Source: Myxococcota bacterium (GTDB lineage Bacteria > Myxococcota > XYA12-FULL-58-9 > JALHOP01). Taken from it: a stretch of 64,000 nt of DNA. The notes beneath the pieces are model-generated. The model was not told the origin of the DNA, made no database searches, and saw only the letters and a list, made by a program, of their open reading frames with translations. Location: positions 248,001 through 312,000 of the forward strand of contig JALHOP010000003.1 in assembly GCA_022842935.1 (NCBI GenBank). The letters are read 5' to 3'. The translations under genes and the position numbers were made by a program. Shown in pieces: positions 1 to 64,000 of this stretch. How positions within the stretch are numbered: the first letter of the stretch is position 1; every line of letters begins with the position of its first letter.

Positions 1-165
1 TCCCCCGTCATGGCGAGCGTTCCGCAGGACCCCTGGGGGAAGGACTACGTCTACATCTACCCCGGTCAGAACAACCCGCGCGGCTTCGACCTTTACAGCT
101 ACGGACCCGACGGCGCTCAGGGTAACGACGACATCGTCCACGGGCAGACCAACAAAGCACCATGA
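1..165 (+). CDS. gspG: GspG major pseudopilin, C-terminal end only
   Basis: The window opens inside this gene; only its last 54 codons are present and it ends at TGA 163-165. The peptide contains DPWGKDYVYIYPG followed by FDLYSYGPDG and a short acidic tail, which is the calcium-binding C-terminal signature of the major type II secretion pseudopilin. GspG polymerises into the periplasmic pseudopilus that pushes folded exoproteins through the outer-membrane secretin. The stop overlaps the next start by four bases (ATGA), so it is translationally coupled to gspH. The N-terminal prepilin peptide lies outside the window. Confidence 0.88.
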   Translation, partial: SPVMASVPQDPWGKDYVYIYPGQNNPRGFDLYSYGPDGAQGNDDIVHGQTNKAP

Positions 166-959
166 AGCCAAGCCCGGCGCATAGCGTCCGCGAAAGTGGA
201 CGAAACGCCGGGCGCGGCTTTACCCTGGTGGAGATGGTCATTACGGTGGCCATCGTCGGGATGGTGGTCGGAGTCGTCGCTGTCGGTGTCGACAACACGA
301 CGCGGGCCGAGCTTCGCAAGCAGTCTGGCGTCGTGGCCTCGGCGATGCGGGCGGCTTACGACAGCGCTGCCTTATCAGGCCAGATCTACCGGCTGGCCTT
401 CGTCATCGGTGACCCCAAGAAGAGCGAGAAGCAAGTGGTCCGCGTCGAGGCCTCTCCCGAGCTTCTGGTCTTCGACCCCGAGACCTCGACGCTGACACGC
501 GCCCTGTCCGGCTCGGGCGGAGGCACCTCGCTCAGCTGGGACGAGTTTGCGACCATGAACGCTTCGACCGGCGGCGACGACGTCAAAGCGGGCTTCGCGG
601 CGCTCGATGGCCCTGCCGCCAACGCCATCGACAAAGTGCTCGGCACCGGCGGTCGCGATGGGGCACGGGCGAACGACCGAGACGATGACGAGCAAGCGGG
701 CGAGGACACCGGCTTCAAGGAGGTGGCCAAGCCCGTCGAAGTGGACACTGACGTCCGCCTGCTCAGCATCTGGACCGAGGGGATGGACAAGCCCGCCGAC
801 TCTGGTGAGGCTTACATCTACTTCTTTCCGAACGGCTACACCCAAGACGCTATCGTCCATTTGCAGACCAACGATGATGACAAGCGCGTCATCAGCGTCC
901 GTCTCGCGCCACTCACGGGCAAGCCGACCATCACCGACGGCTACGTGGAGGCGCCATGA
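162..959 (+). CDS. gspH: GspH-type minor pseudopilin
   Basis: This 265-residue protein has a prepilin cleavage motif near residue 19 (RG|FTLVEM with Glu at +5) followed by a hydrophobic helix to about residue 44, so it should be processed by a prepilin peptidase and built into the pseudopilus. Its place between gspG and a GspI-like gene supports GspH, a minor pseudopilin of the tip complex. It is longer than most GspH proteins because of a charged, low-complexity middle stretch (about residues 150-195, rich in D, E, R and K). The start overlaps the gspG stop (ATGA) and its own stop overlaps the next ATG in the same way. The subunit letter rests mainly on gene order, because minor pseudopilins diverge strongly. 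Confidence 0.8.
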   Translation: MKPSPAHSVRESGRNAGRGFTLVEMVITVAIVGMVVGVVAVGVDNTTRAELRKQSGVVASAMRAAYDSAALSGQIYRLAFVIGDPKKSEKQVVRVEASPELLVFDPETSTLTRALSGSGGGTSLSWDEFATMNASTGGDDVKAGFAALDGPAANAIDKVLGTGGRDGARANDRDDDEQAGEDTGFKEVAKPVEVDTDVRLLSIWTEGMDKPADSGEAYIYFFPNGYTQDAIVHLQTNDDDKRVISVRLAPLTGKPTITDGYVEAP

Positions 960-1714
960 ATCGCTCATCGACCCCCGGCGCGCGGTCATCGATTGTCGGT
1001 CATAGGTCGTCGGCCGTCGGCCATTGGGCCTCGGTGATCTGGGCTCGGCCTCGCCACCGCTCGGATGCGGGCTTCACCCTCATCGAGGTTCTCATCGCCG
1101 TCCTCATCCTCGCGATGAGCCTGTCGGTCCTCCTCACCTCCCAGTCCGCGTCGATGGCCGCCGCCTCCCGCTCGCGTGAGATCACGACAGCCACGCTGCT
1201 CGCACGGGCGAAGATGATCGATATCGAGAAGCGTCTGGTCGATGAGGGGTTCACCGCCGGTGACCTCGAAGAAGAGGGCGACTTCGGCGAGGAGGGCAAC
1301 GAGAACGTCAAGTGGAAGTACAAGGTCAGCGAGGTGGAGCTCGACCTCTCGCTCATCAAGGGATTGTGCGAAGGCTACGGCGCCGACAAGGAAGAGGGCA
1401 CCGGAGGCGGCGAAGCGGGCGCCTGTGACCGCATGACGAGCGCGCTCGGTGGTCCGCTCGAGCAGCTCGCCACTGGTATCGGCCAGTCGATGCGCTTGGT
1501 CGACCTCACGGTCACCATGCCGGGCAATGGACCGAAGAGCGCGGGTGAAAAGGTCGAGCTGCGTACCCTGGTGACGCGTGAAGACATGAACGTGTTGCCT
1601 GGGCAGGTTGGTGGCCAAGGCGTACCCGGTGTTCCAGGCGCGGGCACGGGGACGGGCATCGGCACCGGGGCAGGTGGGACCACGCCCCAGACCGGCACGG
1701 GGACTCCCCGATGA
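956..1714 (+). CDS. gspI: GspI-type minor pseudopilin with Gly/Thr-rich tail
   Basis: The protein has 252 residues. After an unusually long Arg/Ser-rich leader of about 37 residues comes the type IV prepilin motif G|FTLIEVLIAVLIL with Glu at +5 and a hydrophobic helix. The following region (TTATLLARAKMIDIE) resembles the conserved N-terminal helix of GspI, which nucleates the pseudopilus tip with GspJ and GspK. The last 35 or so residues are an almost pure Gly/Thr/Pro/Val low-complexity tail, which is not usual for the family. It is coupled to both neighbours by ATGA overlaps. Confidence 0.8.
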   Translation: MNRSSTPGARSSIVGHRSSAVGHWASVIWARPRHRSDAGFTLIEVLIAVLILAMSLSVLLTSQSASMAAASRSREITTATLLARAKMIDIEKRLVDEGFTAGDLEEEGDFGEEGNENVKWKYKVSEVELDLSLIKGLCEGYGADKEEGTGGGEAGACDRMTSALGGPLEQLATGIGQSMRLVDLTVTMPGNGPKSAGEKVELRTLVTREDMNVLPGQVGGQGVPGVPGAGTGTGIGTGAGGTTPQTGTGTPR

Positions 1715-2397
1715 GGCAGCGCGGCTTCACCCTCTTCGAGATCATGATCGCCGTCGGCATCCTCGGCTTCATCGGCATGCTCACCTTCGGCGTCGTTGGT
1801 CGATCGATGGATGGGCGTGAGCGCGCCGAACAGATCACCTCACACTATCACGGCGTGCGTCAGGCCATGTTGCGGATGGCGCGCGAGATCGAGATGGCCT
1901 ACGTGACGGCACACCGCGATTGTGAAGACCCGCGAACGCGGTCAATTTTCGCGTCGGCCAACGCGTCCGGCGGTATGCGCCTCGATTTCACGGCGTTCTC
2001 GCACTACAAGGTGCGCGCCGATGCCAACGAGTCGGACGAAGAGGAGCTGAGCTACTACGTCGACGACAACCCCGACGACAAGAAGACCACCGCGCTCATC
2101 CGTCGCTCTCAGCCGCGTGTCGACGACGAACCGCGCGAAGGCGGAATCGAGCAGGTGCTCGCCCCCAACGTCAAGAAGCTCGAGTTCGAGTTCTACGACT
2201 CCAAGGAGGATCGCTGGGTCGACGAGTGGAACACCACCAACATGGACTACCGCGATCGCATGCCCATGTTCGTGTCCATCAAGCTCACGGTCGTCGACCC
2301 GCAAGGCAAAGACGAGGTCTTCGTCACCAAGACCAGGGTCATGCTGCGCAACGCCATCTTGATCGCTGGCACGGGGTTCACCAGATGCGCGGACTGA
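1711..2397 (+). CDS. gspJ: GspJ-type minor pseudopilin
   Basis: This 228-residue protein has a very short leader (MRQRG) and then the prepilin motif G|FTLFEIMIAVGILG with Glu at +5, followed by a long helix. The pattern AEQITSHYHGVRQAMLRMAREIEMAY matches the GspJ N-terminal core in spirit, with a beta-rich C-terminal domain. GspJ forms the pseudopilus tip complex with GspI and GspK. It starts in an ATGA overlap with gspI and its stop shares a base with the gspK ATG (TGATG at 2395-2399). Confidence 0.82.
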   Translation: MRQRGFTLFEIMIAVGILGFIGMLTFGVVGRSMDGRERAEQITSHYHGVRQAMLRMAREIEMAYVTAHRDCEDPRTRSIFASANASGGMRLDFTAFSHYKVRADANESDEEELSYYVDDNPDDKKTTALIRRSQPRVDDEPREGGIEQVLAPNVKKLEFEFYDSKEDRWVDEWNTTNMDYRDRMPMFVSIKLTVVDPQGKDEVFVTKTRVMLRNAILIAGTGFTRCAD

Positions 2398-3593
2398 TGA
2401 AGCCGGGTCATCGGCTCGCCCACTTGCGACGCGAGGTGGGTTCGAGCGGTGAAAGGGGCGTCGCCATCATGATGGTGCTCATCACCATTGCGCTGCTCGC
2501 CGCGGTCATCGTCGAGTTCCAGTACTCGGCGACCGTCGACCTCACCCTTGCCTACAATGCTCGTGACGAGCTGCAGGCCGAGTACAACGCCATGGCGGCC
2601 TTGCGTTTGCGCGCGTTGCTTCTGCGTCAGGGCCGCGCCCTCGAAGCGGGCATGTCCTCGATGCTTCAGGCGCTCACGGGCGATGCGAACACCAAGCTCC
2701 CGCTCGGGCAAATCCTCGAGCAGGTGCCCATCAGCTGCGGCCTGTTGTCGACCGTTTTGAAGAAGGGTGACGAGGCCGAAGATGCGCGCCTCGACAGCAA
2801 GGCGAAAGACGACTTCTTCCCCGGGGAGTGCGAAGCCACCAGCAGGAGCGAGCATTCGAAGATCTCCCTCAATATGCTCGCGAACGTCACCAACAACACT
2901 TCGGCGCAGGTGCAGACCATGCTCCTGTCTTTTCTCTCCGACCCGCGTCTCGAAGAGAACTTTCAGAGTGACGACAAGAGCGGGTCGCACGCGGACAACC
3001 CGCAGCAGCTCGTCGCCGCCATCGCGGACTGGGTCGATCGCGACAAGACCGAGACCGGCACCAGCGGCGACGAAGACAGGCGCTATTCCTATTTGAAGGA
3101 CTCTTACCGCGCCAAAAACGCCCCGTTCGATTCCATCGCCGAGCTGCAGCTCGTGCATGGCGTCAGTGATCACGTCTACGCGGTGCTCCGTGACCACGTC
3201 ACCATCTACACCGACGGAACCGCTATCGAGTTGTCGACCGCTACGCCCGAACGCATCCTTTTCGGGCTCTTGGCGGCTCGCCGCGTCGCTGTACCACCCG
3301 AGCAGCTCGTCACCGGCGTTGGCAACCTCATGCGTTCGATAGCCGACATGCGCGCCGCCTCGCCGATCCCCGGCATGGCGCAGCTCAACGTCCAGACATT
3401 GATCGCCCTGGTATCGGCCGCCGGCCTCGACAGCCTCATCGACGTGCAGCGTATTCGCGAGGTATTCACCGACCGGCCGGGCACGACCTGGTACAGCCTT
3501 ACGGCGACGGGCAAGGTCGGAAACGCCTCACGCACGCTGCGAGCGGTGCTGCAATCGACCGAAGGTCAGTTCTACTATTTCAGGATGGAGTGA
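2397..3593 (+). CDS. gspK: GspK pseudopilus tip protein
   Basis: From ATG 2397 the product is 398 residues; an in-frame ATG at 2385 is the alternative, but 2397 gives the usual TGATG coupling to gspJ. The prepilin-like segment GERGVAIMMVLITIALLAA lacks Glu at +5, which is the hallmark of GspK, the subunit that caps the pseudopilus. The large extra domain after the helix and two Asp/Glu-rich patches agree with the GspK fold. The protein is slightly longer than the E. coli and Klebsiella forms. It is followed after six bases by gspL. Confidence 0.85.
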   Translation: MKPGHRLAHLRREVGSSGERGVAIMMVLITIALLAAVIVEFQYSATVDLTLAYNARDELQAEYNAMAALRLRALLLRQGRALEAGMSSMLQALTGDANTKLPLGQILEQVPISCGLLSTVLKKGDEAEDARLDSKAKDDFFPGECEATSRSEHSKISLNMLANVTNNTSAQVQTMLLSFLSDPRLEENFQSDDKSGSHADNPQQLVAAIADWVDRDKTETGTSGDEDRRYSYLKDSYRAKNAPFDSIAELQLVHGVSDHVYAVLRDHVTIYTDGTAIELSTATPERILFGLLAARRVAVPPEQLVTGVGNLMRSIADMRAASPIPGMAQLNVQTLIALVSAAGLDSLIDVQRIREVFTDRPGTTWYSLTATGKVGNASRTLRAVLQSTEGQFYYFRME

Positions 3594-3599
3594 GGTTCC

Positions 3600-5075
3600 G
3601 TGGGCCAGCGACTCGTAGCGATCGATGTTTCGCCGGGGGCGGTGCGGGTGGTGGCGCTCGAAGCGACCTTCCGCAAGGCGCAGGTCACCATGGTGACCAC
3701 CGTTGCGGTGCCCCCGGACACCGACGGCGCCAGTTTGTGGCAGCTGGTTCGCGACTATGTCCCCAAAGAGGTCGACAACGTGGTGGTGTCGAGTGACGGC
3801 CGTGTCGCATCGACCCGCTCGCTCTCGTTTCCTTTCGTCGACCCGCGCAAGGTCGACGCGGCGGTCGCGTTCGAGCTCGAGAGCGTCGTTCCTTACGAGC
3901 TCGAGAAGACCGCTGTGACGTGGCACATCGGCCACGCCGCCGATGGACGTACGGATGCGGTGGCGGCCCTCGCCGCCAAGGACACGGTGCGCGATCAAAT
4001 CAGCGCGATGGCCGCGGTCGGTCTCGAGCCGCGTGCCGTTGTGCTACCGGCCGCCGCGTTAGCGGAGCTTGCGCCCGCCTCCGACGACTTCACCGCCGTA
4101 GTCTGCGTCGACGGTGCCGTGACCCACTTTGCACTCATACGGCGCGGATTGCAGTTCGCTCGGACGCTTCGCGTCGGGCTCTCTGGCCACAGTGAAGCCC
4201 AGCTGGCCGTCCTCGCGCGCGAGCTCACGACTACCTTGCGTGCATTGCCACCCTCCATGCAGCCGACGCGCATCTTGCTTACCGGCGGCGGTTCACGGTT
4301 TGCGGGTGTGGCGCAAGAGCTCGCGATGCGCCTATCGCTTCCGGTCGAGCTGCTCGACGTCGTTGCTAGCGTCGCGCCAGTCGACGTCGGCGCCAATGCG
4401 ATCGGACCAGAGTATGCTATAGCGGTCGGGCTCGCGGTGTCGATGTTGCGACGTGGTCGTTCCATCCCGCTCAACTTCCGGAGAGGCGACCTGTCGTACC
4501 ACGGCGACCTCCAGGTCTATCGCGGCGAGTTCACGCGCATGGCGGTCGGTCTGGGAGCGGTCCTACTGTGCGCCATTCTCGGTTCGATCGTGCGCTACAC
4601 CATGATCTCGGCGGAGGAACGCAAGATCAACCAGGGGTTCTGCGACGCCTCTCGCAAGATCATCGGCCGCGAGGTATGCGACCCCAATGCCGTCATGGCG
4701 ATCATGAAACAAACACCCGGCGCTGCCGACGGGGTCGTTGTACCGGCCTACTCGGCGTCGTCCCTCCTCGCCATGATGTCGCAATCGCTCGAGGGTATCG
4801 ACGTGCAGTTCGCCGATCTCGAGATGCGCGTCGATGGCCGTGCGGATCAAAACGACCGCGTCACGGGCAAAGGTGACGCGGGTAGCTTCGAGGTCGTCGA
4901 AGAGGTTGCGAGTAAGTTGCGTCTCGACCGCTGCGTGAAAGACGTCGACGTTTCGCGCCAGAAAAAGATCGACGCCGGCCGCGTCGAGTTCGCGCTGACC
5001 GTGCAAGTACAATGTCCCATCGGAGTGCTGCCCGGTCAGACCGGTGGCGCGCCGACGGCGCAGGCGGAGCCGTAA
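3600..5075 (+). CDS. gspL: GspL inner-membrane assembly platform protein (PilM-like)
   Basis: This 491-residue protein starts at GTG 3600. The N-terminal half begins RLVAIDVSPGAVRVVALE, the phosphate-1 loop of the actin-like PilM/GspL fold, and the second nucleotide-loop motif LLTGGGSRFAGVAQELA lies near residues 225-240. A single membrane segment is at about 312-335, followed by a periplasmic domain. GspL binds the GspE ATPase in the cytoplasm and GspM in the membrane, passing energy to the pseudopilus. It has a fused architecture (PilM-like plus PilN-like), as expected for a type II rather than a type IV pilus system. gspM follows after three bases. Confidence 0.85.
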   Translation: MGQRLVAIDVSPGAVRVVALEATFRKAQVTMVTTVAVPPDTDGASLWQLVRDYVPKEVDNVVVSSDGRVASTRSLSFPFVDPRKVDAAVAFELESVVPYELEKTAVTWHIGHAADGRTDAVAALAAKDTVRDQISAMAAVGLEPRAVVLPAAALAELAPASDDFTAVVCVDGAVTHFALIRRGLQFARTLRVGLSGHSEAQLAVLARELTTTLRALPPSMQPTRILLTGGGSRFAGVAQELAMRLSLPVELLDVVASVAPVDVGANAIGPEYAIAVGLAVSMLRRGRSIPLNFRRGDLSYHGDLQVYRGEFTRMAVGLGAVLLCAILGSIVRYTMISAEERKINQGFCDASRKIIGREVCDPNAVMAIMKQTPGAADGVVVPAYSASSLLAMMSQSLEGIDVQFADLEMRVDGRADQNDRVTGKGDAGSFEVVEEVASKLRLDRCVKDVDVSRQKKIDAGRVEFALTVQVQCPIGVLPGQTGGAPTAQAEP

Positions 5076-5078
5076 ACC

Positions 5079-5636
5079 ATGGAGCGTCTCAAGGAACAGG
5101 TTGCCCTGGCGCGCGAGGCCTTCGGCCGTCTAACCCAGCGCGAGCAGCTGATGGTGCTGGGCTGCGCCGCGGCCGTGGTGCTCACGGTGTTCGCGCTCGT
5201 CGGTATGTTCGTGTCAGGCGCGATCAGCCGCGCTGAGAATCGCGTCAAGGTGAAGACCGACCAGCTCACGCAAGTGTTGCAGCTGCAGGGCGAATACAAG
5301 GCACGTCAGCAAGAGCGCGAGGCCAAGATGCGCGAGCTCGGTCGCTCGAACGTGCGTTTGGTGTCGATCGTCGAGGAGTTCGCGCGTCAAGCGGGTGTGG
5401 AGATCGGTCAGCTCAAGCCCGAAGATGGCGAGCCCAACGCCGACGGTATCGTCGAATCACGGGTCGACCTCCGCGTTGGCGGGCTCTCCGCGGACCGCTT
5501 ACAGAAGTTTCTCGAGCTCATCGAGAGCTCGAAAGATCTCGTGATCGCCCGTCGCTTGAAGGTTCAGCGGCCGTACAAGCGCGACACCGTCGACGTCGAG
5601 CTCACACTAACGACCTACAAGACGAAGCAAGGTTGA
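5079..5636 (+). CDS. gspM: GspM inner-membrane assembly platform protein
   Basis: This 185-residue protein has a short cytoplasmic start with the typical LTQREQLMVLG motif, one membrane helix at about residues 24-46, a coiled coil (about 50-90) and a small periplasmic ferredoxin-like domain. This matches GspM, which stabilises GspL and shuttles pseudopilins to the growing base. Its stop codon (TGA 5634-5636) overlaps the gspN ATG. Gene order supports the assignment more than sequence identity, since GspM is poorly conserved. Confidence 0.82.
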   Translation: MERLKEQVALAREAFGRLTQREQLMVLGCAAAVVLTVFALVGMFVSGAISRAENRVKVKTDQLTQVLQLQGEYKARQQEREAKMRELGRSNVRLVSIVEEFARQAGVEIGQLKPEDGEPNADGIVESRVDLRVGGLSADRLQKFLELIESSKDLVIARRLKVQRPYKRDTVDVELTLTTYKTKQG

Positions 5637-6550
5637 TGGAGATCATTCAGAACAGGCGGTTGCTTTCGACGCTCGCCTACGTGGCTTTCGGCCTCGCTGC
5701 GCTCCTGATTTCGTTCTACCTGACCTTCCCGGCCGAAGCGGTTGGCCAGCGCCTCGCCCACGAGGTTCAAAAGCAGTCGAAAGGCAAGGTGAGCTTCTCG
5801 TTCGGCGATGCGTCGCTTTACCGTTTTAGCGGAGTTGCGCTCTCGAGCGTCAAGGTCACCGTGTTGCAGGACGGCAAAGATCCGTTACTGCTCGATTTCG
5901 ACAAAGTCGCTGCTCGCGTGAAGATCCTCCCGCTGCTGCTCCTGCGAATCGCGCTACACGCGAAGATCGAGCTGGGTGACGGCGTCATCCACGCAGACTT
6001 CTCCAAGAGAGGTGAGGTACTCGACGCCGACTTCGACATCGACGACCTCGACTTCACGCAGCCTCCCTTGCTGCCCAAGCTCGCCGGTATGCCGCTCGCG
6101 GGAAAGCTGGACGCGAGCGGTAGCATCTACCTCGCCGAGCAACCGAACGCCTCGCACGGCAACATCGAGATCGACATGCGCGGTGGCAGTGTCGGCCCCG
6201 GCGTCATCATGGGCTTCACCGTGCCCCAGGTGACGTTCGGCAGCCTCAAGGCGGCCTTCGATCTCAAGGACGGTAAGGCCAAGGTCACCAAGTTCGAGAA
6301 CAGCGGTGGTAACCTGACGCTCGGCTTCAGTGGTGAGATGGCGTTGCGGCCCAAGCTCGACAGCTCGACGCTCGATCTGTGTGCGCAGCTGAAGGCGGAA
6401 CCCGATTGGCTTGCCAAGAACGACAAGATGCGTTCGGCGATGCAGCTCGCTGAGATCCAGTTCCAGAAGGACCCCTCCGGCACCATCAACATTCCGCTGC
6501 GCGGCACCCTGCAGAAGCCCCAGGCGGGTAAAGGGCTCTGTCGCAAGTAG
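5636..6550 (+). CDS. gspN: GspN, type II secretion protein N (deltaproteobacterial type)
   Basis: From ATG 5636 the product is 304 residues; a TTG at 5633 is possible but the ATG overlaps the gspM stop by one base. There is one N-terminal membrane helix (about residues 13-33, LAYVAFGLAALLISFYLTF), then a long periplasmic beta-rich region of repeated short strands, resembling AsmA-like or GspN beta domains. GspN is an accessory inner-membrane component whose exact role is unsettled. It is the last gene of the operon; the next gene is convergent. Confidence 0.78.
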   Translation: MEIIQNRRLLSTLAYVAFGLAALLISFYLTFPAEAVGQRLAHEVQKQSKGKVSFSFGDASLYRFSGVALSSVKVTVLQDGKDPLLLDFDKVAARVKILPLLLLRIALHAKIELGDGVIHADFSKRGEVLDADFDIDDLDFTQPPLLPKLAGMPLAGKLDASGSIYLAEQPNASHGNIEIDMRGGSVGPGVIMGFTVPQVTFGSLKAAFDLKDGKAKVTKFENSGGNLTLGFSGEMALRPKLDSSTLDLCAQLKAEPDWLAKNDKMRSAMQLAEIQFQKDPSGTINIPLRGTLQKPQAGKGLCRK

Positions 6551-6566
6551 AACACATCTACGCTCT

Positions 6567-6584
6567 GGTCCCGCTCAGCGGACC
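6567..6584. terminator. Inverted repeat between convergent genes
   Basis: GGTCC (6567-6571) and GGACC (6580-6584) enclose an eight-base loop in the 24-bp gap between the gspN stop and the stop of the convergent annexin-like gene. A short GC hairpin here could end both transcripts, but there is no T-run on either side, so it is only a weak terminator candidate. Confidence 0.25.
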
Positions 6585-9500
6585 CCTGGTCGGCCCGCTG
6601 GCGCCAGGGTACCAGTTCCCACGCGACCGCTGACCGGGCTACCGACCGCCCCGTGTTGACCAGCGCGCGGGGGAAGCGGCTGTCCGCCCGTGGGCACGTT
6701 CGGAGCAGGTGCCATTCCGCTAGGGCGGACACCGGCGCTCACGCGGTCGGCTGGGAGGCCGGTTGTGCCGGTCTGAACGCCAGGGCGAACGCTCGGCCTC
6801 GCGGTGGGACCTGTTGGAGTTGCGACTTGAGGGCGACCGACACCTGGCCGACCCGGGGCCGGGCCGTCTGGTCGACCCGGTTGCACGGGGCGATCGGGCG
6901 GGGTGTCGCGGCCAGGAGTAGGCCGATGACCGCCGGGCTCATGCGGGTCGGGTGATGGCGCGCGCTTGGGCATCAGCGCGCGCATGGCGACGTAAAGCGC
7001 GGCCGTGGTCGCGGTCCCGAAAGCCATGTCACGACCCGCATTTTGGCTGATGTAGTCGAAGGCGGCCGCCGGGTCGTGGAGAGGCGCATGAACGACGTGG
7101 TCCCCGAAGTTGTATCCGGTATACGCAAAGCCTCCCGCGAGCGAAGTGCCCACGAGGCCGCTCGGGAAATAGCGCGCCACGCCGAAGGTCAAACCCTGGA
7201 AGCCGCCGATCATCGCCTCGCGCATGAGGTGTCCGTTCAAGCGGCCGGTTGCGGCCCGCGTTCCGACGCGAGTGAGCGCAGTGAGGCCAGCCAAGGCGAT
7301 GGGGTTCAAGCCGCCGCCGAGACCAAGCGCAGCGAGGGTCATGACGGTCACTGCTTGGTCGCTCAGGCGGTCGACCTGCAGCCCTTGCTGCCGGGCGCGG
7401 GCGCGAACCTCGGCCATCAGACCGGCGAGCTCGCGCGGCGGTATGGTCGCGAGATCCTGCGGCCGCCAACCGTTGGCGCCGGCGTTGGCAAGCAGGTTCC
7501 GCAGTGTCTGGTACTTGCCGTGGTTGAGCTCGCGCGCGTTGCGGTGACCGAAGAGGCTCGTGACGGCCGCGGCGAAACGTGTTCCTTCGGCCTCGGTCAT
7601 CAAGCGTTGCAAGGTTCCTGTGATGACCTCCGAGCTGTCGATGGTGCTGGCGGCGAGCTCCATCACTGCTTGCGGCGCGCCGGCACCCTGAAAGCGTCGC
7701 AAGAACGCCTCGCGCTGGGCGCGGTCGGGGATGACGGTTGCCCAATAGCGCTCACGGGCGACCGTAGCCTGTCTTTGACTTACGCCGGGAGGGAGACTCT
7801 CGGCGGTGAGCGGGGCGGTCATGGCGATGAGCTGGGTTGCTACCGCGTTGTTGTCGGATGGAGCGATGTGAAACGCCGATTCCGCGAGGCGCGCCTCATA
7901 ACCCCCGACGCGACCCAGGTCATCCAGCAGATCGCCGCCGGTGAGCGCTCGGTAACGTTGCCGCGCAAAGTAGCGGTCGAGGGGCGTGAGCTCCTGGCCG
8001 ATCCCCGCAAGCTCGCTCACGCGCGCTTGCCCCGCACCGAGCGGGCCCCTGTCGTGCAATGCATACATGATGCGCTGCGCGTCGGAGAGCACGCCGTTTG
8101 CCTCGAGCGTGGCGACCGCCTGCGAAGGAACCTGGCGGCCGTTCGGTAAAGTGAGCGGACTTCCAGCCACCCGACGGATCTCGGAATCGAGGTCGCGTCC
8201 GCCTTGGCGGAACACCTGACGCATCTCGGCGATGTATTGAGCACGACGCTCGGGAGGAACGCGTGACACGTCGAGTGAACGATGGAGCTCTCCGAGGTAC
8301 GGACCCACGAGATTGCCGGATACTGCGCGCGCGATGCGGCCCGCGCGAGCTTCTGGGGAGTCGGCCCCGCGACCCGCGATGAGACCAGCGACATCCTGGG
8401 GCGGCAGGTCCTGCTGCAGCTGCTCGCGGATCCGCTGTGTCCACTGACCGCGCTCTCCCGCCGACAGCCCCTGGTTGCCACGCCATGGTCGCGCTGTTTC
8501 GCCGCGTCGCTCGTGCGAGATCTCGTAATAGGCGCGGGCAACGTCTTCGAAGCTGGCGCGGCCGTCACGACGCTGACCGGACGCGAGGTCTTCGCGCACC
8601 ATGGCGAACGCCTGCGCGACCTCAGCCCGACTCGCCCCGCGGTCAGCACGATGGAGCAACGTGGCAGCGATGTAGCGCGCGGCGCTGCGTGTGTGGCTTT
8701 CGATGGTCGCGTTGGTGTGGGCTCGGTCGGGATCGATCTGCAAGCCGCTCGCAGCAAGCTTGAGACGAAAGGCCCCCAAGCCCAGCACCTCTTCGTCAGG
8801 CTCTGGGATCCGTGGTCCGTCTCCGCGGAGCGTCGTGTATTGCCGGCGCATCGCTTCAGCGCGTTCCCGCGTCATCATCAGCATCTGCTGGATGGTCGCA
8901 GCACGCGAGTTGTCCTCGTTCCAGGGAAGCGAGCGTTCGAAGCGCTCCGCGAAGCTGAAGCCACCGAGCGCCTCGCGTACCGCCCAGGCGTCGACCGCCC
9001 CCGGCTCGAGCTCGCCATGACGGCCGCGGTTGCGCGGGTCGGTAAGGAAGCGCAGACGAGCCTGGCCTCGCGAATTGGGCACCGCGTCGATTCGCTCTGC
9101 GAGCGTCGTTCCGAACCGCTCGCGCAGATCGCGGTCAAGGGCAGCGATCTCGCGGGTGTTGCGGCGCTCGAGCACGAGGGCCGCGCCTTCGTGGTTCGGC
9201 GCGCCGATGCCCAGATGCTCGAAGAAGATGAGACCTTGAAGGTCGAGGTGCACGGTCGCGGCGTCCGAGATGACGCCGGTCGCGTTCTGCGGGCGGATGA
9301 TGTCGTCGAGCAGCACGCGTTCGGCGCCGTTGCCAAAGCTGCTCGCATAGTCCGCGAGCGCAGCCAGGGCCTGCTCGGGACGAACCCGACGCTGCTGCGC
9401 CCCTGCAAGCCAAGCCTGCGCCACTTCGGCGCGCTGCTGCACTGGCATGCCCGCGAAGATCGCGATCAGATCAGAAGCGCTCGCGGCCCGGGCGACGCGG

Positions 9501-9715
9501 CGCGCGAGCTCGGTGCTGGGTGCGCTCCCAGGCAAGCGCGTAAGGCGCTGCGACCCGGGGACCTGGAGGCGTGCCTGATACGCGGCTGGGACTCGCACCG
9601 CGCGGGCGTCGGGCTCCACCAAGCGACGTGCCGTCGTCGCTGGGACCTGTTCGGGCTCAGCGACCGGACGAATCGTCCGAGGAGCGCCGACGCGTTCTGC
9701 CGCGAGTTGACTCAA
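6575..9715 (-). CDS. Large protein with annexin-like repeats and Pro-rich tail
   Basis: The product is 1046 residues. The only workable start is TTG at 9713-9715, six bases after a GAGGAG ribosome site, because an in-frame stop lies at 9749-9751 with no ATG or GTG between. Three segments resemble annexin repeats: about 162-226 (ERRNTREIAALDRDL then FGTTLAERI), 455-518 (YIAEMRQVFRQGGRDLDSEI) and 545-613 (YFARQRYRALTGGDLLDDL). All show the helix-turn pattern ending in a G-x-x-L-x-x-D/E-[IL] core. Residues 780-915 contain Gly/Ala-rich hydrophobic stretches that could enter membranes, and the last 130 residues are Pro/Gly/Arg-rich disorder. There is no signal peptide. Function is unknown; annexins bind phospholipid, often through calcium, but the classic GxGT calcium loop is not obvious. 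It sits beside the secretion operon on the opposite strand. Confidence 0.75.
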   Translation of the reverse strand: MSQLAAERVGAPRTIRPVAEPEQVPATTARRLVEPDARAVRVPAAYQARLQVPGSQRLTRLPGSAPSTELARRVARAASASDLIAIFAGMPVQQRAEVAQAWLAGAQQRRVRPEQALAALADYASSFGNGAERVLLDDIIRPQNATGVISDAATVHLDLQGLIFFEHLGIGAPNHEGAALVLERRNTREIAALDRDLRERFGTTLAERIDAVPNSRGQARLRFLTDPRNRGRHGELEPGAVDAWAVREALGGFSFAERFERSLPWNEDNSRAATIQQMLMMTRERAEAMRRQYTTLRGDGPRIPEPDEEVLGLGAFRLKLAASGLQIDPDRAHTNATIESHTRSAARYIAATLLHRADRGASRAEVAQAFAMVREDLASGQRRDGRASFEDVARAYYEISHERRGETARPWRGNQGLSAGERGQWTQRIREQLQQDLPPQDVAGLIAGRGADSPEARAGRIARAVSGNLVGPYLGELHRSLDVSRVPPERRAQYIAEMRQVFRQGGRDLDSEIRRVAGSPLTLPNGRQVPSQAVATLEANGVLSDAQRIMYALHDRGPLGAGQARVSELAGIGQELTPLDRYFARQRYRALTGGDLLDDLGRVGGYEARLAESAFHIAPSDNNAVATQLIAMTAPLTAESLPPGVSQRQATVARERYWATVIPDRAQREAFLRRFQGAGAPQAVMELAASTIDSSEVITGTLQRLMTEAEGTRFAAAVTSLFGHRNARELNHGKYQTLRNLLANAGANGWRPQDLATIPPRELAGLMAEVRARARQQGLQVDRLSDQAVTVMTLAALGLGGGLNPIALAGLTALTRVGTRAATGRLNGHLMREAMIGGFQGLTFGVARYFPSGLVGTSLAGGFAYTGYNFGDHVVHAPLHDPAAAFDYISQNAGRDMAFGTATTAALYVAMRALMPKRAPSPDPHEPGGHRPTPGRDTPPDRPVQPGRPDGPAPGRPGVGRPQVATPTGPTARPSVRPGVQTGTTGLPADRVSAGVRPSGMAPAPNVPTGGQPLPPRAGQHGAVGSPVSGRVGTGTLAPAGRPGVR

Positions 9716-9799
9716 GCGCGACTCCTCGAGGGTGAAACTCCCGCAGTTTCAGCCACCTACATTCGTTATCGGCAGCACCTCCGATTCGTTTCGTAAAAA

Positions 9800-9816
9800 C
9801 ATGACATCGTGTCATG
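9800..9816. promoter_or_regulatory. Perfect palindrome between divergent genes
   Basis: CATGACATCGTGTCATG is a perfect 7-bp inverted repeat with a 3-bp spacer. It lies 85 bp upstream of the annexin-like gene and 143 bp upstream of the FHA-sigma54 gene, within their shared 243-bp divergent region. It has the form of a site for a dimeric repressor. The core TGACA-NCG-TGTCA recurs at 62708-62720. Confidence 0.4.
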
Positions 9817-9958
9817 GTGCCACGGCGGCGCTGTTTACCGAGCCCCGGCGACGGAAGACCCGCGAGCTCCCTCATTCCGCTGGCGCTCTCCTCGACGGCC
9901 TTGCCGCTGGCGCGCGAGCGCATTTCGTCGCGGTCCGATTTCGCGGTAAGACACGCCG

Positions 9959-11557
9959 ATGCAAGTCGGTTTGATGCTCACCGTGGGTGGCCGCGACACC
10001 TTGTGGCGCAGCATCGACTCGTCCGTCTTCAGCATCGGGCGCAACCCCGATTGTGATCTCTCCGTGCCAGACGCGGCGGTATCACCCATGCAATGCATGT
10101 TGCGACGTGACGGCCCTCTCTTGGTGCTCGTCGATGCATCGGGACGCGGCACGCACGTGGGGGGCGAAACGGTCGAGAGCGAGACACGCCTCGCCGACGG
10201 AGATGTCATCCAGCTTGGTCCCGTGACCGCGACGGTTCGCTATCGCGGCAAGCCGTCGACGGGCGAGGGGACGCGTACCTTGCATCACGAAGCCAAGGCG
10301 GCAGCCACCTTCGTGCTCAAGGCCGGCGAGCGCAGCCACGACATCGGCAAACGGGGTGTGACCATCGGCTCGGATGCGAGCAACGACGTCGTGCTCGTCG
10401 ACCCCTACGTGTCGAGCTTCCACGCGCGTATCGCTTTGGAAAACGGCCGCTGCATGGTTCACGACGTCGGCAGCCGCAACGGCGTATTCATTGGTGAGCA
10501 GAAGGTGCAAGCGGCCGAGGTCGTGCCACCGGCAACCGTGCGTATTGGCCGCATCGCCGTCGAGGTCTTGCCCGCGACGATCGTCGCGGATGTCGCGCTG
10601 CCCGCTTCGGGCTACGTCGGTAGCTCCGACAAGGCGGCACGTGTGCGCAGCCTTGCGGAGCGTATGGCGGCGAACGACGCTCCCGTGCTCCTTCACGGTG
10701 AGACCGGCACAGGCAAAGAGGTCGTCGCGCGGCTCATCGCATCTCACGGAAAGCGCTCTGGCAAACCCTTCGTCGCACTCAACTGTGGAGCGCTTTCGCG
10801 GACGCTCATCGAGTCCGAGCTCTTTGGACATGAGAAAGGCGCCTTCACTGGCGCTGTTTCACGCAAGTCCGGTGCTTTCGAACAGGCCCACGGCGGAACC
10901 TTGTTCCTCGACGAAATCGGCGAGCTACCGATCGACTTGCAGCCGCAGCTCCTGCGCGTCCTCGAAACTGGCGAGGTTCATCGCGTCGGCGGCAACGAGG
11001 ACATCAAGGTCGACGTCCGTGTCGTCGCGGCCACGAACCGGCGCCTAGAAGAAGAGGTTGCGGCCAACCGATTTCGCGAGGACCTATTTCATCGCCTGCA
11101 CGTGCTTGCGCTGCCTCTGCCCCCATTGCGTGAGCGTGCCGCCGACATCCCCGAGCTGGTCGCCTTTTTCCTCGAGCAAGTCGTTCCCGAGGGCGAACGG
11201 GTCCGCTTCGACGAACAAGCCATGCGGATGCTTTCGAGCCACCGCTGGCCAGGTAACGTCCGCGAGCTCCGCAACGTCGTGCAGCGGGCTGTCCTGATGC
11301 GTTCGAGTGATGTGTTGACGTCTGCCGATGTCATCTTTCCGCCGAGCACGTCAAAGGGCAAAGCGGCGAACGCGGGCGATCCTCGCACGCTCGCAGAGGT
11401 CGAGCGCAACACCATCGTGGGTGAGCTCGTCAAGCACCGCGGCAACAAGACCGACGCGGCATCGGCGCTCGGAATTTCGCGCTCGACCATCCACAGAAAG
11501 ATCGAAGAGTACGGAATCGATATCGAGGCGGAGCTCGCCAAAGCGGACGGTGCATGA
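9959..11557 (+). CDS. Double-FHA sigma54-dependent transcriptional activator
   Basis: This 532-residue regulator has two FHA modules. The first (about 5-95) has the [10 protein letters not shown] core; the second (about 115-205) has the fuller phosphothreonine pocket ([25 protein letters not shown]). An AAA+ domain (about 218-440) follows, with Walker A GETGTGKE at 247-254, the sigma54-contact loop GAFTGA at 294-299, Walker [11 protein letters not shown] and an arginine-finger region. It ends in a Fis-type helix-turn-helix ([18 protein letters not shown]). FHA-fused activators are a myxobacterial speciality that link Ser/Thr kinase signalling to sigma54 promoters. The missing serine context in the first FHA suggests only the second binds phosphopeptide. 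It is coupled by ATGA to the following exported protein. The target promoters are unknown. Confidence 0.92.
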
Positions 11558-12471
11558 TCGACATCGGCGATCGGTTATCGGCCCTCGGTCGGCGCCTCGC
11601 GCTCCTCATCTTCGCGCCTCTCCTGATCGTCGCCTCCCCGGCCCGCGCGGAGCTCGTACCGACCTACTCGAGCACCACCGGCGTGCGTCTCAACCCGCTT
11701 GGCCTCTTCGAGCAATTCCAGCTCCGCCTCACCAAGCCCTTGGCTGCCGCTGACGAGACCGACCCTCTCTGGGCCGGTACCTATGTCCGCGCTGAAGCGA
11801 CCCTCTTCGCCTCGCCTGCGACCATTGGTCCCGGCGTGGGGATCACGGCACAGCCCATCAACATCATGCGCCTGTCGGCTTCTTACACTCCCATCTACTA
11901 CTGGGGGACCTTCGACAGTCTGCAGTCGTTCCCCTCGCCGAACGCTGACTTTCGCCCGAGCCAGGCCGAGAACCGACCGTCGTATTCCGCCTGGATCCAT
12001 CAATGGAATATCGCTTTGCTATTGCAGATGAAGGTCAGACACATCGTGGTCCGCTCAGAGACGGTGGCCTCGTATCTGCACGCGAATCTCCAAGGCGCCG
12101 ACACGGCGTATTACGACTTCGTTTGGGACATCGCGGCTCCCAAGCGAGGCTGGGTCATCCAGAATGACAGTGACATCTTGTGGTTGGTGAGCGACCGGCT
12201 CACCGTCGGCATCCGCAACACCCTCGTCACCGCTCTTTACCCTGACTGGGTCTTTCTCCCAGGCGAGAGCCCCGATCCGGAGAACCTTCCGAACGACCGC
12301 CTGGGTCCGATCGTTGCTTACAAGCTCAGCCTGGAGACGACGGGCAAGTTCCGCGAGCCGACCTTGTTCTTGACGACGCAGTGGTACATCGCAAGCCGGT
12401 ACCGAACTGGCGATGATGTCAGCCGCGCGATTCCCTATCTGCTCGGCGGCATCAACTTTTCGGGATGGTGA
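11554..12471 (+). CDS. Exported protein, probable outer-membrane beta-barrel
   Basis: The 305-residue product has a Sec signal peptide (hydrophobic core [13 protein letters not shown], cleavage after ARA at about residue 31). The mature part alternates aromatic and polar residues (for example [23 protein letters not shown]) and ends in a terminal Trp preceded by GGINFSG. These are features of outer-membrane barrels. The family is not recognised. It overlaps the sigma54 activator gene by ATGA, so both are probably one transcript, and its last 20 bases overlap the convergent lipoprotein gene. Confidence 0.72.
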
Positions 12472-13153
12472 ACGCCGTGCGCATCTTCTCGTTCACCCGC
12501 TTGCACAGCTCGGCCGAGCATACGTAGAGCTCGGCGGTCGCTTCAATGGTGTGCTCGCCCGGAGCGGCGTCGATCTCGGCGTTGATCTGCTTCACCTCGG
12601 CGCGAGGGTCGGCGAAGTCGCGGCGGTCGTAGATCTGCTTGCGTAGCCGCACGCCGCTGCTCGGGCGCAGGGTGAGGTTGAAGGGGGTCTCGCTCTTGAC
12701 GACCCACGGCTTCGGCGCCGTCGCGTAAAGCTCGTAGCGCACCTGACCAGCGTCGAGCACCACGCGGGCGTTGAGATCGGCGCGTGGCTCGGCCGCAGGT
12801 GGGGCGTCTTCAGGATGCGACAGCTCGGTGGGCCTCGGGCCGACGACGCCTGAGATCACGAGGACGTTGGGCTGCGGCGGGGGCACTGCGACCGGTGGGG
12901 CCACCGACCCGGCGGCCGTCGGGTTCGCTGCGGCCTGGTTCGGCGGCGGCGGCGCTTCAGGGGGAGTCGGAATCGCGGCAGGCACGGGGACGTCGCTGTC
13001 CGCTTTAGCGGGCTCTCCTGGTCGCTCGGCCGCGGTGGCATCCACGCGCTCGGCTTGCGGGCTCTCCGGCTGGACCACGGGACCTTCGTCTTTGGGGCGC
13101 TCGCAGGCCACTATGACCGCGGCGCTGAGCGCTATGGTTCCGACGTACCGCAT
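12452..13153 (-). CDS. Lipoprotein with Pro-rich linker and conserved C-terminal domain
   Basis: ATG 13153 is chosen because a strong AAGGAG lies eight bases upstream; the longer GTG start would fall inside that site. The product is 233 residues with a lipoprotein signal (MRYVGTIALSAAVIVAC, lipidation at Cys17). A long Pro/Ala/Glu-rich linker (about 20-125) is followed by a beta-rich domain containing a CSAELCKRVNEK Cys pair. That pair recalls the 'CS-x3-C' motif of DsbD-N-like periplasmic domains; the resemblance is weak. It lies five bases after the uridylyltransferase stop, so the two minus-strand genes are probably co-transcribed. Its 3' end overlaps the convergent barrel gene by 20 bp. 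Confidence 0.7.
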   Translation of the reverse strand: MRYVGTIALSAAVIVACERPKDEGPVVQPESPQAERVDATAAERPGEPAKADSDVPVPAAIPTPPEAPPPPNQAAANPTAAGSVAPPVAVPPPQPNVLVISGVVGPRPTELSHPEDAPPAAEPRADLNARVVLDAGQVRYELYATAPKPWVVKSETPFNLTLRPSSGVRLRKQIYDRRDFADPRAEVKQINAEIDAAPGEHTIEATAELYVCSAELCKRVNEKMRTAFTIPKS

Positions 13154-13158
13154 GCTTC

Positions 13159-14304
13159 TCACTCCTTGCGAAACAGGCGATCGCGCACCAGGTCACGCAC
13201 GCTATGCAGGTCGTCTGGCGTCTTCACGGGCAGGAAGCGACCCTCGCGGCCGTGCCGCGGAACCTCGAGATACTGCGCCTCTTCGAACGCGGTCGCCTCG
13301 CCCATGAGACGCTCGAACTGCACGACCGAGGCGCCATCGACTTTCTTGTCCGCGCGGAACCACGTCAAAGGGTAGTCGGCGCGCACCTGCGCCGCATTGA
13401 TGATGAACGTGTTGCAGTTGAACACGGGGATATCGTCCTGATTGAAGTCGGCCGGAAAACGGAAGCCCTCGACGATTTGCAGCTTTCCGTCCACGCGCGC
13501 CGGCGCGCCGCCCTGATCACCCGGTTCCTTGGGTGCGACCTCGACGGTGAGGGACTTCTTGCCCAGGATATGCATACCGACGACCTTGGGCGTCAGAGTC
13601 GCCGCCAAGTTGTCGACGTTGCTCACGAGCAGGTACTTGCCACCTCCGGCAATGAAACGTCGAAAGGCCGGCGCGTTTGCTAGCACATCGAAGATGTCGC
13701 CGTGGCCCGGCGCGAAGAGCGACAGATGCCCTTTCGCATCGCGGTAGAGCTTGCCTTCCGGGGTCAAGCGCAATGACACGTGCTGCGCCACGATGTGCAG
13801 CCGTTCCGACGCGACACCGCAATAGTCGCGGGCGTTCAGATGGGCGCGGGTGTCGATGTCGGTCGCAAACGAGTTCATCAGGAACACATGGACCGGTGCC
13901 CCCGTGTCGACCACGTCCTTGAGCTTCAGGTCGAGGAACGTGTGCTCATCGATGACCGAAACCAGGCACTTCACCGTGCCGCCGAACCGTGTGGCCATGC
14001 CCCCATTCAGGATGGCGACGGCGACCTCGCCGCTCGCGATGGCGGTGCGGCCCAGACGCTCGGCTTCCCTCGCTTCCCCGGTGCCTTCGGCAGGCCACTT
14101 CACGATGTCCCCAGCCTGGGGCTTATCGACCCGCCCCTTGATACGATTGCGGTCTGCTGGGAACTTGCCAGCCGCGAGATCTGCTGCAAGCTTCTGAAAG
14201 GAGGCGCGATCGAAGCCATACGTTTCGAGAGTGCGCTGCTCGTCACCCCCGAGGCTGATGTCATTCGTGTCCATGAAGTCCCTATCGGTGAAGGTGATTG
14301 TCAT
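13159..14304 (-). CDS. UTP--sugar-1-phosphate uridylyltransferase (eukaryotic UDPGP family)
   Basis: The enzyme would join UTP with glucose 1-phosphate or a related sugar phosphate to give UDP-sugar and pyrophosphate. The nucleotide loop is LNGGMATRFGGTVK, and VSNVDNLAATL matches the metal/sugar site of the UGP2/UAP family rather than the bacterial GalU family. Other conserved stretches are HVFLMNSFATD and PVFNCNTFIIN. ATG 14304 (381 residues) follows a GGAG and is preferred; ATG 14274 and ATG 14364 are also open. The substrate is inferred from family, and UDP-N-acetyl sugars cannot be excluded. A lipoprotein gene follows after five bases. Confidence 0.82.
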   Translation of the reverse strand: MTITFTDRDFMDTNDISLGGDEQRTLETYGFDRASFQKLAADLAAGKFPADRNRIKGRVDKPQAGDIVKWPAEGTGEAREAERLGRTAIASGEVAVAILNGGMATRFGGTVKCLVSVIDEHTFLDLKLKDVVDTGAPVHVFLMNSFATDIDTRAHLNARDYCGVASERLHIVAQHVSLRLTPEGKLYRDAKGHLSLFAPGHGDIFDVLANAPAFRRFIAGGGKYLLVSNVDNLAATLTPKVVGMHILGKKSLTVEVAPKEPGDQGGAPARVDGKLQIVEGFRFPADFNQDDIPVFNCNTFIINAAQVRADYPLTWFRADKKVDGASVVQFERLMGEATAFEEAQYLEVPRHGREGRFLPVKTPDDLHSVRDLVRDRLFRKE

Positions 14305-14422
14305 ACCGGCTCCAGGCAAGGACGGAAAGCGGGGCAGTAGGGGGGTGTATGGCGACTCGAACATGTGGCAGGAACATGGTACGAAGTCAGTCTCCGCGTC
14401 GACGCATCCGAAGGACCCTTAA

Positions 14423-16708
14423 GTGAGCGAGAACTCGAGCTTCAAGCTCATCATCGAAGACGATGAAGGCCGCCGCAGCGTCGTGCCGCTCGATGTCGGA
14501 AGTGTTGCCGAAGGCATCAGCGTAGGCCGCCAAGAAGGAAACACCATCCGACTCAATGAGCGGAATGTTTCGCGTCGCCACGCGCGCTTCGTGCGCGACC
14601 CCATGGGGATCTTCGCCGAGGACCTCGACTCCTACAACGGCGTATGGATCAACGGCGATCGCATCAAGGGACGCCAGGAGCTCCACGACGGCGACACCAT
14701 CCGGGTTGGTGACTTCCAGCTCGAGCTGCGTGGCGAGGGGCTGCAGCGGCGCGTCGAAGAGACCACCCAACGTACCATGGTCGGAGAAGGCTCGGAGCCG
14801 ACGCGCCCTGATATTCGCCTCGAGCATGCGATGAACGGTGGTCCGCTATCGCCGACATTGCCCGGCCTTGCCCCAATGGGCGCACCCATCGCCGGTCAAG
14901 CGGGTGGCGTTTCGAACGGAGCTGCGCACGCCGAGGCGCACGGACAGTCGCGGGTCGACATGCCGCGAGGGCCCGCCCTCGAAGACGAGGCCAATCGTCC
15001 GGAGCCCACCGCGCTCATCCGTATGGATCACGGCGATGGCGAGCGCCGTGGTCGTCCCGAGGCCTCGGGTCTTGCCGGACAGAAGGCCAAGATCATCTGC
15101 GTCAGTACGCAGTTCGCCGGCGCCGAGTACGAGATCGACAAGACGGAAGTGGTCATCGGGCGGACCGACGAAAACGACATTCCAATCGACCACAGATCCG
15201 TGTCGCGGCATCACGCCAAGATCGTGGTCAACCAACGCTCGTACCGCATCATGGACCTGAAGAGCGCCAACGGGACCCTGGTCAACGGCGAGGAGTACGC
15301 CCAGACCGAGCTCAAGCGCGGCGATCTGATCGAGCTTGGGCACGTGAAGTTCCGCTTCCTGCCCCCAGGCGCCACCTACGACTTCAATGCGGAAGAGGTC
15401 GCGGCACTCAGGCAAGCCGGAGGTGGTGCCCTGCCCCCGGCGGCGCAGAGTCGCATCCAGCCGCCGCCGCTTGCCCGCGAGACGACGCAGGGCGGGGAAC
15501 GGGACCTCGGTGGCATCATCTCGACGGCTCCGACCGCCATCAATCAGTGGAGCGATGAGCTCGCCGTCATCCACACCAAGAAGCGCATGAAGCCGCTCAT
15601 CGTCACGGGTGTTTCGGCGCTCGCGGTGGTGATTGTCGGCGGGATCGCCATTTACTCGATAAACAATCGCAACAACGCAACAACGACTGCTGGTGGCGAC
15701 CGACCCATTCGTCAGGTGGAAACCAACCCGTCGGCCGATACCCAGGACATGCGGCAGCGAGCCAAGACGGCGATGCTGCAGCGTGAATGGAACGAGGCGC
15801 GCAAGCTCGCCGACGCGCTCCTCGTGTTGAATCCCGCCGATGCGGAGGCCCAAGACATCAGGCAGCGCGCCACTGACGAGATCATCGGCCAGAACGCGCT
15901 CGATCGCGCGGTGCGGGCCATCGAAGCTCGCAACTGGGATGACGCCTGGCGCTCCCTTTCCGAGGTGCCAGAGTCCACTTCGGCGCACACCCAGTCCGTC
16001 AGCTTGCGTGGGCAGGTCCGCGCCGGCCGTGTGATCGCCAAGATCGAAGAGACCAAGCGTTTCATTGCTGCGACCCAGGTGGCAGACGCTCGGCGTGCGT
16101 TGAACGAGATCAACGAGATGGACCCGCTCTCCCCCGAGTTGCCGAGCTTGCAGCGCCAGGTTGCGGAGCTCGAACGCGGCGGTGCCCACGAGACGGTCAT
16201 CGCCGAGAAGGGTCGCACCAAAGACCGTGTCAAGAACGATCCCAAGCCACCGGCGAAGGCGAGCCCCCCGGCCGTCGTGCAACAACCACCGCCGGTACCG
16301 GCGCCCCAGCCCAATCCCACCCCCGCGCCGACGCCGCCACCGCAGCCGACGCCGACTCCACCGCAGCCCGCGCCGCAGCAGGCCACACCGCGGCCGACGC
16401 CCGCTCCGCAGCCGCCGCCGCCCAAGCCCGTCGAGCCACCGATGGACGCCAAGGGCTACTACACGGCTGGCCTGCAAGCCCTGCAGTCGCAAGAGACCGA
16501 CAAGGCCATCGAGTTGCTCGACAAGTGTGTCAAAGCGGACACCAAGGCCGGGATGTGCTACCGCGCGTTGGGCATCGCGTATGCGCGCCAAAAGAACGGT
16601 CCGAAGGCGGCCAAGTACTACCGCATGTATTTGCGCGTCATGCCGGACGCCAAGGACGCGCGTCAGGTCGAAGAGCTTCTGAAGGCCTACGAAGGTCAGT
16701 CGCCCTGA
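14423..16708 (+). CDS. Membrane protein with two FHA domains and C-terminal TPRs
   Basis: GTG 14423 is preceded by GAAGGA at seven bases. The 761-residue protein has FHA 1 at about 30-102 (SVGRQEGNTI, NVSRRHARF, SYNGVWING) and FHA 2 at about 222-313 (VIGRTDENDI, SVSRHHAKI, SANGTLVNG). Both keep the Arg, Ser and Asn needed to bind phosphothreonine. One membrane helix lies at about 390-412, followed by helical TPR-like repeats, a Pro-rich linker (about 615-670) and a last TPR pair. Topology puts the FHA domains in the cytoplasm and the TPRs outside. It probably reads Ser/Thr kinase status for an envelope process. It heads a run of co-directional genes. Confidence 0.85.
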   Translation: MSENSSFKLIIEDDEGRRSVVPLDVGSVAEGISVGRQEGNTIRLNERNVSRRHARFVRDPMGIFAEDLDSYNGVWINGDRIKGRQELHDGDTIRVGDFQLELRGEGLQRRVEETTQRTMVGEGSEPTRPDIRLEHAMNGGPLSPTLPGLAPMGAPIAGQAGGVSNGAAHAEAHGQSRVDMPRGPALEDEANRPEPTALIRMDHGDGERRGRPEASGLAGQKAKIICVSTQFAGAEYEIDKTEVVIGRTDENDIPIDHRSVSRHHAKIVVNQRSYRIMDLKSANGTLVNGEEYAQTELKRGDLIELGHVKFRFLPPGATYDFNAEEVAALRQAGGGALPPAAQSRIQPPPLARETTQGGERDLGGIISTAPTAINQWSDELAVIHTKKRMKPLIVTGVSALAVVIVGGIAIYSINNRNNATTTAGGDRPIRQVETNPSADTQDMRQRAKTAMLQREWNEARKLADALLVLNPADAEAQDIRQRATDEIIGQNALDRAVRAIEARNWDDAWRSLSEVPESTSAHTQSVSLRGQVRAGRVIAKIEETKRFIAATQVADARRALNEINEMDPLSPELPSLQRQVAELERGGAHETVIAEKGRTKDRVKNDPKPPAKASPPAVVQQPPPVPAPQPNPTPAPTPPPQPTPTPPQPAPQQATPRPTPAPQPPPPKPVEPPMDAKGYYTAGLQALQSQETDKAIELLDKCVKADTKAGMCYRALGIAYARQKNGPKAAKYYRMYLRVMPDAKDARQVEELLKAYEGQSP

Positions 16709-16724
16709 CGGGCGAGCGCTTCGC

Positions 16725-18137
16725 TTGAGCAAGGCGCACGTGAACCCAGCTTTGTTGGCGCTTGGTCGCCAAAGCGCGCCGCTTACGGTGTCGCAGATCA
16801 CTACGCAGCTGCGCCAGTTGCTCGAGCAACGCTATCCGCAGGTCGCGGTCGTCGGCGAGCTGTCGAGCATCCGCGTCCACAACGGCCACTGCTACATGTG
16901 CCTCAAAGACGCGCGCTCGCAGCTCCAGGCCATGATGTGGGGGCGCGAGTACCGAACGCTGAAGGTGCGACTCGAAGACGGCATGCAGGTCGTGGCGCGG
17001 GGAAGGCTGACCGTCTACGAGCCGCAGGGCCGCTATCAGCTCACCGTCGAGAGTATCGAACCGGTAGGCGCTGGCGCCCTGCAGGCAGCTTTCGAGCAAA
17101 CCAAGGCACGTTTGCTCGCAGAAGGTCTGTTCGACCCCGCGCGCAAACGTAAGCTCGCGCTCGTACCGAGCACCGTCGCGGTGGTGACGAGTCCGACCGG
17201 CGCCGTGATCCGCGACATCGTGAACGTCGCGACACGCCGCTTCCCAAAGGCTCGCATTCTGGTCGTGCCGAGCAAGGTGCAGGGCGCCGACTCCGCCGCT
17301 TGGATCGCCGCCGCGGTGAAGCGGGCCTCGCGGCTGGCGCCCTCGCTTGGCATTTCGGTGGTCATCGTCGCTCGTGGTGGGGGCTCCCTCGAGGACCTAT
17401 GGGGTTTCAACGACGAGCGTGTGGCGCGCGCCATCGCCGCCTGTACGGTGCCAGTGGTCTCCGGCGTGGGACACGAGACGGACACCACCATCGCCGACTT
17501 TGCCGCCGATCTTCGCGCGCCGACGCCGTCTGCCGCGGCGGAACTTGTGTTCCCCCTCTCCGCCGAGCTCACTCAGCGTCTCGAGCGGCCGGCGATGCGG
17601 ATGGCGCGTGCGTTGCGGCGGGACGTCACACGCGAGCGAAAGCGTCTCGATAGTGCGCAACTGCATTTGCGCCAGGCGAGTCTCGTGCGCTGCCGCGACG
17701 AACGCCTCGCTCTGCAGCGTCTCGAGGGTCGACTCGCTCGTTTGCATCCGCGTGCCCAGCTCACCGGAGTACGCGCCAAGCTCGATTCCCTGCAGGCAAG
17801 TCTCGTGGCGCCCGTACGGGCCCGCCTAGCCGCGGAGCGCGCCGAGCTTGCGACGCTCGCGGCGCGCCTGGCGCCGAGCACCCGCTCCGAGATCGATGCG
17901 AAACGGGCTCGACTCGCAGAGGTCGCGGCGCGGCTTCACGCGCTGTCGCCGCTTGCCGTCCTCGACCGCGGTTTCGCCTTGGTGAAAACGTCGTCGGGTA
18001 CGTTGGTGCGCGACGCGGGCAAGCTCGCTGCGGGTGACCTCGTGGACATTCGGCTGGCGCGGGGGCAGATTCGAGCGCGAGTCGAGCAGCACGTCAGTGA
18101 CGAGGCAAGCCCGCCGCCGACCGACGAGGACGCATGA
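16725..18137 (+). CDS. xseA: Exodeoxyribonuclease VII large subunit
   Basis: The 470-residue product matches XseA. An N-terminal OB-fold (about residues 19-115, with VVGELSSIRVHNGHCYMCLKD) leads into the catalytic core, with the family motifs VVTSPTGAVIRDI, VIVARGGGSLEDLWGFNDE and VSGVGHETDTTIAD. A long Arg/Leu-rich coiled coil and a short C-terminal domain follow. With XseB it degrades single-stranded DNA from both ends into acid-soluble oligonucleotides. The start is TTG 16725 or GTG 16740; neither has a clear ribosome site. It overlaps xseB by ATGA. Confidence 0.95.
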   Translation: MSKAHVNPALLALGRQSAPLTVSQITTQLRQLLEQRYPQVAVVGELSSIRVHNGHCYMCLKDARSQLQAMMWGREYRTLKVRLEDGMQVVARGRLTVYEPQGRYQLTVESIEPVGAGALQAAFEQTKARLLAEGLFDPARKRKLALVPSTVAVVTSPTGAVIRDIVNVATRRFPKARILVVPSKVQGADSAAWIAAAVKRASRLAPSLGISVVIVARGGGSLEDLWGFNDERVARAIAACTVPVVSGVGHETDTTIADFAADLRAPTPSAAAELVFPLSAELTQRLERPAMRMARALRRDVTRERKRLDSAQLHLRQASLVRCRDERLALQRLEGRLARLHPRAQLTGVRAKLDSLQASLVAPVRARLAAERAELATLAARLAPSTRSEIDAKRARLAEVAARLHALSPLAVLDRGFALVKTSSGTLVRDAGKLAAGDLVDIRLARGQIRARVEQHVSDEASPPPTDEDA

Positions 18138-18373
18138 GCGAGCCCGAGAAAACCGCCGAGCCGACTTCACTCGAGGCCATCCTTCAGCGTCTCGAAGATA
18201 TCGCCGAACGTCTCGAGTCTGGTGACACGAGCCTCGAGCAGTCCTTGGCGCTCTTCGAGGAGGGCGTGCGCTTGTCCAAGGTCGGCACGAAGCGCCTCGA
18301 CGAAGCCGAGAAAAAGCTCGAGATCCTACTCGAAGGCGACCGCGTGCAGCCGTTCACCGTCGACGAGGGTTAG
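18134..18373 (+). CDS. xseB: Exodeoxyribonuclease VII small subunit
   Basis: This 79-residue protein has the XseB pattern SLEAILQRLEDIAERLESGDTSLEQSLALFEEG, a helical hairpin that coats the coiled-coil arms of XseA. It overlaps xseA by four bases, the standard arrangement for the two subunits. tlyA begins eight bases after its stop. Confidence 0.95.
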   Translation: MSEPEKTAEPTSLEAILQRLEDIAERLESGDTSLEQSLALFEEGVRLSKVGTKRLDEAEKKLEILLEGDRVQPFTVDEG

Positions 18374-18380
18374 CAGCTCG

Positions 18381-19133
18381 GTGGCGAAGCAGCGCGCCGA
18401 CCTACTGGTGGTCGAGCAGGGGCTCGCCGAAACGCGGTCGCGCGCTCAGGCCCTCATTCTTGCGGGCGTCATCGTATGCATCGATGCGAAGACCGGTGGC
18501 GACAGGCGCATCGATAAACCAGGCGAGCTCCTTGCCGATGGAGCCGTATTGCGCCTGAAGGGCGAAACCTTGCGCTACGTGTCGCGTGGCGGCTTGAAGC
18601 TCGAAGCGGCGCTCGAACGCTTCGCGGTCGATCCAGCGGGCCGCGTGTGTATGGACGTTGGCGCTTCGACAGGTGGCTTTACCGATTGTCTGCTACAGCG
18701 GTCTGCGGCAAAGGTTTACGCCATCGACGTGGGTACCAACCAGCTCGCTTGGAAGCTGCGCGACGACCCGCGGGTGGTGGTGATCGAGCAGACGAACATC
18801 CGCGCGGCGAGCGTCTCGCTCGTACCCGAGCCTGTGAATCTAGTGGTCATCGACGTCTCGTTCATTTCGCTGGGGCTCGTCGTGCCACACGTGGTGCGGT
18901 TGTCCGCGCGACCCAGCGAGCTCGTGGCGCTGGTCAAGCCCCAGTTCGAGGTGGGGCGTGCGGATGTCGGCAAGGGTGGCATCGTTCGCGACGCTGCGGC
19001 GAGACAGCGCGCCCTCGACGAGGTATCGGCGATGGTGGCCGAGTGTGGCTATACGGACGTCTCCACCATGGAATCGCCCATTCTGGGTGCCAAAGGTAAC
19101 CACGAATTCTTGCTTCACGCGCGAATACGCTGA
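18381..19133 (+). CDS. tlyA: TlyA family rRNA 2'-O-methyltransferase
   Basis: From GTG 18381 the product is 250 residues. An S4 RNA-binding domain (about 4-65, QRADLLVVEQGLAETRSRAQ) precedes an FtsJ-like methyltransferase domain with the SAM motif DVGASTGGFTDCLLQ and the family signature KPQFEVGRADVGKGGIVRD. In actinobacteria TlyA methylates cytidines of 16S and 23S rRNA and governs capreomycin sensitivity; many relatives are misnamed haemolysin. It is placed directly behind xseB, a common arrangement in bacteria. Confidence 0.93.
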   Translation: MAKQRADLLVVEQGLAETRSRAQALILAGVIVCIDAKTGGDRRIDKPGELLADGAVLRLKGETLRYVSRGGLKLEAALERFAVDPAGRVCMDVGASTGGFTDCLLQRSAAKVYAIDVGTNQLAWKLRDDPRVVVIEQTNIRAASVSLVPEPVNLVVIDVSFISLGLVVPHVVRLSARPSELVALVKPQFEVGRADVGKGGIVRDAAARQRALDEVSAMVAECGYTDVSTMESPILGAKGNHEFLLHARIR

Positions 19134-19148
19134 GATTGTACTGACCCT

Positions 19149-21593
19149 ATGATGCTGATGCAGGTCACATGCCCGCATTGCGGCGCGCGCTACCAGTTCG
19201 AGCGCTCGCTCATCCCGCAGGCGGGATACGATGCGCAGTGCGCCAACTGCAGTGGCATCTTCGTGGTGGCACCGGATAGCTCGGGTCATGAAGCGCCCAT
19301 TGCGTTGCCGAGCATGTCGATGATCGACACCTGGCTTGCTCCGCCCGCGCTCGCCCCAAAATCGACTCGCAACGTCGCATCGCAAGGAGTTGCCGGCGCG
19401 AGTCGGGTCACGACGAGCGCGAGCTCGCTCCCCGCGGTCGAGGCAACGCCTCAGCAAGGAGCGCGTTCCGGACACGACGCCCCGGCGACCGTGACTGTCC
19501 TGCCTGTCGGCGGTCGCGGCGCACCGGCGGTCGTGGCCGGCCAAGGCGACCCAGTCGGACTGCAGTTCAGTGTCGCATGTCCGGCCTGTGACACGGTGTA
19601 CGCTTTTGCGGTCAACGACATCCCACGCGCTGGCGTTGATGCGCCGTGTACGCAGTGCGCCCATCCCTACAGGCTGACCCGCGTCGGCGATTCCGACGAT
19701 GCCCTGGACTCCATCGAGCCCGACGCCGCCCCTGACTCCATCGATCACGACGACGATACGGTACCCGCCGCCACCGCGTTGCTGCGACCGCTCGAGCCCG
19801 AGGTGCTGCACGACGAAATATCAGAGCCCGGCCTCGGGAAAGTGCTGGGCGAAGACGCGCCACGTCTCGCGCTGATGCATGGCGACGAGGATACGACGCC
19901 CGATGGAGATGGGGCCGACACGCCCCTGCTCGAGCAGCTCCTGACCGACGAGCCAGTGAGCGAAAGTATCGAGGGCCGATTGACGACCGTCGATGACGCG
20001 GCCGGCGAGAGTCCCACCGGCGATCATCGTGTGCCCGAGCCGCCTGGGTCTCTGCAGCCGGTCTTCGGCGAGAGTATCGCCGAAGGCCCGACCGCGGGCG
20101 GTCCTGTCGAGCCGCCAATCCCCGAAGAAATCACCAAACCTTTCGCGAAGTCGCCGGTCGCGCGAGCCGGCTCCGACGAAGCCCGTGTGGTCGAAGACGC
20201 GCCGACCCCGGTGCCGCGCGACCAAACTGGACCACGCGCCTTCGTCCCGCTTGCCGCGAGCGAGCGCTCGCGTGCGGGAGCGGCAAGCTGGGGCCCCCCT
20301 GACCCTCAGGCTGTCATGCGCTCTCGTGTCCGCACGAGCGGGGAGGGAAAGGAGCGCGTCAAGAATCGCCGCCCACCATTCGACGACGACGACGTGGCCC
20401 GCTTGCGCAAAGACGGCAAGCCGCGCTTCGACCCGCGCGAGTTCGACGACGAGGATAGTGTATTCTCGAAGATCGGCCTGCGCGGTAAGCACCGTATCGC
20501 CATCGTTGGGGCTCTGGGGCTGGTGCTGGCGGTCTCGCTCGTCTTCGTCATGGTGCCGCTCCTTAGCGGCAAGTCGGTGCTTCAGATCCTGCACCTGCGC
20601 ACCTCTGGCGATCTGCGCTTGCAGGAGCTTACGAACAACGCGCGCGCCGCGCTCTTGGCCGACACCGATGTCGGTTATCGCGACGCCACCAAGGCCGCGA
20701 ATGACATCCTCGACATCGATCCGAGCAACGTCGATGGCCGAGTAATCTACGGCATCGCCTCCGTGTTCCGCGGTGTCGACGTCCGCGCCGCCGCGCAGAA
20801 CATGGTCGCTGAGGGCGAAGTGGTTCAATCGTCGCAAATGCTCGCAACCGCTTCCGCCGAGCTCGCGCATGCCCGACGGGTTTTGTCGCGCAAGAACGAT
20901 GAGAGCGCCGAGCTCGCCTTCACCGCCGGCATCTACTATGCGCTCGACGAAGATCAACGCGCCCTTGCCCGTGACGCGTATGCCCGTGGCATGCGGCTCG
21001 CGCGCGTCGCCGAAGACGCCGCGCCGCCGACACCGTACGCTGCTTACCTGCAAGCCACGCTACGTAACCTCGAAGGCGACGCCGCGGGCGCTCGCGCCTC
21101 GCTCGAGCGAGCCATGACACTCGAGCCACGCTGGCAGCGACCGCGCTTCGAGCTCGCCCGTCTCGAGGCGGCACGCGGCGAGGTCGGCCGAGCGCGGGAT
21201 CTCGCGACCGAAGTCGTGACCGCCAACGCGGACCACTTGAAGGCCAAAGACCTCCTCGCGGTCCTGCCTGAGGCCCCTGCAGTCCCAGCGGTCGGTAGGG
21301 CGCCCGTGGTCCCGAAGCCTGCCGACCCGCCGCCGGCCGCGCCACAATCCGAAGCTCAGGCACCCAAGCCGCCCCCGGAGCCCAAGCACATCGAACAACC
21401 CAAAGCCGAACAGCCGCGCCGTGATCCACCCGCTCCGAAGCCAGTGCCCGAGGCGCGTGAGGGCAGTGTCCCCGACATCCAGACGCCACCGGACTCCCCG
21501 ACTATCATTCGTGGCGCGCCGCCGCCCTTTCAGCCGCCGGTCGAGCCGGCGCCGGAAGACGATGGTGCGGCGCCACCAGAAACCCAAAACTGA
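19149..21593 (+). CDS. Membrane protein with two zinc ribbons and TPRs
   Basis: This 814-residue protein starts MMLMQVTCPHCGARY. A first MJ0042-type zinc ribbon uses C8, C11, C31 and C34; a second copy of the same pattern (ACPACDTVYAF ... CTQCAHPYRL) lies around residues 140-175. A long acidic disordered stretch follows, then one membrane helix near 450-470 and a region of alpha-helical TPR-like repeats to about 690. The end is Pro/Ala/Glu-rich. Proteins of this plan are common in Myxococcota and are not functionally defined. The TPR region would face the periplasm if the zinc ribbons are cytoplasmic. The next gene begins within its stop (TGATG). Confidence 0.8.
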   Translation: MMLMQVTCPHCGARYQFERSLIPQAGYDAQCANCSGIFVVAPDSSGHEAPIALPSMSMIDTWLAPPALAPKSTRNVASQGVAGASRVTTSASSLPAVEATPQQGARSGHDAPATVTVLPVGGRGAPAVVAGQGDPVGLQFSVACPACDTVYAFAVNDIPRAGVDAPCTQCAHPYRLTRVGDSDDALDSIEPDAAPDSIDHDDDTVPAATALLRPLEPEVLHDEISEPGLGKVLGEDAPRLALMHGDEDTTPDGDGADTPLLEQLLTDEPVSESIEGRLTTVDDAAGESPTGDHRVPEPPGSLQPVFGESIAEGPTAGGPVEPPIPEEITKPFAKSPVARAGSDEARVVEDAPTPVPRDQTGPRAFVPLAASERSRAGAASWGPPDPQAVMRSRVRTSGEGKERVKNRRPPFDDDDVARLRKDGKPRFDPREFDDEDSVFSKIGLRGKHRIAIVGALGLVLAVSLVFVMVPLLSGKSVLQILHLRTSGDLRLQELTNNARAALLADTDVGYRDATKAANDILDIDPSNVDGRVIYGIASVFRGVDVRAAAQNMVAEGEVVQSSQMLATASAELAHARRVLSRKNDESAELAFTAGIYYALDEDQRALARDAYARGMRLARVAEDAAPPTPYAAYLQATLRNLEGDAAGARASLERAMTLEPRWQRPRFELARLEAARGEVGRARDLATEVVTANADHLKAKDLLAVLPEAPAVPAVGRAPVVPKPADPPPAAPQSEAQAPKPPPEPKHIEQPKAEQPRRDPPAPKPVPEAREGSVPDIQTPPDSPTIIRGAPPPFQPPVEPAPEDDGAAPPETQN

Positions 21594-23422
21594 TGTCGCG
21601 AGCCACGCTCTTGCTCGTCGTGTCGTCGCTCGTTGCCTGTGCCGCGCAACCGATGGCGCCGCGGCCGGCGACGCTCGATGGCTACATGATCGTCCCTCCG
21701 GCGGACGCAGGCCACCTCGACCCGGCAGGCGTTACGCACGTGATGCGCGGCCTGTACTTCCTCGAGAACGGTCACCCCGCTGCCGCCATCCCGCATTTTC
21801 GGGTAGCGCTGCTTTACGACGCGAGCTCTGGCTATCTTCACCAAAAGCTCGCCGAAGCCTGGGTATCGGAAGGGCGCCTCGACCGCGCGCGCGGGGTGCT
21901 GGAGCAGGGCTTGTCGCGGTCACCCACCGATCCGTACCTCACGACCATGGCGGGAGAGCTTGCCCGCCGCAACAAGCGTTTCAGCGAGGCGGTCGCGCTT
22001 CTCGAATATGGGCTCGACGAACAGCACACCGTTTTGGTCGCCGGCAGCGGACTCGCGGACGCGCTGGCGTGGCAGAAGAAGACCGCTGAAGCGGAGGGGC
22101 GTGTCGTCGACTTGATGAACGCCAATCCTGCTCGAGAGGACCTCGCAGCCCAACTCGGTGGTGTTCTCGAAGATCACGGACGTCTCGGAACCGCGCTCGC
22201 GACGTATCAACGCGCACGTGCGCAAAAGCCGAGTTCTCGCGACGCAGCGTTCGGCGAGATGCGAGTTCTCGAGCTGATGGGCCGACCCGCCGAGGCTGCC
22301 GCGAGCCTCGCGAGGCTTTTCGCCTACGAGCCTGACGACGTAGCGCTCTACGTGCAAGTCGCGCGTCTCTATAGGCGCGCGGGCTCCCCATCCGCGGAAG
22401 CGTACAGAGCCGAAGCCCTGCGCCTCGCTGGAAGCGATCTTGCCGCGCTTGGCATCGTCGCAAGCGGTGACATCGCCGAGGGGGACGTCGCGGCCGGGCT
22501 CGCACTCGTCGAAGAGATGAGAAGAATCGCTGCCGCAGACATGGGTGGACCGCCGCCGATCCAGCTCACCGCCTTCCTCGCCGAGGCGCATCGCGAGAGG
22601 GGCGAGCCCACGAAATGTCTCGCCGAGCTGCAGGCGGTCGCCGACTCACCCGATGTCGCGCGCACCCGCGCCGGATGTCTCGCCGATGCGGGCCGTGTCG
22701 CCGACGCCCTCACGGTCTTGGCACGCGCCGTGACGGGGCCCGCGTCGCCCCGCGAGCTAGCGCTCGACGCTGCTCGGGTGCTCGCTCTCGAGCCGGATGA
22801 AGCCGTGGCGCGCCGTAAGCTCGAGGCCTTTCTGAAAATCCGCGGTTTCGGGCCCTACGAACGGAGCCTCGCCACGGCGACTCTTGCTCAGCATCTCGGT
22901 CACGAGGCTGAGGCCATGGCCCTGATTGGCGCGCTTCACGCCGTCGATGCAACCAACAGCGATCTGCGGATGCGACACGCGGACGCGCTCGCCCGCAACG
23001 GGCGTATCGAAGAGGCCGTCACCATCTTGCGCGCTATGGTCGAGGAACAGCCGGAAGATCCGACGCGACTGAACGCGCTCGGGTTTACCCTGGCGGACGC
23101 TGCTACCTCGCTCGACGAGGCCGAGGTGCATCTACGTCACGCGTACCGGCTTGGCTCCGAGGAGAGCTTCATCGTCGACAGTCTCGGGTGGCTCGCCTAC
23201 CAGAAGAAGAGCTACGAGCTTGCCGAGCGTCTGCTTGTGCGCGCGAGCCGCGCCTCCCCGAATGACCCGGAGATCCTCCTCCATCTCGGCGAAACATACC
23301 GGGCACGTGGCAAGCGTGAAGAAGCATTGGCTTGCTTCGTCAAAGCTCTGAACGCGCATCCGGCCCGACCGATGAAAGCGCGGCTCGAGCAGCTGGTGCA
23401 AGCAACACGTGTGAGCTCATGA
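21593..23422 (+). CDS. TPR-repeat lipoprotein
   Basis: The 609-residue product has a lipoprotein signal (MSRATLLLVVSSLVAC, Cys16). It then has at least eight TPR-like helical pairs, for example GLYFLENGHPAAAIPHFRVAL near 43, and a C-terminal run containing LNALGFTLADA, DSLGWLAYQKKSYELAERL and LLHLGETYRARGKREEAL. This C-terminal set is typical of outer-membrane TPR lipoproteins of Myxococcota and other deltaproteobacterial lineages. It probably scaffolds a secretion or envelope complex. It is coupled to the genes on both sides (TGATG before, ATGA after). Confidence 0.85.
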   Translation: MSRATLLLVVSSLVACAAQPMAPRPATLDGYMIVPPADAGHLDPAGVTHVMRGLYFLENGHPAAAIPHFRVALLYDASSGYLHQKLAEAWVSEGRLDRARGVLEQGLSRSPTDPYLTTMAGELARRNKRFSEAVALLEYGLDEQHTVLVAGSGLADALAWQKKTAEAEGRVVDLMNANPAREDLAAQLGGVLEDHGRLGTALATYQRARAQKPSSRDAAFGEMRVLELMGRPAEAAASLARLFAYEPDDVALYVQVARLYRRAGSPSAEAYRAEALRLAGSDLAALGIVASGDIAEGDVAAGLALVEEMRRIAAADMGGPPPIQLTAFLAEAHRERGEPTKCLAELQAVADSPDVARTRAGCLADAGRVADALTVLARAVTGPASPRELALDAARVLALEPDEAVARRKLEAFLKIRGFGPYERSLATATLAQHLGHEAEAMALIGALHAVDATNSDLRMRHADALARNGRIEEAVTILRAMVEEQPEDPTRLNALGFTLADAATSLDEAEVHLRHAYRLGSEESFIVDSLGWLAYQKKSYELAERLLVRASRASPNDPEILLHLGETYRARGKREEALACFVKALNAHPARPMKARLEQLVQATRVSS

Positions 23423-24162
23423 AACATCTTGTCCTCGTCTTCGCTTGCCTCATCGTCGCGTGCGTTCCGAACGTGACTCCACCGCCGTCAGTCGCGGTCT
23501 TGGCGGACGCCATGCAGCGCGGCCGCTCGCCTCACAAGGCCTTCAGCGCCGACGTGAGCATCACCTATTTCGGCAAGGAAGGGCGCGCCAAGGCTGGCGC
23601 TTCGCTCGCGGTCGCCCGGCCGGGGTCGATGCGCTACGAGCTACATGGCCCCCACGAGGGGGTCATCCAGGCGTTCGCGACGAACGGCTTCGAGCTCCAG
23701 CTTCTCGATTTCCAGAACAATCGCTTCGTCTATGGGCCGGCGACGCCGGATACGCTCGACAAGCTAATGCAATTCGCCCCGCTGCATCAGTCGGCTGAGG
23801 CCTGGGTCGGCATGCTCTTTGGCGACGTAGCCATGCCCGCCGGCGCCGAGCTCGGGTCGCGAGGTCCCCTGTGGGGTGCGCGCTGGACCGAAGATGACGT
23901 CACGCGCGAAGTGCTCGTCGATCCGGAAACGGGGCATGTGAAGAGGCTGCGCGCCTTGCGTAGCGAGGTCGTGCTCTCTGATGTCGAAGTCGAAGATCAC
24001 CATGCGTCCGGCATCCCCACTCGTCTGCATATGCGTGTCGAGTCCGCTAAAGTGGATATCGAGGTGAGGCTCAGGGAACTGACGATCGACCCAGAGCTAG
24101 ACGCCTCGGTGTTCGTTTTGGATGCGCCTTCGGCGCTCACCCCAGAGCGGATCGACGGCTAA
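23419..24162 (+). CDS. LolA/LolB-fold lipoprotein (DUF4292-like)
   Basis: The start is ATG 23419, overlapping the TPR lipoprotein stop. The 247-residue product has a lipoprotein signal (MKHLVLVFACLIVAC, Cys15). A mature domain of antiparallel strands follows (SADVSITYFGKEGRAKAGASL, SMRYELHGPHEGVIQAFATNG, FELQLLDFQNNRFVYG), the half-barrel pattern of LolA, LolB and DUF4292 proteins. This suggests lipid or lipoprotein handling at the outer membrane. A distinct LolA is encoded at 51861. It ends the long co-directional run; hflX is convergent. Confidence 0.72.
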   Translation: MKHLVLVFACLIVACVPNVTPPPSVAVLADAMQRGRSPHKAFSADVSITYFGKEGRAKAGASLAVARPGSMRYELHGPHEGVIQAFATNGFELQLLDFQNNRFVYGPATPDTLDKLMQFAPLHQSAEAWVGMLFGDVAMPAGAELGSRGPLWGARWTEDDVTREVLVDPETGHVKRLRALRSEVVLSDVEVEDHHASGIPTRLHMRVESAKVDIEVRLRELTIDPELDASVFVLDAPSALTPERIDG

Positions 24163-24197
24163 CCCGCCACGCGCTGGTTTTTCACCCGAACATAGAC

Positions 24198-24212
24198 AAG
24201 CGCGGCGCGCTT
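24198..24212. terminator. Inverted repeat between convergent genes
   Basis: AAGCGC-GGC-GCGCTT is a perfect 6-bp inverted repeat in the 49-bp gap between the lipoprotein stop and the hflX stop. It could serve as a bidirectional hairpin. There is no adjacent T-run beyond the TTTTT at 24178-24182. Confidence 0.3.
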
Positions 24213-25684
24213 CATGATTCGCCAGCGGCCGAGTCCGGTGCGTGGGAACCGTGAGACGTGGTCATCAGGAGGGCCTTGAGCTTCGCTGCAGCTTCAGGGA
24301 GCGCGCGCACGCGCAGCTTTCGGCCTTCTTCGTCGAAGGTCTCGGACAGCACTCGCGCGTTGGCGTAGATCTCCGCGACGTTCTGCTGGCGCGCGTATGG
24401 AACGACGAGCTCCTCTTCGACCATCTCTTGTTCGAAGTAGGCGATGATTGCCTCGCGCAGCCCCGCGACATCTCCGGGAGCGTGCGCCGATAGCTGAATG
24501 GCGTCCGGGTAACGCTCGCGCAAGTCAGCCTTTTGTTCGTCCGTCAGCCGGTCGACCTTGTTGAGCAAGAGCTTGCTCGGCACCTCCGAGGCGCCGATTT
24601 CGCCGAGGACGCCACGTGTGACCGCGAGTTGATTCTCGAACGTGGGATCGGAGGCGTCGACGACGTAGAGCAGTAGCGAAGCCTCCATCGCTTCGTCGAG
24701 GGTCGACCGGAAGGAGGCGACGAGATCGTGAGGCAGCTTCTGGATGAACCCGACCGTGTCCGATACGAGGATGCGTGGCTTGGTCTCGGGGTGCAGGGCG
24801 CGAACAGTCGTGTCGAGTGTGGCGAAGAGCTGGTCGGCGACCAGGACGCTGCTCCCGGTGAGCGCGCGCATCAAAGACGACTTGCCCGCGTTGGTGTAAC
24901 CGACCAACGCGACGCGAAGCTGGTCGCGCCGCGCGAAGCGGCGGTTGGCTTGATCACCAGAGATGGCATCGAGCTCGCGGCGCAGCTCGGCCAAGCGGTC
25001 GCGGATGCGCCGACGGTCGAGCTCGACGGCCGTGTCGCCGGCGCCTCGGCCTTGCTGGCGCTCGGAGGCACCGGCCGATTCGCGCAATCGCGGCGCCAGG
25101 TAGTTGAGCCGGGCGATCTCAACTTGCAGCCTAGCCTCGCGGCTACGCGCGTGGCGGTGGAAGATCTCGACGATGACGCCGCTGCGATCCATGGCGGGGA
25201 CCCCAGTCGCGCGCTCGAGATTGGAGAGCTGGTTGGGCGACAGCTCGTGGTCGACAACGACCATGGTGGCCCGTCCGGCGGGCTCCGCTGCACCGGCGTC
25301 CGCTTCGGCGGTGTCCGCTGCGGTGGTGTCGTCACTCTCGCTTTCGTCCTCCGCCTCCGCCTCGGAGGTCTCGTCGGCGGCCTCCCAGCGTTCCTTGGCT
25401 TTCGAGGTGCGCTTGGGGGCGCGCGAGCCGACGACGCCACTACCACCCGTGATCTTGGCGAGCTCTTGGAGCTTGCCCTCGCCGAGGACATTGCCGCGCG
25501 ACAGCGTCTGTCGCTTCTGCGTGACCGTGGCGACGACCTGCCAACCGAGCGTACTGACCAGGCGGCCGAGCTCCGCTATGTGTGCTGCGTGCTCGACATC
25601 GCTGACACCATCGATCTGCACCCCAACGAGGACGACACGGGGCGATTCGGTCCGAACGTTCACCATGGCGCGGCCACTTAGCAC
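24212..25684 (-). CDS. hflX: GTPase HflX with an acidic insertion
   Basis: This 490-residue protein matches HflX, a ribosome-associated GTPase that rescues stalled or heat-damaged 50S/70S ribosomes. The HflX N-domain (about 12-165, with QKRQTLSRGNVLGEGKLQEL and VVVDHELSPNQLSNLERATG) is followed by a helical linker. The G domain has G1 GYTNAGKSS near 264, switch/G2 ATLDTTVR, G3 DTVGF and G4 NKVD. Inside the N-domain a run of about 50 mostly Glu/Asp/Ala/Ser/Thr residues (about 86-135) interrupts the usual fold and is unusual. The start is GTG 25684 or ATG 25666, with no clear ribosome site for either. Confidence 0.92.
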   Translation of the reverse strand: MLSGRAMVNVRTESPRVVLVGVQIDGVSDVEHAAHIAELGRLVSTLGWQVVATVTQKRQTLSRGNVLGEGKLQELAKITGGSGVVGSRAPKRTSKAKERWEAADETSEAEAEDESESDDTTAADTAEADAGAAEPAGRATMVVVDHELSPNQLSNLERATGVPAMDRSGVIVEIFHRHARSREARLQVEIARLNYLAPRLRESAGASERQQGRGAGDTAVELDRRRIRDRLAELRRELDAISGDQANRRFARRDQLRVALVGYTNAGKSSLMRALTGSSVLVADQLFATLDTTVRALHPETKPRILVSDTVGFIQKLPHDLVASFRSTLDEAMEASLLLYVVDASDPTFENQLAVTRGVLGEIGASEVPSKLLLNKVDRLTDEQKADLRERYPDAIQLSAHAPGDVAGLREAIIAYFEQEMVEEELVVPYARQQNVAEIYANARVLSETFDEEGRKLRVRALPEAAAKLKALLMTTSHGSHAPDSAAGES

Positions 25685-25728
25685 GCGGAGAAATCAGCGT
25701 GTAGGGCACGCAATGTAGGTTGTTCGGT

Positions 25729-25756
25729 TTGACAGCCCCCCGGGGGCTGATAGACT
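25729..25756 (+). promoter_or_regulatory. Sigma70-type promoter of the coiled-coil gene
   Basis: TTGACA (25729-25734, perfect consensus) and TAGACT (25751-25756) are separated by 16 bp. Transcription would begin near 25763, giving a 25-base leader with GGGAG (25775-25779) before ATG 25788. Nearly the whole spacer is filled by a perfect palindrome. Confidence 0.6.
25733..25749. promoter_or_regulatory. Perfect palindrome inside the promoter spacer
   Basis: CAGCCCCCCGGGGGCTG has 8-bp perfect arms around one base and lies between the -35 and -10 hexamers. This is the position used by MerR-type regulators and by steric repressors. As RNA it would also fold, but it lies upstream of the expected start site, so action as DNA is more likely. 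Confidence 0.5.
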
Positions 25757-25787
25757 CGGCCGAAGTCTCATCGCTACGGGAGTTGGC

Positions 25788-28250
25788 ATGGGAGGCGCAG
25801 GCCTCGATCTCGACGAGCTGGACGCAGCTCTCGACGGTCTGTCTCACAAGCAGAAGCAAGCCGCCACCAATGGGGAAACGGACGGCGGTGTCGCGCCTAC
25901 CATGTCCGCTGGCGATGGCGACTCTCCAGCCGCTGGTCCGCCAGGGCTGCCGCCGCCGCCGCCGCGCCGACCAACGCGCCGCGCCGCTACCAAAGACGCG
26001 GGCACGCTGCCGACCCAATGGAACGGCCGTACCAACTTCGATGACCTTTTCGTCACCGACACCGCCGCAGTACCGGCTGGACGCGGTGGCCTTGAGGAGA
26101 AGGTCGAGTACTTCCGCGAGAAGCTCAAGCGCTCCGAGGCCAGCACGGCCAGGTTCCGCGAGGCGTGGCAGGTTCGCGACAAGGAGATGGATGTCCTCGA
26201 AGCGCTCATGGAGCAGGAGCGCACCAAGGCCGAGGGCGAGTCCAGCAAGACCACCGAGCTCACACAGAAGCTCGCCGCCCTCGAACAGTTCCTCGACCAG
26301 AAGAAGCGTGAGTTCGAGGCTTATGGCCAGAAGGTGCAGGCTGCCTTTGCTCAGAAGGACCAAGCCGAAAAGGACTTGAAGGCCCAGCTCGCTGGCTTCC
26401 AAGAGAAGCTCGACGCCGAGCTCAGCGAGAAAGACAACGAGATCCGTGGCCTCGCTGGCCAGATCGATGCCCTCACCGGTGAGCTCGAGCAGACCCGCGA
26501 GACCGCCCAGCGCGACCAGTCGAACGCCGGGCGCGAGATCCAGACGCGCGACGAGCGCATCCAGGAGCTCGAGACCAAGCAGGGCGACCTCAGCATCGAG
26601 CTCGAGCACGTTCGCCAAGAGCTGCTCGATACCCGTGACACGCTCGAGCGCGACATTGCGGTTCGCAACGAGGCAATCGACAAGCTCAAGGCGACCATCG
26701 AGACGCAGAAGACCGCGATCATCGAGCGCGATGATCAGATCGACGGCATCTCGAATCAGCTGTCGCAGGCGACCGATGAGGCCACCCGCAACCAGATGGA
26801 GCTCGAAGGCCAGGTCGCCGCCCTCACGACCGAGCTCGACAACCTCCGTGCGTCGAGCGCAGCCGAGCTGTCGCAGGCCAAAGACGACGCGGCGCTGCAG
26901 GTTAGGACGCTCACAGACAAATACGAAGGCGAGCTCACGGCCTTGCGTGAGAAGAGCCAGGGTGAGCTCGAATCACTGCGTGATCAGACCGCGGCCGAGC
27001 TCTCGTCGACCAAAGACGCCTACGAAGGCGAAATGGCGCAGCTCAGGGAGAGCCACGAGAGCGCCATGACGTCGCTTCGTCAGAAGCACGAAGGCGAGCT
27101 CGCGGTGCTCGAGACCAAAAACGAACAGCAGGTCAACGCGCTCGAGGCCAAGCTCGAGCAGACCATCGCGTCGTTCGAGAGCAAACACGCGAGCGAAATC
27201 ACATCGCTCAAGCAGAAGTACGAGACCGAGCTCGGCAACGTCAAAGAGGCTGCCGAGACCGATCTATCGGACGCCCGCAACGAGGCCGCGGCAGAGCGGC
27301 AACAGCTCACCGAGCGCTATGAAGGCGAAAAAGCCGCCATGCGCGAGGAAGCGGATCGCCAGCGGCTCGAGCTTTCGACGAAGCTCGATGAAGAGGTGGG
27401 GGCGCGCGACGCCGCCATCGACAAGCTCAAGAACGCCATCGAGACCCAGCGGGCGGCCATCGCCGAGCGCGACGACAGCATTGCTGGTCTCGAGAATCAG
27501 CTCGCTGAGCTCAAGAAAGAGAGCGACGGCGAGATCGCTGGCAAGCAAGAGCAGATCGAGGCGCTCACCAAAGAGATCGCCACCCGCAACGACGAATACG
27601 CGGCGTTGCAAAGCGAGCGCGATCAGGCTCACGCCGACATTGAGCTGCGCGATCAAGCGATCGCCAAGCTCAAGAGCGCAGTCGAGCAGCAGAAAACCGC
27701 TATCGCAGATCGTGATGCGCAAATCGACCGACTTACGGGCGATCTCGAGGCACTGCGCAGCGACATGACCGAGCTGCGCGCCGAGATGGACACGAAGGTC
27801 GGCGAGATGACACGCGACCTCGAAGGCCGCGACACGCGCATCAGCGAGCTGCAGCAGAAGATCGAGTCGCTCGAGGGGACCTTGTCCGACCGCGAGTCGT
27901 CGATCTCGACCTTGCAGGACGACGTCGCCGGCCAACGCGCACGCGTCAAGGAGCTCAACGGTGAGATCGAGGCCGCGCGCGAGCAAGCCAAAGAGCTCGA
28001 GCAGAGCATGAACGAGACCACGGGCGAGCTCACCAACAGCGTGAAGCTACGCGACGAGGCGATCAGCAAGCTGCGCGCCACCGCCGAGCAGAACAAGGGG
28101 CGCATCGCCGAGCTGGAAGCGCAGCTCGAAGAGGAGCACCAGAAAGCGCTCGATGCCCACGATACCGCCGGCCAAGAGCGTCAGCGGACTGCCGAGATCC
28201 TCGTGCGAACCCGCAAGGCTCTCGAGGTAGCGCAGAAGCTACTCAGCTGA
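25788..28250 (+). CDS. Long coiled-coil protein with internal repeats
   Basis: The 820-residue product has a Pro/Arg-rich, probably disordered first 85 residues and then almost unbroken heptad helix to the end. One unit recurs four times with decay, at about residues 294, 541, 621 and 757 (AIDKLKATIETQKTAIIERD, AIDKLKNAIETQRAAIAERD, AIAKLKSAVEQQKTAIADRD, AISKLRATAEQNKGRIAELE). Between 375 and 525 a second series built on YEGE and LRxKHEGEL is present. There is no signal peptide, membrane helix or ATPase motif, so it is a structural, filament-like or scaffold protein rather than an SMC. In myxobacteria, coiled-coil proteins of this sort act in motility and polarity, but no such role is shown here. 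It has its own strong promoter. Confidence 0.8.
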   Translation: MGGAGLDLDELDAALDGLSHKQKQAATNGETDGGVAPTMSAGDGDSPAAGPPGLPPPPPRRPTRRAATKDAGTLPTQWNGRTNFDDLFVTDTAAVPAGRGGLEEKVEYFREKLKRSEASTARFREAWQVRDKEMDVLEALMEQERTKAEGESSKTTELTQKLAALEQFLDQKKREFEAYGQKVQAAFAQKDQAEKDLKAQLAGFQEKLDAELSEKDNEIRGLAGQIDALTGELEQTRETAQRDQSNAGREIQTRDERIQELETKQGDLSIELEHVRQELLDTRDTLERDIAVRNEAIDKLKATIETQKTAIIERDDQIDGISNQLSQATDEATRNQMELEGQVAALTTELDNLRASSAAELSQAKDDAALQVRTLTDKYEGELTALREKSQGELESLRDQTAAELSSTKDAYEGEMAQLRESHESAMTSLRQKHEGELAVLETKNEQQVNALEAKLEQTIASFESKHASEITSLKQKYETELGNVKEAAETDLSDARNEAAAERQQLTERYEGEKAAMREEADRQRLELSTKLDEEVGARDAAIDKLKNAIETQRAAIAERDDSIAGLENQLAELKKESDGEIAGKQEQIEALTKEIATRNDEYAALQSERDQAHADIELRDQAIAKLKSAVEQQKTAIADRDAQIDRLTGDLEALRSDMTELRAEMDTKVGEMTRDLEGRDTRISELQQKIESLEGTLSDRESSISTLQDDVAGQRARVKELNGEIEAAREQAKELEQSMNETTGELTNSVKLRDEAISKLRATAEQNKGRIAELEAQLEEEHQKALDAHDTAGQERQRTAEILVRTRKALEVAQKLLS

Positions 28251-28688
28251 CGCGGGCCTCTCGGGAGGCGGGGGTTGTGCCGCGTCTTCCGCTTTCAGGG
28301 CGGCTTGTCGCGCGCGTACCTTATTGGCGTAAGCGTGCACGCCAAGCGCAGCCATCGGGAGGCCCAGGGTGCCCGCGGTCGGCAACCAGGTGAGATGCCT
28401 GTAGAGGTTCGTGGGGCCTGTGCCCAAGGCCATCTCGACGCCGGTCACCACGGCGACCACCGCTAGAGGGACCACGGTCCCAAGGACGAAGGCTAATGGG
28501 CCGAGGTCGATGTAGGGCTTCACGACCCTGTCGTCGAAGCGGACGATGAGCGGGGTGGTCGGCTGGGTGTTTTTCGCCGGCACGACGGGCACGGGGAGCT
28601 TCGCCCCCTCTGTGCCCAGGATGTCCGCCATGGACAGCGCTGATGCCACGGGCACGACAGTCGTTGGTATTTGAAGCGCGGATTTCAT
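28239..28688 (-). CDS. Small membrane protein, paralogue of its upstream neighbour
   Basis: From ATG 28688 the product is 149 residues. Residues 1-60 are Pro/Val-rich. Two hydrophobic segments follow: LGPLAFVLGTVVPLAVVAVVTG (about 68-90) and LPTAGTLGLPMAALGVHAYA (about 105-125), then a basic tail (VRARQAALK). The preceding gene encodes a protein of the same plan with shared positions (D..V..P...LG.L.FV.G and G..GLP.A, VRAR), so they are tandem duplicates. The family is not recognised. The gene lies eight bases after its partner's stop and its 3' end overlaps the coiled-coil gene by 12 bp. Confidence 0.6.
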   Translation of the reverse strand: MKSALQIPTTVVPVASALSMADILGTEGAKLPVPVVPAKNTQPTTPLIVRFDDRVVKPYIDLGPLAFVLGTVVPLAVVAVVTGVEMALGTGPTNLYRHLTWLPTAGTLGLPMAALGVHAYANKVRARQAALKAEDAAQPPPPERPASAE

Positions 28689-28696
28689 GGTTTCCA

Positions 28697-29149
28697 CTAG
28701 CGGCCGGATGGCAAAACGATTCGCCCCGCAGCCCTGAAACGGGCGCGTACGACCTCCGCCCGCATGCGGATGAAGACCATGGCGGCCGGGAGGCCGATCA
28801 CCCCCACGGGCAGCGCCGCCTCGATGGCATCGTAGAACGGCTGGCCGTTGTAGCCACCAAGAGAAGCGATCGATCCGGCCGCAGCGCATACGCCCGCGGC
28901 GAACGCCGCGCCCGCCACGAAGAGCAACGGGGCGCCCAGATTGAAGAGCGGCTGGAGCTTTCGATCGACCCGGAGAGTGAAATCGCCCAAGAACGTGCCT
29001 GGAACCGGCGGCTCGACGGCAGGCTTATGCACCACCTTGACCACTTCGAGGGGTGCGGTCACCGCAACGACCGGCGACAGCAGTGGCGGCTTTGGCGCCA
29101 GGCCGACAGGCGGCGACTTTTGAGGCGCAGGCTGGCCGATATCGAACAT
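28697..29149 (-). CDS. Small membrane protein, paralogue of its downstream neighbour
   Basis: ATG 29149 gives 150 residues, matching the 149 of its tandem partner; an upstream GTG 29215 is possible. The first 60 residues are Pro/Val-rich, then come two hydrophobic segments (LGAPLLFVAGAAFAAGVCAA and LPVGVIGLPAAMVFIRMR) and a basic VRARFRAAG tail. It is expected in the inner membrane. It lies 78 bp downstream of the histidine kinase gene, so kinase and pair may be one transcript. No function is assigned. Confidence 0.6.
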   Translation of the reverse strand: MFDIGQPAPQKSPPVGLAPKPPLLSPVVAVTAPLEVVKVVHKPAVEPPVPGTFLGDFTLRVDRKLQPLFNLGAPLLFVAGAAFAAGVCAAAGSIASLGGYNGQPFYDAIEAALPVGVIGLPAAMVFIRMRAEVVRARFRAAGRIVLPSGR

Positions 29150-29227
29150 CGGCCTCAGTATCGGCAGAATCGCGCTGCTATCTCCGGTTCTTTTCCTGTC
29201 CGCGCGGCACACCACCGCATATGGGCT

Positions 29228-31093
29228 TCAGGCGTGACTAGGCCGTGCAATTGCCGCTATCAAGGCATCCGCGGTGAACGGCTTGGTCAGCACGAAATCG
29301 ACCCCACGCGCCTTGAGCTCGACGTCCGGCGCCCCGAGCGGCCAGCCCGTGATGAGGCCGATGACGATGGTCGGGTGGGTCTCGCGGACGCGCCGGGCGA
29401 GCTTCCAGCCGCTCGTGCCCCGCAGGTCGAGGTCCGTGACTAGCACATCGCATCGGTTGCCCGCGAGCCATGCAAGCGCGTCCTCGATGTTACTCGCGAG
29501 GCCAACGTGGTGCCCCTGTTCGCCCAGAAGGTCGCGCAAGAGATCGGCGACGTTCGGATCGTCATCGACGACCAGCACGTGCAGGTGCGCGGGTTGGCTC
29601 TCGAGCGGCGGAGCGGCGGCGAGTTGCGCTGGCGGAGCGAACACCATGCGAAAGCGGGAGCCGTGGCCCTGGCTGCTGTCCACCTCGAGATGCGCGTCGT
29701 GGCGCCGCAAGATGCCCTGGCTGACCGATAGACCAAGGCCTGTGCCGTGTTCGCCCTTGGTGCTGAAGAATGGCTCGAAGATACGCTTCTGGAGCTCGGG
29801 TGGCATGCCCGGGCCGTCGTCCTCGACGATGACGGTGGCCGCGCCGCGCTCCTGGCAAGTGCAGATACGGATGTTGCCACGCTCGCCCACGGCGTCGAAC
29901 GCATTCGACACCAGGTTCATGATCACTTCGCGCAGCTCAGCAGCGTTTCCGCGCACGGGTAGGGTCGGCTGCACGTCGAGCTCGACCTTGACCGCGCCAT
30001 GCGCACGGCTACGCACCAGCTCGAAGGCCGTCCGTGCGAGGAGGCCGAGGTCGCAGTCGGTCCACGTCGTATCGTGTGAGGGGCGTGTGAACTCACGGAT
30101 GCGCTTTACTGTCTCGACAGCGTCCTTAGCCGCGGCTTCGATGACCGCGATGTCCGCCTCAGCGGATTCGCCGCGATCGATGTGCGTGCGCGCCATGGTG
30201 ATGCGGCCGAGAATGGCCTCGAGGGCATTGTTGAAGTCGTGCGCGACGCCTGCAGCCAACTCTCCCAGAGCTCTCAAGCGTTCGATGTGAGCGGCGCGTT
30301 GGCGCGAACGCTCGATCTCGCCCTGCAACTCCCGCACGGCGGTGACGTCACGCGCGACGCCTACCACCGCGCGACGTCCATCGAGGGTTGAGGTGCGGCA
30401 GGCGATCTCGAAACGGACCTGACGGCCATCACGTGCCATGAGTACGGTTTCGAAGACGTCGCGCGCACCCGCGCTCATGGCGATACGGCCGAGTGCGTCG
30501 TGCGCCGCAGCACGGCTGCCCTCGGCGACCAAGCTTGCGAAGTCGCGAAGCTCGCCCGCTTCGTAGCCTAGTGCAACCGCGAAGGCGCTGTTGACGTATT
30601 GAAACATGCCATCGACGAGCACCATGATGCCGTCGCTCGAGGCTTCGAGAATCGCATGAAAGTGCCGCTGCGTTTCTTCGAGCTTGCGGTCGAGAGCAGG
30701 GCGACGACTGGCCGCGTTGATCGCTTCACGGATGGCGTGGCCGCGATGCGGCGAGCGGGGCAAGTAAGCGCGAGCGCCTGCAGTGATGATGGCGTGCTGA
30801 GCCGCAGTGTCGACCTGTTCGTCGAGCACCAGGGTTGGAGTACCGGCGAGGGGGCCGGTCGTGAGGAGATTTTCGACGCCGCTGAAGCTGTACCGATCGA
30901 TGATCACGATGTCAGGAGTCACGCGCGCCAGGTGAGCATCCAACCGTCCGCGATCGTGGAGGACATGGATTTCGACGGGGTTGTCCGCGATAGCGAGTGC
31001 GCTCGCCACTTCTTCGATGACTTCGCGGCTACTCGCTAGCAAGAACACTAGCGACGTTGGCCGCGTCTGCGCCGGTACCGCGCTGCGCGACAT
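29228..31093 (-). CDS. PAS-containing hybrid sensor histidine kinase
   Basis: This soluble 621-residue kinase has a degenerate receiver-like domain at about 12-130 (DIVIIDRYSF keeps an Asp, but the usual Lys is Arg in AYLPRSP). A PAS domain at about 137-255, a short coiled coil and a HisKA domain follow, with the phosphoacceptor in LAAGVAHDFNNALEAI (His285). The HATPase domain has N-box NLVSNAFDAV, G1 EDDGPGMP and G2 GTGLGLS. A C-terminal receiver has VLVVDDD, phospho-Asp554 in VTDLDLRG and Lys604 in LTKPF. It has no membrane segment, so it senses a cytoplasmic signal through PAS. No separate response regulator is nearby. It diverges from glpK. Confidence 0.9.
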   Translation of the reverse strand: MSRSAVPAQTRPTSLVFLLASSREVIEEVASALAIADNPVEIHVLHDRGRLDAHLARVTPDIVIIDRYSFSGVENLLTTGPLAGTPTLVLDEQVDTAAQHAIITAGARAYLPRSPHRGHAIREAINAASRRPALDRKLEETQRHFHAILEASSDGIMVLVDGMFQYVNSAFAVALGYEAGELRDFASLVAEGSRAAAHDALGRIAMSAGARDVFETVLMARDGRQVRFEIACRTSTLDGRRAVVGVARDVTAVRELQGEIERSRQRAAHIERLRALGELAAGVAHDFNNALEAILGRITMARTHIDRGESAEADIAVIEAAAKDAVETVKRIREFTRPSHDTTWTDCDLGLLARTAFELVRSRAHGAVKVELDVQPTLPVRGNAAELREVIMNLVSNAFDAVGERGNIRICTCQERGAATVIVEDDGPGMPPELQKRIFEPFFSTKGEHGTGLGLSVSQGILRRHDAHLEVDSSQGHGSRFRMVFAPPAQLAAAPPLESQPAHLHVLVVDDDPNVADLLRDLLGEQGHHVGLASNIEDALAWLAGNRCDVLVTDLDLRGTSGWKLARRVRETHPTIVIGLITGWPLGAPDVELKARGVDFVLTKPFTADALIAAIARPSHA

Positions 31094-31112
31094 AATTGGG
31101 ATGCTACGGGGA

Positions 31113-31130
31113 TTGCTCGCGAAAGAGCAA
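31113..31130. promoter_or_regulatory. Inverted repeat between kinase and glpK
   Basis: TTGCTC and GAGCAA, six bases apart, form a perfect inverted repeat in the 84-bp divergent region. The left arm could also serve as a -35 (TTGCTC) with TAGACC 18 bp further on for glpK, so a regulator bound here would cover that promoter. Confidence 0.35.
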
Positions 31131-31177
31131 GGGTAGTAGACCTGTCTCGCCTGGCGCTGCGGACGAGAGAAGATCTC

Positions 31178-32665
31178 ATGGCCAAGATGGTCTTAGCGAT
31201 AGATCAGGGAACCACCGGTTCCACCGTCCTGGCGGTGGCAATCGACGGGACGGCAACGCGCGTCGTGGCGCGAGGCTACGCCGAGCTACCCCAGCACTTC
31301 CCCCAGCCCGGCTGGGTCGAACACGATCTGGGTGAGATTTGGACCGCTACGGCGACCGCGATCACCCAAGCGCTCACCAAGGCCGGCATCCATGGTCGCG
31401 ACATTGCGTGCGTTGGTATCACCAACCAGCGCGAAACGACCGGGCTATGGGATGCCTCGGGCCGGCCCTGCGGTCGTGCCATCGTCTGGCAGGACCGGCG
31501 CACCGCCGACCGCTGCGCCGAGCTCAAGCGGCAGGGTCACGAAGAGCAGGTGCGCGCCCGCACGGGGCTCCTCATCGACCCCTATTTCTCCGGCACCAAG
31601 CTCGCCTGGATGCTCGAGCACGATGCTGGGCTCGCGGCACGTGCGGCCAAGGGCGAGCTGCGGTTCGGCACCATGGATAGCTGGTTAATCTGGAAACTCA
31701 CCGATGGTGCCGAGCACGTCACCGACGTGACCAACGCCTCGCGCACACTCCTGTTCGACATCCATACCCGGGCCTTTGCAGACGACCTCCTGACCCTACT
31801 CGGTGGCATCCCCCGTTCGTTGCTGCCCCGGGTTGTCGCTTCGGCGGGGCAGGTTGGGGTGACGCGGGGACTCGACGTGTTGCCGGACGGTATTCCCATC
31901 ACGGGTATCGCGGGCGACCAGCACGCTGCGCTCTTCGGGCAGGCATGTTTCGACGTCGGCATGGCCAAGTGCACCTACGGCACCGGGGCGTTCGCACTGG
32001 TCAACATCGGCGACAAACCGATCGTCTCGAGCCGTGGTTTGCTCACGACCATCGCCTGGCAGATCGGCGATCGTGTGACCTACGCCCTCGAGGGGAGCGT
32101 CTTCATCGCTGGGGCTGCAGTGCAATGGCTTCGCGACGGGCTGCAGCTCATCGACAGCAGCGCCGAGGTCGAAGCACTTGCGGCGCAGGCACCCGACAAC
32201 GGCGGTGTCACCGTGGTGCCAGCCCTATCGGGCCTCGGCGCGCCCCACTGGCGACCTGAGGCGCGCGGCATCATGACCGGCCTTACGCGCGGAACGACCA
32301 AGGCGCATATCGCGCGCGCGACGCTCGAGGGTATCGCTTTGCAGGTGTACGATTTGTTGGGCGCCATGCGCGGCGATGCGAAGCGCCCGATTTCGGTGTT
32401 GCGGGTCGACGGTGGCGCTGCTGCAAACGACCTGCTCATGCAATTCCAAGCCGACCTCTTGGGCGTCCCGTTGCACCGGCCGACGGTGCTCGATACCACC
32501 GCGCTCGGTGCGGCTTACCTTGCCGCCATCGGCGCTGGCTTACTCGCGGGTCCAACGGACGTCACGCGGGTTTGGGCTATCGACAAGACCTACGAGCCTC
32601 GGCCACACGATGCCGCGCTCGCGACCACGATCTCCAACTGGCAAGCCGCGGTCGCCAAAGCTTGA
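31178..32665 (+). CDS. glpK: Glycerol kinase
   Basis: This 495-residue FGGY-family kinase phosphorylates glycerol with ATP to sn-glycerol 3-phosphate, the entry to glycerol catabolism and phospholipid synthesis. The sequence holds the N-terminal phosphate loop LAIDQGTTGSTVLAV, the glycerol-binding ITNQRETTGLWD and IVWQDRRT, GDQHAALFGQACF and the late signature LEGIALQVYDLL, with VDGGAAANDLLMQFQADLLG. The length is full. A GAGAAG lies before ATG 31178. There is no glpF or glpD alongside; the next gene, a deoxynucleoside kinase, starts within its stop (TTGA). Confidence 0.95.
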   Translation: MAKMVLAIDQGTTGSTVLAVAIDGTATRVVARGYAELPQHFPQPGWVEHDLGEIWTATATAITQALTKAGIHGRDIACVGITNQRETTGLWDASGRPCGRAIVWQDRRTADRCAELKRQGHEEQVRARTGLLIDPYFSGTKLAWMLEHDAGLAARAAKGELRFGTMDSWLIWKLTDGAEHVTDVTNASRTLLFDIHTRAFADDLLTLLGGIPRSLLPRVVASAGQVGVTRGLDVLPDGIPITGIAGDQHAALFGQACFDVGMAKCTYGTGAFALVNIGDKPIVSSRGLLTTIAWQIGDRVTYALEGSVFIAGAAVQWLRDGLQLIDSSAEVEALAAQAPDNGGVTVVPALSGLGAPHWRPEARGIMTGLTRGTTKAHIARATLEGIALQVYDLLGAMRGDAKRPISVLRVDGGAAANDLLMQFQADLLGVPLHRPTVLDTTALGAAYLAAIGAGLLAGPTDVTRVWAIDKTYEPRPHDAALATTISNWQAAVAKA

Positions 32666-33285
32666 GCACTCCACGCTACATCGCGGTTGCCGGCAACATC
32701 GGCTGCGGCAAGAGCACGCTGGTCGACTTCATCTGTCGCCAGTATGGCGTGCAGCCCTTCTTCGAGCCCAACGCCGAGAATCCGTACATCGTCGACTTCT
32801 ACCGCGACATGAAGAGGTGGGGATTTCACTCGCAGATCTACTTCCTCACCCACAAGTTCCGCATTCATCAGCACCTCGAGCTCGAGCGTGGTCAGCGCAC
32901 CGTGGTGCAAGACCGCACGATTTACGAAGACGCCGAGATCTTCGCTGCGAACCTGTTCCGTCGCCGTCTCATCAACAAGCGCGACTGGCAGATGTACCGC
33001 GAGCTCTACGCCACCATTCTCACGTCGCTCAAACCGCCCGATCTCATGATTTACTTGAAGGCCTCGCTGCGTACGATCAACAAGCGCATCAAGCTGCGCG
33101 GCCGGCCCGAAGAGCAGAGCATACCAGCCAGCTACTTGAAGGCTCTGAACGAGCTCTACGACGCTTGGTTCAAGGAATACAAACGTTCACCAGTGATCGT
33201 GCTCGAGACCGACAAGCTCGACTATTTGAGCGATCTCGTTCATCGCATCGACGTGTTGAAGACCATCGAGAAGCACATCCGCTAA
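32662..33285 (+). CDS. Deoxynucleoside kinase
   Basis: The start is TTG 32662, overlapping the glpK stop; the 207-residue length fits the dNK family. The P-loop is AVAGNIGCGKST at about residues 8-19. The family ERS/DRT motif is seen as VVQDRTIYEDAEIFA, and the lid region as INKRIKLRGRPEEQSIP. These enzymes phosphorylate deoxyadenosine, deoxyguanosine or deoxycytidine for dNTP salvage. Which base is used cannot be told from sequence. An unrelated lipoprotein gene follows after 14 bases. Confidence 0.88.
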   Translation: MSTPRYIAVAGNIGCGKSTLVDFICRQYGVQPFFEPNAENPYIVDFYRDMKRWGFHSQIYFLTHKFRIHQHLELERGQRTVVQDRTIYEDAEIFAANLFRRRLINKRDWQMYRELYATILTSLKPPDLMIYLKASLRTINKRIKLRGRPEEQSIPASYLKALNELYDAWFKEYKRSPVIVLETDKLDYLSDLVHRIDVLKTIEKHIR

Positions 33286-33299
33286 AACGGAGAATGTCC

Positions 33300-33842
33300 A
33301 TGAAGAAGATCGTGATGGCGGCCTGGCTCCTGACAGCTTGCGAGTCGGCTCCGACAAAACCGGTCGATGCTTCGGCCGCGACCATCGCTTTCGAGGCGAA
33401 CGGTACCGCCGCGGCGACGGCCCCGTCCGGCGAGGATACCTTCCCTGCAGCGGCGAGTTACGTCGAGCCGACTGGTAGCCTGACCATCGTCATGCACGGC
33501 GCCGTGGCGCCCGACACGAGGCGCCAACAGTTTTCGATCAGCATCAACGGATTTCGTGGTGGCACTGGGAAGTACCCCGTCGTCTCTGCCGCTTTCGCGC
33601 GCAAGGACGACGCCGGCCGTGAGTTTGGCTACCAGGCAAAGGCCGAGGAGCTGAAGGTCCAGATCACCGATTTCGAGATCCACGACATCGCCGGCTCGCC
33701 GTTACGCGAGGGGACGATCTCGGGGACGTTCGAGGGCGAGATGGCCTATCTGCACCCCAGAAAAGAGGGCAATCCCTACACCGAGCCGCTCAAGATCACG
33801 AACGGCAGGTTCACCAACGTCAAGGTCAGTGGCATGAAATAA
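33300..33842 (+). CDS. Small lipoprotein of unknown function
   Basis: ATG 33300 is chosen over ATG 33294 because GGAG sits seven bases before it and only one base before the other. The 180-residue product has a short lipoprotein signal (MKKIVMAAWLLTAC, Cys14), an Ala/Thr-rich linker and a beta-rich domain with SLTIVMHGAVAP and EGTISGTFEGEMAYL. The strands suggest a small beta-barrel or calycin-like fold, which I cannot name. It is probably co-transcribed with the nucleoside kinase. Confidence 0.75.
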   Translation: MKKIVMAAWLLTACESAPTKPVDASAATIAFEANGTAAATAPSGEDTFPAAASYVEPTGSLTIVMHGAVAPDTRRQQFSISINGFRGGTGKYPVVSAAFARKDDAGREFGYQAKAEELKVQITDFEIHDIAGSPLREGTISGTFEGEMAYLHPRKEGNPYTEPLKITNGRFTNVKVSGMK

Positions 33843-33894
33843 GCGGTTGGGCCGCCTGTGCTTTCCGGCGGCCACTGTCCGCTTTAGCGGCTGG

Positions 33895-34629
33895 CTAGAG
33901 CTCGACAGGCAGTCTGTCGTCGAGCTCGATTCCCTTGCGAGCCACCTTGGCGCGGTAGCACACGGGCTCGACGCCGCGCGCGAACGCGTCACGCATCGCC
34001 TGAGCGAGCTCAGCGTCGATGTGATCAGCGGGTCGGAAGCGCTCGACATCGCCGCGTTGCGCGACGAAGAAGATCATGGCGCGGCAACCCTCGCGAACGA
34101 GATCGGTGAGCTCGTCCATGTGCACGGCGCCCTCGGGCATGACCGCGTCAGGATAGAACGCGGTGCCGTCCTGGCCGAGCGTCACGTTGACGACCTCGAT
34201 GTAGCACGAGCGTAGGCCGTTGCCTTCGAGCAAAAGATCGATGCGGTTGTCGCGCCCGTAGCGCGCGTCACGACGGATCTGCGCGTAGCCCGCGAGCTCG
34301 CCGATCTTGCCGGCCATGATCGCCTCATAGACGACGGCTGCCGGACGGCCCGTGTGGATGCCGACAGGCGTACGGCCCGAGTAGATGATCTCGAGCTGGT
34401 GCTTGAAGCGCCGACGCGGATCGTTGTGTGAGGAGATGAGCACTTTGCTGCCGGGCTCGGAGCATCCCATCATGCTGCCTGGATGCGCGCAGTGGACGGA
34501 AACTTCTTCGCCACTTGGGAGACGAACATCGGCGACGAAACGCTTCTGGCGGCGGACCAACGTAGCTTCGATAAGCGGCTGCTCGAAACGCACTTTCGGA
34601 CCCTCCAAACACGTACGCAGCGCGAGCAT
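33895..34629 (-). CDS. sfsA: SfsA family protein
   Basis: The 244-residue product carries the SfsA signatures. An N-terminal OB-like part (EATLVRRQKRFVADVRLPSG, VHCAHPGSMMGC) is followed by a PD-(D/E)XK-like core (SRTPVGIHTGRP-type stretch, RIDLLLEG, CYIEVVNVTL, AVMPEGAVHMDELTDLV). SfsA was named for sugar fermentation stimulation and is predicted to bind DNA and act as a nuclease. The usual 'PNTGSM' reads 'AHPGSM' here. The enzyme-like residues (Asp in RIDLL, Glu in YIEV) are kept. It stands alone and convergent to the lipoprotein. Confidence 0.9.
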   Translation of the reverse strand: MLALRTCLEGPKVRFEQPLIEATLVRRQKRFVADVRLPSGEEVSVHCAHPGSMMGCSEPGSKVLISSHNDPRRRFKHQLEIIYSGRTPVGIHTGRPAAVVYEAIMAGKIGELAGYAQIRRDARYGRDNRIDLLLEGNGLRSCYIEVVNVTLGQDGTAFYPDAVMPEGAVHMDELTDLVREGCRAMIFFVAQRGDVERFRPADHIDAELAQAMRDAFARGVEPVCYRAKVARKGIELDDRLPVEL

Positions 34630-34706
34630 TCGCGCGGCCGGGGGACGTAATCAGATTCGATCTCGAAAAGGCAAGGGAAGACCGTCGCCTATAGCGTCCG
34701 ATGTCA

Positions 34707-34735
34707 TTGACGATCGCGCTCCGTGCCGTTAGCCT
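34707..34735 (+). promoter_or_regulatory. Sigma70-type promoter giving a leaderless transcript
   Basis: TTGACG (34707-34712), 17-bp spacer, TAGCCT (34730-34735). A start seven bases after the -10 falls on the ATG at 34742, so the mRNA of the exported protein would be leaderless. No ribosome site precedes that ATG, in agreement. Confidence 0.55.
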
Positions 34736-34741
34736 TCCCCT

Positions 34742-35350
34742 ATGGTGTCGCTGTCTGGTGTGGGTGCACGTGTGTCAAGGAGGGTCGCCGCGAGCGTCGG
34801 CGTGACCCTCATCGTCGCCTCCATCGCAGCCGCGCAAACGCCAGTCCCCGCGCCGTCGGCCACCCCCGCGCCTCGTTTCGGGGTACCGCGCTCCGGGGAA
34901 GAGCAGAACCTCTCGGGGCCTGAGCGCCTGGCGCGCGGCGCCTCACACCTCGAGCGGATGCGCGCGGTCTTGAAGACCGTGCTCAAGTACCTCGAAGAGG
35001 CCCGCGAAAAGCGCGACGTCATCAAGCTCAACTGCGTCAACGAGAAGCTGACGGCCGTGAAGGGGCTCCTCAAGATGTCCGAGCAAGCGGACGTCGCGAT
35101 GCAAGAGGCGCTCGCCCGTCGTGACGAAGAGACTGGACGCGACGAATACGACAAGATTTCGATCGCCCGCGGCAAGGTCGACCAGCTTCTCACCGAGAGC
35201 GAAGCGTGCGTCGGCGAGCTGTCCGTGTACGCCGGGGACACCATCGTCGAGATGGTCGGAGGTGACACGGGTGATATTCCCAGCCCGCCCCCGGTGACGC
35301 CTGACATCGTGGTGCGGCCACCCGCCGCGAGCAACGGCGAGAACGGATAG
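34742..35350 (+). CDS. Exported helical protein of unknown function
   Basis: The 202-residue product has a Sec signal peptide (RRVAASVGVTLIVASIAAAQ, cleavage near residue 32). A Pro/Ala linker follows, then a mainly helical region (about 60-170) with ERMRAVLKTVLKYLEEAREKRD and VKGLLKMSEQADVAMQEAL, and a Pro-rich end. Two Cys (in KLNCVNEK and SEACVGEL) could form a disulphide in the periplasm. Similar short helical exported proteins are frequent in Myxococcota, without a known role. The upstream promoter predicts a leaderless message. Confidence 0.75.
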   Translation: MVSLSGVGARVSRRVAASVGVTLIVASIAAAQTPVPAPSATPAPRFGVPRSGEEQNLSGPERLARGASHLERMRAVLKTVLKYLEEAREKRDVIKLNCVNEKLTAVKGLLKMSEQADVAMQEALARRDEETGRDEYDKISIARGKVDQLLTESEACVGELSVYAGDTIVEMVGGDTGDIPSPPPVTPDIVVRPPAASNGENG

Positions 35351-35609
35351 GTCGGTGGAAGACAACCGCCGCGTTTTGCGACGGTAACCGCTTCCTCAAG
35401 CTTCTCCAGCGCAGGCACGCCGATGCGGTGACGCTAGTGGCTCCAGGCGATCTGAAGAAAACCGTGCCCGTTGGCGAGCACCAAATTGTGCTCACACGCG
35501 AGACGCTGAACGACTTCGCCGAAGTGGAAGCCCCGCGTGGCTTCGACTTCGCCGTCATCGCCGCAACTTCAGAGGCCATTACGATGACGGCGCTCGCCAC
35601 CAAAATCAT
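35351..35609. other. No secure gene; possible decayed reading frame
   Basis: This gap has one short open stretch from GTG 35428 (TVPVGEHQIVLTRETLNDFA). It runs into the small ORF at 35610 in another frame and may be an older, frameshifted 5' part of it. No promoter, repeat or RNA gene is seen. Confidence 0.3.
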
Positions 35610-35921
35610 TTGCAGGACGAGCCTCCCGCGATCCATCCAACTTCACCCAGTAAATACTTCGAAGTCGAGCGAACGCCGGGATCTCCCTGCTGGGTCGTCT
35701 ACGAGTTGAAGGACACTGAGCAGCAGTTCGTCGACCAGCTCTCTCTGGCTCAAAGTGGACCGGCACCGCGCAAGGCAGTGACACGATTGCTCACCGACCA
35801 AGGCTTCGAGGCGCCTGTTGCGCGCGAGCTGGCAAAGGTTCTCGTGGATTCCAAACTACGAATCATGAACATCGCCGAGTTCCAGGAGCTTGCTTTTCAC
35901 GTCCTGTACGCGCCGCGGTAG
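35610..35921 (+). CDS. Small protein of unknown function, possibly the end of a broken gene
   Basis: The 103-residue frame reads as a plausible protein (VVYELKDTEQQFVDQLSLAQ, AVTRLLTDQGFEAPVARELAKVLVD) with an amphipathic helical C-terminal half. No family is recognised. There is no ribosome site before the ATG, and an open stretch in another frame just upstream could be its lost N-terminus. It lies at the start of a region of decayed genes. It could also be chance in GC-rich DNA. Confidence 0.4.
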   Translation: MQDEPPAIHPTSPSKYFEVERTPGSPCWVVYELKDTEQQFVDQLSLAQSGPAPRKAVTRLLTDQGFEAPVARELAKVLVDSKLRIMNIAEFQELAFHVLYAPR

Positions 35922-36237
35922 GTCGCGCGACAGCAGAGCGAAGCGGCTACATCGCTTTGCTACCCGGGGCTCCTAGGGCTCGAAGGAGCAGAGAAGCACG
36001 CGCAGGTGATCCCCACGCAGACCACTGCAATGCTTCGGTACGGCTCATCGTCGCGGTCAATCCAATGGGCTCGACGGTTGCACCACGTCGCGGGATGCGC
36101 CTCGCCGTCGCTGTGTCAGCAACGCTCGTCATCGCGTGGTGATGGACCGTCCTTTAGATCCGAATCCCTTCTTGAACGCCCCTCAATCTTCCGTCCAGTG
36201 AACGGGCCACGTACGATGACCTCGTGGCGACCGTTCA

Positions 36238-36951
36238 TCACCACCGTGACCATGCCGCCACCGGCCAGATCGCGCCGCGGTCGACGAGGCCGAGCGCCGC
36301 GACCACCGCTTCGTCGGAGGGCGCGTTGCCCGCGTACCACAGAACCTGATCGAGCAACGACAGCGCGTCACGCACCGAGCTCTGCGCCTCGCGCACGACG
36401 GCCGACAGCGCCGGCGCGCCGATCTCGACGTTCTCGCCCTTCAGCACGTGGCGCACGTGCTCGGCGAGCGTCTGATTCGAGACCCGCCGGAAGTCGAAGC
36501 GCTGGCATCGCGACAAGATGGTGATCGGGATCTTATGCGGCTCGGTGGTCGCGAAAACGAACTTCACGTGCGCGGGCGGCTCTTCCAGGGTCTTCAATAG
36601 CGCATTGAAGGCCGCGGTCGAGAGCATGTGCACTTTCGTCGATGATGTAGAGCTTGAACTTCGAGCGCGATGGCAAGTAACGCACCGTCTCGCGCAGCTC
36701 GCGCACGATGTCCTTGCACGATGCGCAGACGCCGCACGGATCGGGACGCATCCCGTTGTCGCAGTTCAACACCTTGGCGAGGACACGCGCACACGTGGTC
36801 TTGCCGACACCGCGGGCCCCCGTGAATACGAAGGCGTGATGTACCGGCCCATGGTGATGGCGTTCTGCAAGGTGCGAACGACATGTTCTTGGCCGATGAC
36901 GTCGGCGAAGGTCGCCGGACGGTACTTGCGCGCGAGGACTAGGTACGACAC
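36238..36951 (-). pseudogene. dnaX: dnaX (DNA polymerase III tau/gamma) relic, frameshifted and truncated
   Basis: Three minus-strand frames in order spell the start of DnaX: SYLVLARKYRPATFADVIGQ (from ATG 36951), then the P-loop region TGARGVGKTTCARVLAKVL and CGVCASCKDI, then LSTAAFNALLKTLEEPPAHV with FATTEPHKIPITILSRCQRF. One base is missing near 36838 (GRY/HHAF junction) and one A is extra near 36634-36636 (IIDE/VHML junction). About two dozen residues around the usual 'EIDGASN' segment are deleted between CASCKDI and RELRETVRYLPS. Homology stops near 36265, about one third into the gene, so the collar and tau domains are gone. It cannot make a working clamp-loader subunit; an intact dnaX must exist elsewhere. 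Confidence 0.88.
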
Positions 36952-37263
36952 GGAGCGTGTACCTATGCGATCGAGGGCGGCGCGTCTACGTCGGGACAGC
37001 TCGAGCTCGCGTGCCCCGGGATCGAGCCAAAGAAGGCTCTACCCCCGGCAGCGAACAAGCTCAGGTAACTACTGAGTCTGACCGTCGATGGAGCTCGAAC
37101 GCGACCATCGAGATCGACGGCGAGCAATCGAATGCTCGGACGGTGCGTATCACCGATGCGAACGGTTGCTTCGTCGCCGGATATGCGTGCTGCGCTACGT
37201 CACTGGCAAGTCTGGGGGTGTCTTAGCTCTTTCTTCACGGCGGCCCCACGTAACAGACGTCCC
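36952..37263. other. Non-coding or decayed spacer
   Basis: No intact gene. A short plus-strand stretch (YAIEGGASTSGQLELACPG, stop near 37069) has the look of a gene's last codons, but its upstream part is replaced by the dnaX relic. This fits a junction of rearranged fragments. Confidence 0.35.
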
Positions 37264-38367
37264 ATGCCTTCCAATCTCCCAACTTCGGGAGCCTCTGGGA
37301 AACCCCGGACGATTCAGGTCAACGACGCCCCTGACGGGCTGTCAAGCAACTTAGCTTCCGGCGTCGCCGAAACAGAAGACAGCAAACGAAAAGGTCAGGG
37401 TTTTAGCATGAGCATCCATCAGTTGCGCCGAAGGTTCGATGCTGCGGCTCTAGCCCGCGTGGGCCGCCTTGTGGAAAGCGAGACCCTCACTTGCATGGCC
37501 ATCGGCGGCATTGGTGTGAACGTCAAACCCGTGATCGACTCAATCCTGCTGGGCGAGGGGCTGCCGCGGAACGATGCTGTGCGATCTGGGTTGATCGCGC
37601 TAGCGGCGCAGCATTCTGCCATCTTGCAGTTTTTGGTCGACGGAAAGTCCGAAGGGTTTTCTTTGGATGCAACCATCGCCGCCGCGACCCAGGCTGCGTT
37701 TGCCCTACCAGCAAAAAAGGACTTCTCACCTGGATACCACGCGGCCATCGCCACCCTGGCTGAGGTCATGTCGAAATACGACCTCCACGCGTACACGCGC
37801 TGGCGAGACGTGCCCGAAGCGACCCGCAACGCTATCCTCACGGTTGCCGCAGAGCGTGTTGGCACGGACGATTTGACCGAAAGGATGCAAGCTCTCGCCT
37901 GGCGAAGCATGAAGTCGGTAGGTCAGACTGAGAAACAGGCGGAGCTGAAGCGACGCATCCAAGGTGTTCTGTGTGACTCAGGTGTACAGCGGATGTCGGA
38001 TGGCACCACGAGCCATTACCATCAGTGCCTCTTCTTCGTCGAAGACGCAGTCGATGCTATGCGGGGCGAAGGAATTGAATTCTCTTCCAAGGCGCTGAAA
38101 GCTGCCACGAGAACACCGACGTGTGGCGTGACTGTCCGGCTCGATGGCGACGACGTTTCTTGTTCCGCGGTTGGATTCTCAATAGAAAGAGGCAAGGCCC
38201 TCCTGAGCTTCGAGACAGCGTCTGGCTGGAAAACCGTTCCACACGTTGACGCACAGTCAGTTGTTGCGCAGAGCCCCGATAGAGTCGCGCTGCTCGTCGC
38301 GGTGGCAGCAGCCTACAGGAGGGTAGCCGACGATATCGCCGACAAGCTGAGATTCCTCGGGAGTTGA
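37264..38367 (+). CDS. Orphan protein of unknown function in an A/T-richer stretch
   Basis: From ATG 37264 the product is 367 residues. ATG 37408 (319 residues, MSIHQLRRRFD) has a better ribosome site (CAGGG at seven bases) and may be the true start. The protein is soluble and mainly helical (RSGLIALAAQHSAILQFLV, YHAAIATLAEVMSKYDLHAY), with a beta-rich end (CGVTVRLDGDDVSCSAVGF). No motif is recognised. Its third codon positions are visibly less GC-biased than those of neighbours, and it lies between a dnaX relic and IS relics, so it was probably acquired by transfer. Confidence 0.6.
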   Translation: MPSNLPTSGASGKPRTIQVNDAPDGLSSNLASGVAETEDSKRKGQGFSMSIHQLRRRFDAAALARVGRLVESETLTCMAIGGIGVNVKPVIDSILLGEGLPRNDAVRSGLIALAAQHSAILQFLVDGKSEGFSLDATIAAATQAAFALPAKKDFSPGYHAAIATLAEVMSKYDLHAYTRWRDVPEATRNAILTVAAERVGTDDLTERMQALAWRSMKSVGQTEKQAELKRRIQGVLCDSGVQRMSDGTTSHYHQCLFFVEDAVDAMRGEGIEFSSKALKAATRTPTCGVTVRLDGDDVSCSAVGFSIERGKALLSFETASGWKTVPHVDAQSVVAQSPDRVALLVAVAAAYRRVADDIADKLRFLGS

Positions 38368-38435
38368 CCGTGATACACACCGAGGAAGCAGGCGACTTTC
38401 GGGATAGCGAGCAACGCATGCTTCTCGCAACCAAC

Positions 38436-38697
38436 CTCGAATGGAGCCATGCCGTCGAGTGAGCTGTGCGGTCTGACTCCGTTGTAGCTCTCTCTCCGCC
38501 GTCGATCTTCGGTCGCGCCTCCGCCAGCTCCGTGAGCCAGTGCGCGCCTCAAGGCACTCGGAGTGCAGCTTGCCGCCAAAGGTTTCTAAGCAGGCGCTCC
38601 CGTTGGGCTCTCGTTGTTGCGGTACGCCCATGCATCGAGGGTTCGGCCAGTGAGATCCAGGCCGTTATCGCAGACGATGACGTGCGGCGCGCGTGAA
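38436..38697 (-). pseudogene. IS3-type transposase (OrfB) relic
   Basis: Read on the minus strand, pieces in three frames match the end of an IS3-family integrase-core transposase: VCDNGLDLTGRTLDAWAYRN, then LETFGGKLHSECLEA, then ESYNGVRPHSSLDGMAPFE. The DDE-domain 'DNG..' Asp and the 'N.VRPHSSL' ending are clear. Several frameshifts separate the parts and nothing of the N-terminal half or OrfA is found, so only a decayed fragment is left. Confidence 0.8.
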
Positions 38698-38752
38698 CGA
38701 CCGGACTCTCTTCGCCGGCCGAGCCGCGTCTCGCTCACTTCGTAAGACCCGG

Positions 38753-39161
38753 TCAACCGCCACAAGCAGCGGATTCTTGGGGTCGCTGAAGGGAGGCGGG
38801 GCGGGTGGCAACTGCGTCGGTGGCGATGCGGTACGCAAGAACCCCGGCAACACCCGACGCCGCACAGATCTGCGCGTCTGTCTCAGGGACGCAGACGCAC
38901 TGGTTGTTGCTGCATTGCGAGCCAGCATCACACCCAGGACTGCACGCGACGGAGCGCAGCGTGCCGTAGTTGTCCGCGGCGCTCAGCACCCCGCACTCGG
39001 CCTGCAATCGCGTACGGAACACCGCGTCCGTCTCGGGGGTGCAGCGGTCCTTGTTCACCGCCGCCGCCATCGCTGCTGGAACAGGCCGCGACCGCGATGA
39101 GCGCGAGCGATGAGAACGAAAGGAGCCTCAGGTGGTGCTGCTTGCCTCTGTCGGATGTCAT
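38753..39161 (-). pseudogene. Frameshifted Cys-rich lipoprotein
   Basis: ATG 39161 opens a good lipoprotein signal (LRLLSFSSLALIAVAAC, then SSSDGGGG). Near 39055-39070, at a run of GGC repeats, the frame shifts. The continuation in the next frame is a Cys-rich domain (CTPETDAVFRTRLQAECG, CSPGCDAGSQCSNNQCVC, PETDAQICAASG) that ends at 38753. The 'C-x-PETDA-x-C' pattern recurs in surface proteins of myxobacteria. Slippage in the GGC run is the simplest cause. The C-terminus appears cut off next to the IS3 relic. Confidence 0.65.
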
Positions 39162-39184
39162 GCTCGAAGTCCTCGTGCGTGTGT

Positions 39185-39654
39185 TGCGTTGGAACGCGCT
39201 TGCTCGACGACCGCGACGAAGAATTTCTTGGCAGCGTGGTGCTTGAGCAAGCGCTCGCGGTTCCGCGAGAAGCTCGAATGGTCGAAGCACTCCTCGACCG
39301 TGTCCATGTCGAGAGACCAGCGAAACAGCAGGTTGTAGTCGAGCTGCTCGCAGAGCAGGCGCTCGCTGCGCACCGTGTAGAGCACGATCAGCAAACTCGC
39401 CTTGAGCAACCGCTACGGCGGAATCGATGGCCGACCCGTCGTGCTGTACATCGCGCTCAAGTCGCGAGCGATCGCCTTGAGAGCGTCGTCGGCGAGCTGT
39501 TTGACGCGGCGGATCGGGTGGTCCTTGGGCACACGCTGGTCCGGCGTGCGCAGCGTCAACATCGTCGATTGGTTCGATGGGACTCCGCGCATCGCTGCCT
39601 CCGAGGAAGGAGGCGTCAGATCATTTCACGCGGCGCTTTTCAACAGCCTGCTAG
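39185..39654 (-). mobile_element. IS5/IS1182-type element fragment with broken transposase
   Basis: The minus strand from ATG 39592 encodes the N-terminus of an IS5/IS1182-like transposase: RTPDQRVPKDHPIRRVKQLA, STTGRPSIPP, a TAG stop where Glu is usual, then RLLKASLLIVLYTVRSERLL, CEQLDYNLLFRW and DHSSFSRNRERLLKHHAAK. It breaks off near 39185. Upstream of the start, the element end is visible as CTAGCAGGCTGTTGAAAA (minus strand, 39637-39654), a typical terminal sequence of this group. This end lies six bases from the stop codon of the Ala-rich gene. The DDE catalytic part is missing. Confidence 0.8.
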
Positions 39655-39659
39655 CTAAG

Positions 39660-40994
39660 CTAGTAGCCGGACGAATCGTATCGGGGTGCGTTGGCAGCCT
39701 CGAGATCGTCGAGGTACCGCCGAACTCGCCCCTGTGCGTCGTCGAGCGACGCTTGGGCCTGTCGCGAGGCGGCTTCGGCTGTCGTAGCGGCATTGTCCGC
39801 GATAGTGGCGCTGCGCTGCGCCTTCGCCGCCGCGTCTTTCGCCTGTTGCGCCGCCTTGGTAAGCGAGCTCAGGACACTGCTGTTCTTCCCAAGAGCGGCG
39901 AACTGGGCTGCGAGCTGCCTCGCCGCGTCGAACGCTGCTGCTGCCTTCGCGGCGCCGCTTGCTGCGAGGCGCTTCGCCTCCGCAGAGTGCTGGCGCGCCT
40001 CCCCGGCACGTGCCGCAGCGGTGTCGCGAAACCCAGTGATCTGTGCCACCACGGGATCCGCTCCTGCGGTGCCCCCGGACCCCAGCGCGTTGGAGACCAC
40101 CGGCAGCTTGCTGTTCGCGTTCTTCGCAGCGCCGCTGGCTGCGCGCTGGGCCGATGCCCCTGATGAGGCCTCGCTCTGGGCGCCAACGACCTCGGCCTGT
40201 GCGCTGGCGATGAGCTTAATCACGTCAGCAACCTCGCGCGGGTCGGCCGAGTTAGACAGTGCCTTGCCAAGGTTCGTCACTGCGACATCTGCGGCGGTCG
40301 CGGCACGCCCGGCGGACGTCGTGAGCCGCGCGGCCTGGTCGACGAGAGTCATCGTCGGCGCGAGGGCACTGCGCGCCAACCCCTGGCTCTGGAGTGCTGC
40401 AAGGGCACCTTGGGCGTTCTCTAGCGCCGCCTGAGCGCGCTCACTCGCCGCCCGTGCCCCAGAAGCCGCCTGGTCAGCAACGGCTTGTTGAGCTGAGGCC
40501 TTCCCCCAAGCCTCCTGGGCCTTTGCCATCGCCGCATCGGCGTCGTCGGCGCGTCCACGCGTCGCGTGGGCTATGGCCTTGCTTACCCAGTCCTGGGCCT
40601 CCTTGAGAAACGCGGCGGCAGTCTTGTTCGCGCGTTCGGCGGCCTCCTTGAGCGAGGCAGCTTCGCTAGCAGCGGATTGCACGGCTGCAACGATTTCAGA
40701 GATTTCGCTGGAAATCCCGGCTTCCTCTGCAGACGTTCCGCCAACACCAGATGCCGTCGTCGCGCCGGGCTCCTGCGTCGTGCCGATCGGCAACACTTGA
40801 ACAGGGCGGGTGCTCACGCGTGTCGAGGTGCGGGGCTCGCCGCCGTTCACCGACGTGATTCCGCGCTCCGGAGCAAGGCCAGTCGCGTGCTCGGTGAGTC
40901 CGCGGACGGGGGTGCCTGTTGATTCAGCAGCCTGGTCGGCCGTGGTGTGGGTTCCCGCCGCTGGAAAACCCGTTCGTGCTCGCGTTGCGTCCAT
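39660..40994 (-). CDS. Ala-rich coiled-coil protein
   Basis: ATG 40994 gives 444 residues; the reading frame is open to 41225, but that would overlap the divergent gene. The first 80 residues are Thr/Pro/Gly-rich and disordered. The rest is very Ala-rich helix (for example AQEAWGKASAQQAVADQAAS, AKDAAAKAQRSATIADNAAT), with Ser/Lys/Gln/Glu at other heptad positions and a short tail ending SSGY. There is no signal peptide or membrane helix. Such helices resemble apolipoprotein-like or late-embryogenesis-like Ala-rich helices; no function is claimed. It diverges from the membrane sulfatase-like gene with 109 bp between, and an IS fragment abuts its stop. Confidence 0.6.
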   Translation of the reverse strand: MDATRARTGFPAAGTHTTADQAAESTGTPVRGLTEHATGLAPERGITSVNGGEPRTSTRVSTRPVQVLPIGTTQEPGATTASGVGGTSAEEAGISSEISEIVAAVQSAASEAASLKEAAERANKTAAAFLKEAQDWVSKAIAHATRGRADDADAAMAKAQEAWGKASAQQAVADQAASGARAASERAQAALENAQGALAALQSQGLARSALAPTMTLVDQAARLTTSAGRAATAADVAVTNLGKALSNSADPREVADVIKLIASAQAEVVGAQSEASSGASAQRAASGAAKNANSKLPVVSNALGSGGTAGADPVVAQITGFRDTAAARAGEARQHSAEAKRLAASGAAKAAAAFDAARQLAAQFAALGKNSSVLSSLTKAAQQAKDAAAKAQRSATIADNAATTAEAASRQAQASLDDAQGRVRRYLDDLEAANAPRYDSSGY

Positions 40995-41103
40995 TGGGCT
41001 ACACGCTCCCTTGCGTTGCAGCATTAACTCGAATCGTAGCACGTGGTTCGGCGCCGGCCCTGACCGGGTGTCGGTCTTGTCTAGGGTTCGGCCCTGCAAG
41101 AAG

Positions 41104-44094
41104 ATGCGCTCCGTGACCCTTGGCACCGCGTTCCTTTGGACACTCGCCTGGGTGATGACCTGGTCGGCCGTGGACCTTGGGATGAGCGCGTGGATCCTGG
41201 CACACGAGCTGCCGCCTTCTGTCATGACGCGTAAGAACGACGGTGGTCACAGTCGGGCTCTAGCCGTTTCGTTTCTTTTTCGGCTCGCCGGGTTCGTGGT
41301 GACGCTGGCGTTGGTGCTCGCGGGTTTGCTCCTGCTGTTCGAGGTTCGTCGAGTGGGCATGTTCCTGGTCCTGCTCACGAGCTACGTCTTCGTCTACAAC
41401 GCGGTGCAGAATCCGCAGATTTTCGACGAGTACGCTTGGTTGCGCGGGAGCGTGCGCTGGTGCGCGCGCAGGCTTGGACCCGGTGTCGCGGTGGGCGTTG
41501 GCTTTGCCACCTTGCTCCTGCTCAACCTCGAGCTCGCGAGTGCAAGCTCACAGCACGCTGCGCGGGTTGCCGCTGCGGTGCTCATCGACGGCGCCCTCGC
41601 GTACTACCTCATCTTTGTCCAAACGTACGCTGTGCCGCGCCGCCGGCGCCCGGAGCCTCCCGCTCAAAGTCGACCCGATGACGAAAGGCTCAACCTCATC
41701 ATGATCGGCGTCGACTCGCTTCGACGCGACGTGGTGGAGAGCTATTGCGCCAAGCACCCAGATGGTGTCCTCGCCAAGCTGCTCGCCGAGAGTACGTGGT
41801 TTGCGAACACCGTCGCGCCCATCGGGCGGACCTTCCCGGCTCTCATGTCGATCTTTTCAGCGAAGAATCCAGTCGAGCATGGGATCCGTGATGCTCTGTC
41901 GTCAGCGATCCTCGAGGGCGACGCGATTCTCAGAGGGTCTCCTACTTGGCGACTGCGTCACGAGCATGGCTACCAGACCCACGTTGCCATCGACGACTCC
42001 AAGTTTGCGTACTTCCGTGGTGGTGAAACCTTCAACTCCAACCGAGCGCCAAAGCCGGGCATCGGCACACATCTGCTGCCCATCGTGTTTCGCAACAAGA
42101 TCTTCTTTGCGCTGCTCAACAATCGGCTCGGCTTCGCGTTGTTTCCAGAGATCAAGAACAATGCGGCGTTCTTTTTTGCGTACAAGCTGGGCCACTTCAC
42201 TGATGAGGCGCGCGGAGATCTTGCGCGCCTCGCGGCCGGACCGAAGCCGTTCTTCGGGATGTTCCATTCGTGCGGACTGCACTGGCCAGGGAGTGCGGCA
42301 TACCCGTACTACCCGCGTGACGGGCACCCGCCGAAGGATAGCCTCGCGTTCGGATACATGTCCGGCTGGATGCGCGTCGTTGATGCTCGGCTGCGGCCAC
42401 CCGACAAGACGCGCTTGGCTTACAATCGACGGCTCTACGAGCTCGGCGCGGCGATGGTCATCGAGCGTTTCGTTGAACCGCTCCTTGTAGATCTCGAAGC
42501 GTCGGGTCTGCTCGAACGGTCGATGGTGGTCTTCTACTCCGACCACGCCGAGGCGCTGGGTTCGAGCGCCCCGTTGCCAGTGGGTAAGGTACCGACGCAC
42601 GGGACGAGCCTGCTCTGGGACGATGACTCAGTCGAGGAAACGGTGCTGGCAATTCGTTTGCCAAGAGAGCGCCGCGCCAAGCTCCCGCATTCGCGACGCT
42701 GTGATCAGGCTGGTACGATCGATATCCTGCCGACGTTTCTGGAGGTCGCGGGGTTTGCTTGCGAGCAAGTCGATGGGCGCTCGCTACTCGAGCACAGCTC
42801 CACGCGGCTCTATATCAGCGAAACAGCGTTGTGGCTGCGGGAGGCTTTCGCGGAGCAGTTGATCGCGAAGGTGTGGAGACCCGCGACGCTCTACCGCCTC
42901 GAGCCGAGGACCGGCGAGCTCTACCTCGCCCCGGAGTTCGCTCGCCACCTCATTAGCACCAAGCAGCGCGCCATCTATCGCGAAGGACACAGGCTTACGC
43001 TCTACCCCACGTTGTATGGCTACCGCGTTGCTCAGGAGCGCCTAGCAGGCGCTGCCGATGCGACACTCGACCGTGGTGCGCTGCTTGACCAACTACTGGC
43101 GCGTTTCGCGGGCGATGCGCGCGAAGGCCTACTACCTGAGTTTTCGGGCCTCGATGTTGCGACAGGATGTCTAGACTGGATCGAGCTGAGCAAGCCACCC
43201 AGGTCGTCGTTGCTGGGTCTGCAACGTGCCGTCGAGCTCGTCTATCGCTACCACCACATTGACCATGCGCTCGCCGCTTTCGCGGACCTTGCGACCGACG
43301 AGAACGAAAACGTTGCGATTCGCACTAGCGCCTTCGAGTACTTGCTCGTCGTCCTGTTGCTGACGTCCCGCCGCGACTTGAGCCTGCAGGCGATCCTCAA
43401 AGCGTACACCCTGCCGCGTCTCGTTGAGTACATCGATCCCCACGAACGGGCGCGCTTGCTTCGCATGCGGCGTCGATTGCTCAATGCATTCGAAAACGCG
43501 CTCGGCGGGACCGCCATCCCCGAACCGGATCCTCGACAAGTGTCGCCAGAGAGCCACGTGTTCGAGGCCTACCGACAGCTTGAAGCCATGATGAATGCCG
43601 GCGATGGCCACACCGAAACCGCTCGACGACTGCTAAATGCAATCCGGAGCCACCGCGAGTTCGCGCTGGTTGAGCTCAGCCTCGCTCTCCTCGAGGAAGC
43701 GCAACGACTGAGCTTCGAGGTCAACGCTGCTGAGCTCACCAGTGACCACTTTCGTGGTCTTGAGCACCTAACCGATTGGCATCGCGACCGGGGCCTCGTC
43801 CACGAACCCGGTGAAGCGATTGCGCGAGCGCTACAAGTGGCGCGCCACCATCGCCGCAACGACCTGGTCATCGAGATTGCTAAGGACCTATTCCGCCGGC
43901 CACTAATCCCTCTTCGTGTAGGTCTAACGCAGCTCTTCCCTGCTCTTGACGCGATAGCTGACGAACGAGGAGTCGAGGGTAACGCACGATTCAGGTTGCT
44001 CCTCGCCAACACGGGAACCGGTCCTCACGTGGCGCTCGACTCGGTGCGGCGACGCGAGAGGGAGATTTTTGAGATGATTGAGGCGGCGGTGTGA
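41104..44094 (+). CDS. Membrane-bound sulfatase/phosphatase-superfamily protein
   Basis: From ATG 41104 the product is 996 residues. About five hydrophobic segments span residues 5-185 (for example FLFRLAGFVVTLALVLAGLL, VGVGFATLLLLNLELA). The alkaline-phosphatase-superfamily domain starts near 196 with LIMIGVDSLRRDVVESY. The metal Asp is in VDS, the likely nucleophile is Thr in IGRTFPALMS (as in LtaS/EptA-type enzymes, not Cys/Ser as in sulfatases), the second metal pair is in FYSDHAEALG, and the last His is in THGTSL. Residues 665-996 are an extra helical domain. It could transfer or cleave a phosphate ester of lipid or polysaccharide at the membrane; the substrate is unknown. It lies in the accessory region next to the repeats. 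Confidence 0.75.
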   Translation: MRSVTLGTAFLWTLAWVMTWSAVDLGMSAWILAHELPPSVMTRKNDGGHSRALAVSFLFRLAGFVVTLALVLAGLLLLFEVRRVGMFLVLLTSYVFVYNAVQNPQIFDEYAWLRGSVRWCARRLGPGVAVGVGFATLLLLNLELASASSQHAARVAAAVLIDGALAYYLIFVQTYAVPRRRRPEPPAQSRPDDERLNLIMIGVDSLRRDVVESYCAKHPDGVLAKLLAESTWFANTVAPIGRTFPALMSIFSAKNPVEHGIRDALSSAILEGDAILRGSPTWRLRHEHGYQTHVAIDDSKFAYFRGGETFNSNRAPKPGIGTHLLPIVFRNKIFFALLNNRLGFALFPEIKNNAAFFFAYKLGHFTDEARGDLARLAAGPKPFFGMFHSCGLHWPGSAAYPYYPRDGHPPKDSLAFGYMSGWMRVVDARLRPPDKTRLAYNRRLYELGAAMVIERFVEPLLVDLEASGLLERSMVVFYSDHAEALGSSAPLPVGKVPTHGTSLLWDDDSVEETVLAIRLPRERRAKLPHSRRCDQAGTIDILPTFLEVAGFACEQVDGRSLLEHSSTRLYISETALWLREAFAEQLIAKVWRPATLYRLEPRTGELYLAPEFARHLISTKQRAIYREGHRLTLYPTLYGYRVAQERLAGAADATLDRGALLDQLLARFAGDAREGLLPEFSGLDVATGCLDWIELSKPPRSSLLGLQRAVELVYRYHHIDHALAAFADLATDENENVAIRTSAFEYLLVVLLLTSRRDLSLQAILKAYTLPRLVEYIDPHERARLLRMRRRLLNAFENALGGTAIPEPDPRQVSPESHVFEAYRQLEAMMNAGDGHTETARRLLNAIRSHREFALVELSLALLEEAQRLSFEVNAAELTSDHFRGLEHLTDWHRDRGLVHEPGEAIARALQVARHHRRNDLVIEIAKDLFRRPLIPLRVGLTQLFPALDAIADERGVEGNARFRLLLANTGTGPHVALDSVRRREREIFEMIEAAV

Positions 44095-44101
44095 GCCGTG
44101 G

Positions 44102-44198
44102 AGTGGAGATCGACCAGAGTGGAGATCGACCAGGAGTGGAGATCGACCAGGAACATTCTCTTCTTGAGTGGAGATCGACCAGGAACATTCTCTTCTTG
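44102..44198 (+). repeat. Tandem 16/32-bp repeats next to the transposase gene
   Basis: AGTGGAGATCGACCAG occurs at 44102-44117, 44118-44133, 44135-44150 and 44167-44182. The last two copies are each followed by GAACATTCTCTTCTTG, making a perfect 32-bp tandem duplication (44135-44166 and 44167-44198). The array begins seven bases after the sulfatase-like stop. A copy of its core lies inverted beyond the transposase gene at 45536-45549. Confidence 0.9.
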
Positions 44199-44400
44199 GG
44201 CCCCTGTCAGGCTTGGGGAAGAGGCGAAAAAACGGGACCCCGTTCCGTCGACTCGACCGACCAAGGACATGTGCAGGGGAACGCGCCGCAAACGGGCTGA
44301 CTGCTAGCCGACCGCCGCCGCTTGAGTCGATTTACATCCCGTCAGTTTCAAGAACCGTCATTGCGGACGCATGCAACATTTCTCTTGAGCACCGATCTCG

Positions 44401-45420
44401 CTAGGCGGACAGCCTCTCTGGTTCTGGTGGCGTCAGCTCCGTCCATCGTCCCGGAGCGAAAGAGCCCGACGGATACCCAGTTTGTCGCTTGTCCGCCATC
44501 GAGGCCTCGCGAAAACGAAACTGAAATGACCAGTATCTTCGAAGAAAGCTAAGGGTTTGCGGGGCCGTTTGCGAGGCCCAGCAGATCATGCGCCGCCTCT
44601 GTGTCCACCAGGGCGGGGGAGGCAAGCTCGCGCGGCGGTCGCGCGGCAGGCTGCAGATTCGGCGGGTCCCCATCGGCCGCGCACCAGCGCGCGCGATAGA
44701 ACCCTCAGCTACGATCTCCTCGATAAGGCCTTGGACTCGGTTTTGGCGCGCCGAAGCATTCAAGTGCGCCCAACACGGAATCGGAGCGAAAGACAAGCTG
44801 TACTTGATGCAGTAGTCTTCTTTCGCGACAGCTCGAGGTCGGAGCTTTCGAGTCTCTCGGTCCACTGCGCGCCCGTAAGCCGTGGCATTGAACCACACAC
44901 CCTCCAATGGGGTCGCTGTGGCCAGTGGCCTCGCGCAGTGTACGCCGGGCCACTCTTCCGGGCGAGCGACGAGGCCTTCCTTAACGCCCTGGCTTAGGAT
45001 GTACCTGAAGCAGTTCAGTTGGCTTTCGGGTGTTGGCAGAGCCGTTGCGATAAACTCGTGCCACATCGGTCCGCACCAGCCGACTCCTGGATGATGCCCC
45101 CACCGACGAGAGATCTCGCGCTTGATGAACCCGACGAAGGCCGACACCTGCGTCGGCGGGCCTTGAAGCATCAGGTGTATGTGGTTTGAGAGGAATGCTG
45201 CCGCGTAGAGCTGAACCTCACCAAAGTGTTCGAGCGCGCGACCAACCACTCCGACAATGATGGAGTTTAGTTCCTCGCACGGTCGCAACAGATGTCTGCC
45301 TTGAAAGACGCGCGAGATCACATGGATAGGGACTTCCGCCTCGACGTAGCGGGCGTGGTGACACCCCGTAAATACGCCTGTGACGTGACGGACAACAGAC
45401 TCGTTCGACGTTGCGCTCAT
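44401..45420 (-). CDS. Y1 (HUH) transposase, REP-associated type
   Basis: The 339-residue product has the single-strand Y1 transposase fold. VHVISRVFQG-like strands lead to the HUH metal motif at SNHIHLML (His80, His82), and FRYILSQGVKEGLV carries the likely catalytic Tyr140, followed by the usual 'RPEEWPG'. These features match REP-associated tyrosine transposases (RAYTs), which share ancestry with IS200/IS605. Beyond residue 210 is a basic extension of about 130 residues that is not part of the core. The gene lies between tandem repeats (44102-44198) and an inverted copy of the same core (45536-45549). No ribosome site is evident. Confidence 0.85.
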   Translation of the reverse strand: MSATSNESVVRHVTGVFTGCHHARYVEAEVPIHVISRVFQGRHLLRPCEELNSIIVGVVGRALEHFGEVQLYAAAFLSNHIHLMLQGPPTQVSAFVGFIKREISRRWGHHPGVGWCGPMWHEFIATALPTPESQLNCFRYILSQGVKEGLVARPEEWPGVHCARPLATATPLEGVWFNATAYGRAVDRETRKLRPRAVAKEDYCIKYSLSFAPIPCWAHLNASARQNRVQGLIEEIVAEGSIARAGARPMGTRRICSLPRDRRASLPPPPWWTQRRRMICWASQTAPQTLSFLRRYWSFQFRFREASMADKRQTGYPSGSFAPGRWTELTPPEPERLSA

Positions 45421-45535
45421 CTACCGGCGACGTTGCATTGCCCGTGCCGTGCCAAACGACGACGATGGCGGCTTCCGCTGCCACTCGCGGCTCACATGTC
45501 TCAAGTCGCGACGCGAAAATTGACTCCGGGGAAAG

Positions 45536-45549
45536 TTCCTGGTCGATCT
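45536..45549 (-). repeat. Inverted copy of the transposase-flanking repeat core
   Basis: TTCCTGGTCGATCT is the exact reverse complement of AGATCGACCAGGAA, the 14-bp core of the array at 44102-44198 (for example 44141-44154). It lies 116 bp upstream of the transposase start and six bases from the stop of the phosphodiesterase gene, so the two mark the ends of a probable mobile unit. Confidence 0.75.
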
Positions 45550-45555
45550 ATTCTC

Positions 45556-46881
45556 TTAGTTGCTCAGCTTGCGCCCAACCAGCCCCCCCGGCGCTGCAAC
45601 GCCAAGCCACTCGAGCACCGTAGGCGCGATGTCATACAGCGTTGCCCCATCCCCTTCGATTCGATGATTCGACATCAGTACGCCATAGCGGTCGTGATTC
45701 GCATCGTCTGGGCCAGTGTCGTTACTCGCTACCATGAGTGTTGGATGGCCGAGCGAGCCTAGACAGCGGACGTGCAGGTCGCTGGCCTCGACCTGTAGAG
45801 CGGGCGCGAAGCCTCGGGTTGCGTTGTAGATGGCGCTGGGGGCGGCGAAGCGCAGCTTGACCGGCGCGGGCGTCATGCTAATGGCGGCAAGGAGCGCAGC
45901 CACGTCAGCTTCCGCAACTATCCCTTGGGGCTCGCGGCCGCGCTGATTGACATGGATACGTCCTACATATCCGCCGTCCGCCCAAGCGGACGTGTGCGAC
46001 CAGTCGACCTGCTCGGGCGTGAAAGAGCCACGTGCGCCTGGACGCAGCGACAAGAACCCGTGGGTCGCTAGCCAATCGTTGATGGCGAACCCGCCGTACA
46101 TACCACACGCACCATGATCGGAGACGACGAGGAGGCGATCGTCCGAGCGCAAAAGAGAGAACAGGCGTTCGAGCTCGCGATCGAGAGCGCGATAAACCTC
46201 AAGGATCGCGTTCTCGAGCCCGTGTCCAGCAACATGTGCCGGGTGTTCGCTATCGAGGTAGCGCCAGAAAGCGTGATGAGCGCGGTCGCTGCCCATCTCA
46301 ACCATCATGAACAAGTCCCAGTCGTCTTTGGCCAGCCACTGACGGGCGAGGGCGAAGCGGCGTTCGACCATGCCAAGGATGTCAGCCAACAGGTTCGCTT
46401 TAGCGTCCTCGGTGACGCGAAATTCGGGCGTATCGAAGACGTAGCCGTGGCGGCGGATGTCGTCGCTCAGGCTCTCTGGGTGGGTGAATATCGCCTCGTC
46501 GTCGGGCGTCAAAAAACACGAGATGAGAGCCCCGTCGAGCGCCGGCGCCGGATACGTGGGAGGCACACCGATGATGCGCGCCCGAAGACCTGCACGGTTG
46601 GCAAGTGCCCAAAGTGGCGGTGCTGTGAGCGCGAGCGACGAAGCTAGCCGGCGTGACCGGTAGTCCCAAGCGGAGCGATCATGAAAACCATACAGCCCGA
46701 GCATGCCTGGGTCGACGCCGGTGACCATGCACGCCCACGCTGGCACCGTGATTGGGGGCTCGCAGCTCGCCAAGCGGCTGCGCGTGATGAGGCTCGTCAG
46801 TGCGGGAAGCTCACCGGCAAAGCGCTCGAGTGCGAGGCGCGGTTCGAGGCCGTCGAGTCCAATGATAACGACGCGGCTCAG
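45556..46881 (-). CDS. Alkaline-phosphatase-superfamily phosphodiesterase, non-canonical start
   Basis: The reading frame encodes a type I phosphodiesterase/nucleotide pyrophosphatase-like protein. The first metal-binding strand RVVIIGLDGLEPRLALERF lies upstream of the only canonical start, TTG 46773. Between the in-frame stop at 46978-46980 and that TTG there is no ATG, GTG or TTG. A CTG at 46881 would give 441 residues (LSRVVIIGLDGL) and keep the Asp, so I place the start there. The likely Thr nucleophile is in PPITVPAWACMVTG, and other metal residues are in MGSDRAHHAFW, VVSDHGACG and SNHRIEGDG. Starting at TTG 46773 would remove the first metal ligand. A lost start is the alternative. Confidence 0.7.
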   Translation of the reverse strand: MSRVVIIGLDGLEPRLALERFAGELPALTSLITRSRLASCEPPITVPAWACMVTGVDPGMLGLYGFHDRSAWDYRSRRLASSLALTAPPLWALANRAGLRARIIGVPPTYPAPALDGALISCFLTPDDEAIFTHPESLSDDIRRHGYVFDTPEFRVTEDAKANLLADILGMVERRFALARQWLAKDDWDLFMMVEMGSDRAHHAFWRYLDSEHPAHVAGHGLENAILEVYRALDRELERLFSLLRSDDRLLVVSDHGACGMYGGFAINDWLATHGFLSLRPGARGSFTPEQVDWSHTSAWADGGYVGRIHVNQRGREPQGIVAEADVAALLAAISMTPAPVKLRFAAPSAIYNATRGFAPALQVEASDLHVRCLGSLGHPTLMVASNDTGPDDANHDRYGVLMSNHRIEGDGATLYDIAPTVLEWLGVAAPGGLVGRKLSN

Positions 46882-46911
46882 GCTGCGTGGCTCCGCGCGG
46901 GAAGTCGAGGT

Positions 46912-47733
46912 ATGAGATTGTCCATCGTGTTGTCGCTCGTGGTTACGCTGCTCTTCGCCGCGCCGCCTGCCCAGGCGCTAACGCCCGGCGCTGCGCCTCC
47001 CAAGACGCCCGCCGATCTACCCCAGTGTACGAAGGCCCTCGACGCAAAAGGAGCGCTGCCGCAGACCGCCGGCGAGACCATTCGCTATCTCGTCGACGTC
47101 AATGGCCTATCGGTGGGCACCATCGATTTCAAGATCGAGCGTGTCGGCACGTACGCGGGCCAAGCAGTCACCGAGTACCGCAGCCTCTTCAAGCTCGACA
47201 GCCTGGTCGCGAGCTTCGTGCCCGCCGAGGGGCGCGCCGCAGCGCTCGTCGACCTAGGCTCGCACCTGCCGGTTACGTCCACCAACCGCTACAAGTCCGA
47301 CAAGAACAACTTCGAGGAAGACGTCACCTACGCAAGCGGAGGCAAGGGTCTATCGTCGAAGCGTCTCCGCAACCGCGAACAGAAGGTCGATGAGCGCAGC
47401 TTCCCGTCCCCGGCCATCGACTTCGTTTCGGCATACTATGTAATGCGTAGCTTCCCCGCCGAGACCAACGGCTGCGCTCTGCTCTACGCGAATCAGCGAG
47501 CCTACACGGTCTGGGTAAGGCATGTGGGCCAAGAGCAAGTGAAGACCCCCGTTGGCACCAAGGCGGCCGACAAATACGAGCTACGCTACGCCTCGGAGAA
47601 GCAGCGCAGCGCGATTAACGCGACTATATGGCTGGCGACGGATGCGTCCCGTCTGCCGTACAAGATGCGCGTCGATGGCAAACAGCCGCTCGAGGCACGC
47701 GTTCACACATACGAAGTGCCGGAGGCCAAGTAG
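46912..47733 (+). CDS. Exported DUF3108 protein
   Basis: ATG 46912 gives 273 residues with a clear Sec signal (LSIVLSLVVTLLFAAPPAQA, cleavage near residue 22). The mature protein has the DUF3108 pattern: GETIRYLVDVNGLSVGTIDF, repeated crossing strands, YVMRSFP, and a C-terminal IWLATDASRLPYKMRVDG. DUF3108 proteins are periplasmic beta-rich proteins without a fixed role. It diverges from the phosphodiesterase gene with only about 30 bp between the two starts. Confidence 0.85.
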   Translation: MRLSIVLSLVVTLLFAAPPAQALTPGAAPPKTPADLPQCTKALDAKGALPQTAGETIRYLVDVNGLSVGTIDFKIERVGTYAGQAVTEYRSLFKLDSLVASFVPAEGRAAALVDLGSHLPVTSTNRYKSDKNNFEEDVTYASGGKGLSSKRLRNREQKVDERSFPSPAIDFVSAYYVMRSFPAETNGCALLYANQRAYTVWVRHVGQEQVKTPVGTKAADKYELRYASEKQRSAINATIWLATDASRLPYKMRVDGKQPLEARVHTYEVPEAK

Positions 47734-47749
47734 TCCGCGTCAGCGAAAC

Positions 47750-48265
47750 TCAGGCCTGCTTGGCGCTGCGCATTTGGTCGATGAGGCGGCCGTATTCGAC
47801 CTCCCACTCGGCGGTACCTTCGCGCAGGTTCTTCAGGCGGCCACGGACTTCGCGGTCAAGCTCTTCATCGACGCCAACGTACTTGCGCATCGCCGTAGTG
47901 ACGAGCTTGCGAATCTCGTTGTCCTCCATGAAAACTTCTTCGATATGTCGCGAGTTGAAGAACGACTCGATGACCCGGTTGACGAGGTACTCCTCGGCCT
48001 CGTCCCCAATGACCACCTTACGCTGGTCCGCGATGCTCTTTTTCACCTTCCCGAGCATGGCGTGCGAGAAACCGTGCCGCTGCATCGCTTCGCTGGCATC
48101 GGTGTTCACCTGATCCACGGCGTTCAGGTATTCGACGAGAACGGCGGCGAGGTCGAGCTCTGCTTCGTCCCGGTGGCCGTCTTCGACCTCGATGGCGCGG
48201 TTGGCGAGCAACGAGCGGACGATGTCTTTGGCAATCTTCGGAATGACCTTGCGGTACAGTTTCAT
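47750..48265 (-). CDS. DUF507 family protein
   Basis: ATG 48265 gives 171 residues beginning MKLYRKVIPKIAKDIVRSLL, the DUF507 start. The rest is helical and charged, with EDGHRDEAELDLAAVLVEYL and DEELDREVRGRLKNLREGT typical of the C-terminal part. It is a soluble, probably cytoplasmic protein found in several bacterial phyla; function is unknown. It stands alone, convergent to the DUF3108 gene. Confidence 0.87.
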   Translation of the reverse strand: MKLYRKVIPKIAKDIVRSLLANRAIEVEDGHRDEAELDLAAVLVEYLNAVDQVNTDASEAMQRHGFSHAMLGKVKKSIADQRKVVIGDEAEEYLVNRVIESFFNSRHIEEVFMEDNEIRKLVTTAMRKYVGVDEELDREVRGRLKNLREGTAEWEVEYGRLIDQMRSAKQA

Positions 48266-48332
48266 GACGTACTCGTCCCAGCTCAGGCGCCTACAAGAGG
48301 CGTGCCACATGCCAGCGTGATGTTCGTTGCGC

Positions 48333-48362
48333 TTCTTAGTGACCCATAGGCAGCACTGTCAA
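48333..48362 (-). promoter_or_regulatory. Possible promoter of the DUF507 gene
   Basis: On the minus strand TTGACA (48362-48357, perfect) is followed after 18 bp by TAAGAA (48338-48333). The -10 lacks its last T, so this is a moderate match. It lies about 68 bp before ATG 48265. Confidence 0.35.
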
Positions 48363-48667
48363 GCCGACTTCGCGAGCATTTGCGCTGTCATGAAGCCGGC
48401 AAGTGCCCCGAAATCCCGCGGCTCGTGCAGCCAGTCTTTCACGAAATGCCCACGCCACCGGTTCGAGATGCGATCCGGCCTGGCATGGAGGACGAAACCG
48501 ACATCGGCGATCGCGCGCGCCGGGAGGTCGCAATCGCGCGAGCTCATCTTGCGCTTACGGAAGACGCGAGACGTCGCGCAACCGGGACCCTGATGGAAGC
48601 AGGATGCGCGCGGCAGGACCTTCCGTCCGGCTTCCGCGCAAGATTCTCGGCCTCGCACGCTAGTTTT
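48363..48667. other. Intergenic stretch without a secure gene
   Basis: Both strands carry open frames of about 90-100 codons here. One, on the minus strand (GHFVKDWLHEPRDFGALAG, stop 48359-48361), reads like a protein end, but it has no ribosome site and faces an equally open frame on the other strand. I do not call either. No repeats or RNA genes are seen. Confidence 0.3.
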
Positions 48668-48696
48668 TTGACGCGTCGAGATCCCGGCCCTAGTGT
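48668..48696 (+). promoter_or_regulatory. Sigma70-type promoter of ftsK
   Basis: TTGACG (48668-48673), 17-bp spacer, TAGTGT (48691-48696). Transcription would start near 48703, leaving a 60-base leader before ATG 48763. Confidence 0.55.
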
Positions 48697-48762
48697 CGAA
48701 GCGAACCTGGACGACGCGCCTGCGCGGGTGCGGCGTCGAGTGACAGAGGGGTTAGTTCAATC

Positions 48763-51546
48763 ATGGCCAACCGGCGCAAAAAGGCACCGGCCGATTCCGC
48801 ACAAGCAAAAACCGAGACCTCGGCCGCCAAGAGTAAAGGCGGAAAACGTGGTCACGGTGAGGCGCTCGCCGTCATTCTCGCTTGTGTCGGCGTCATCACG
48901 CTCCTGTCGCTCGGTAGCTACGACCCGCGTGACACCTCGCTGAACGCGAGTGGAAGGGCCGCCGTCTCCAACTGGATTGGGCCGGCTGGCGCGTATTGGG
49001 CGGACCTCCTGCTGCAACTGGTGGGCATTGGCGCCTACGCCCTGGGCTTAGGCCTCGTGCTCGCCGGCTGGCGCTCGCTCGTCGGCCGCCGTGTCCGTCC
49101 CGGCGGACGCGAGACCATGGGGGTTTCGCTGTTGGTCGTGAGCTCGGGTACCCTCGCACACCTCATCCTCGCGAGCGTCCAGCGATCGTACCCGGCGGGA
49201 GGCGTCGCCGGCGCGTTGCTTGGCAGCTATCTTCGCACCCATTTCGCCATGCTCGGTGCGTACATCATGGCGGGCACCTTCGTGCTTTTGTCGCTCGCGC
49301 TGACCGCGGATGGCATCTTGCACGGCCTCGGCATGCGGGGCGCCTCCGCCGCAGGCGAAGCCGCGTCGCACGTGAAGTCGTGGTGGGCGCTCGTCGTCGA
49401 GCGCTTGAAGTCACGCCGTATGGGCACCTTGGAGCCGATGCCTGCGCTTGCTGGTGGAGGTGACGAAGGCGTCATCTCGAACCCCTGGGGCTGGGACGAA
49501 GAAGACGAAGTGAAGGAGGTCGCGCGCAAAGAGAGGCGCGAGAAACGTGTCGATGCCGCCCGCCAACGCGGACAAGAGCTTGGTGCCGCAGATGCCGTCG
49601 CCAAGCGCGACAAGGTCGAGAAGAAGCCCCGCCGCGCACCGCAATCCGAGCCCGAGGTTGCGATTGACAACACCATCGACCTCGGTGCCGAGGAAGACTT
49701 CGTCCCAGTGCTTGCGCCCACACTCGACATCGTGGACGGCGAGAGCGCCGAGCTCGACGAGCCAGAGATTCGCGCCGCAGAGGCACCGTTCCGGGGTGTG
49801 GAGAAGCCACCGGAACCGCCACGCAAGAAAGAGAAGCGGGCTGTGTCGCCCCAGCCCCCAGCTGCTTTGATCGAGGCGCCCCCTCCCGAGATGCAGAAGG
49901 CCGCCGTGATGGCCGTCGCTGCAATGGAACCGCCATCACCTTCTATAGCGGACAAGCCGAAGCGCGAAAAGAAGCTCAAGCTTGGTGAGCCCGAGATCGT
50001 CGATGTTCGTCCCGACATCGACGCCGAGGCCATCGTGCAAGCGACCTCGGCCGTCGTCGAGGAGGACGCCAAGCCCAAGCGTCTCGAGCTCCCGCCTGTT
50101 TCGCTGCTCGACTACGTGCAGGGTGAGCGTGCCGTCATCGACCCGGAGAAGCTCCGCGATAACGCCCAGCGCCTCGTCAAGACGCTCAAGGAGTACGGCA
50201 TCGAAGGTTCGGTGCGCGAGATCCGCCCAGGTCCCGTCGTCACCATGTACGAATACGTGCCGGCGCCCGGCATCAAGATCTCGAAGATTGCGGGTCTCGC
50301 CGACGACCTCGCCATGAGCATGGCAGCCCTGCGCGTTCGCATCGTCGCGCCGATCCCCGGTAAGGGCGCGGTCGGCATCGAGATCCCGAACGATGTCCGC
50401 GAGACCGTCTACTTGAAAGAGATCGTCGCGCACGACGCCTTCAAGAAATCTGGGGCCGGCCTCACGATGGCCCTCGGCAAGGACATCGAGGGCAACGCCT
50501 ACGCCGCGAATCTCGCCAAGATGCCGCACCTACTCGTCGCTGGCGCCACCGGCACCGGCAAGTCGGTCAGCATCAACGCGATGATCATGAGCATCCTCTT
50601 CAAGGCGACACCTGACGAAGTGCGCATGATCATGGTCGACCCGAAGATGCTCGAGCTCTCGGTGTACGAGGGTATCCCGCACCTTCTCTTGCCCGTCGTG
50701 ACTGACCCGAAGAAGGCTGCGCTAGCCTTGCGCTGGGCGGTCGAGGAGATGGAGCGCCGCTACGAGGTGCTCTCCGCCACCGGTGTGCGCAACATCGACG
50801 GCTACAACGAGAAGCTTAGCGCCGCGAAAGAAGCCGGTAAGCCGATGGTCATCCCCGGCAAGAAGGAGGGCGAAGAGGAGCGTGTCTGCGAGTCGATGCC
50901 GTACATCGTGGTCATCGTCGACGAGCTGGCCGACCTCATGATGGTGGCATCTCGAGAGGTCGAGGGCTCGATCATGCGCCTTGCCCAGATGGCGCGCGCC
51001 GCCGGCATTCATCTCATCCTCGCGACGCAACGCCCCTCGGTCGACGTGCTCACCGGCGTCATCAAGGCGAACTTCCCGACACGCATCGCCTTCCAGGTCG
51101 CATCGAAGCACGACTCGCGCACCATTATCGATGGCAACGGCGCCGAGCACCTCTTGGGTCGCGGCGACATGTTGTTCCTGTCGCCGGGTGTCGGTGGCAT
51201 CAAGCGTGTGCACGGCGCGTTCGTCTCCGACCAAGAGGTCGAGCGCACGGTCGCGTTTTGGAAGGAGCAAGCGCGCCCGCAATATGACGAGTCGATCCTG
51301 GCGCCGCGTGGCGACGAGAACGCCGAGGGAGGCGCAGGTGGAGAGGCCGAGGCCAAAGACGAGATGTACGACCAGGCCGTCGCCATCGTCGCTGAGACTC
51401 GGCAGGCGTCCATCTCGATGATCCAGCGCAGGCTACGCATCGGCTACAACCGGGCCGCTCGCATGGTCGAGCTCATGGAGACCGAGGGGATCGTCGGGCC
51501 CGCAGATGGCGCCAAGCCCCGTGAGGTCTTGGTCAATGCCATCTAA
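48763..51546 (+). CDS. ftsK: DNA translocase FtsK
   Basis: The 927-residue protein has a basic N-terminus, four membrane helices between about residues 28 and 185, a charged linker (about 200-440) and the FtsK/SpoIIIE motor. The alpha domain begins KTLKEYGIEGSVREIRPGPV; Walker A is AGATGTGKSVSINAM, Walker B VVIVDELADLMM. The gamma winged-helix end (AVAIVAETRQASISMIQRRL) would read KOPS-like sequences. It pumps chromosome ends through the closing septum and activates dif recombination. Length and order are complete. A promoter lies 60 bases upstream. Confidence 0.96.
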   Translation: MANRRKKAPADSAQAKTETSAAKSKGGKRGHGEALAVILACVGVITLLSLGSYDPRDTSLNASGRAAVSNWIGPAGAYWADLLLQLVGIGAYALGLGLVLAGWRSLVGRRVRPGGRETMGVSLLVVSSGTLAHLILASVQRSYPAGGVAGALLGSYLRTHFAMLGAYIMAGTFVLLSLALTADGILHGLGMRGASAAGEAASHVKSWWALVVERLKSRRMGTLEPMPALAGGGDEGVISNPWGWDEEDEVKEVARKERREKRVDAARQRGQELGAADAVAKRDKVEKKPRRAPQSEPEVAIDNTIDLGAEEDFVPVLAPTLDIVDGESAELDEPEIRAAEAPFRGVEKPPEPPRKKEKRAVSPQPPAALIEAPPPEMQKAAVMAVAAMEPPSPSIADKPKREKKLKLGEPEIVDVRPDIDAEAIVQATSAVVEEDAKPKRLELPPVSLLDYVQGERAVIDPEKLRDNAQRLVKTLKEYGIEGSVREIRPGPVVTMYEYVPAPGIKISKIAGLADDLAMSMAALRVRIVAPIPGKGAVGIEIPNDVRETVYLKEIVAHDAFKKSGAGLTMALGKDIEGNAYAANLAKMPHLLVAGATGTGKSVSINAMIMSILFKATPDEVRMIMVDPKMLELSVYEGIPHLLLPVVTDPKKAALALRWAVEEMERRYEVLSATGVRNIDGYNEKLSAAKEAGKPMVIPGKKEGEEERVCESMPYIVVIVDELADLMMVASREVEGSIMRLAQMARAAGIHLILATQRPSVDVLTGVIKANFPTRIAFQVASKHDSRTIIDGNGAEHLLGRGDMLFLSPGVGGIKRVHGAFVSDQEVERTVAFWKEQARPQYDESILAPRGDENAEGGAGGEAEAKDEMYDQAVAIVAETRQASISMIQRRLRIGYNRAARMVELMETEGIVGPADGAKPREVLVNAI

Positions 51547-51860
51547 GGCTCATTCGTAAGCGCCACCCGAAAACGGCAACGGGTGGTGACGAGGAGGAGG
51601 CGTCGGTTCTGTCCACCGACGACATTGACGCTATAGCGAACACGCGCGTTTCCCTCGTTGCAGGGGCTGTGCCCGCGAACTCGCGCCCGCGCCCTGGATG
51701 CCCGGCGTGATACGGAAGCGCGTCGTTTCGTTGCCGGTGACCGGGTCGAGCGCCTTGTTGAAGACGACAGGCTCATTTTTTCTGCTTTCTCGTCGGCCAT
51801 TGACCCGTATGCCATGGAGGGAATATCGGCGGACCTCCGGTCGTCCAAAGGTTCAACACC
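51547..51860. other. Intergenic region before lolA with possible promoter
   Basis: This 314-bp gap has a weak promoter candidate for lolA: TTGACC (51800-51805) and TATCGG (51824-51829), 18 bp apart. A CGCTATAGCG palindrome is at 51629-51638. A minus-strand frame here (VVFNKALDPVTGNETTRF) has a protein-like look but no start codon or ribosome site, and may be a relic or chance. Confidence 0.35.
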
Positions 51861-52508
51861 ATGCTTCTCGCCGCAGGTCTCATTGTCGTGTTGTCCTCTC
51901 CAGCGGACACTCTTGCCAAGGTCCAGGCCACCTACAAGAACGCGGGAGACGTCACGGCCAAGTTCGAGCAGGCTTACGTCGACAAAGTGCGAGGCGCGAG
52001 GAAGGTCGAGAGCGGGGAGATGTGGGCGAAGAAAGACGGCAAGGTGCGCTGGAGCTACCAGAAGCCCGTGCGCAAGGACTTCGTTTTCGACGGCAAACAG
52101 GCTTACTTCTACGAACCAGAGAATTCGCAGGTCACGGTCTTCGACCGGTTTCAGGACAGTCCAGTCGCTAGCGCCATGCGCTTTTTGTGGGGTCAGGGTG
52201 ACTTGGTCAAAAGCTTCACGCCGGCAGCGTGCGACGCCAAGTGCATCGCGGGCGGTGACGCCGTGTCGATCCTACTGACGCCAAAGGAACCCATCGCTGC
52301 GGTCGAGCGTATCCAGCTCGACACGGACTCCGCCAGTGGCAGGGTACGTCGGTCGATCGTCGTCGACCCGCTGGGCAATCGCACAGAATACGTCTTCAAG
52401 GACCTCGACCTCGCGGCCAAGGTCGCCGACGCAAAGTTTGCCTTCAGCATCCCAGCGGGTGTCAGCGTCTTGCACGCAAACGCGGACAGCAAGCCCGACA
52501 AGAAGTGA
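51861..52508 (+). CDS. lolA: Outer-membrane lipoprotein carrier protein LolA
   Basis: The 215-residue product has a short signal peptide (MLLAAGLIVVLSS) and the LolA half-barrel: VTAKFEQAYVDKVRGARKVESGEMWAKK-type strands, WSYQKPVRKDFVFDGKQAYFY, and FRFL-like LWGQGDL. LolA takes lipoproteins from the LolCDE complex across the periplasm to the outer membrane. It follows ftsK, the usual order in many bacteria (ftsK-lolA). It has two Cys (CDAKC) in one loop, not found in E. coli LolA. Confidence 0.9.
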   Translation: MLLAAGLIVVLSSPADTLAKVQATYKNAGDVTAKFEQAYVDKVRGARKVESGEMWAKKDGKVRWSYQKPVRKDFVFDGKQAYFYEPENSQVTVFDRFQDSPVASAMRFLWGQGDLVKSFTPAACDAKCIAGGDAVSILLTPKEPIAAVERIQLDTDSASGRVRRSIVVDPLGNRTEYVFKDLDLAAKVADAKFAFSIPAGVSVLHANADSKPDKK

Positions 52509-53141
52509 CTATCGGGCGTGCTCGTAGATCACTTTGAAGTTCTTGTCGCTTCCCGGCACGGCGACATCGATGGGCTCGAAGCTGACGCCCAAAAGATCCT
52601 GAACCTGGTCACGCGCGTTCTTGGTGACCAAAATTTCGTTTGCCTTGGCGGTGTCTTCGCCAAGCTTGCTCGCGGCATTTACCTCGGCGCCATACACGTC
52701 GACATCGCCGATCCGCAGGACCCGACCGGCGCCGATACCGACGCACAACAGGACCTGCTCTTCGGGTGCGCGTCTGATGTTCAGGTTCTGACAAGCGTGC
52801 TGCATGGCGATCGCGCATTGGACCGCCGTGCGCGCGCGTTTGAAGATGATGAGAAAGCTGTCGGCCTCGATCTTGATGAGGATGCCGTCGTGGTCGGCGA
52901 CGATGGGCAAGAGCAGCGCTTTCTGTTCGTGGATGACCTGTAGGAAGTGGATGATTCCAAACTTCGCGACCTGGCGCGAGAACCCCGAGAGGTCGGTGAA
53001 CATGATGGCCCAGTCATCGCCGAACAGATCCCAGATGCGTTCGTCGATCTCGCGGGGGTCCGAGCCGGGCTGGCTGCGCTCGTCGATCAGGCGCCACAAG
53101 CGCGCTTCACTACCTTTGAGTTGATCGTCGTGGTGCGACAT
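52509..53141 (-). CDS. Class III nucleotidyl cyclase-domain protein with altered catalytic residues
   Basis: The 210-residue soluble protein is essentially one adenylate/guanylate cyclase domain. The first metal Asp is in IMFTDLSGFSRQ, the second in KIEADSFLIIF (usual K-x-x-G-D, here Ala for Gly). The transition-state element VNxAxR reads VNAASKL, so the catalytic Arg is Lys, and the usual YGD is YGA. It may be weakly active or a regulatory relative. No sensor domain is attached. It is the last gene of a minus-strand run starting at the asparaginase gene; its GTG/ATG start lies five bases after its neighbour's stop. Confidence 0.8.
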   Translation of the reverse strand: MSHHDDQLKGSEARLWRLIDERSQPGSDPREIDERIWDLFGDDWAIMFTDLSGFSRQVAKFGIIHFLQVIHEQKALLLPIVADHDGILIKIEADSFLIIFKRARTAVQCAIAMQHACQNLNIRRAPEEQVLLCVGIGAGRVLRIGDVDVYGAEVNAASKLGEDTAKANEILVTKNARDQVQDLLGVSFEPIDVAVPGSDKNFKVIYEHAR

Positions 53142-53146
53142 GGGTT

Positions 53147-54175
53147 CTAATCCTTTCTTTCTACGTGTCCGAGATAGCGTATTGATTCAGCGATGTGGCT
53201 CCGGCTGCTCGCGGCGATTTTGGGGTCGGCGCCAGCCAGGGCAATGACACTCGCAGCCGAGGCTTCCAGGCGCAACGCGAGGTTGTCGTCACCCATCCGC
53301 CGGGCAGCCGGGATCGCGAGGGCACTTGCGGCGGTGCCGACGCCGCGAACGATCGGGCCCGAGTCGATGTCTGCCGGCCGGTCGCGGCCTGGGGGCCACT
53401 CGCGCAGTCCGACGACGACACCCGCGTCGAAGAGGTAGTGCCGCAGGTAGAGCCTCCAGTCGCGCGCAGCACGTTCTGGGAGAACCTCGGCCAGATACCG
53501 AGTCTGCCACGACAGCGCGCAGCCCCGGGGCAGCGCTCCGCTCGCGCCCGTGCCAGCGACTTGCGACCACGGGAGTCCGGTCTCGGCGTCGGTGTGCGCG
53601 TCGAGGTAGGCGTCGTAGCGGGCGGCCGGCTCGGTGACGAGGCGCGTCCCGTGTGCGCGGTCGTAACGGGCTATGGCGGCAAGTACGGCAGCTTGATCGG
53701 CCGGGTAACGTTCGGGTTTGCCAGCGAATGACGGCGCATGTGCTGTCGGCTCGGCGAGCGAGCGCCTGGCGAGTGCCTCGGAGATGCTCCGGTGCTCGTC
53801 GGTGTCGGCGCAATTTGCGACCACCGCGTCGCGACTCCCCAGGATGAGCGCGTAGTGCGCGAGCCAAAGTCCGGCATCGGCGCGACCGATGTCGAGCTTG
53901 CCTGGTCTGTCCTGCTTGGCTAGCGCGAGGGTCGCGTCGATGCACCGACTCGCGGCGAGACGCTTGGCCGTATCGGCGCGCGCCTCTGCCGCGCATCCGT
54001 CCGCGATGAAGGACAGAGTGATGATGCGGAAGCTACGCGGGGTTGTGTCCCACTTTCCGGTCTTCAACAAGGCGACTAGCGGTGCAGGGAGGGCGAGCTC
54101 CGTGTCCGCTGCGTGCGCCTGCATGGCCAGCGCCATCGTGAGACAACGCGCAACGATCGGCGCGAGGCGAAACAT
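53147..54175 (-). CDS. Exported protein, probable alpha/alpha-barrel
   Basis: The 342-residue protein has a Sec signal peptide (APIVARCLTMALAMQAHA, cleavage near residue 23). The rest is helical with repeated pairs, and it contains TGLPWSQVAGTGASGALPRG, CALSWQTRYLAEVLPERA and SGPIVRGVGTAASALAIPAA. This layout recalls alpha/alpha-toroid enzymes; I cannot name a family. It lies ten bases after dapD and five before the cyclase-like gene, so it belongs to that operon. Confidence 0.65.
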   Translation of the reverse strand: MFRLAPIVARCLTMALAMQAHAADTELALPAPLVALLKTGKWDTTPRSFRIITLSFIADGCAAEARADTAKRLAASRCIDATLALAKQDRPGKLDIGRADAGLWLAHYALILGSRDAVVANCADTDEHRSISEALARRSLAEPTAHAPSFAGKPERYPADQAAVLAAIARYDRAHGTRLVTEPAARYDAYLDAHTDAETGLPWSQVAGTGASGALPRGCALSWQTRYLAEVLPERAARDWRLYLRHYLFDAGVVVGLREWPPGRDRPADIDSGPIVRGVGTAASALAIPAARRMGDDNLALRLEASAASVIALAGADPKIAASSRSHIAESIRYLGHVERKD

Positions 54176-54185
54176 GCCTATTGGT

Positions 54186-55004
54186 TTACACCGCGACGGC
54201 GAAGTCGCGTAGAGCGTCGTTGAGCGAGGTCTTCAAATCGGTCGTGGCGTTGCGCTGGCCGATAATGAGCGCGCACGGCAAGTTGTACGCACCTGCGGGG
54301 AACTGGCGCGCGCGAGCTCCAGGGACAACGACACTCCGAGGTGGGACCCGACCTTTCAGCACGACCTCTACCGAACCGGTGACGTCGATGATGGGTGTGG
54401 ACGCGGTGAGTGTGACCCCCGCCCCGAGCACCGCGCCCTCGCCGATCTGGACCCCCTCGACGACAATGCAACGCGAGCCTATGAATGCGCCGTCTTCGAC
54501 GATGACCGGGGAAGCTTGCGGTGGCTCGAGCACCCCGCCGATGCCGACCCCGCCCGAGAGGTGGACGTTTTTTCCAATCTGCGCGCAGGAGCCGACCGTT
54601 GCCCACGTGTCGACCATCGTGCCGCCGCCGACGTAGGCTCCGATATTCACGTATGCTGGCATGACCACGACACCCGGTTCGCAGTGTGCGCCGAAGCGGA
54701 CGACGCCTGGCGGAACCACTCGGACGTTTTGCTCGCGAAGATTCTTCTTGAGCGGGATCTTGTCGAAGTACTCGAAGGGTGGCGCCTCCATCACTTGCAT
54801 CTCGGATACAGCGAAGTAGAGCAGGATAGCGCGCTTTACCCAAGCATTGACGACCCAGGCACCCTTGACCTTCTCGCAGACTCTCAGCTCGCCGCGGTCG
54901 AGCATGGCAACGACTTCGCGCACGCACGCACGAGCATCGCTGTCGAGCTTCGAGCGGTCCGCGAATGCGGCGTCGATGACTTGGGCTGCCTTCTCGATGT
55001 CCAT
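54186..55004 (-). CDS. dapD: Tetrahydrodipicolinate N-succinyltransferase
   Basis: ATG 55004 follows AGGAG at four bases and gives 272 residues; the GTG twelve bases upstream would overlap the previous stop. The left-handed beta-helix hexapeptides are clear (RVVPPGVVRFGAHCEPGVVV, VNIGAYVGGGTMVDTWATVG, GKNVHLSGGVGIGGVLEP). The DapD ends are also present. It transfers succinyl from succinyl-CoA to tetrahydrodipicolinate in lysine and meso-diaminopimelate synthesis. It is eight bases after the asparaginase stop. Confidence 0.95.
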   Translation of the reverse strand: MDIEKAAQVIDAAFADRSKLDSDARACVREVVAMLDRGELRVCEKVKGAWVVNAWVKRAILLYFAVSEMQVMEAPPFEYFDKIPLKKNLREQNVRVVPPGVVRFGAHCEPGVVVMPAYVNIGAYVGGGTMVDTWATVGSCAQIGKNVHLSGGVGIGGVLEPPQASPVIVEDGAFIGSRCIVVEGVQIGEGAVLGAGVTLTASTPIIDVTGSVEVVLKGRVPPRSVVVPGARARQFPAGAYNLPCALIIGQRNATTDLKTSLNDALRDFAVAV

Positions 55005-55012
55005 GGAACTCC

Positions 55013-56038
55013 TCACGACAGAGCGTTCTCGACGTGGCCAACGACGTGTTTCTGGGTGTTGATGATGGGCGGCTTGCGAAAGCGCTCGAGGCTCTTTGGG
55101 ACCTCGGCCATGAACCCCAAACGTTGCAATAGCGCGACCACGACCGGGTAGTAGCCGCGCTCGTTACCGTCGTCGACCTTGATGGCGATCCCGAGGCCTG
55201 TGCCTGCAAGGCCAATCGCGTAAATGCCCTCGGCGCCATTCTTGGGGAAAATGCGCCCGGGGAACGACGTCAGTAACGCCTCTTCCAGTCGCCCCGCCCC
55301 AGAGAAAATACGCGGAGCCGCAGTCACCGCTTCGAGCATGGCGCGTAGTGCTCTGACACGCTCGGGCGCACAAGCTCGGGGGGTGGCCAGGCGTCCGAAC
55401 CCCCGCGCCAGCGCCACCAGGGGCATGCGAAAGGTCGGGGCGCCGCAACCATCGACGCCAACGAAGAGATCGCCCTCAGCCGTGCCAGTCATGGTGCGCA
55501 CTGCAGCTTTGACTTCTTGTTGTGATGCCGTCGTCGGATCGAGGTACCGCTCGGCGTCGACCCCGAGCTCGCGCGCCAAGCGCAAGAACCCAACGTGCTT
55601 TCCCGAGCAATTGTTGTGAACCGGTTTTGGTTTGCCGCCCGCACGCGCAATCGCGATGCTTGCCTGCAAGTCGTATGGCGCGTGGGGGCCGCAGCGCAGC
55701 TCGCTCTCGTCCACCGCTAGCTTCTTCATTAGGCCGCGCACGACCTCGACATGCTCGTCTGTGCCGCTGTGGCTCGCGATGAGGATCGCGAGCTCGGCAT
55801 TGGATACGCTATAGCGGTCAGCAAGACCCCGTTCGAGGAACGGCAGCATTTGGAACGGCTTCACCGCCGAACGCGTGAACACCGCGACGTCAGGGTTCCC
55901 CCAGGCGTGTAACACCTCGTCATCCTTGGTGATGACGACGCTGCCGCGATGGAGCGATTCCGGCTCGCCGCTGCGCATGACACGCGCTAGAATCGCGGCA
56001 GAATCGTCGCTCGCGGAGCCTGACATAGCGAACCCCAT
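55013..56038 (-). CDS. Asparaginase, Rhizobium etli ReAII type
   Basis: ATG 56038 gives 341 residues; ATG 56026 is also possible. The family features are present: a Ser-Lys pair in TRSAVKPFQ, HSGTDEHVE, the zinc/catalytic Cys region HNNCSGKHVGFL and GVDGCGAPTFRMPL. The C-terminal GTGLGIAIKVDDG is also family-like. ReAII-type enzymes split L-asparagine to aspartate and ammonia and are unrelated to the E. coli type. Aspartate feeds lysine synthesis, a plausible link with dapD directly downstream. It heads a four-gene minus-strand operon. Confidence 0.9.
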   Translation of the reverse strand: MGFAMSGSASDDSAAILARVMRSGEPESLHRGSVVITKDDEVLHAWGNPDVAVFTRSAVKPFQMLPFLERGLADRYSVSNAELAILIASHSGTDEHVEVVRGLMKKLAVDESELRCGPHAPYDLQASIAIARAGGKPKPVHNNCSGKHVGFLRLARELGVDAERYLDPTTASQQEVKAAVRTMTGTAEGDLFVGVDGCGAPTFRMPLVALARGFGRLATPRACAPERVRALRAMLEAVTAAPRIFSGAGRLEEALLTSFPGRIFPKNGAEGIYAIGLAGTGLGIAIKVDDGNERGYYPVVVALLQRLGFMAEVPKSLERFRKPPIINTQKHVVGHVENALS

Positions 56039-56122
56039 AACATCGGCGTGAGACCTCGGTACAGTGCAGGGGCGGTTGCGCTTGCGGTCTTTGATGGCGA
56101 CCTTGAGACAAGGAGGGAGCAG

Positions 56123-56653
56123 ATGGGACGGCACCGAAACGACCGAGACGGCAAGCTCGACGACCGCTCAGATCAAGGCGGACCCGTAATTTCCCAGGTG
56201 CCAAGTAACGCCGAGCTGCCCGACGATCGCATCGACGACGAGCCTTTGGGGTTCACCGACGTTTCGATGATGGCCACGAGCATCGGAGCCGCTGCGAGTG
56301 GCTACTTGCGCGCGACCGAGGCGAATCCCAACGATCTCGAACAAGCGAGGCTTCGCCTGCATGACGTGCAGGTCGCGCTGGTCGCCCTCGGCTATGACGT
56401 GAGCGGTCGCGATCGCGGCGGAGGCGGCGACGGCATCGACGGTATATGGGGGCCCGCGACACGTGATGCGATCGCGGCTTTCCAGGACGAGCACGATTTG
56501 CCGCAAAGCGGCCAGCTCGACAGCGACACGTACCAAGCGATCCTTGCCGCGCACGAAAGCGCCGTCGAATCGGCGGCGACCGACGAAGACCTTTCGGACT
56601 ACGATGAGTGGTCCAGCCTCCGCGCGAGCCGCACGCGTCACGAGGAAAATTAG
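56123..56653 (+). CDS. Peptidoglycan-binding-domain protein
   Basis: ATG 56123 is chosen because AAGGAGG lies just before it; it gives 176 residues. The N-terminal half is charged and disordered. Residues about 80-140 have the PG_binding_1 pattern VQVALVALGYDVSGRD, DGIWGPATRDAIAAFQDEH, LPQSGQLDSDTYQAI. There is no signal peptide, so either it is exported by another route or it acts inside. The last part is acidic (DEDLSDYDEWSSL). Confidence 0.75.
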   Translation: MGRHRNDRDGKLDDRSDQGGPVISQVPSNAELPDDRIDDEPLGFTDVSMMATSIGAAASGYLRATEANPNDLEQARLRLHDVQVALVALGYDVSGRDRGGGGDGIDGIWGPATRDAIAAFQDEHDLPQSGQLDSDTYQAILAAHESAVESAATDEDLSDYDEWSSLRASRTRHEEN

Positions 56654-56713
56654 GGCCCCGGGGGAGGGCCGCAACCAGGTCACCAATGACGCGTCGCGTC
56701 GCGCCGGTTTTCT

Positions 56714-56743
56714 TTGTTGTTAGCGGCTTAGGTCGGCTAACCT
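56714..56743 (+). promoter_or_regulatory. Possible promoter of the FHA-Yip1 gene
   Basis: TTGTTG (56714-56719) and TAACCT (56738-56743) are 18 bp apart. The start would be about 56750, three bases before ATG 56753, so the mRNA would be almost leaderless. GTTAGC and GCTAAC (56719-56724, 56736-56741) also form an inverted repeat here. Confidence 0.4.
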
Positions 56744-56752
56744 CCCGGCGCT

Positions 56753-58705
56753 ATGGAGCTCCGTTTAGAGGACCTGCAAACCGAAGAGCTGCACACCATC
56801 GACGCGGCGGGTGCCACGCTCGGCCGCGATTCGCGCCGCTCCAGCATCACGATCCCTGACCCCGGCGTCTCGGGCGCTCACGCTCGCATCTTCGCCCGCT
56901 CCGGCCGCTACTACATCGAAGACACCAACTCGTCGAACGGCACGTTCGTCGAAGGCACGCGTCTGCGCGGCGAGCTCGAGCTCAAAGACGGCATCGTCAT
57001 CGCGCTGCACAAGTACAAATTCCGTGTGTCAGTCGCTAGCAGCGAGGCCGCGGCGGGCGAGGCTACGGCGCTCTACGAGCAAAAGACCATCGGTCAAAAG
57101 GCCTCCGCGAAGTCAGATGCTCCGCGCGCTATGCAGCAGGCTCGAACCGTCATGCACGAAGAGTCGGACGACGCCGACATCGCGGAGCATGAGCAACTCG
57201 CAGAGGGCAGCTCGATTCACCGCAACGTGCCGGTTGCTGGCGACGACGAGCCAGTGGCTCCGCGCAAGAGCAAGAACAAAAGCAAAGGCCGTCGCGACTC
57301 TGGCACCATCGACGGTCGGCGCGACTCGGGCTCTCTCAACGAAGGCTCACTCCGCGAAAGCGGTTCACGCCGCCGCGAGGTCTCAGTGGATGACGAGCTG
57401 GCCGAAGGCGGCGACCGCGAGGTCTCCGAGCTCGGACCGGCTTTCAATGGCGGTGATGTCCAGGGCGGCTTCGGGCGAGCGCTCGCCTACTACATGGGCG
57501 CGGTGCCCAAGCTCGCGTTCGGGCCGGTCGGCGCCACGCAGCGGCTCATCGCCGAACAGCCTTTCCCGCCTCTCGAAAAGATGGACCTCGTCGTCTGGGC
57601 TGCCCCGCCGCTCATTCTCGGCGCCATCATCACGGTCATCGCGACCATCATCTTGTCGCTCGTGACGCACACCTTCGGCATCGGTGCGATCATCCGTCCC
57701 ATCATCAGTGGCGCCATCGGGGTGGTCGTTGGCTGCGTCGTTGCTGGCTGGGTCTGGCATCCACTCGTCAATTGGTGGATCCGTTTGCTCAAGGGCGAAT
57801 CCAATCCGCGCGGGCGTACGAATATGTTCGTTGCGCTCTACACCGGGGTTGCGCTCACGCAGATCGTCGCGGGCGTCGGTGTGCTCTTTGCTCTTCTGGC
57901 GGGCATCCCGGTCATCGGGCCGTTCATCCAGATCGCGCCGCTCGTGCTCACCACTGGCGCGGGCCTGGTCTCTCTTTACATCATGTACGCTTGGCACGGG
58001 CACTTCCGCGTGATGGACCTCGTCCCCAAGATTTTCATGGTCTTGGGTGTGCTGCTCCTGGCGAGCACGGCGTGGAGCGTGATTGGCCTCGTGCGCGCGA
58101 GCGTTGCCTCGGCGAGCGCGGCGGCCCAGGCGGCGAAAGCCCAGGAAGCCGTCGCCGCTGCCCAAGCCGATGCGGCGAAGCTCCAAGAGCAGGTAGCCGC
58201 TGCGGCCAAGCGGGTCGACAACCGCGACGACGACTCGCCGAGTGCTAACGCGGACACCCAGGCGAAGGGGGACGCCCCGTCGAAGAGCGATACCCCGGCG
58301 GCCTCACCCCGCCCGACGCAGAGTGATCGTCCTAGCCCGACCGCCGCGAACGATCGCGGCGCGACGCCTGCCGTCACCACCAGCCCAACACCACCTTCGA
58401 GCCGTCCCGAACCGGCCCGCGGTGCCGACGATGTGACCCGCAGCGCCCCGAAGAGTAGCGGTGGTAAACCGACCTACGCCGAGCTCAACGACCACATCGA
58501 CGCCATCGAGAAGGCCGTCACTGCCGACCCGTCTTTGCTCTCGCGCATGGAGGGAGCGCTCAATCTCTACAAGAAGATGCACGCCACCCAGGCGAAGTAC
58601 AAAGCGAAGACCAAAGACCCGGTCGCCGAGCGTATCCGACAAGCGGAGCTCTATGGCGCGCTTGTCGATACCGTCGAGGAGCTCTACGAAAAGGTCGCCC
58701 GCTAA
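56753..58705 (+). CDS. FHA-Yip1 membrane protein
   Basis: The 650-residue protein starts with an FHA domain (about 3-98: TLGRDSRRSSI, GVSGAHARIF, SNGTFVEG) with the phosphothreonine-binding Arg, Ser-type and Asn residues. A charged linker of about 130 residues follows. Then comes a Yip1-like membrane domain (about 240-460) with five helices (for example LILGAIITVIATIILSLV, FMVLGVLLLASTAWSVIGLV) and the loop PLEKMDLVVWAAPP. An Ala-rich helix, a Pro/Ser/Thr linker and a helical C-terminal segment end the protein. FHA should dock it to kinase targets; the Yip1 part is an integral anchor. Its own promoter is likely. Confidence 0.83.
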   Translation: MELRLEDLQTEELHTIDAAGATLGRDSRRSSITIPDPGVSGAHARIFARSGRYYIEDTNSSNGTFVEGTRLRGELELKDGIVIALHKYKFRVSVASSEAAAGEATALYEQKTIGQKASAKSDAPRAMQQARTVMHEESDDADIAEHEQLAEGSSIHRNVPVAGDDEPVAPRKSKNKSKGRRDSGTIDGRRDSGSLNEGSLRESGSRRREVSVDDELAEGGDREVSELGPAFNGGDVQGGFGRALAYYMGAVPKLAFGPVGATQRLIAEQPFPPLEKMDLVVWAAPPLILGAIITVIATIILSLVTHTFGIGAIIRPIISGAIGVVVGCVVAGWVWHPLVNWWIRLLKGESNPRGRTNMFVALYTGVALTQIVAGVGVLFALLAGIPVIGPFIQIAPLVLTTGAGLVSLYIMYAWHGHFRVMDLVPKIFMVLGVLLLASTAWSVIGLVRASVASASAAAQAAKAQEAVAAAQADAAKLQEQVAAAAKRVDNRDDDSPSANADTQAKGDAPSKSDTPAASPRPTQSDRPSPTAANDRGATPAVTTSPTPPSSRPEPARGADDVTRSAPKSSGGKPTYAELNDHIDAIEKAVTADPSLLSRMEGALNLYKKMHATQAKYKAKTKDPVAERIRQAELYGALVDTVEELYEKVAR

Positions 58706-58864
58706 GGCGGCGCGACGCTCCTCGCGTCGAGGTCTGGTCGCCTGCGGCGCGGGCAGCCTCAGCGCGCCGCGAACGGTCACCACATCTGGTTTCGCGCATG
58801 CCGAACGGGTGGGTCATGCCCATGAGCGGCTTGCCCGAATCGTAGTCGCGACCAGAAGCTTACC

Positions 58865-58894
58865 TTGACCATTGCCGCGCCAGACGCGTAGGTT
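58865..58894 (+). promoter_or_regulatory. Sigma70-type promoter of secA
   Basis: TTGACC (58865-58870), 18-bp spacer, TAGGTT (58889-58894). Transcription would start near 58901, and GGAG (58916-58919) lies just before ATG 58925. Confidence 0.55.
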
Positions 58895-58924
58895 TTCGCG
58901 CCTTTTGCGGGTTTTGGAGCGGAC

Positions 58925-61705
<2,781 letters not shown>

Positions 61706-61736
61706 GCCCGCCGCTCGTGCCACGGGTTAGGGCGTC

Positions 61737-62627
61737 ATGACGCAGACTAGCTCGAACCCTTTCACGATCACGGTCAGCCCAGCGCCTCCCGCAGGAGGCG
61801 CACGGTGGCTCTACTTCAAGGGCAACGGCCACGACGCGGGCCGCAACGGTGATTGGGATCGCATCGCCGTGCAGCGCTACTTCTACCTCGCCAAAGACAG
61901 CGCGATGGCGCCCTGGTCGTCAGGGATGACGCTCACCTGGCAGATCATTCCGATCCGCCATGCCGCCTACTTCTCGACGTTCTTCTTCGCTGCTTCTTCG
62001 GGGACGGACTTCTACGACCTGCCGGGTTACGTTGGCTGCCACCCGTATCCGCACTCGGCCTTCGGGCAAAGCGACGGTGAAAACTTCACCCGCCACAAGT
62101 GGGAGATTGCCCTCGACGGCAACGACTACACGTCGGAGCTCGTGCAATACGGACGGGTGCACAACCAGGCCATGATCTACACCCAAAGCGGTGAGGTCAC
62201 GTTCTACACCGACATCAACGCAGGGAATCCTGGCCCAAGTTTTTCGGCTCAGGCGCAACACAACACCGGCTACCACGCAAACTCCGCGTTGGTCTTCGGA
62301 AACTGTCCGTGGTGGAACGCTCACCAGCACGAGCGACTCTCCGGGTTCATTCGTCGCATCAAAGTGTTCGCGTCAGCGCTCAGCGCCGCTGATACGTTGA
62401 GCGAAGCCATGAGCGATTCGCTCGCGACCGGTAACGCCGCGGCCTTGTGGTGGAGCAAGATCGACTTCGCGACCGCCGACGACCTCCAGAGCGACTTCGG
62501 CATCGCCAAGACCGCAGCCTGGATCGATGGCCATCGCGCTGAAGTCGTCGCGGGTACCGATCTCGCTCAGCATCCGGCGATGGCCGCACCAGGCACGATT
62601 CAGCGTGTTCATCAGGAGCGCGGTTAA
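61737..62627 (+). CDS. Unknown protein, probable concanavalin-like beta sandwich
   Basis: The 296-residue product has no signal peptide and no recognised motif. Aromatic, strand-rich segments (GARWLYFKGNGHD, VQRYFYLAKDSAM, GMTLTWQIIPIRHAAYFSTF, HKWEIALDGNDYTSE, GEVTFYTDINAG) and the late RLSGFIRRIKVFASALSA recall LamG/concanavalin-like sandwiches, where such a last strand closes the fold. This is a pattern-level guess. It lies 31 bp after secA with TTAGGG before its ATG. Confidence 0.6.
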   Translation: MTQTSSNPFTITVSPAPPAGGARWLYFKGNGHDAGRNGDWDRIAVQRYFYLAKDSAMAPWSSGMTLTWQIIPIRHAAYFSTFFFAASSGTDFYDLPGYVGCHPYPHSAFGQSDGENFTRHKWEIALDGNDYTSELVQYGRVHNQAMIYTQSGEVTFYTDINAGNPGPSFSAQAQHNTGYHANSALVFGNCPWWNAHQHERLSGFIRRIKVFASALSAADTLSEAMSDSLATGNAAALWWSKIDFATADDLQSDFGIAKTAAWIDGHRAEVVAGTDLAQHPAMAAPGTIQRVHQERG

Positions 62628-63152
62628 CCCGTCGACTCACCGCTCTCGCGCAGAGTGCGCCTTACGCGCCGTCCCACTGGGGCTGTGCTCTCAGTCACTC
62701 GAAATCGTGACAGCGTGTCATCCATTTCCGAAACGCCTGGCCTGCGGCGCCGATAAGCCCTGTCATCAACGTGTTAGCCCAGGTGATCGACGTCATGGCC
62801 TCCGGTACGCGAACAACTCCGCTTCCTGCACGCGACGAGCTCGCTAACCGCGAGGGGTTGCGGGTCTTTGCTCCCGGCGGCGACGGGCACCGCGGCAGGG
62901 TGCCTTAGAAAACACATAGTCGAGCGGGCGGCTGCGACCATCGGCGGCCGCCGATTTGGTGGGTGAGGGCGTCGGCGTTGGGTGGCGGCGAGGGTGTGGG
63001 AGTGTTGGTGGCCAGCGCGCCGGACTTGGGACCGGCGCGCTGCTCACTAAACCCAGTTGGCCCGTGCTGCTGCCTTCACGCGCCTACCATTCCCCGCATG
63101 TTCGCCCCCGTATCGACGCGGCGACACAGTCGGTGTTATTGCAGCCCAGCGC
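62628..63152. other. Intergenic region with a TGACA palindrome
   Basis: There is no secure gene in these 525 bp. TGACAGCGTGTCA at 62708-62720 is a 5-bp inverted repeat with GCG spacer; its arms equal those of the palindrome at 9800-9816. A Gly/Val-rich open stretch at 62960-63060 on the plus strand is low-complexity GC sequence. No tRNA fold was seen. Confidence 0.5.
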
Positions 63153-64000
63153 ATGATCGCGATTCACGATCCCATCCACGGCACCATCGAAGTCTCGGCC
63201 ACTGAGATCAAGCTAATCGACTCGCGTCCGTTTCAGCGGTTGCGTCACATCAAGCAGCTTGGTTTCTCGGAACTCGCTTTTCCAGGTGCGACGCATACGC
63301 GTTATGCTCACTCTCTCGGCGCCATGGCGATGGCGACGCGCATGGTCGAGCGCGCGCTCGCGGTGGTCGAGGCAACCGACGCCGAGAAAGCACGCCTGCG
63401 CCAAACCGTGCGGCTCGCGGTGCTCTTTCACGATTTGGGGCACGCTCCGATGTCGCATGTCAGCGAGCGCGTCATGCCCGATGCTGGCGAGCTCGCGCTC
63501 GGCGTTTGGGTCGACGATCCCAAACGCCAGGCCACGCACGAGGACTACACCGTTCTGCTCCTCACGCGCTCCGAGCTTACACAGCTCATCGACGAGCAAG
63601 TCGGTGCGATTGGCGTGACAGGGGCACGGCTCGCCGCGCTCGTCATGGGCACGCCTCCTCCCGGTGACGAGAAGGCCTTCGTCGTCGGCGGAGTCGATCT
63701 CTTGCCGCTCTTGCACCAGATCGTGTCGAGCGAGATGGACGCCGATCGCATGGACTACCTGCGACGCGACGCCTATTACGCAGGCGTCACCTACGGGAAC
63801 TTCGACCACCAGTGGTTGACGGCGAACATCACCGCCGTCGAGTGGGAAGGCACCTTGGCCATGGCGCTGCAGCATCGCGGCATGTGGGCCTTCGAAAACT
63901 TTCTGCTCGCGCGTTACCACATGTTCTTGTCGGTCTACTACCACTACACCCCGATCTGCTTCGACTCATTGCTCGGCCGCTTCTACGAGTCCGGTGAATA
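63153..64000 (+). CDS. HD-domain phosphohydrolase, 5' part
   Basis: The gene runs off the window; ATG 63153 gives 282 residues so far. It starts MIAIHDPIHGTIEVSATEIK with FQRLRHIKQLGFSELAFPGA. The HD signature is THTRYAHSLGAM, then LFHDLGHAPMSHVSERV and SSEMDADRMDYLRRDAYYAG, all four metal ligands in place. This is the SAMHD1/dGTPase-like subgroup (YdhJ/YwfO type), which removes triphosphate or phosphate from nucleotides. The substrate is unknown. Its end, usually near 400 residues or more, lies outside. Confidence 0.85.
   Translation, partial: MIAIHDPIHGTIEVSATEIKLIDSRPFQRLRHIKQLGFSELAFPGATHTRYAHSLGAMAMATRMVERALAVVEATDAEKARLRQTVRLAVLFHDLGHAPMSHVSERVMPDAGELALGVWVDDPKRQATHEDYTVLLLTRSELTQLIDEQVGAIGVTGARLAALVMGTPPPGDEKAFVVGGVDLLPLLHQIVSSEMDADRMDYLRRDAYYAGVTYGNFDHQWLTANITAVEWEGTLAMALQHRGMWAFENFLLARYHMFLSVYYHYTPICFDSLLGRFYESGE

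Follow-up and report, generated by a model that had tools for sequence, protein, structure and literature searches.

The segment from 44102 to 45549 of the window (the whole 64,000-nt stretch of DNA analysed) is very probably one copy of an insertion-sequence-like element of the TIRYT type. The arrangement that a first-pass annotation had noticed here, a Y1/HUH transposase gene with tandem repeats on one side and their inverse on the other, is real and more general than the window shows. TIRYTs, as named by Di Nocera et al. (2013), are RAYT-like genes lying between non-palindromic inverted repeats; the repeats may form families, dimers and clusters, and the genes predominate in genomes without REPs (PMC3733652). 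Most belong to TnpAREP subclass 2.1 and carry a C-terminal extension related to helix-turn-helix (HTH) domains (PMC6006769). The overall explanation that we favour, and that we judge quite probably the best, joins this identity to mobility and to an account of the tandem array. The tandem units, with their position-specific edges, are its new and testable part.

The locus is laid out as follows, X being the flank part of a tandem unit.

40810–44094, + strand: left neighbour gene, sulfatase/alkaline-phosphatase superfamily (PF00884, E 1.5e-8); stop 7 bp short of the first repeat
44102–44117, + strand: short (S) unit 1, X (AGTGGAGA) plus TCGACCAG (direct sequence)
44118–44134, + strand: short (S) unit 2, X plus TCGACCAGG (sequence)
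44135–44166, + strand: long (L) unit 1, X plus TCGACCAGGAACATTCTCTTCTTG (sequence)
44167–44198, + strand: long (L) unit 2, the innermost copy and 3′-side terminal repeat (sequence)
44199–44400, no strand: spacer from the 3′-side terminal repeat to the transposase gene (sequence)
44401–45420, − strand: Y1/HUH transposase, 339 aa, with H80/H82, Y140 and a C-terminal extension of ~180 aa (profile, alignment, model)
45531–45549, − strand: 5′-side terminal repeat AGATCGACCAGGAACTTTC, present once and in the opposite orientation to the left array (sequence)
45556–46773, − strand: right neighbour gene, type I phosphodiesterase superfamily (PF01663, E 8.9e-27); stop codon 6 bp beyond the 5′-side repeat

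Four tandem copies of AGTGGAGATCGACCAG start at 44102, 44118, 44135 and 44167, forming two short units (16–17 bp) and two long ones (32 bp) across 44102–44198. The perfect 32-bp duplications described earlier are present (44134–44165 and 44166–44197 are identical), giving an array of S, S, L, L in which S equals L minus ~16 nt (GAACATTCTCTTCTTG). On the other flank, the described inverse of the 14-bp core (TTCCTGGTCGATCT) occupies 45536–45549; if one mismatch is allowed, the match lengthens to 19 nt (45531–45549). Searching the window with the 15-mer at up to three mismatches gives 15 matches against 2.84 expected, a count reached in 0 of 100 shuffles. The repeats do sit between two convergent stop codons, at 44094 (7 bp before the first unit at 44102) and starting at 45556 (6 bp after the inverse ends at 45549), and the Y1 gene is the sole substantial gene between them. 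Both convergent neighbours (40810–44094 and 45556–46773) are alkaline-phosphatase superfamily members, a sulfatase (PF00884) and a type I phosphodiesterase (PF01663).

The window transposase has the Y1 fold and its catalytic residues. The 339-aa product has no Pfam match at E 1e-3 (Y1_Tnp is weak, E 0.007) and matches NCBIfam REP_Tyr_transpos at 3e-10, below the curated cut-off (40 of 80 bits); the same family is matched by all ten aligned relatives, in which H80, H82 and Y140 are invariant. A profile of the relatives finds ISDra2 TnpA (9e-4). The AlphaFold2 model (pLDDT 78) matches ISDra2 TnpA in Foldseek with E 2.6e-4, and TnpAREP (4er8) with E 3.9e-4 and a TM-score of 0.60 on the target. 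The initial assignment to a Y1/HUH transposase of REP type is upheld by the family match, the invariant residues and the structural matches together. The C-terminal extension (~180 aa) gave no Pfam HTH match at E up to 10, and the model gave no convincing PDB match for it.

Pattern searches of the source genome place the window locus in a small family. The exact 15-mer GTGGAGATCGACCAG occurs at a single place, the window locus; AGATCGACCAGGAA recurs around the C1 paralogue, and the core TCGACCAGGAACNTTC has 13 exact and 7 one-mismatch copies (20 in total, reversed control 0). That the core occurs nowhere else, which would have spoken against the first reading, is true of the exact 15-mer and untrue of the shorter forms. 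Two paralogues of the transposase, sharing 68% identity (on C1) and 56% (on C4) with the window copy, were found, and all three genes have the core on both sides in inverted orientation. Tandem repeats on one flank only, as had been described, hold for the window copy and fail as a general feature: at the C1 paralogue, arrays lie on either side of the gene. Some seven TCGACCAGGAACNTTC copies stand alone, apparently noncoding, in the form AATCGACCAGGAACCTTCT; the copy in L071 is probably coding. Stand-alone copies also lie between divergent or co-directional gene pairs, and a convergent intergenic position is no rule. A reading as a stand-alone hairpin (CCAGGAACCTTCTTGG), plausible on inspection, failed a shuffle test. 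At the C4 paralogue (L035:2272–4400), a PD-(D/E)XK nuclease gene (PF12705, 1.3e-17) lies inside the inverted ends, convergent with the transposase, and is possibly cargo.

Beyond the source genome, the question raised at the outset was whether the core is equally common in relatives that lack the transposase. Across a further 188 genomes from the phylum, none showed enrichment of TCGACCAGGAACNTTC. The repeat unit had no match among plasmids, and the double-copy pattern GTGGAGATCGACCAN{1,31}GTGGAGATCGACCA found nothing in genome or viral contigs, so the exact repeat is private to the source genome.

Homologous transposases have ends of their own. Three homologue searches supplied ~40 further loci, at which we took the best inverted match between the two flanks of each gene within a 600-bp range. 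Homologue loci of eight lineages give match scores of 16–20, against 7–12 in their shuffles; several homologues (for example, L084, L087 and L095) have no inverted flank repeat detectable by this comparison. The automatic test also missed the C4 paralogue, because the nuclease gene pushes its 3′-side repeat beyond 600 bp. Lineage cores could be read as GATTAAGCAGGAATGTGT in G001, GATCGAG[GT]AGGAACTACGATC in L083, GTCTCACCCAAATTTCT in G003, TT[AG]CGGTTCCAGGTGAAT in L098 and GGTGTCARAGRAYTCG in a set of 12–14 Mb genomes. Mapped onto the transposase tree, end type needs 12 changes against a minimum of 11; shuffles average 20.4, and none of 200 came as low. The figure is helped by near-copies from single genomes. 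These comparisons show that ends and transposase co-diverge in sequence.

The lineage cores are dispersed in the genomes that carry them. The G001 core has 39 copies in G001 (control 1) and 0 or 1 in five other genomes searched, and GGTGTCARAGRAYTCG has 5–98 exact copies in each of nine large genomes (reversed control 0), falling to 0–1 in six same-family genomes without a strong transposase match. One genome, G071, has five GGTGTCARAGRAYTCG copies and no transposase match at the strict limit. Core counts and flank matches across lineages bear out the expectation that inverted repeats of its own bound the gene, are dispersed and are enriched only alongside related transposases. On G001 contig C122, at least ten family ends fall within ~16 kb, several as inverted pairs, which suggests a hot spot or island.

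Pairs of ends also occur without the gene. Dispersed inverted pairs ~80 bp apart are found among the core copies; in G001, inverted end pairs form short elements of ~100 bp, and those that we read showed no target duplication. Short elements of 52, 65 and 95 bp in G069 have near-identical interiors and unrelated outer flanks. Complete transposase units measure ~1083 bp. Neither two long queries against sister species nor an all-against-all search run locally returned a clean empty site, so insertion itself was never directly seen. The data join one transposase clade to its co-diverging ends and to the non-autonomous copies of 52–95 bp, which opens the origin of such repeat families to study within a single system.

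Outside many of the ends, tandem units are found that join 5–9 bp of flank (X) to the first 5–10 nt of the end. Of 19 copies in the source genome, 11 have the 10-mer that spans their outer edge again in their own outer flank (cross flanks, 10 of 340); in G001, 10 of 29 do (12 of 810 cross comparisons). The same test mirrored onto the inner side gives 3 of 19 and 0 of 29. Counted as ends with an outer duplication, the figures are 11 of 13 (source genome) and 15 of 34 (G001). Across 37 ends of 21 transposase loci, duplicates lie outside in 17 and inside in 6, with cross comparisons at 1%. The ends in these counts, and in those for the large genomes below, are non-independent, many coming from one genome, element family or array.

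The large genomes, the best-sampled lineage, allow this unit to be set against simple slippage during replication, or unequal crossing over, acting at the ends independently of the transposase, a reading that we rate a little short of an even chance. Short tandem repeats do expand in this way, the two L units in the window are identical, and tandem REPIN or REP clusters that include flanking DNA have already been described (PMC3116915; PMC3733652). What slippage accommodates less readily is position. An outer duplicate is present at 91 of 229 large-genome ends against 30 of 3000 random positions (40% versus 1%; the random background for outer duplication ranges over 0.16–1%); X measures 6–8 nt in 77 of the 91, and the inner edge falls exactly at GGTGTC|A in 55. 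Isolated ends have the duplicate outside in 17 of 72 cases and inside in 1 of 72. Edge recurrence, outer bias and the excess over random positions argue for a positioned starting event, part of the recurrence being open to explanation by inheritance.

Other lineages have edges of their own: ACACC|T, ACACATC|T, GGTTCC|A, AAGTC|T, GATCGACCA(G)| and GATTA|. In several lineages the S unit ends at a C|A or C|T step; as the G001 edge is GATTA| and that of the source genome lies 1–2 nt past C|A, this rule is not universal. We found no description of partial-end tandem units with a fixed edge in the literature texts covered (figures, most subscription journals and preprints aside).

The nature of X bears on a further alternative, that X is the outermost sequence of the element or a target motif, and that the S units are cleavage-site or target-site arrays carried along with it. 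This is a real possibility, though one we would not bet on. In the large genomes X partly tracks the element family, with a lineage consensus CCGGRGAA, and GGGGAA adjoins most copies of the 52-bp element despite unrelated outer flanks. X in the source genome and G001, by contrast, differs at nearly every locus, recurring in its own flank far more than in others at the frequencies given above, and some duplications contain locus-specific bases. An element in G073 (L174:762–1829) lies directly against a truncated IS gene (which looks IS66-like) at GCGGCAG. Intact copies of this IS lack X; the IS stretch is found seven times in G069, and the other flank of the element is not the same IS. Since X is missing from the intact IS and follows the family, it may be element-carried at L174 and in part in the large genomes. 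We rejected the idea that X is a palindromic target: left and right X of one element agree at 3.56 of 8 positions, those of different elements at 3.64 of 8.

The mechanism that we propose instead ties the array to the end reaction. The transposase would most likely act on single-stranded DNA, recognising a lineage-specific end (here GATCGACCAGGAACNTTC), cutting with Y140 and moving both its own unit and the short non-autonomous copies. Judging from the sequences, the inner edge of the tandem unit may mark the cleavage site; a staggered or abortive cut, filled in and rejoined, could then duplicate the stretch between that cut and a putative second break 5–9 bp outside, after which arrays would grow and shrink by slippage. 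We put forward this cut-linked duplication, followed by slippage, tentatively, as somewhat less than evenly likely. The wider idea that TIRYT enzymes write tandem repeats, each end reaction adding one unit of flank plus end start, is more doubtful again. Were it true, one could read from the S/L arrays where the enzyme cleaves and how active it has been, and cleavage or target sites would accumulate in arrays around the element.

The TnpAREP enzymes of Escherichia coli, Stenotrophomonas and Marinomonas cleave at C|T, to which the Marinomonas enzyme adds C|A, and the cut lies on the 5′ or the 3′ side of the substrate (PMC8266576); no TIRYT biochemistry or cleavage site was found in the literature examined. 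The fixed edges (GGTGTC|A, ACACC|T, GGTTCC|A and GATCGACCA|) predict a cleavage site for each lineage from sequence, in a form that oligonucleotides can test. For the window transposase, cleavage is predicted within 1–2 nt of GATCGACC|AG, and for the large-genome enzyme at GGTGTC|A.

The TIRYT/TIRtron type shares with the window element a RAYT-like Y1 transposase, a long C-terminal extension and non-palindromic terminal inverted repeats framing the gene. It differs in its GGGGWSAS motif (common, not obligatory), which is absent from the left array and the right repeat of the window, and in that fixed-edge tandem S/L arrays are absent from the published text examined, figures aside (PMC3733652); the HTH-like domain of its extension was not detected here in the Pfam search. 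IS200/IS605 members (IS608 and ISDra2) share the Y1 HUH fold and active-site motif and provide the best structural matches. Their transposases are ~130–150 aa rather than 339 aa; the ends here are inverted, and a fold test against shuffles did not find a subterminal hairpin.

A true RAYT–REP unit, with the repeats acting as REP hairpins recognised by a RAYT, was the original proposal, and we now consider it improbable. The likeness to REPtrons and REPINs is considerable: a REP-type family match, a dispersed repeat set in inverted orientation on the two sides of a Y1 transposase, short doublets of inverted copies (the ~80-bp pairs being REPIN-like), tandem clusters that include flank, and co-divergence of repeat and transposase (PMC2817692, PMC3116915). 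The ends here are, however, non-palindromic and without a GTAG-type head, the short tandem unit is only part of the end, and single source-genome ends fold no better than shuffles, an advantage appearing in the inverted pair alone (z −7.4). RAYT–REP repeats usually exceed 100 copies; here there are 20 at one mismatch in the source genome, mostly adjoining transposase genes, and 5–98 in the large-genome relatives. Because single ends have no hairpin advantage over shuffles and no GTAG head, we assign the element to the TIRYT type, and the RAYT–REP reading is largely refuted.

IS21 ends carry several direct repeats, as one end does here, and the idea of remnant IS21-like ends with the Y1 gene as a chance neighbour has a negligible probability, as the same core frames three Y1 paralogues, lineage cores frame Y1 relatives and Y1 is the sole substantial gene inside.

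Two further repeat arrangements were seen near the homologues. Upstream of the G003 transposase, L038:1061–1158 holds a separate CCGATGA-like tandem array of 7/14 bp, unrelated to the ends of that element. In the 3′ flank of L083, a stretch of ~250 bp holds a stack of several end copies, pointing either way, together with GAAGCCCGATCG units.
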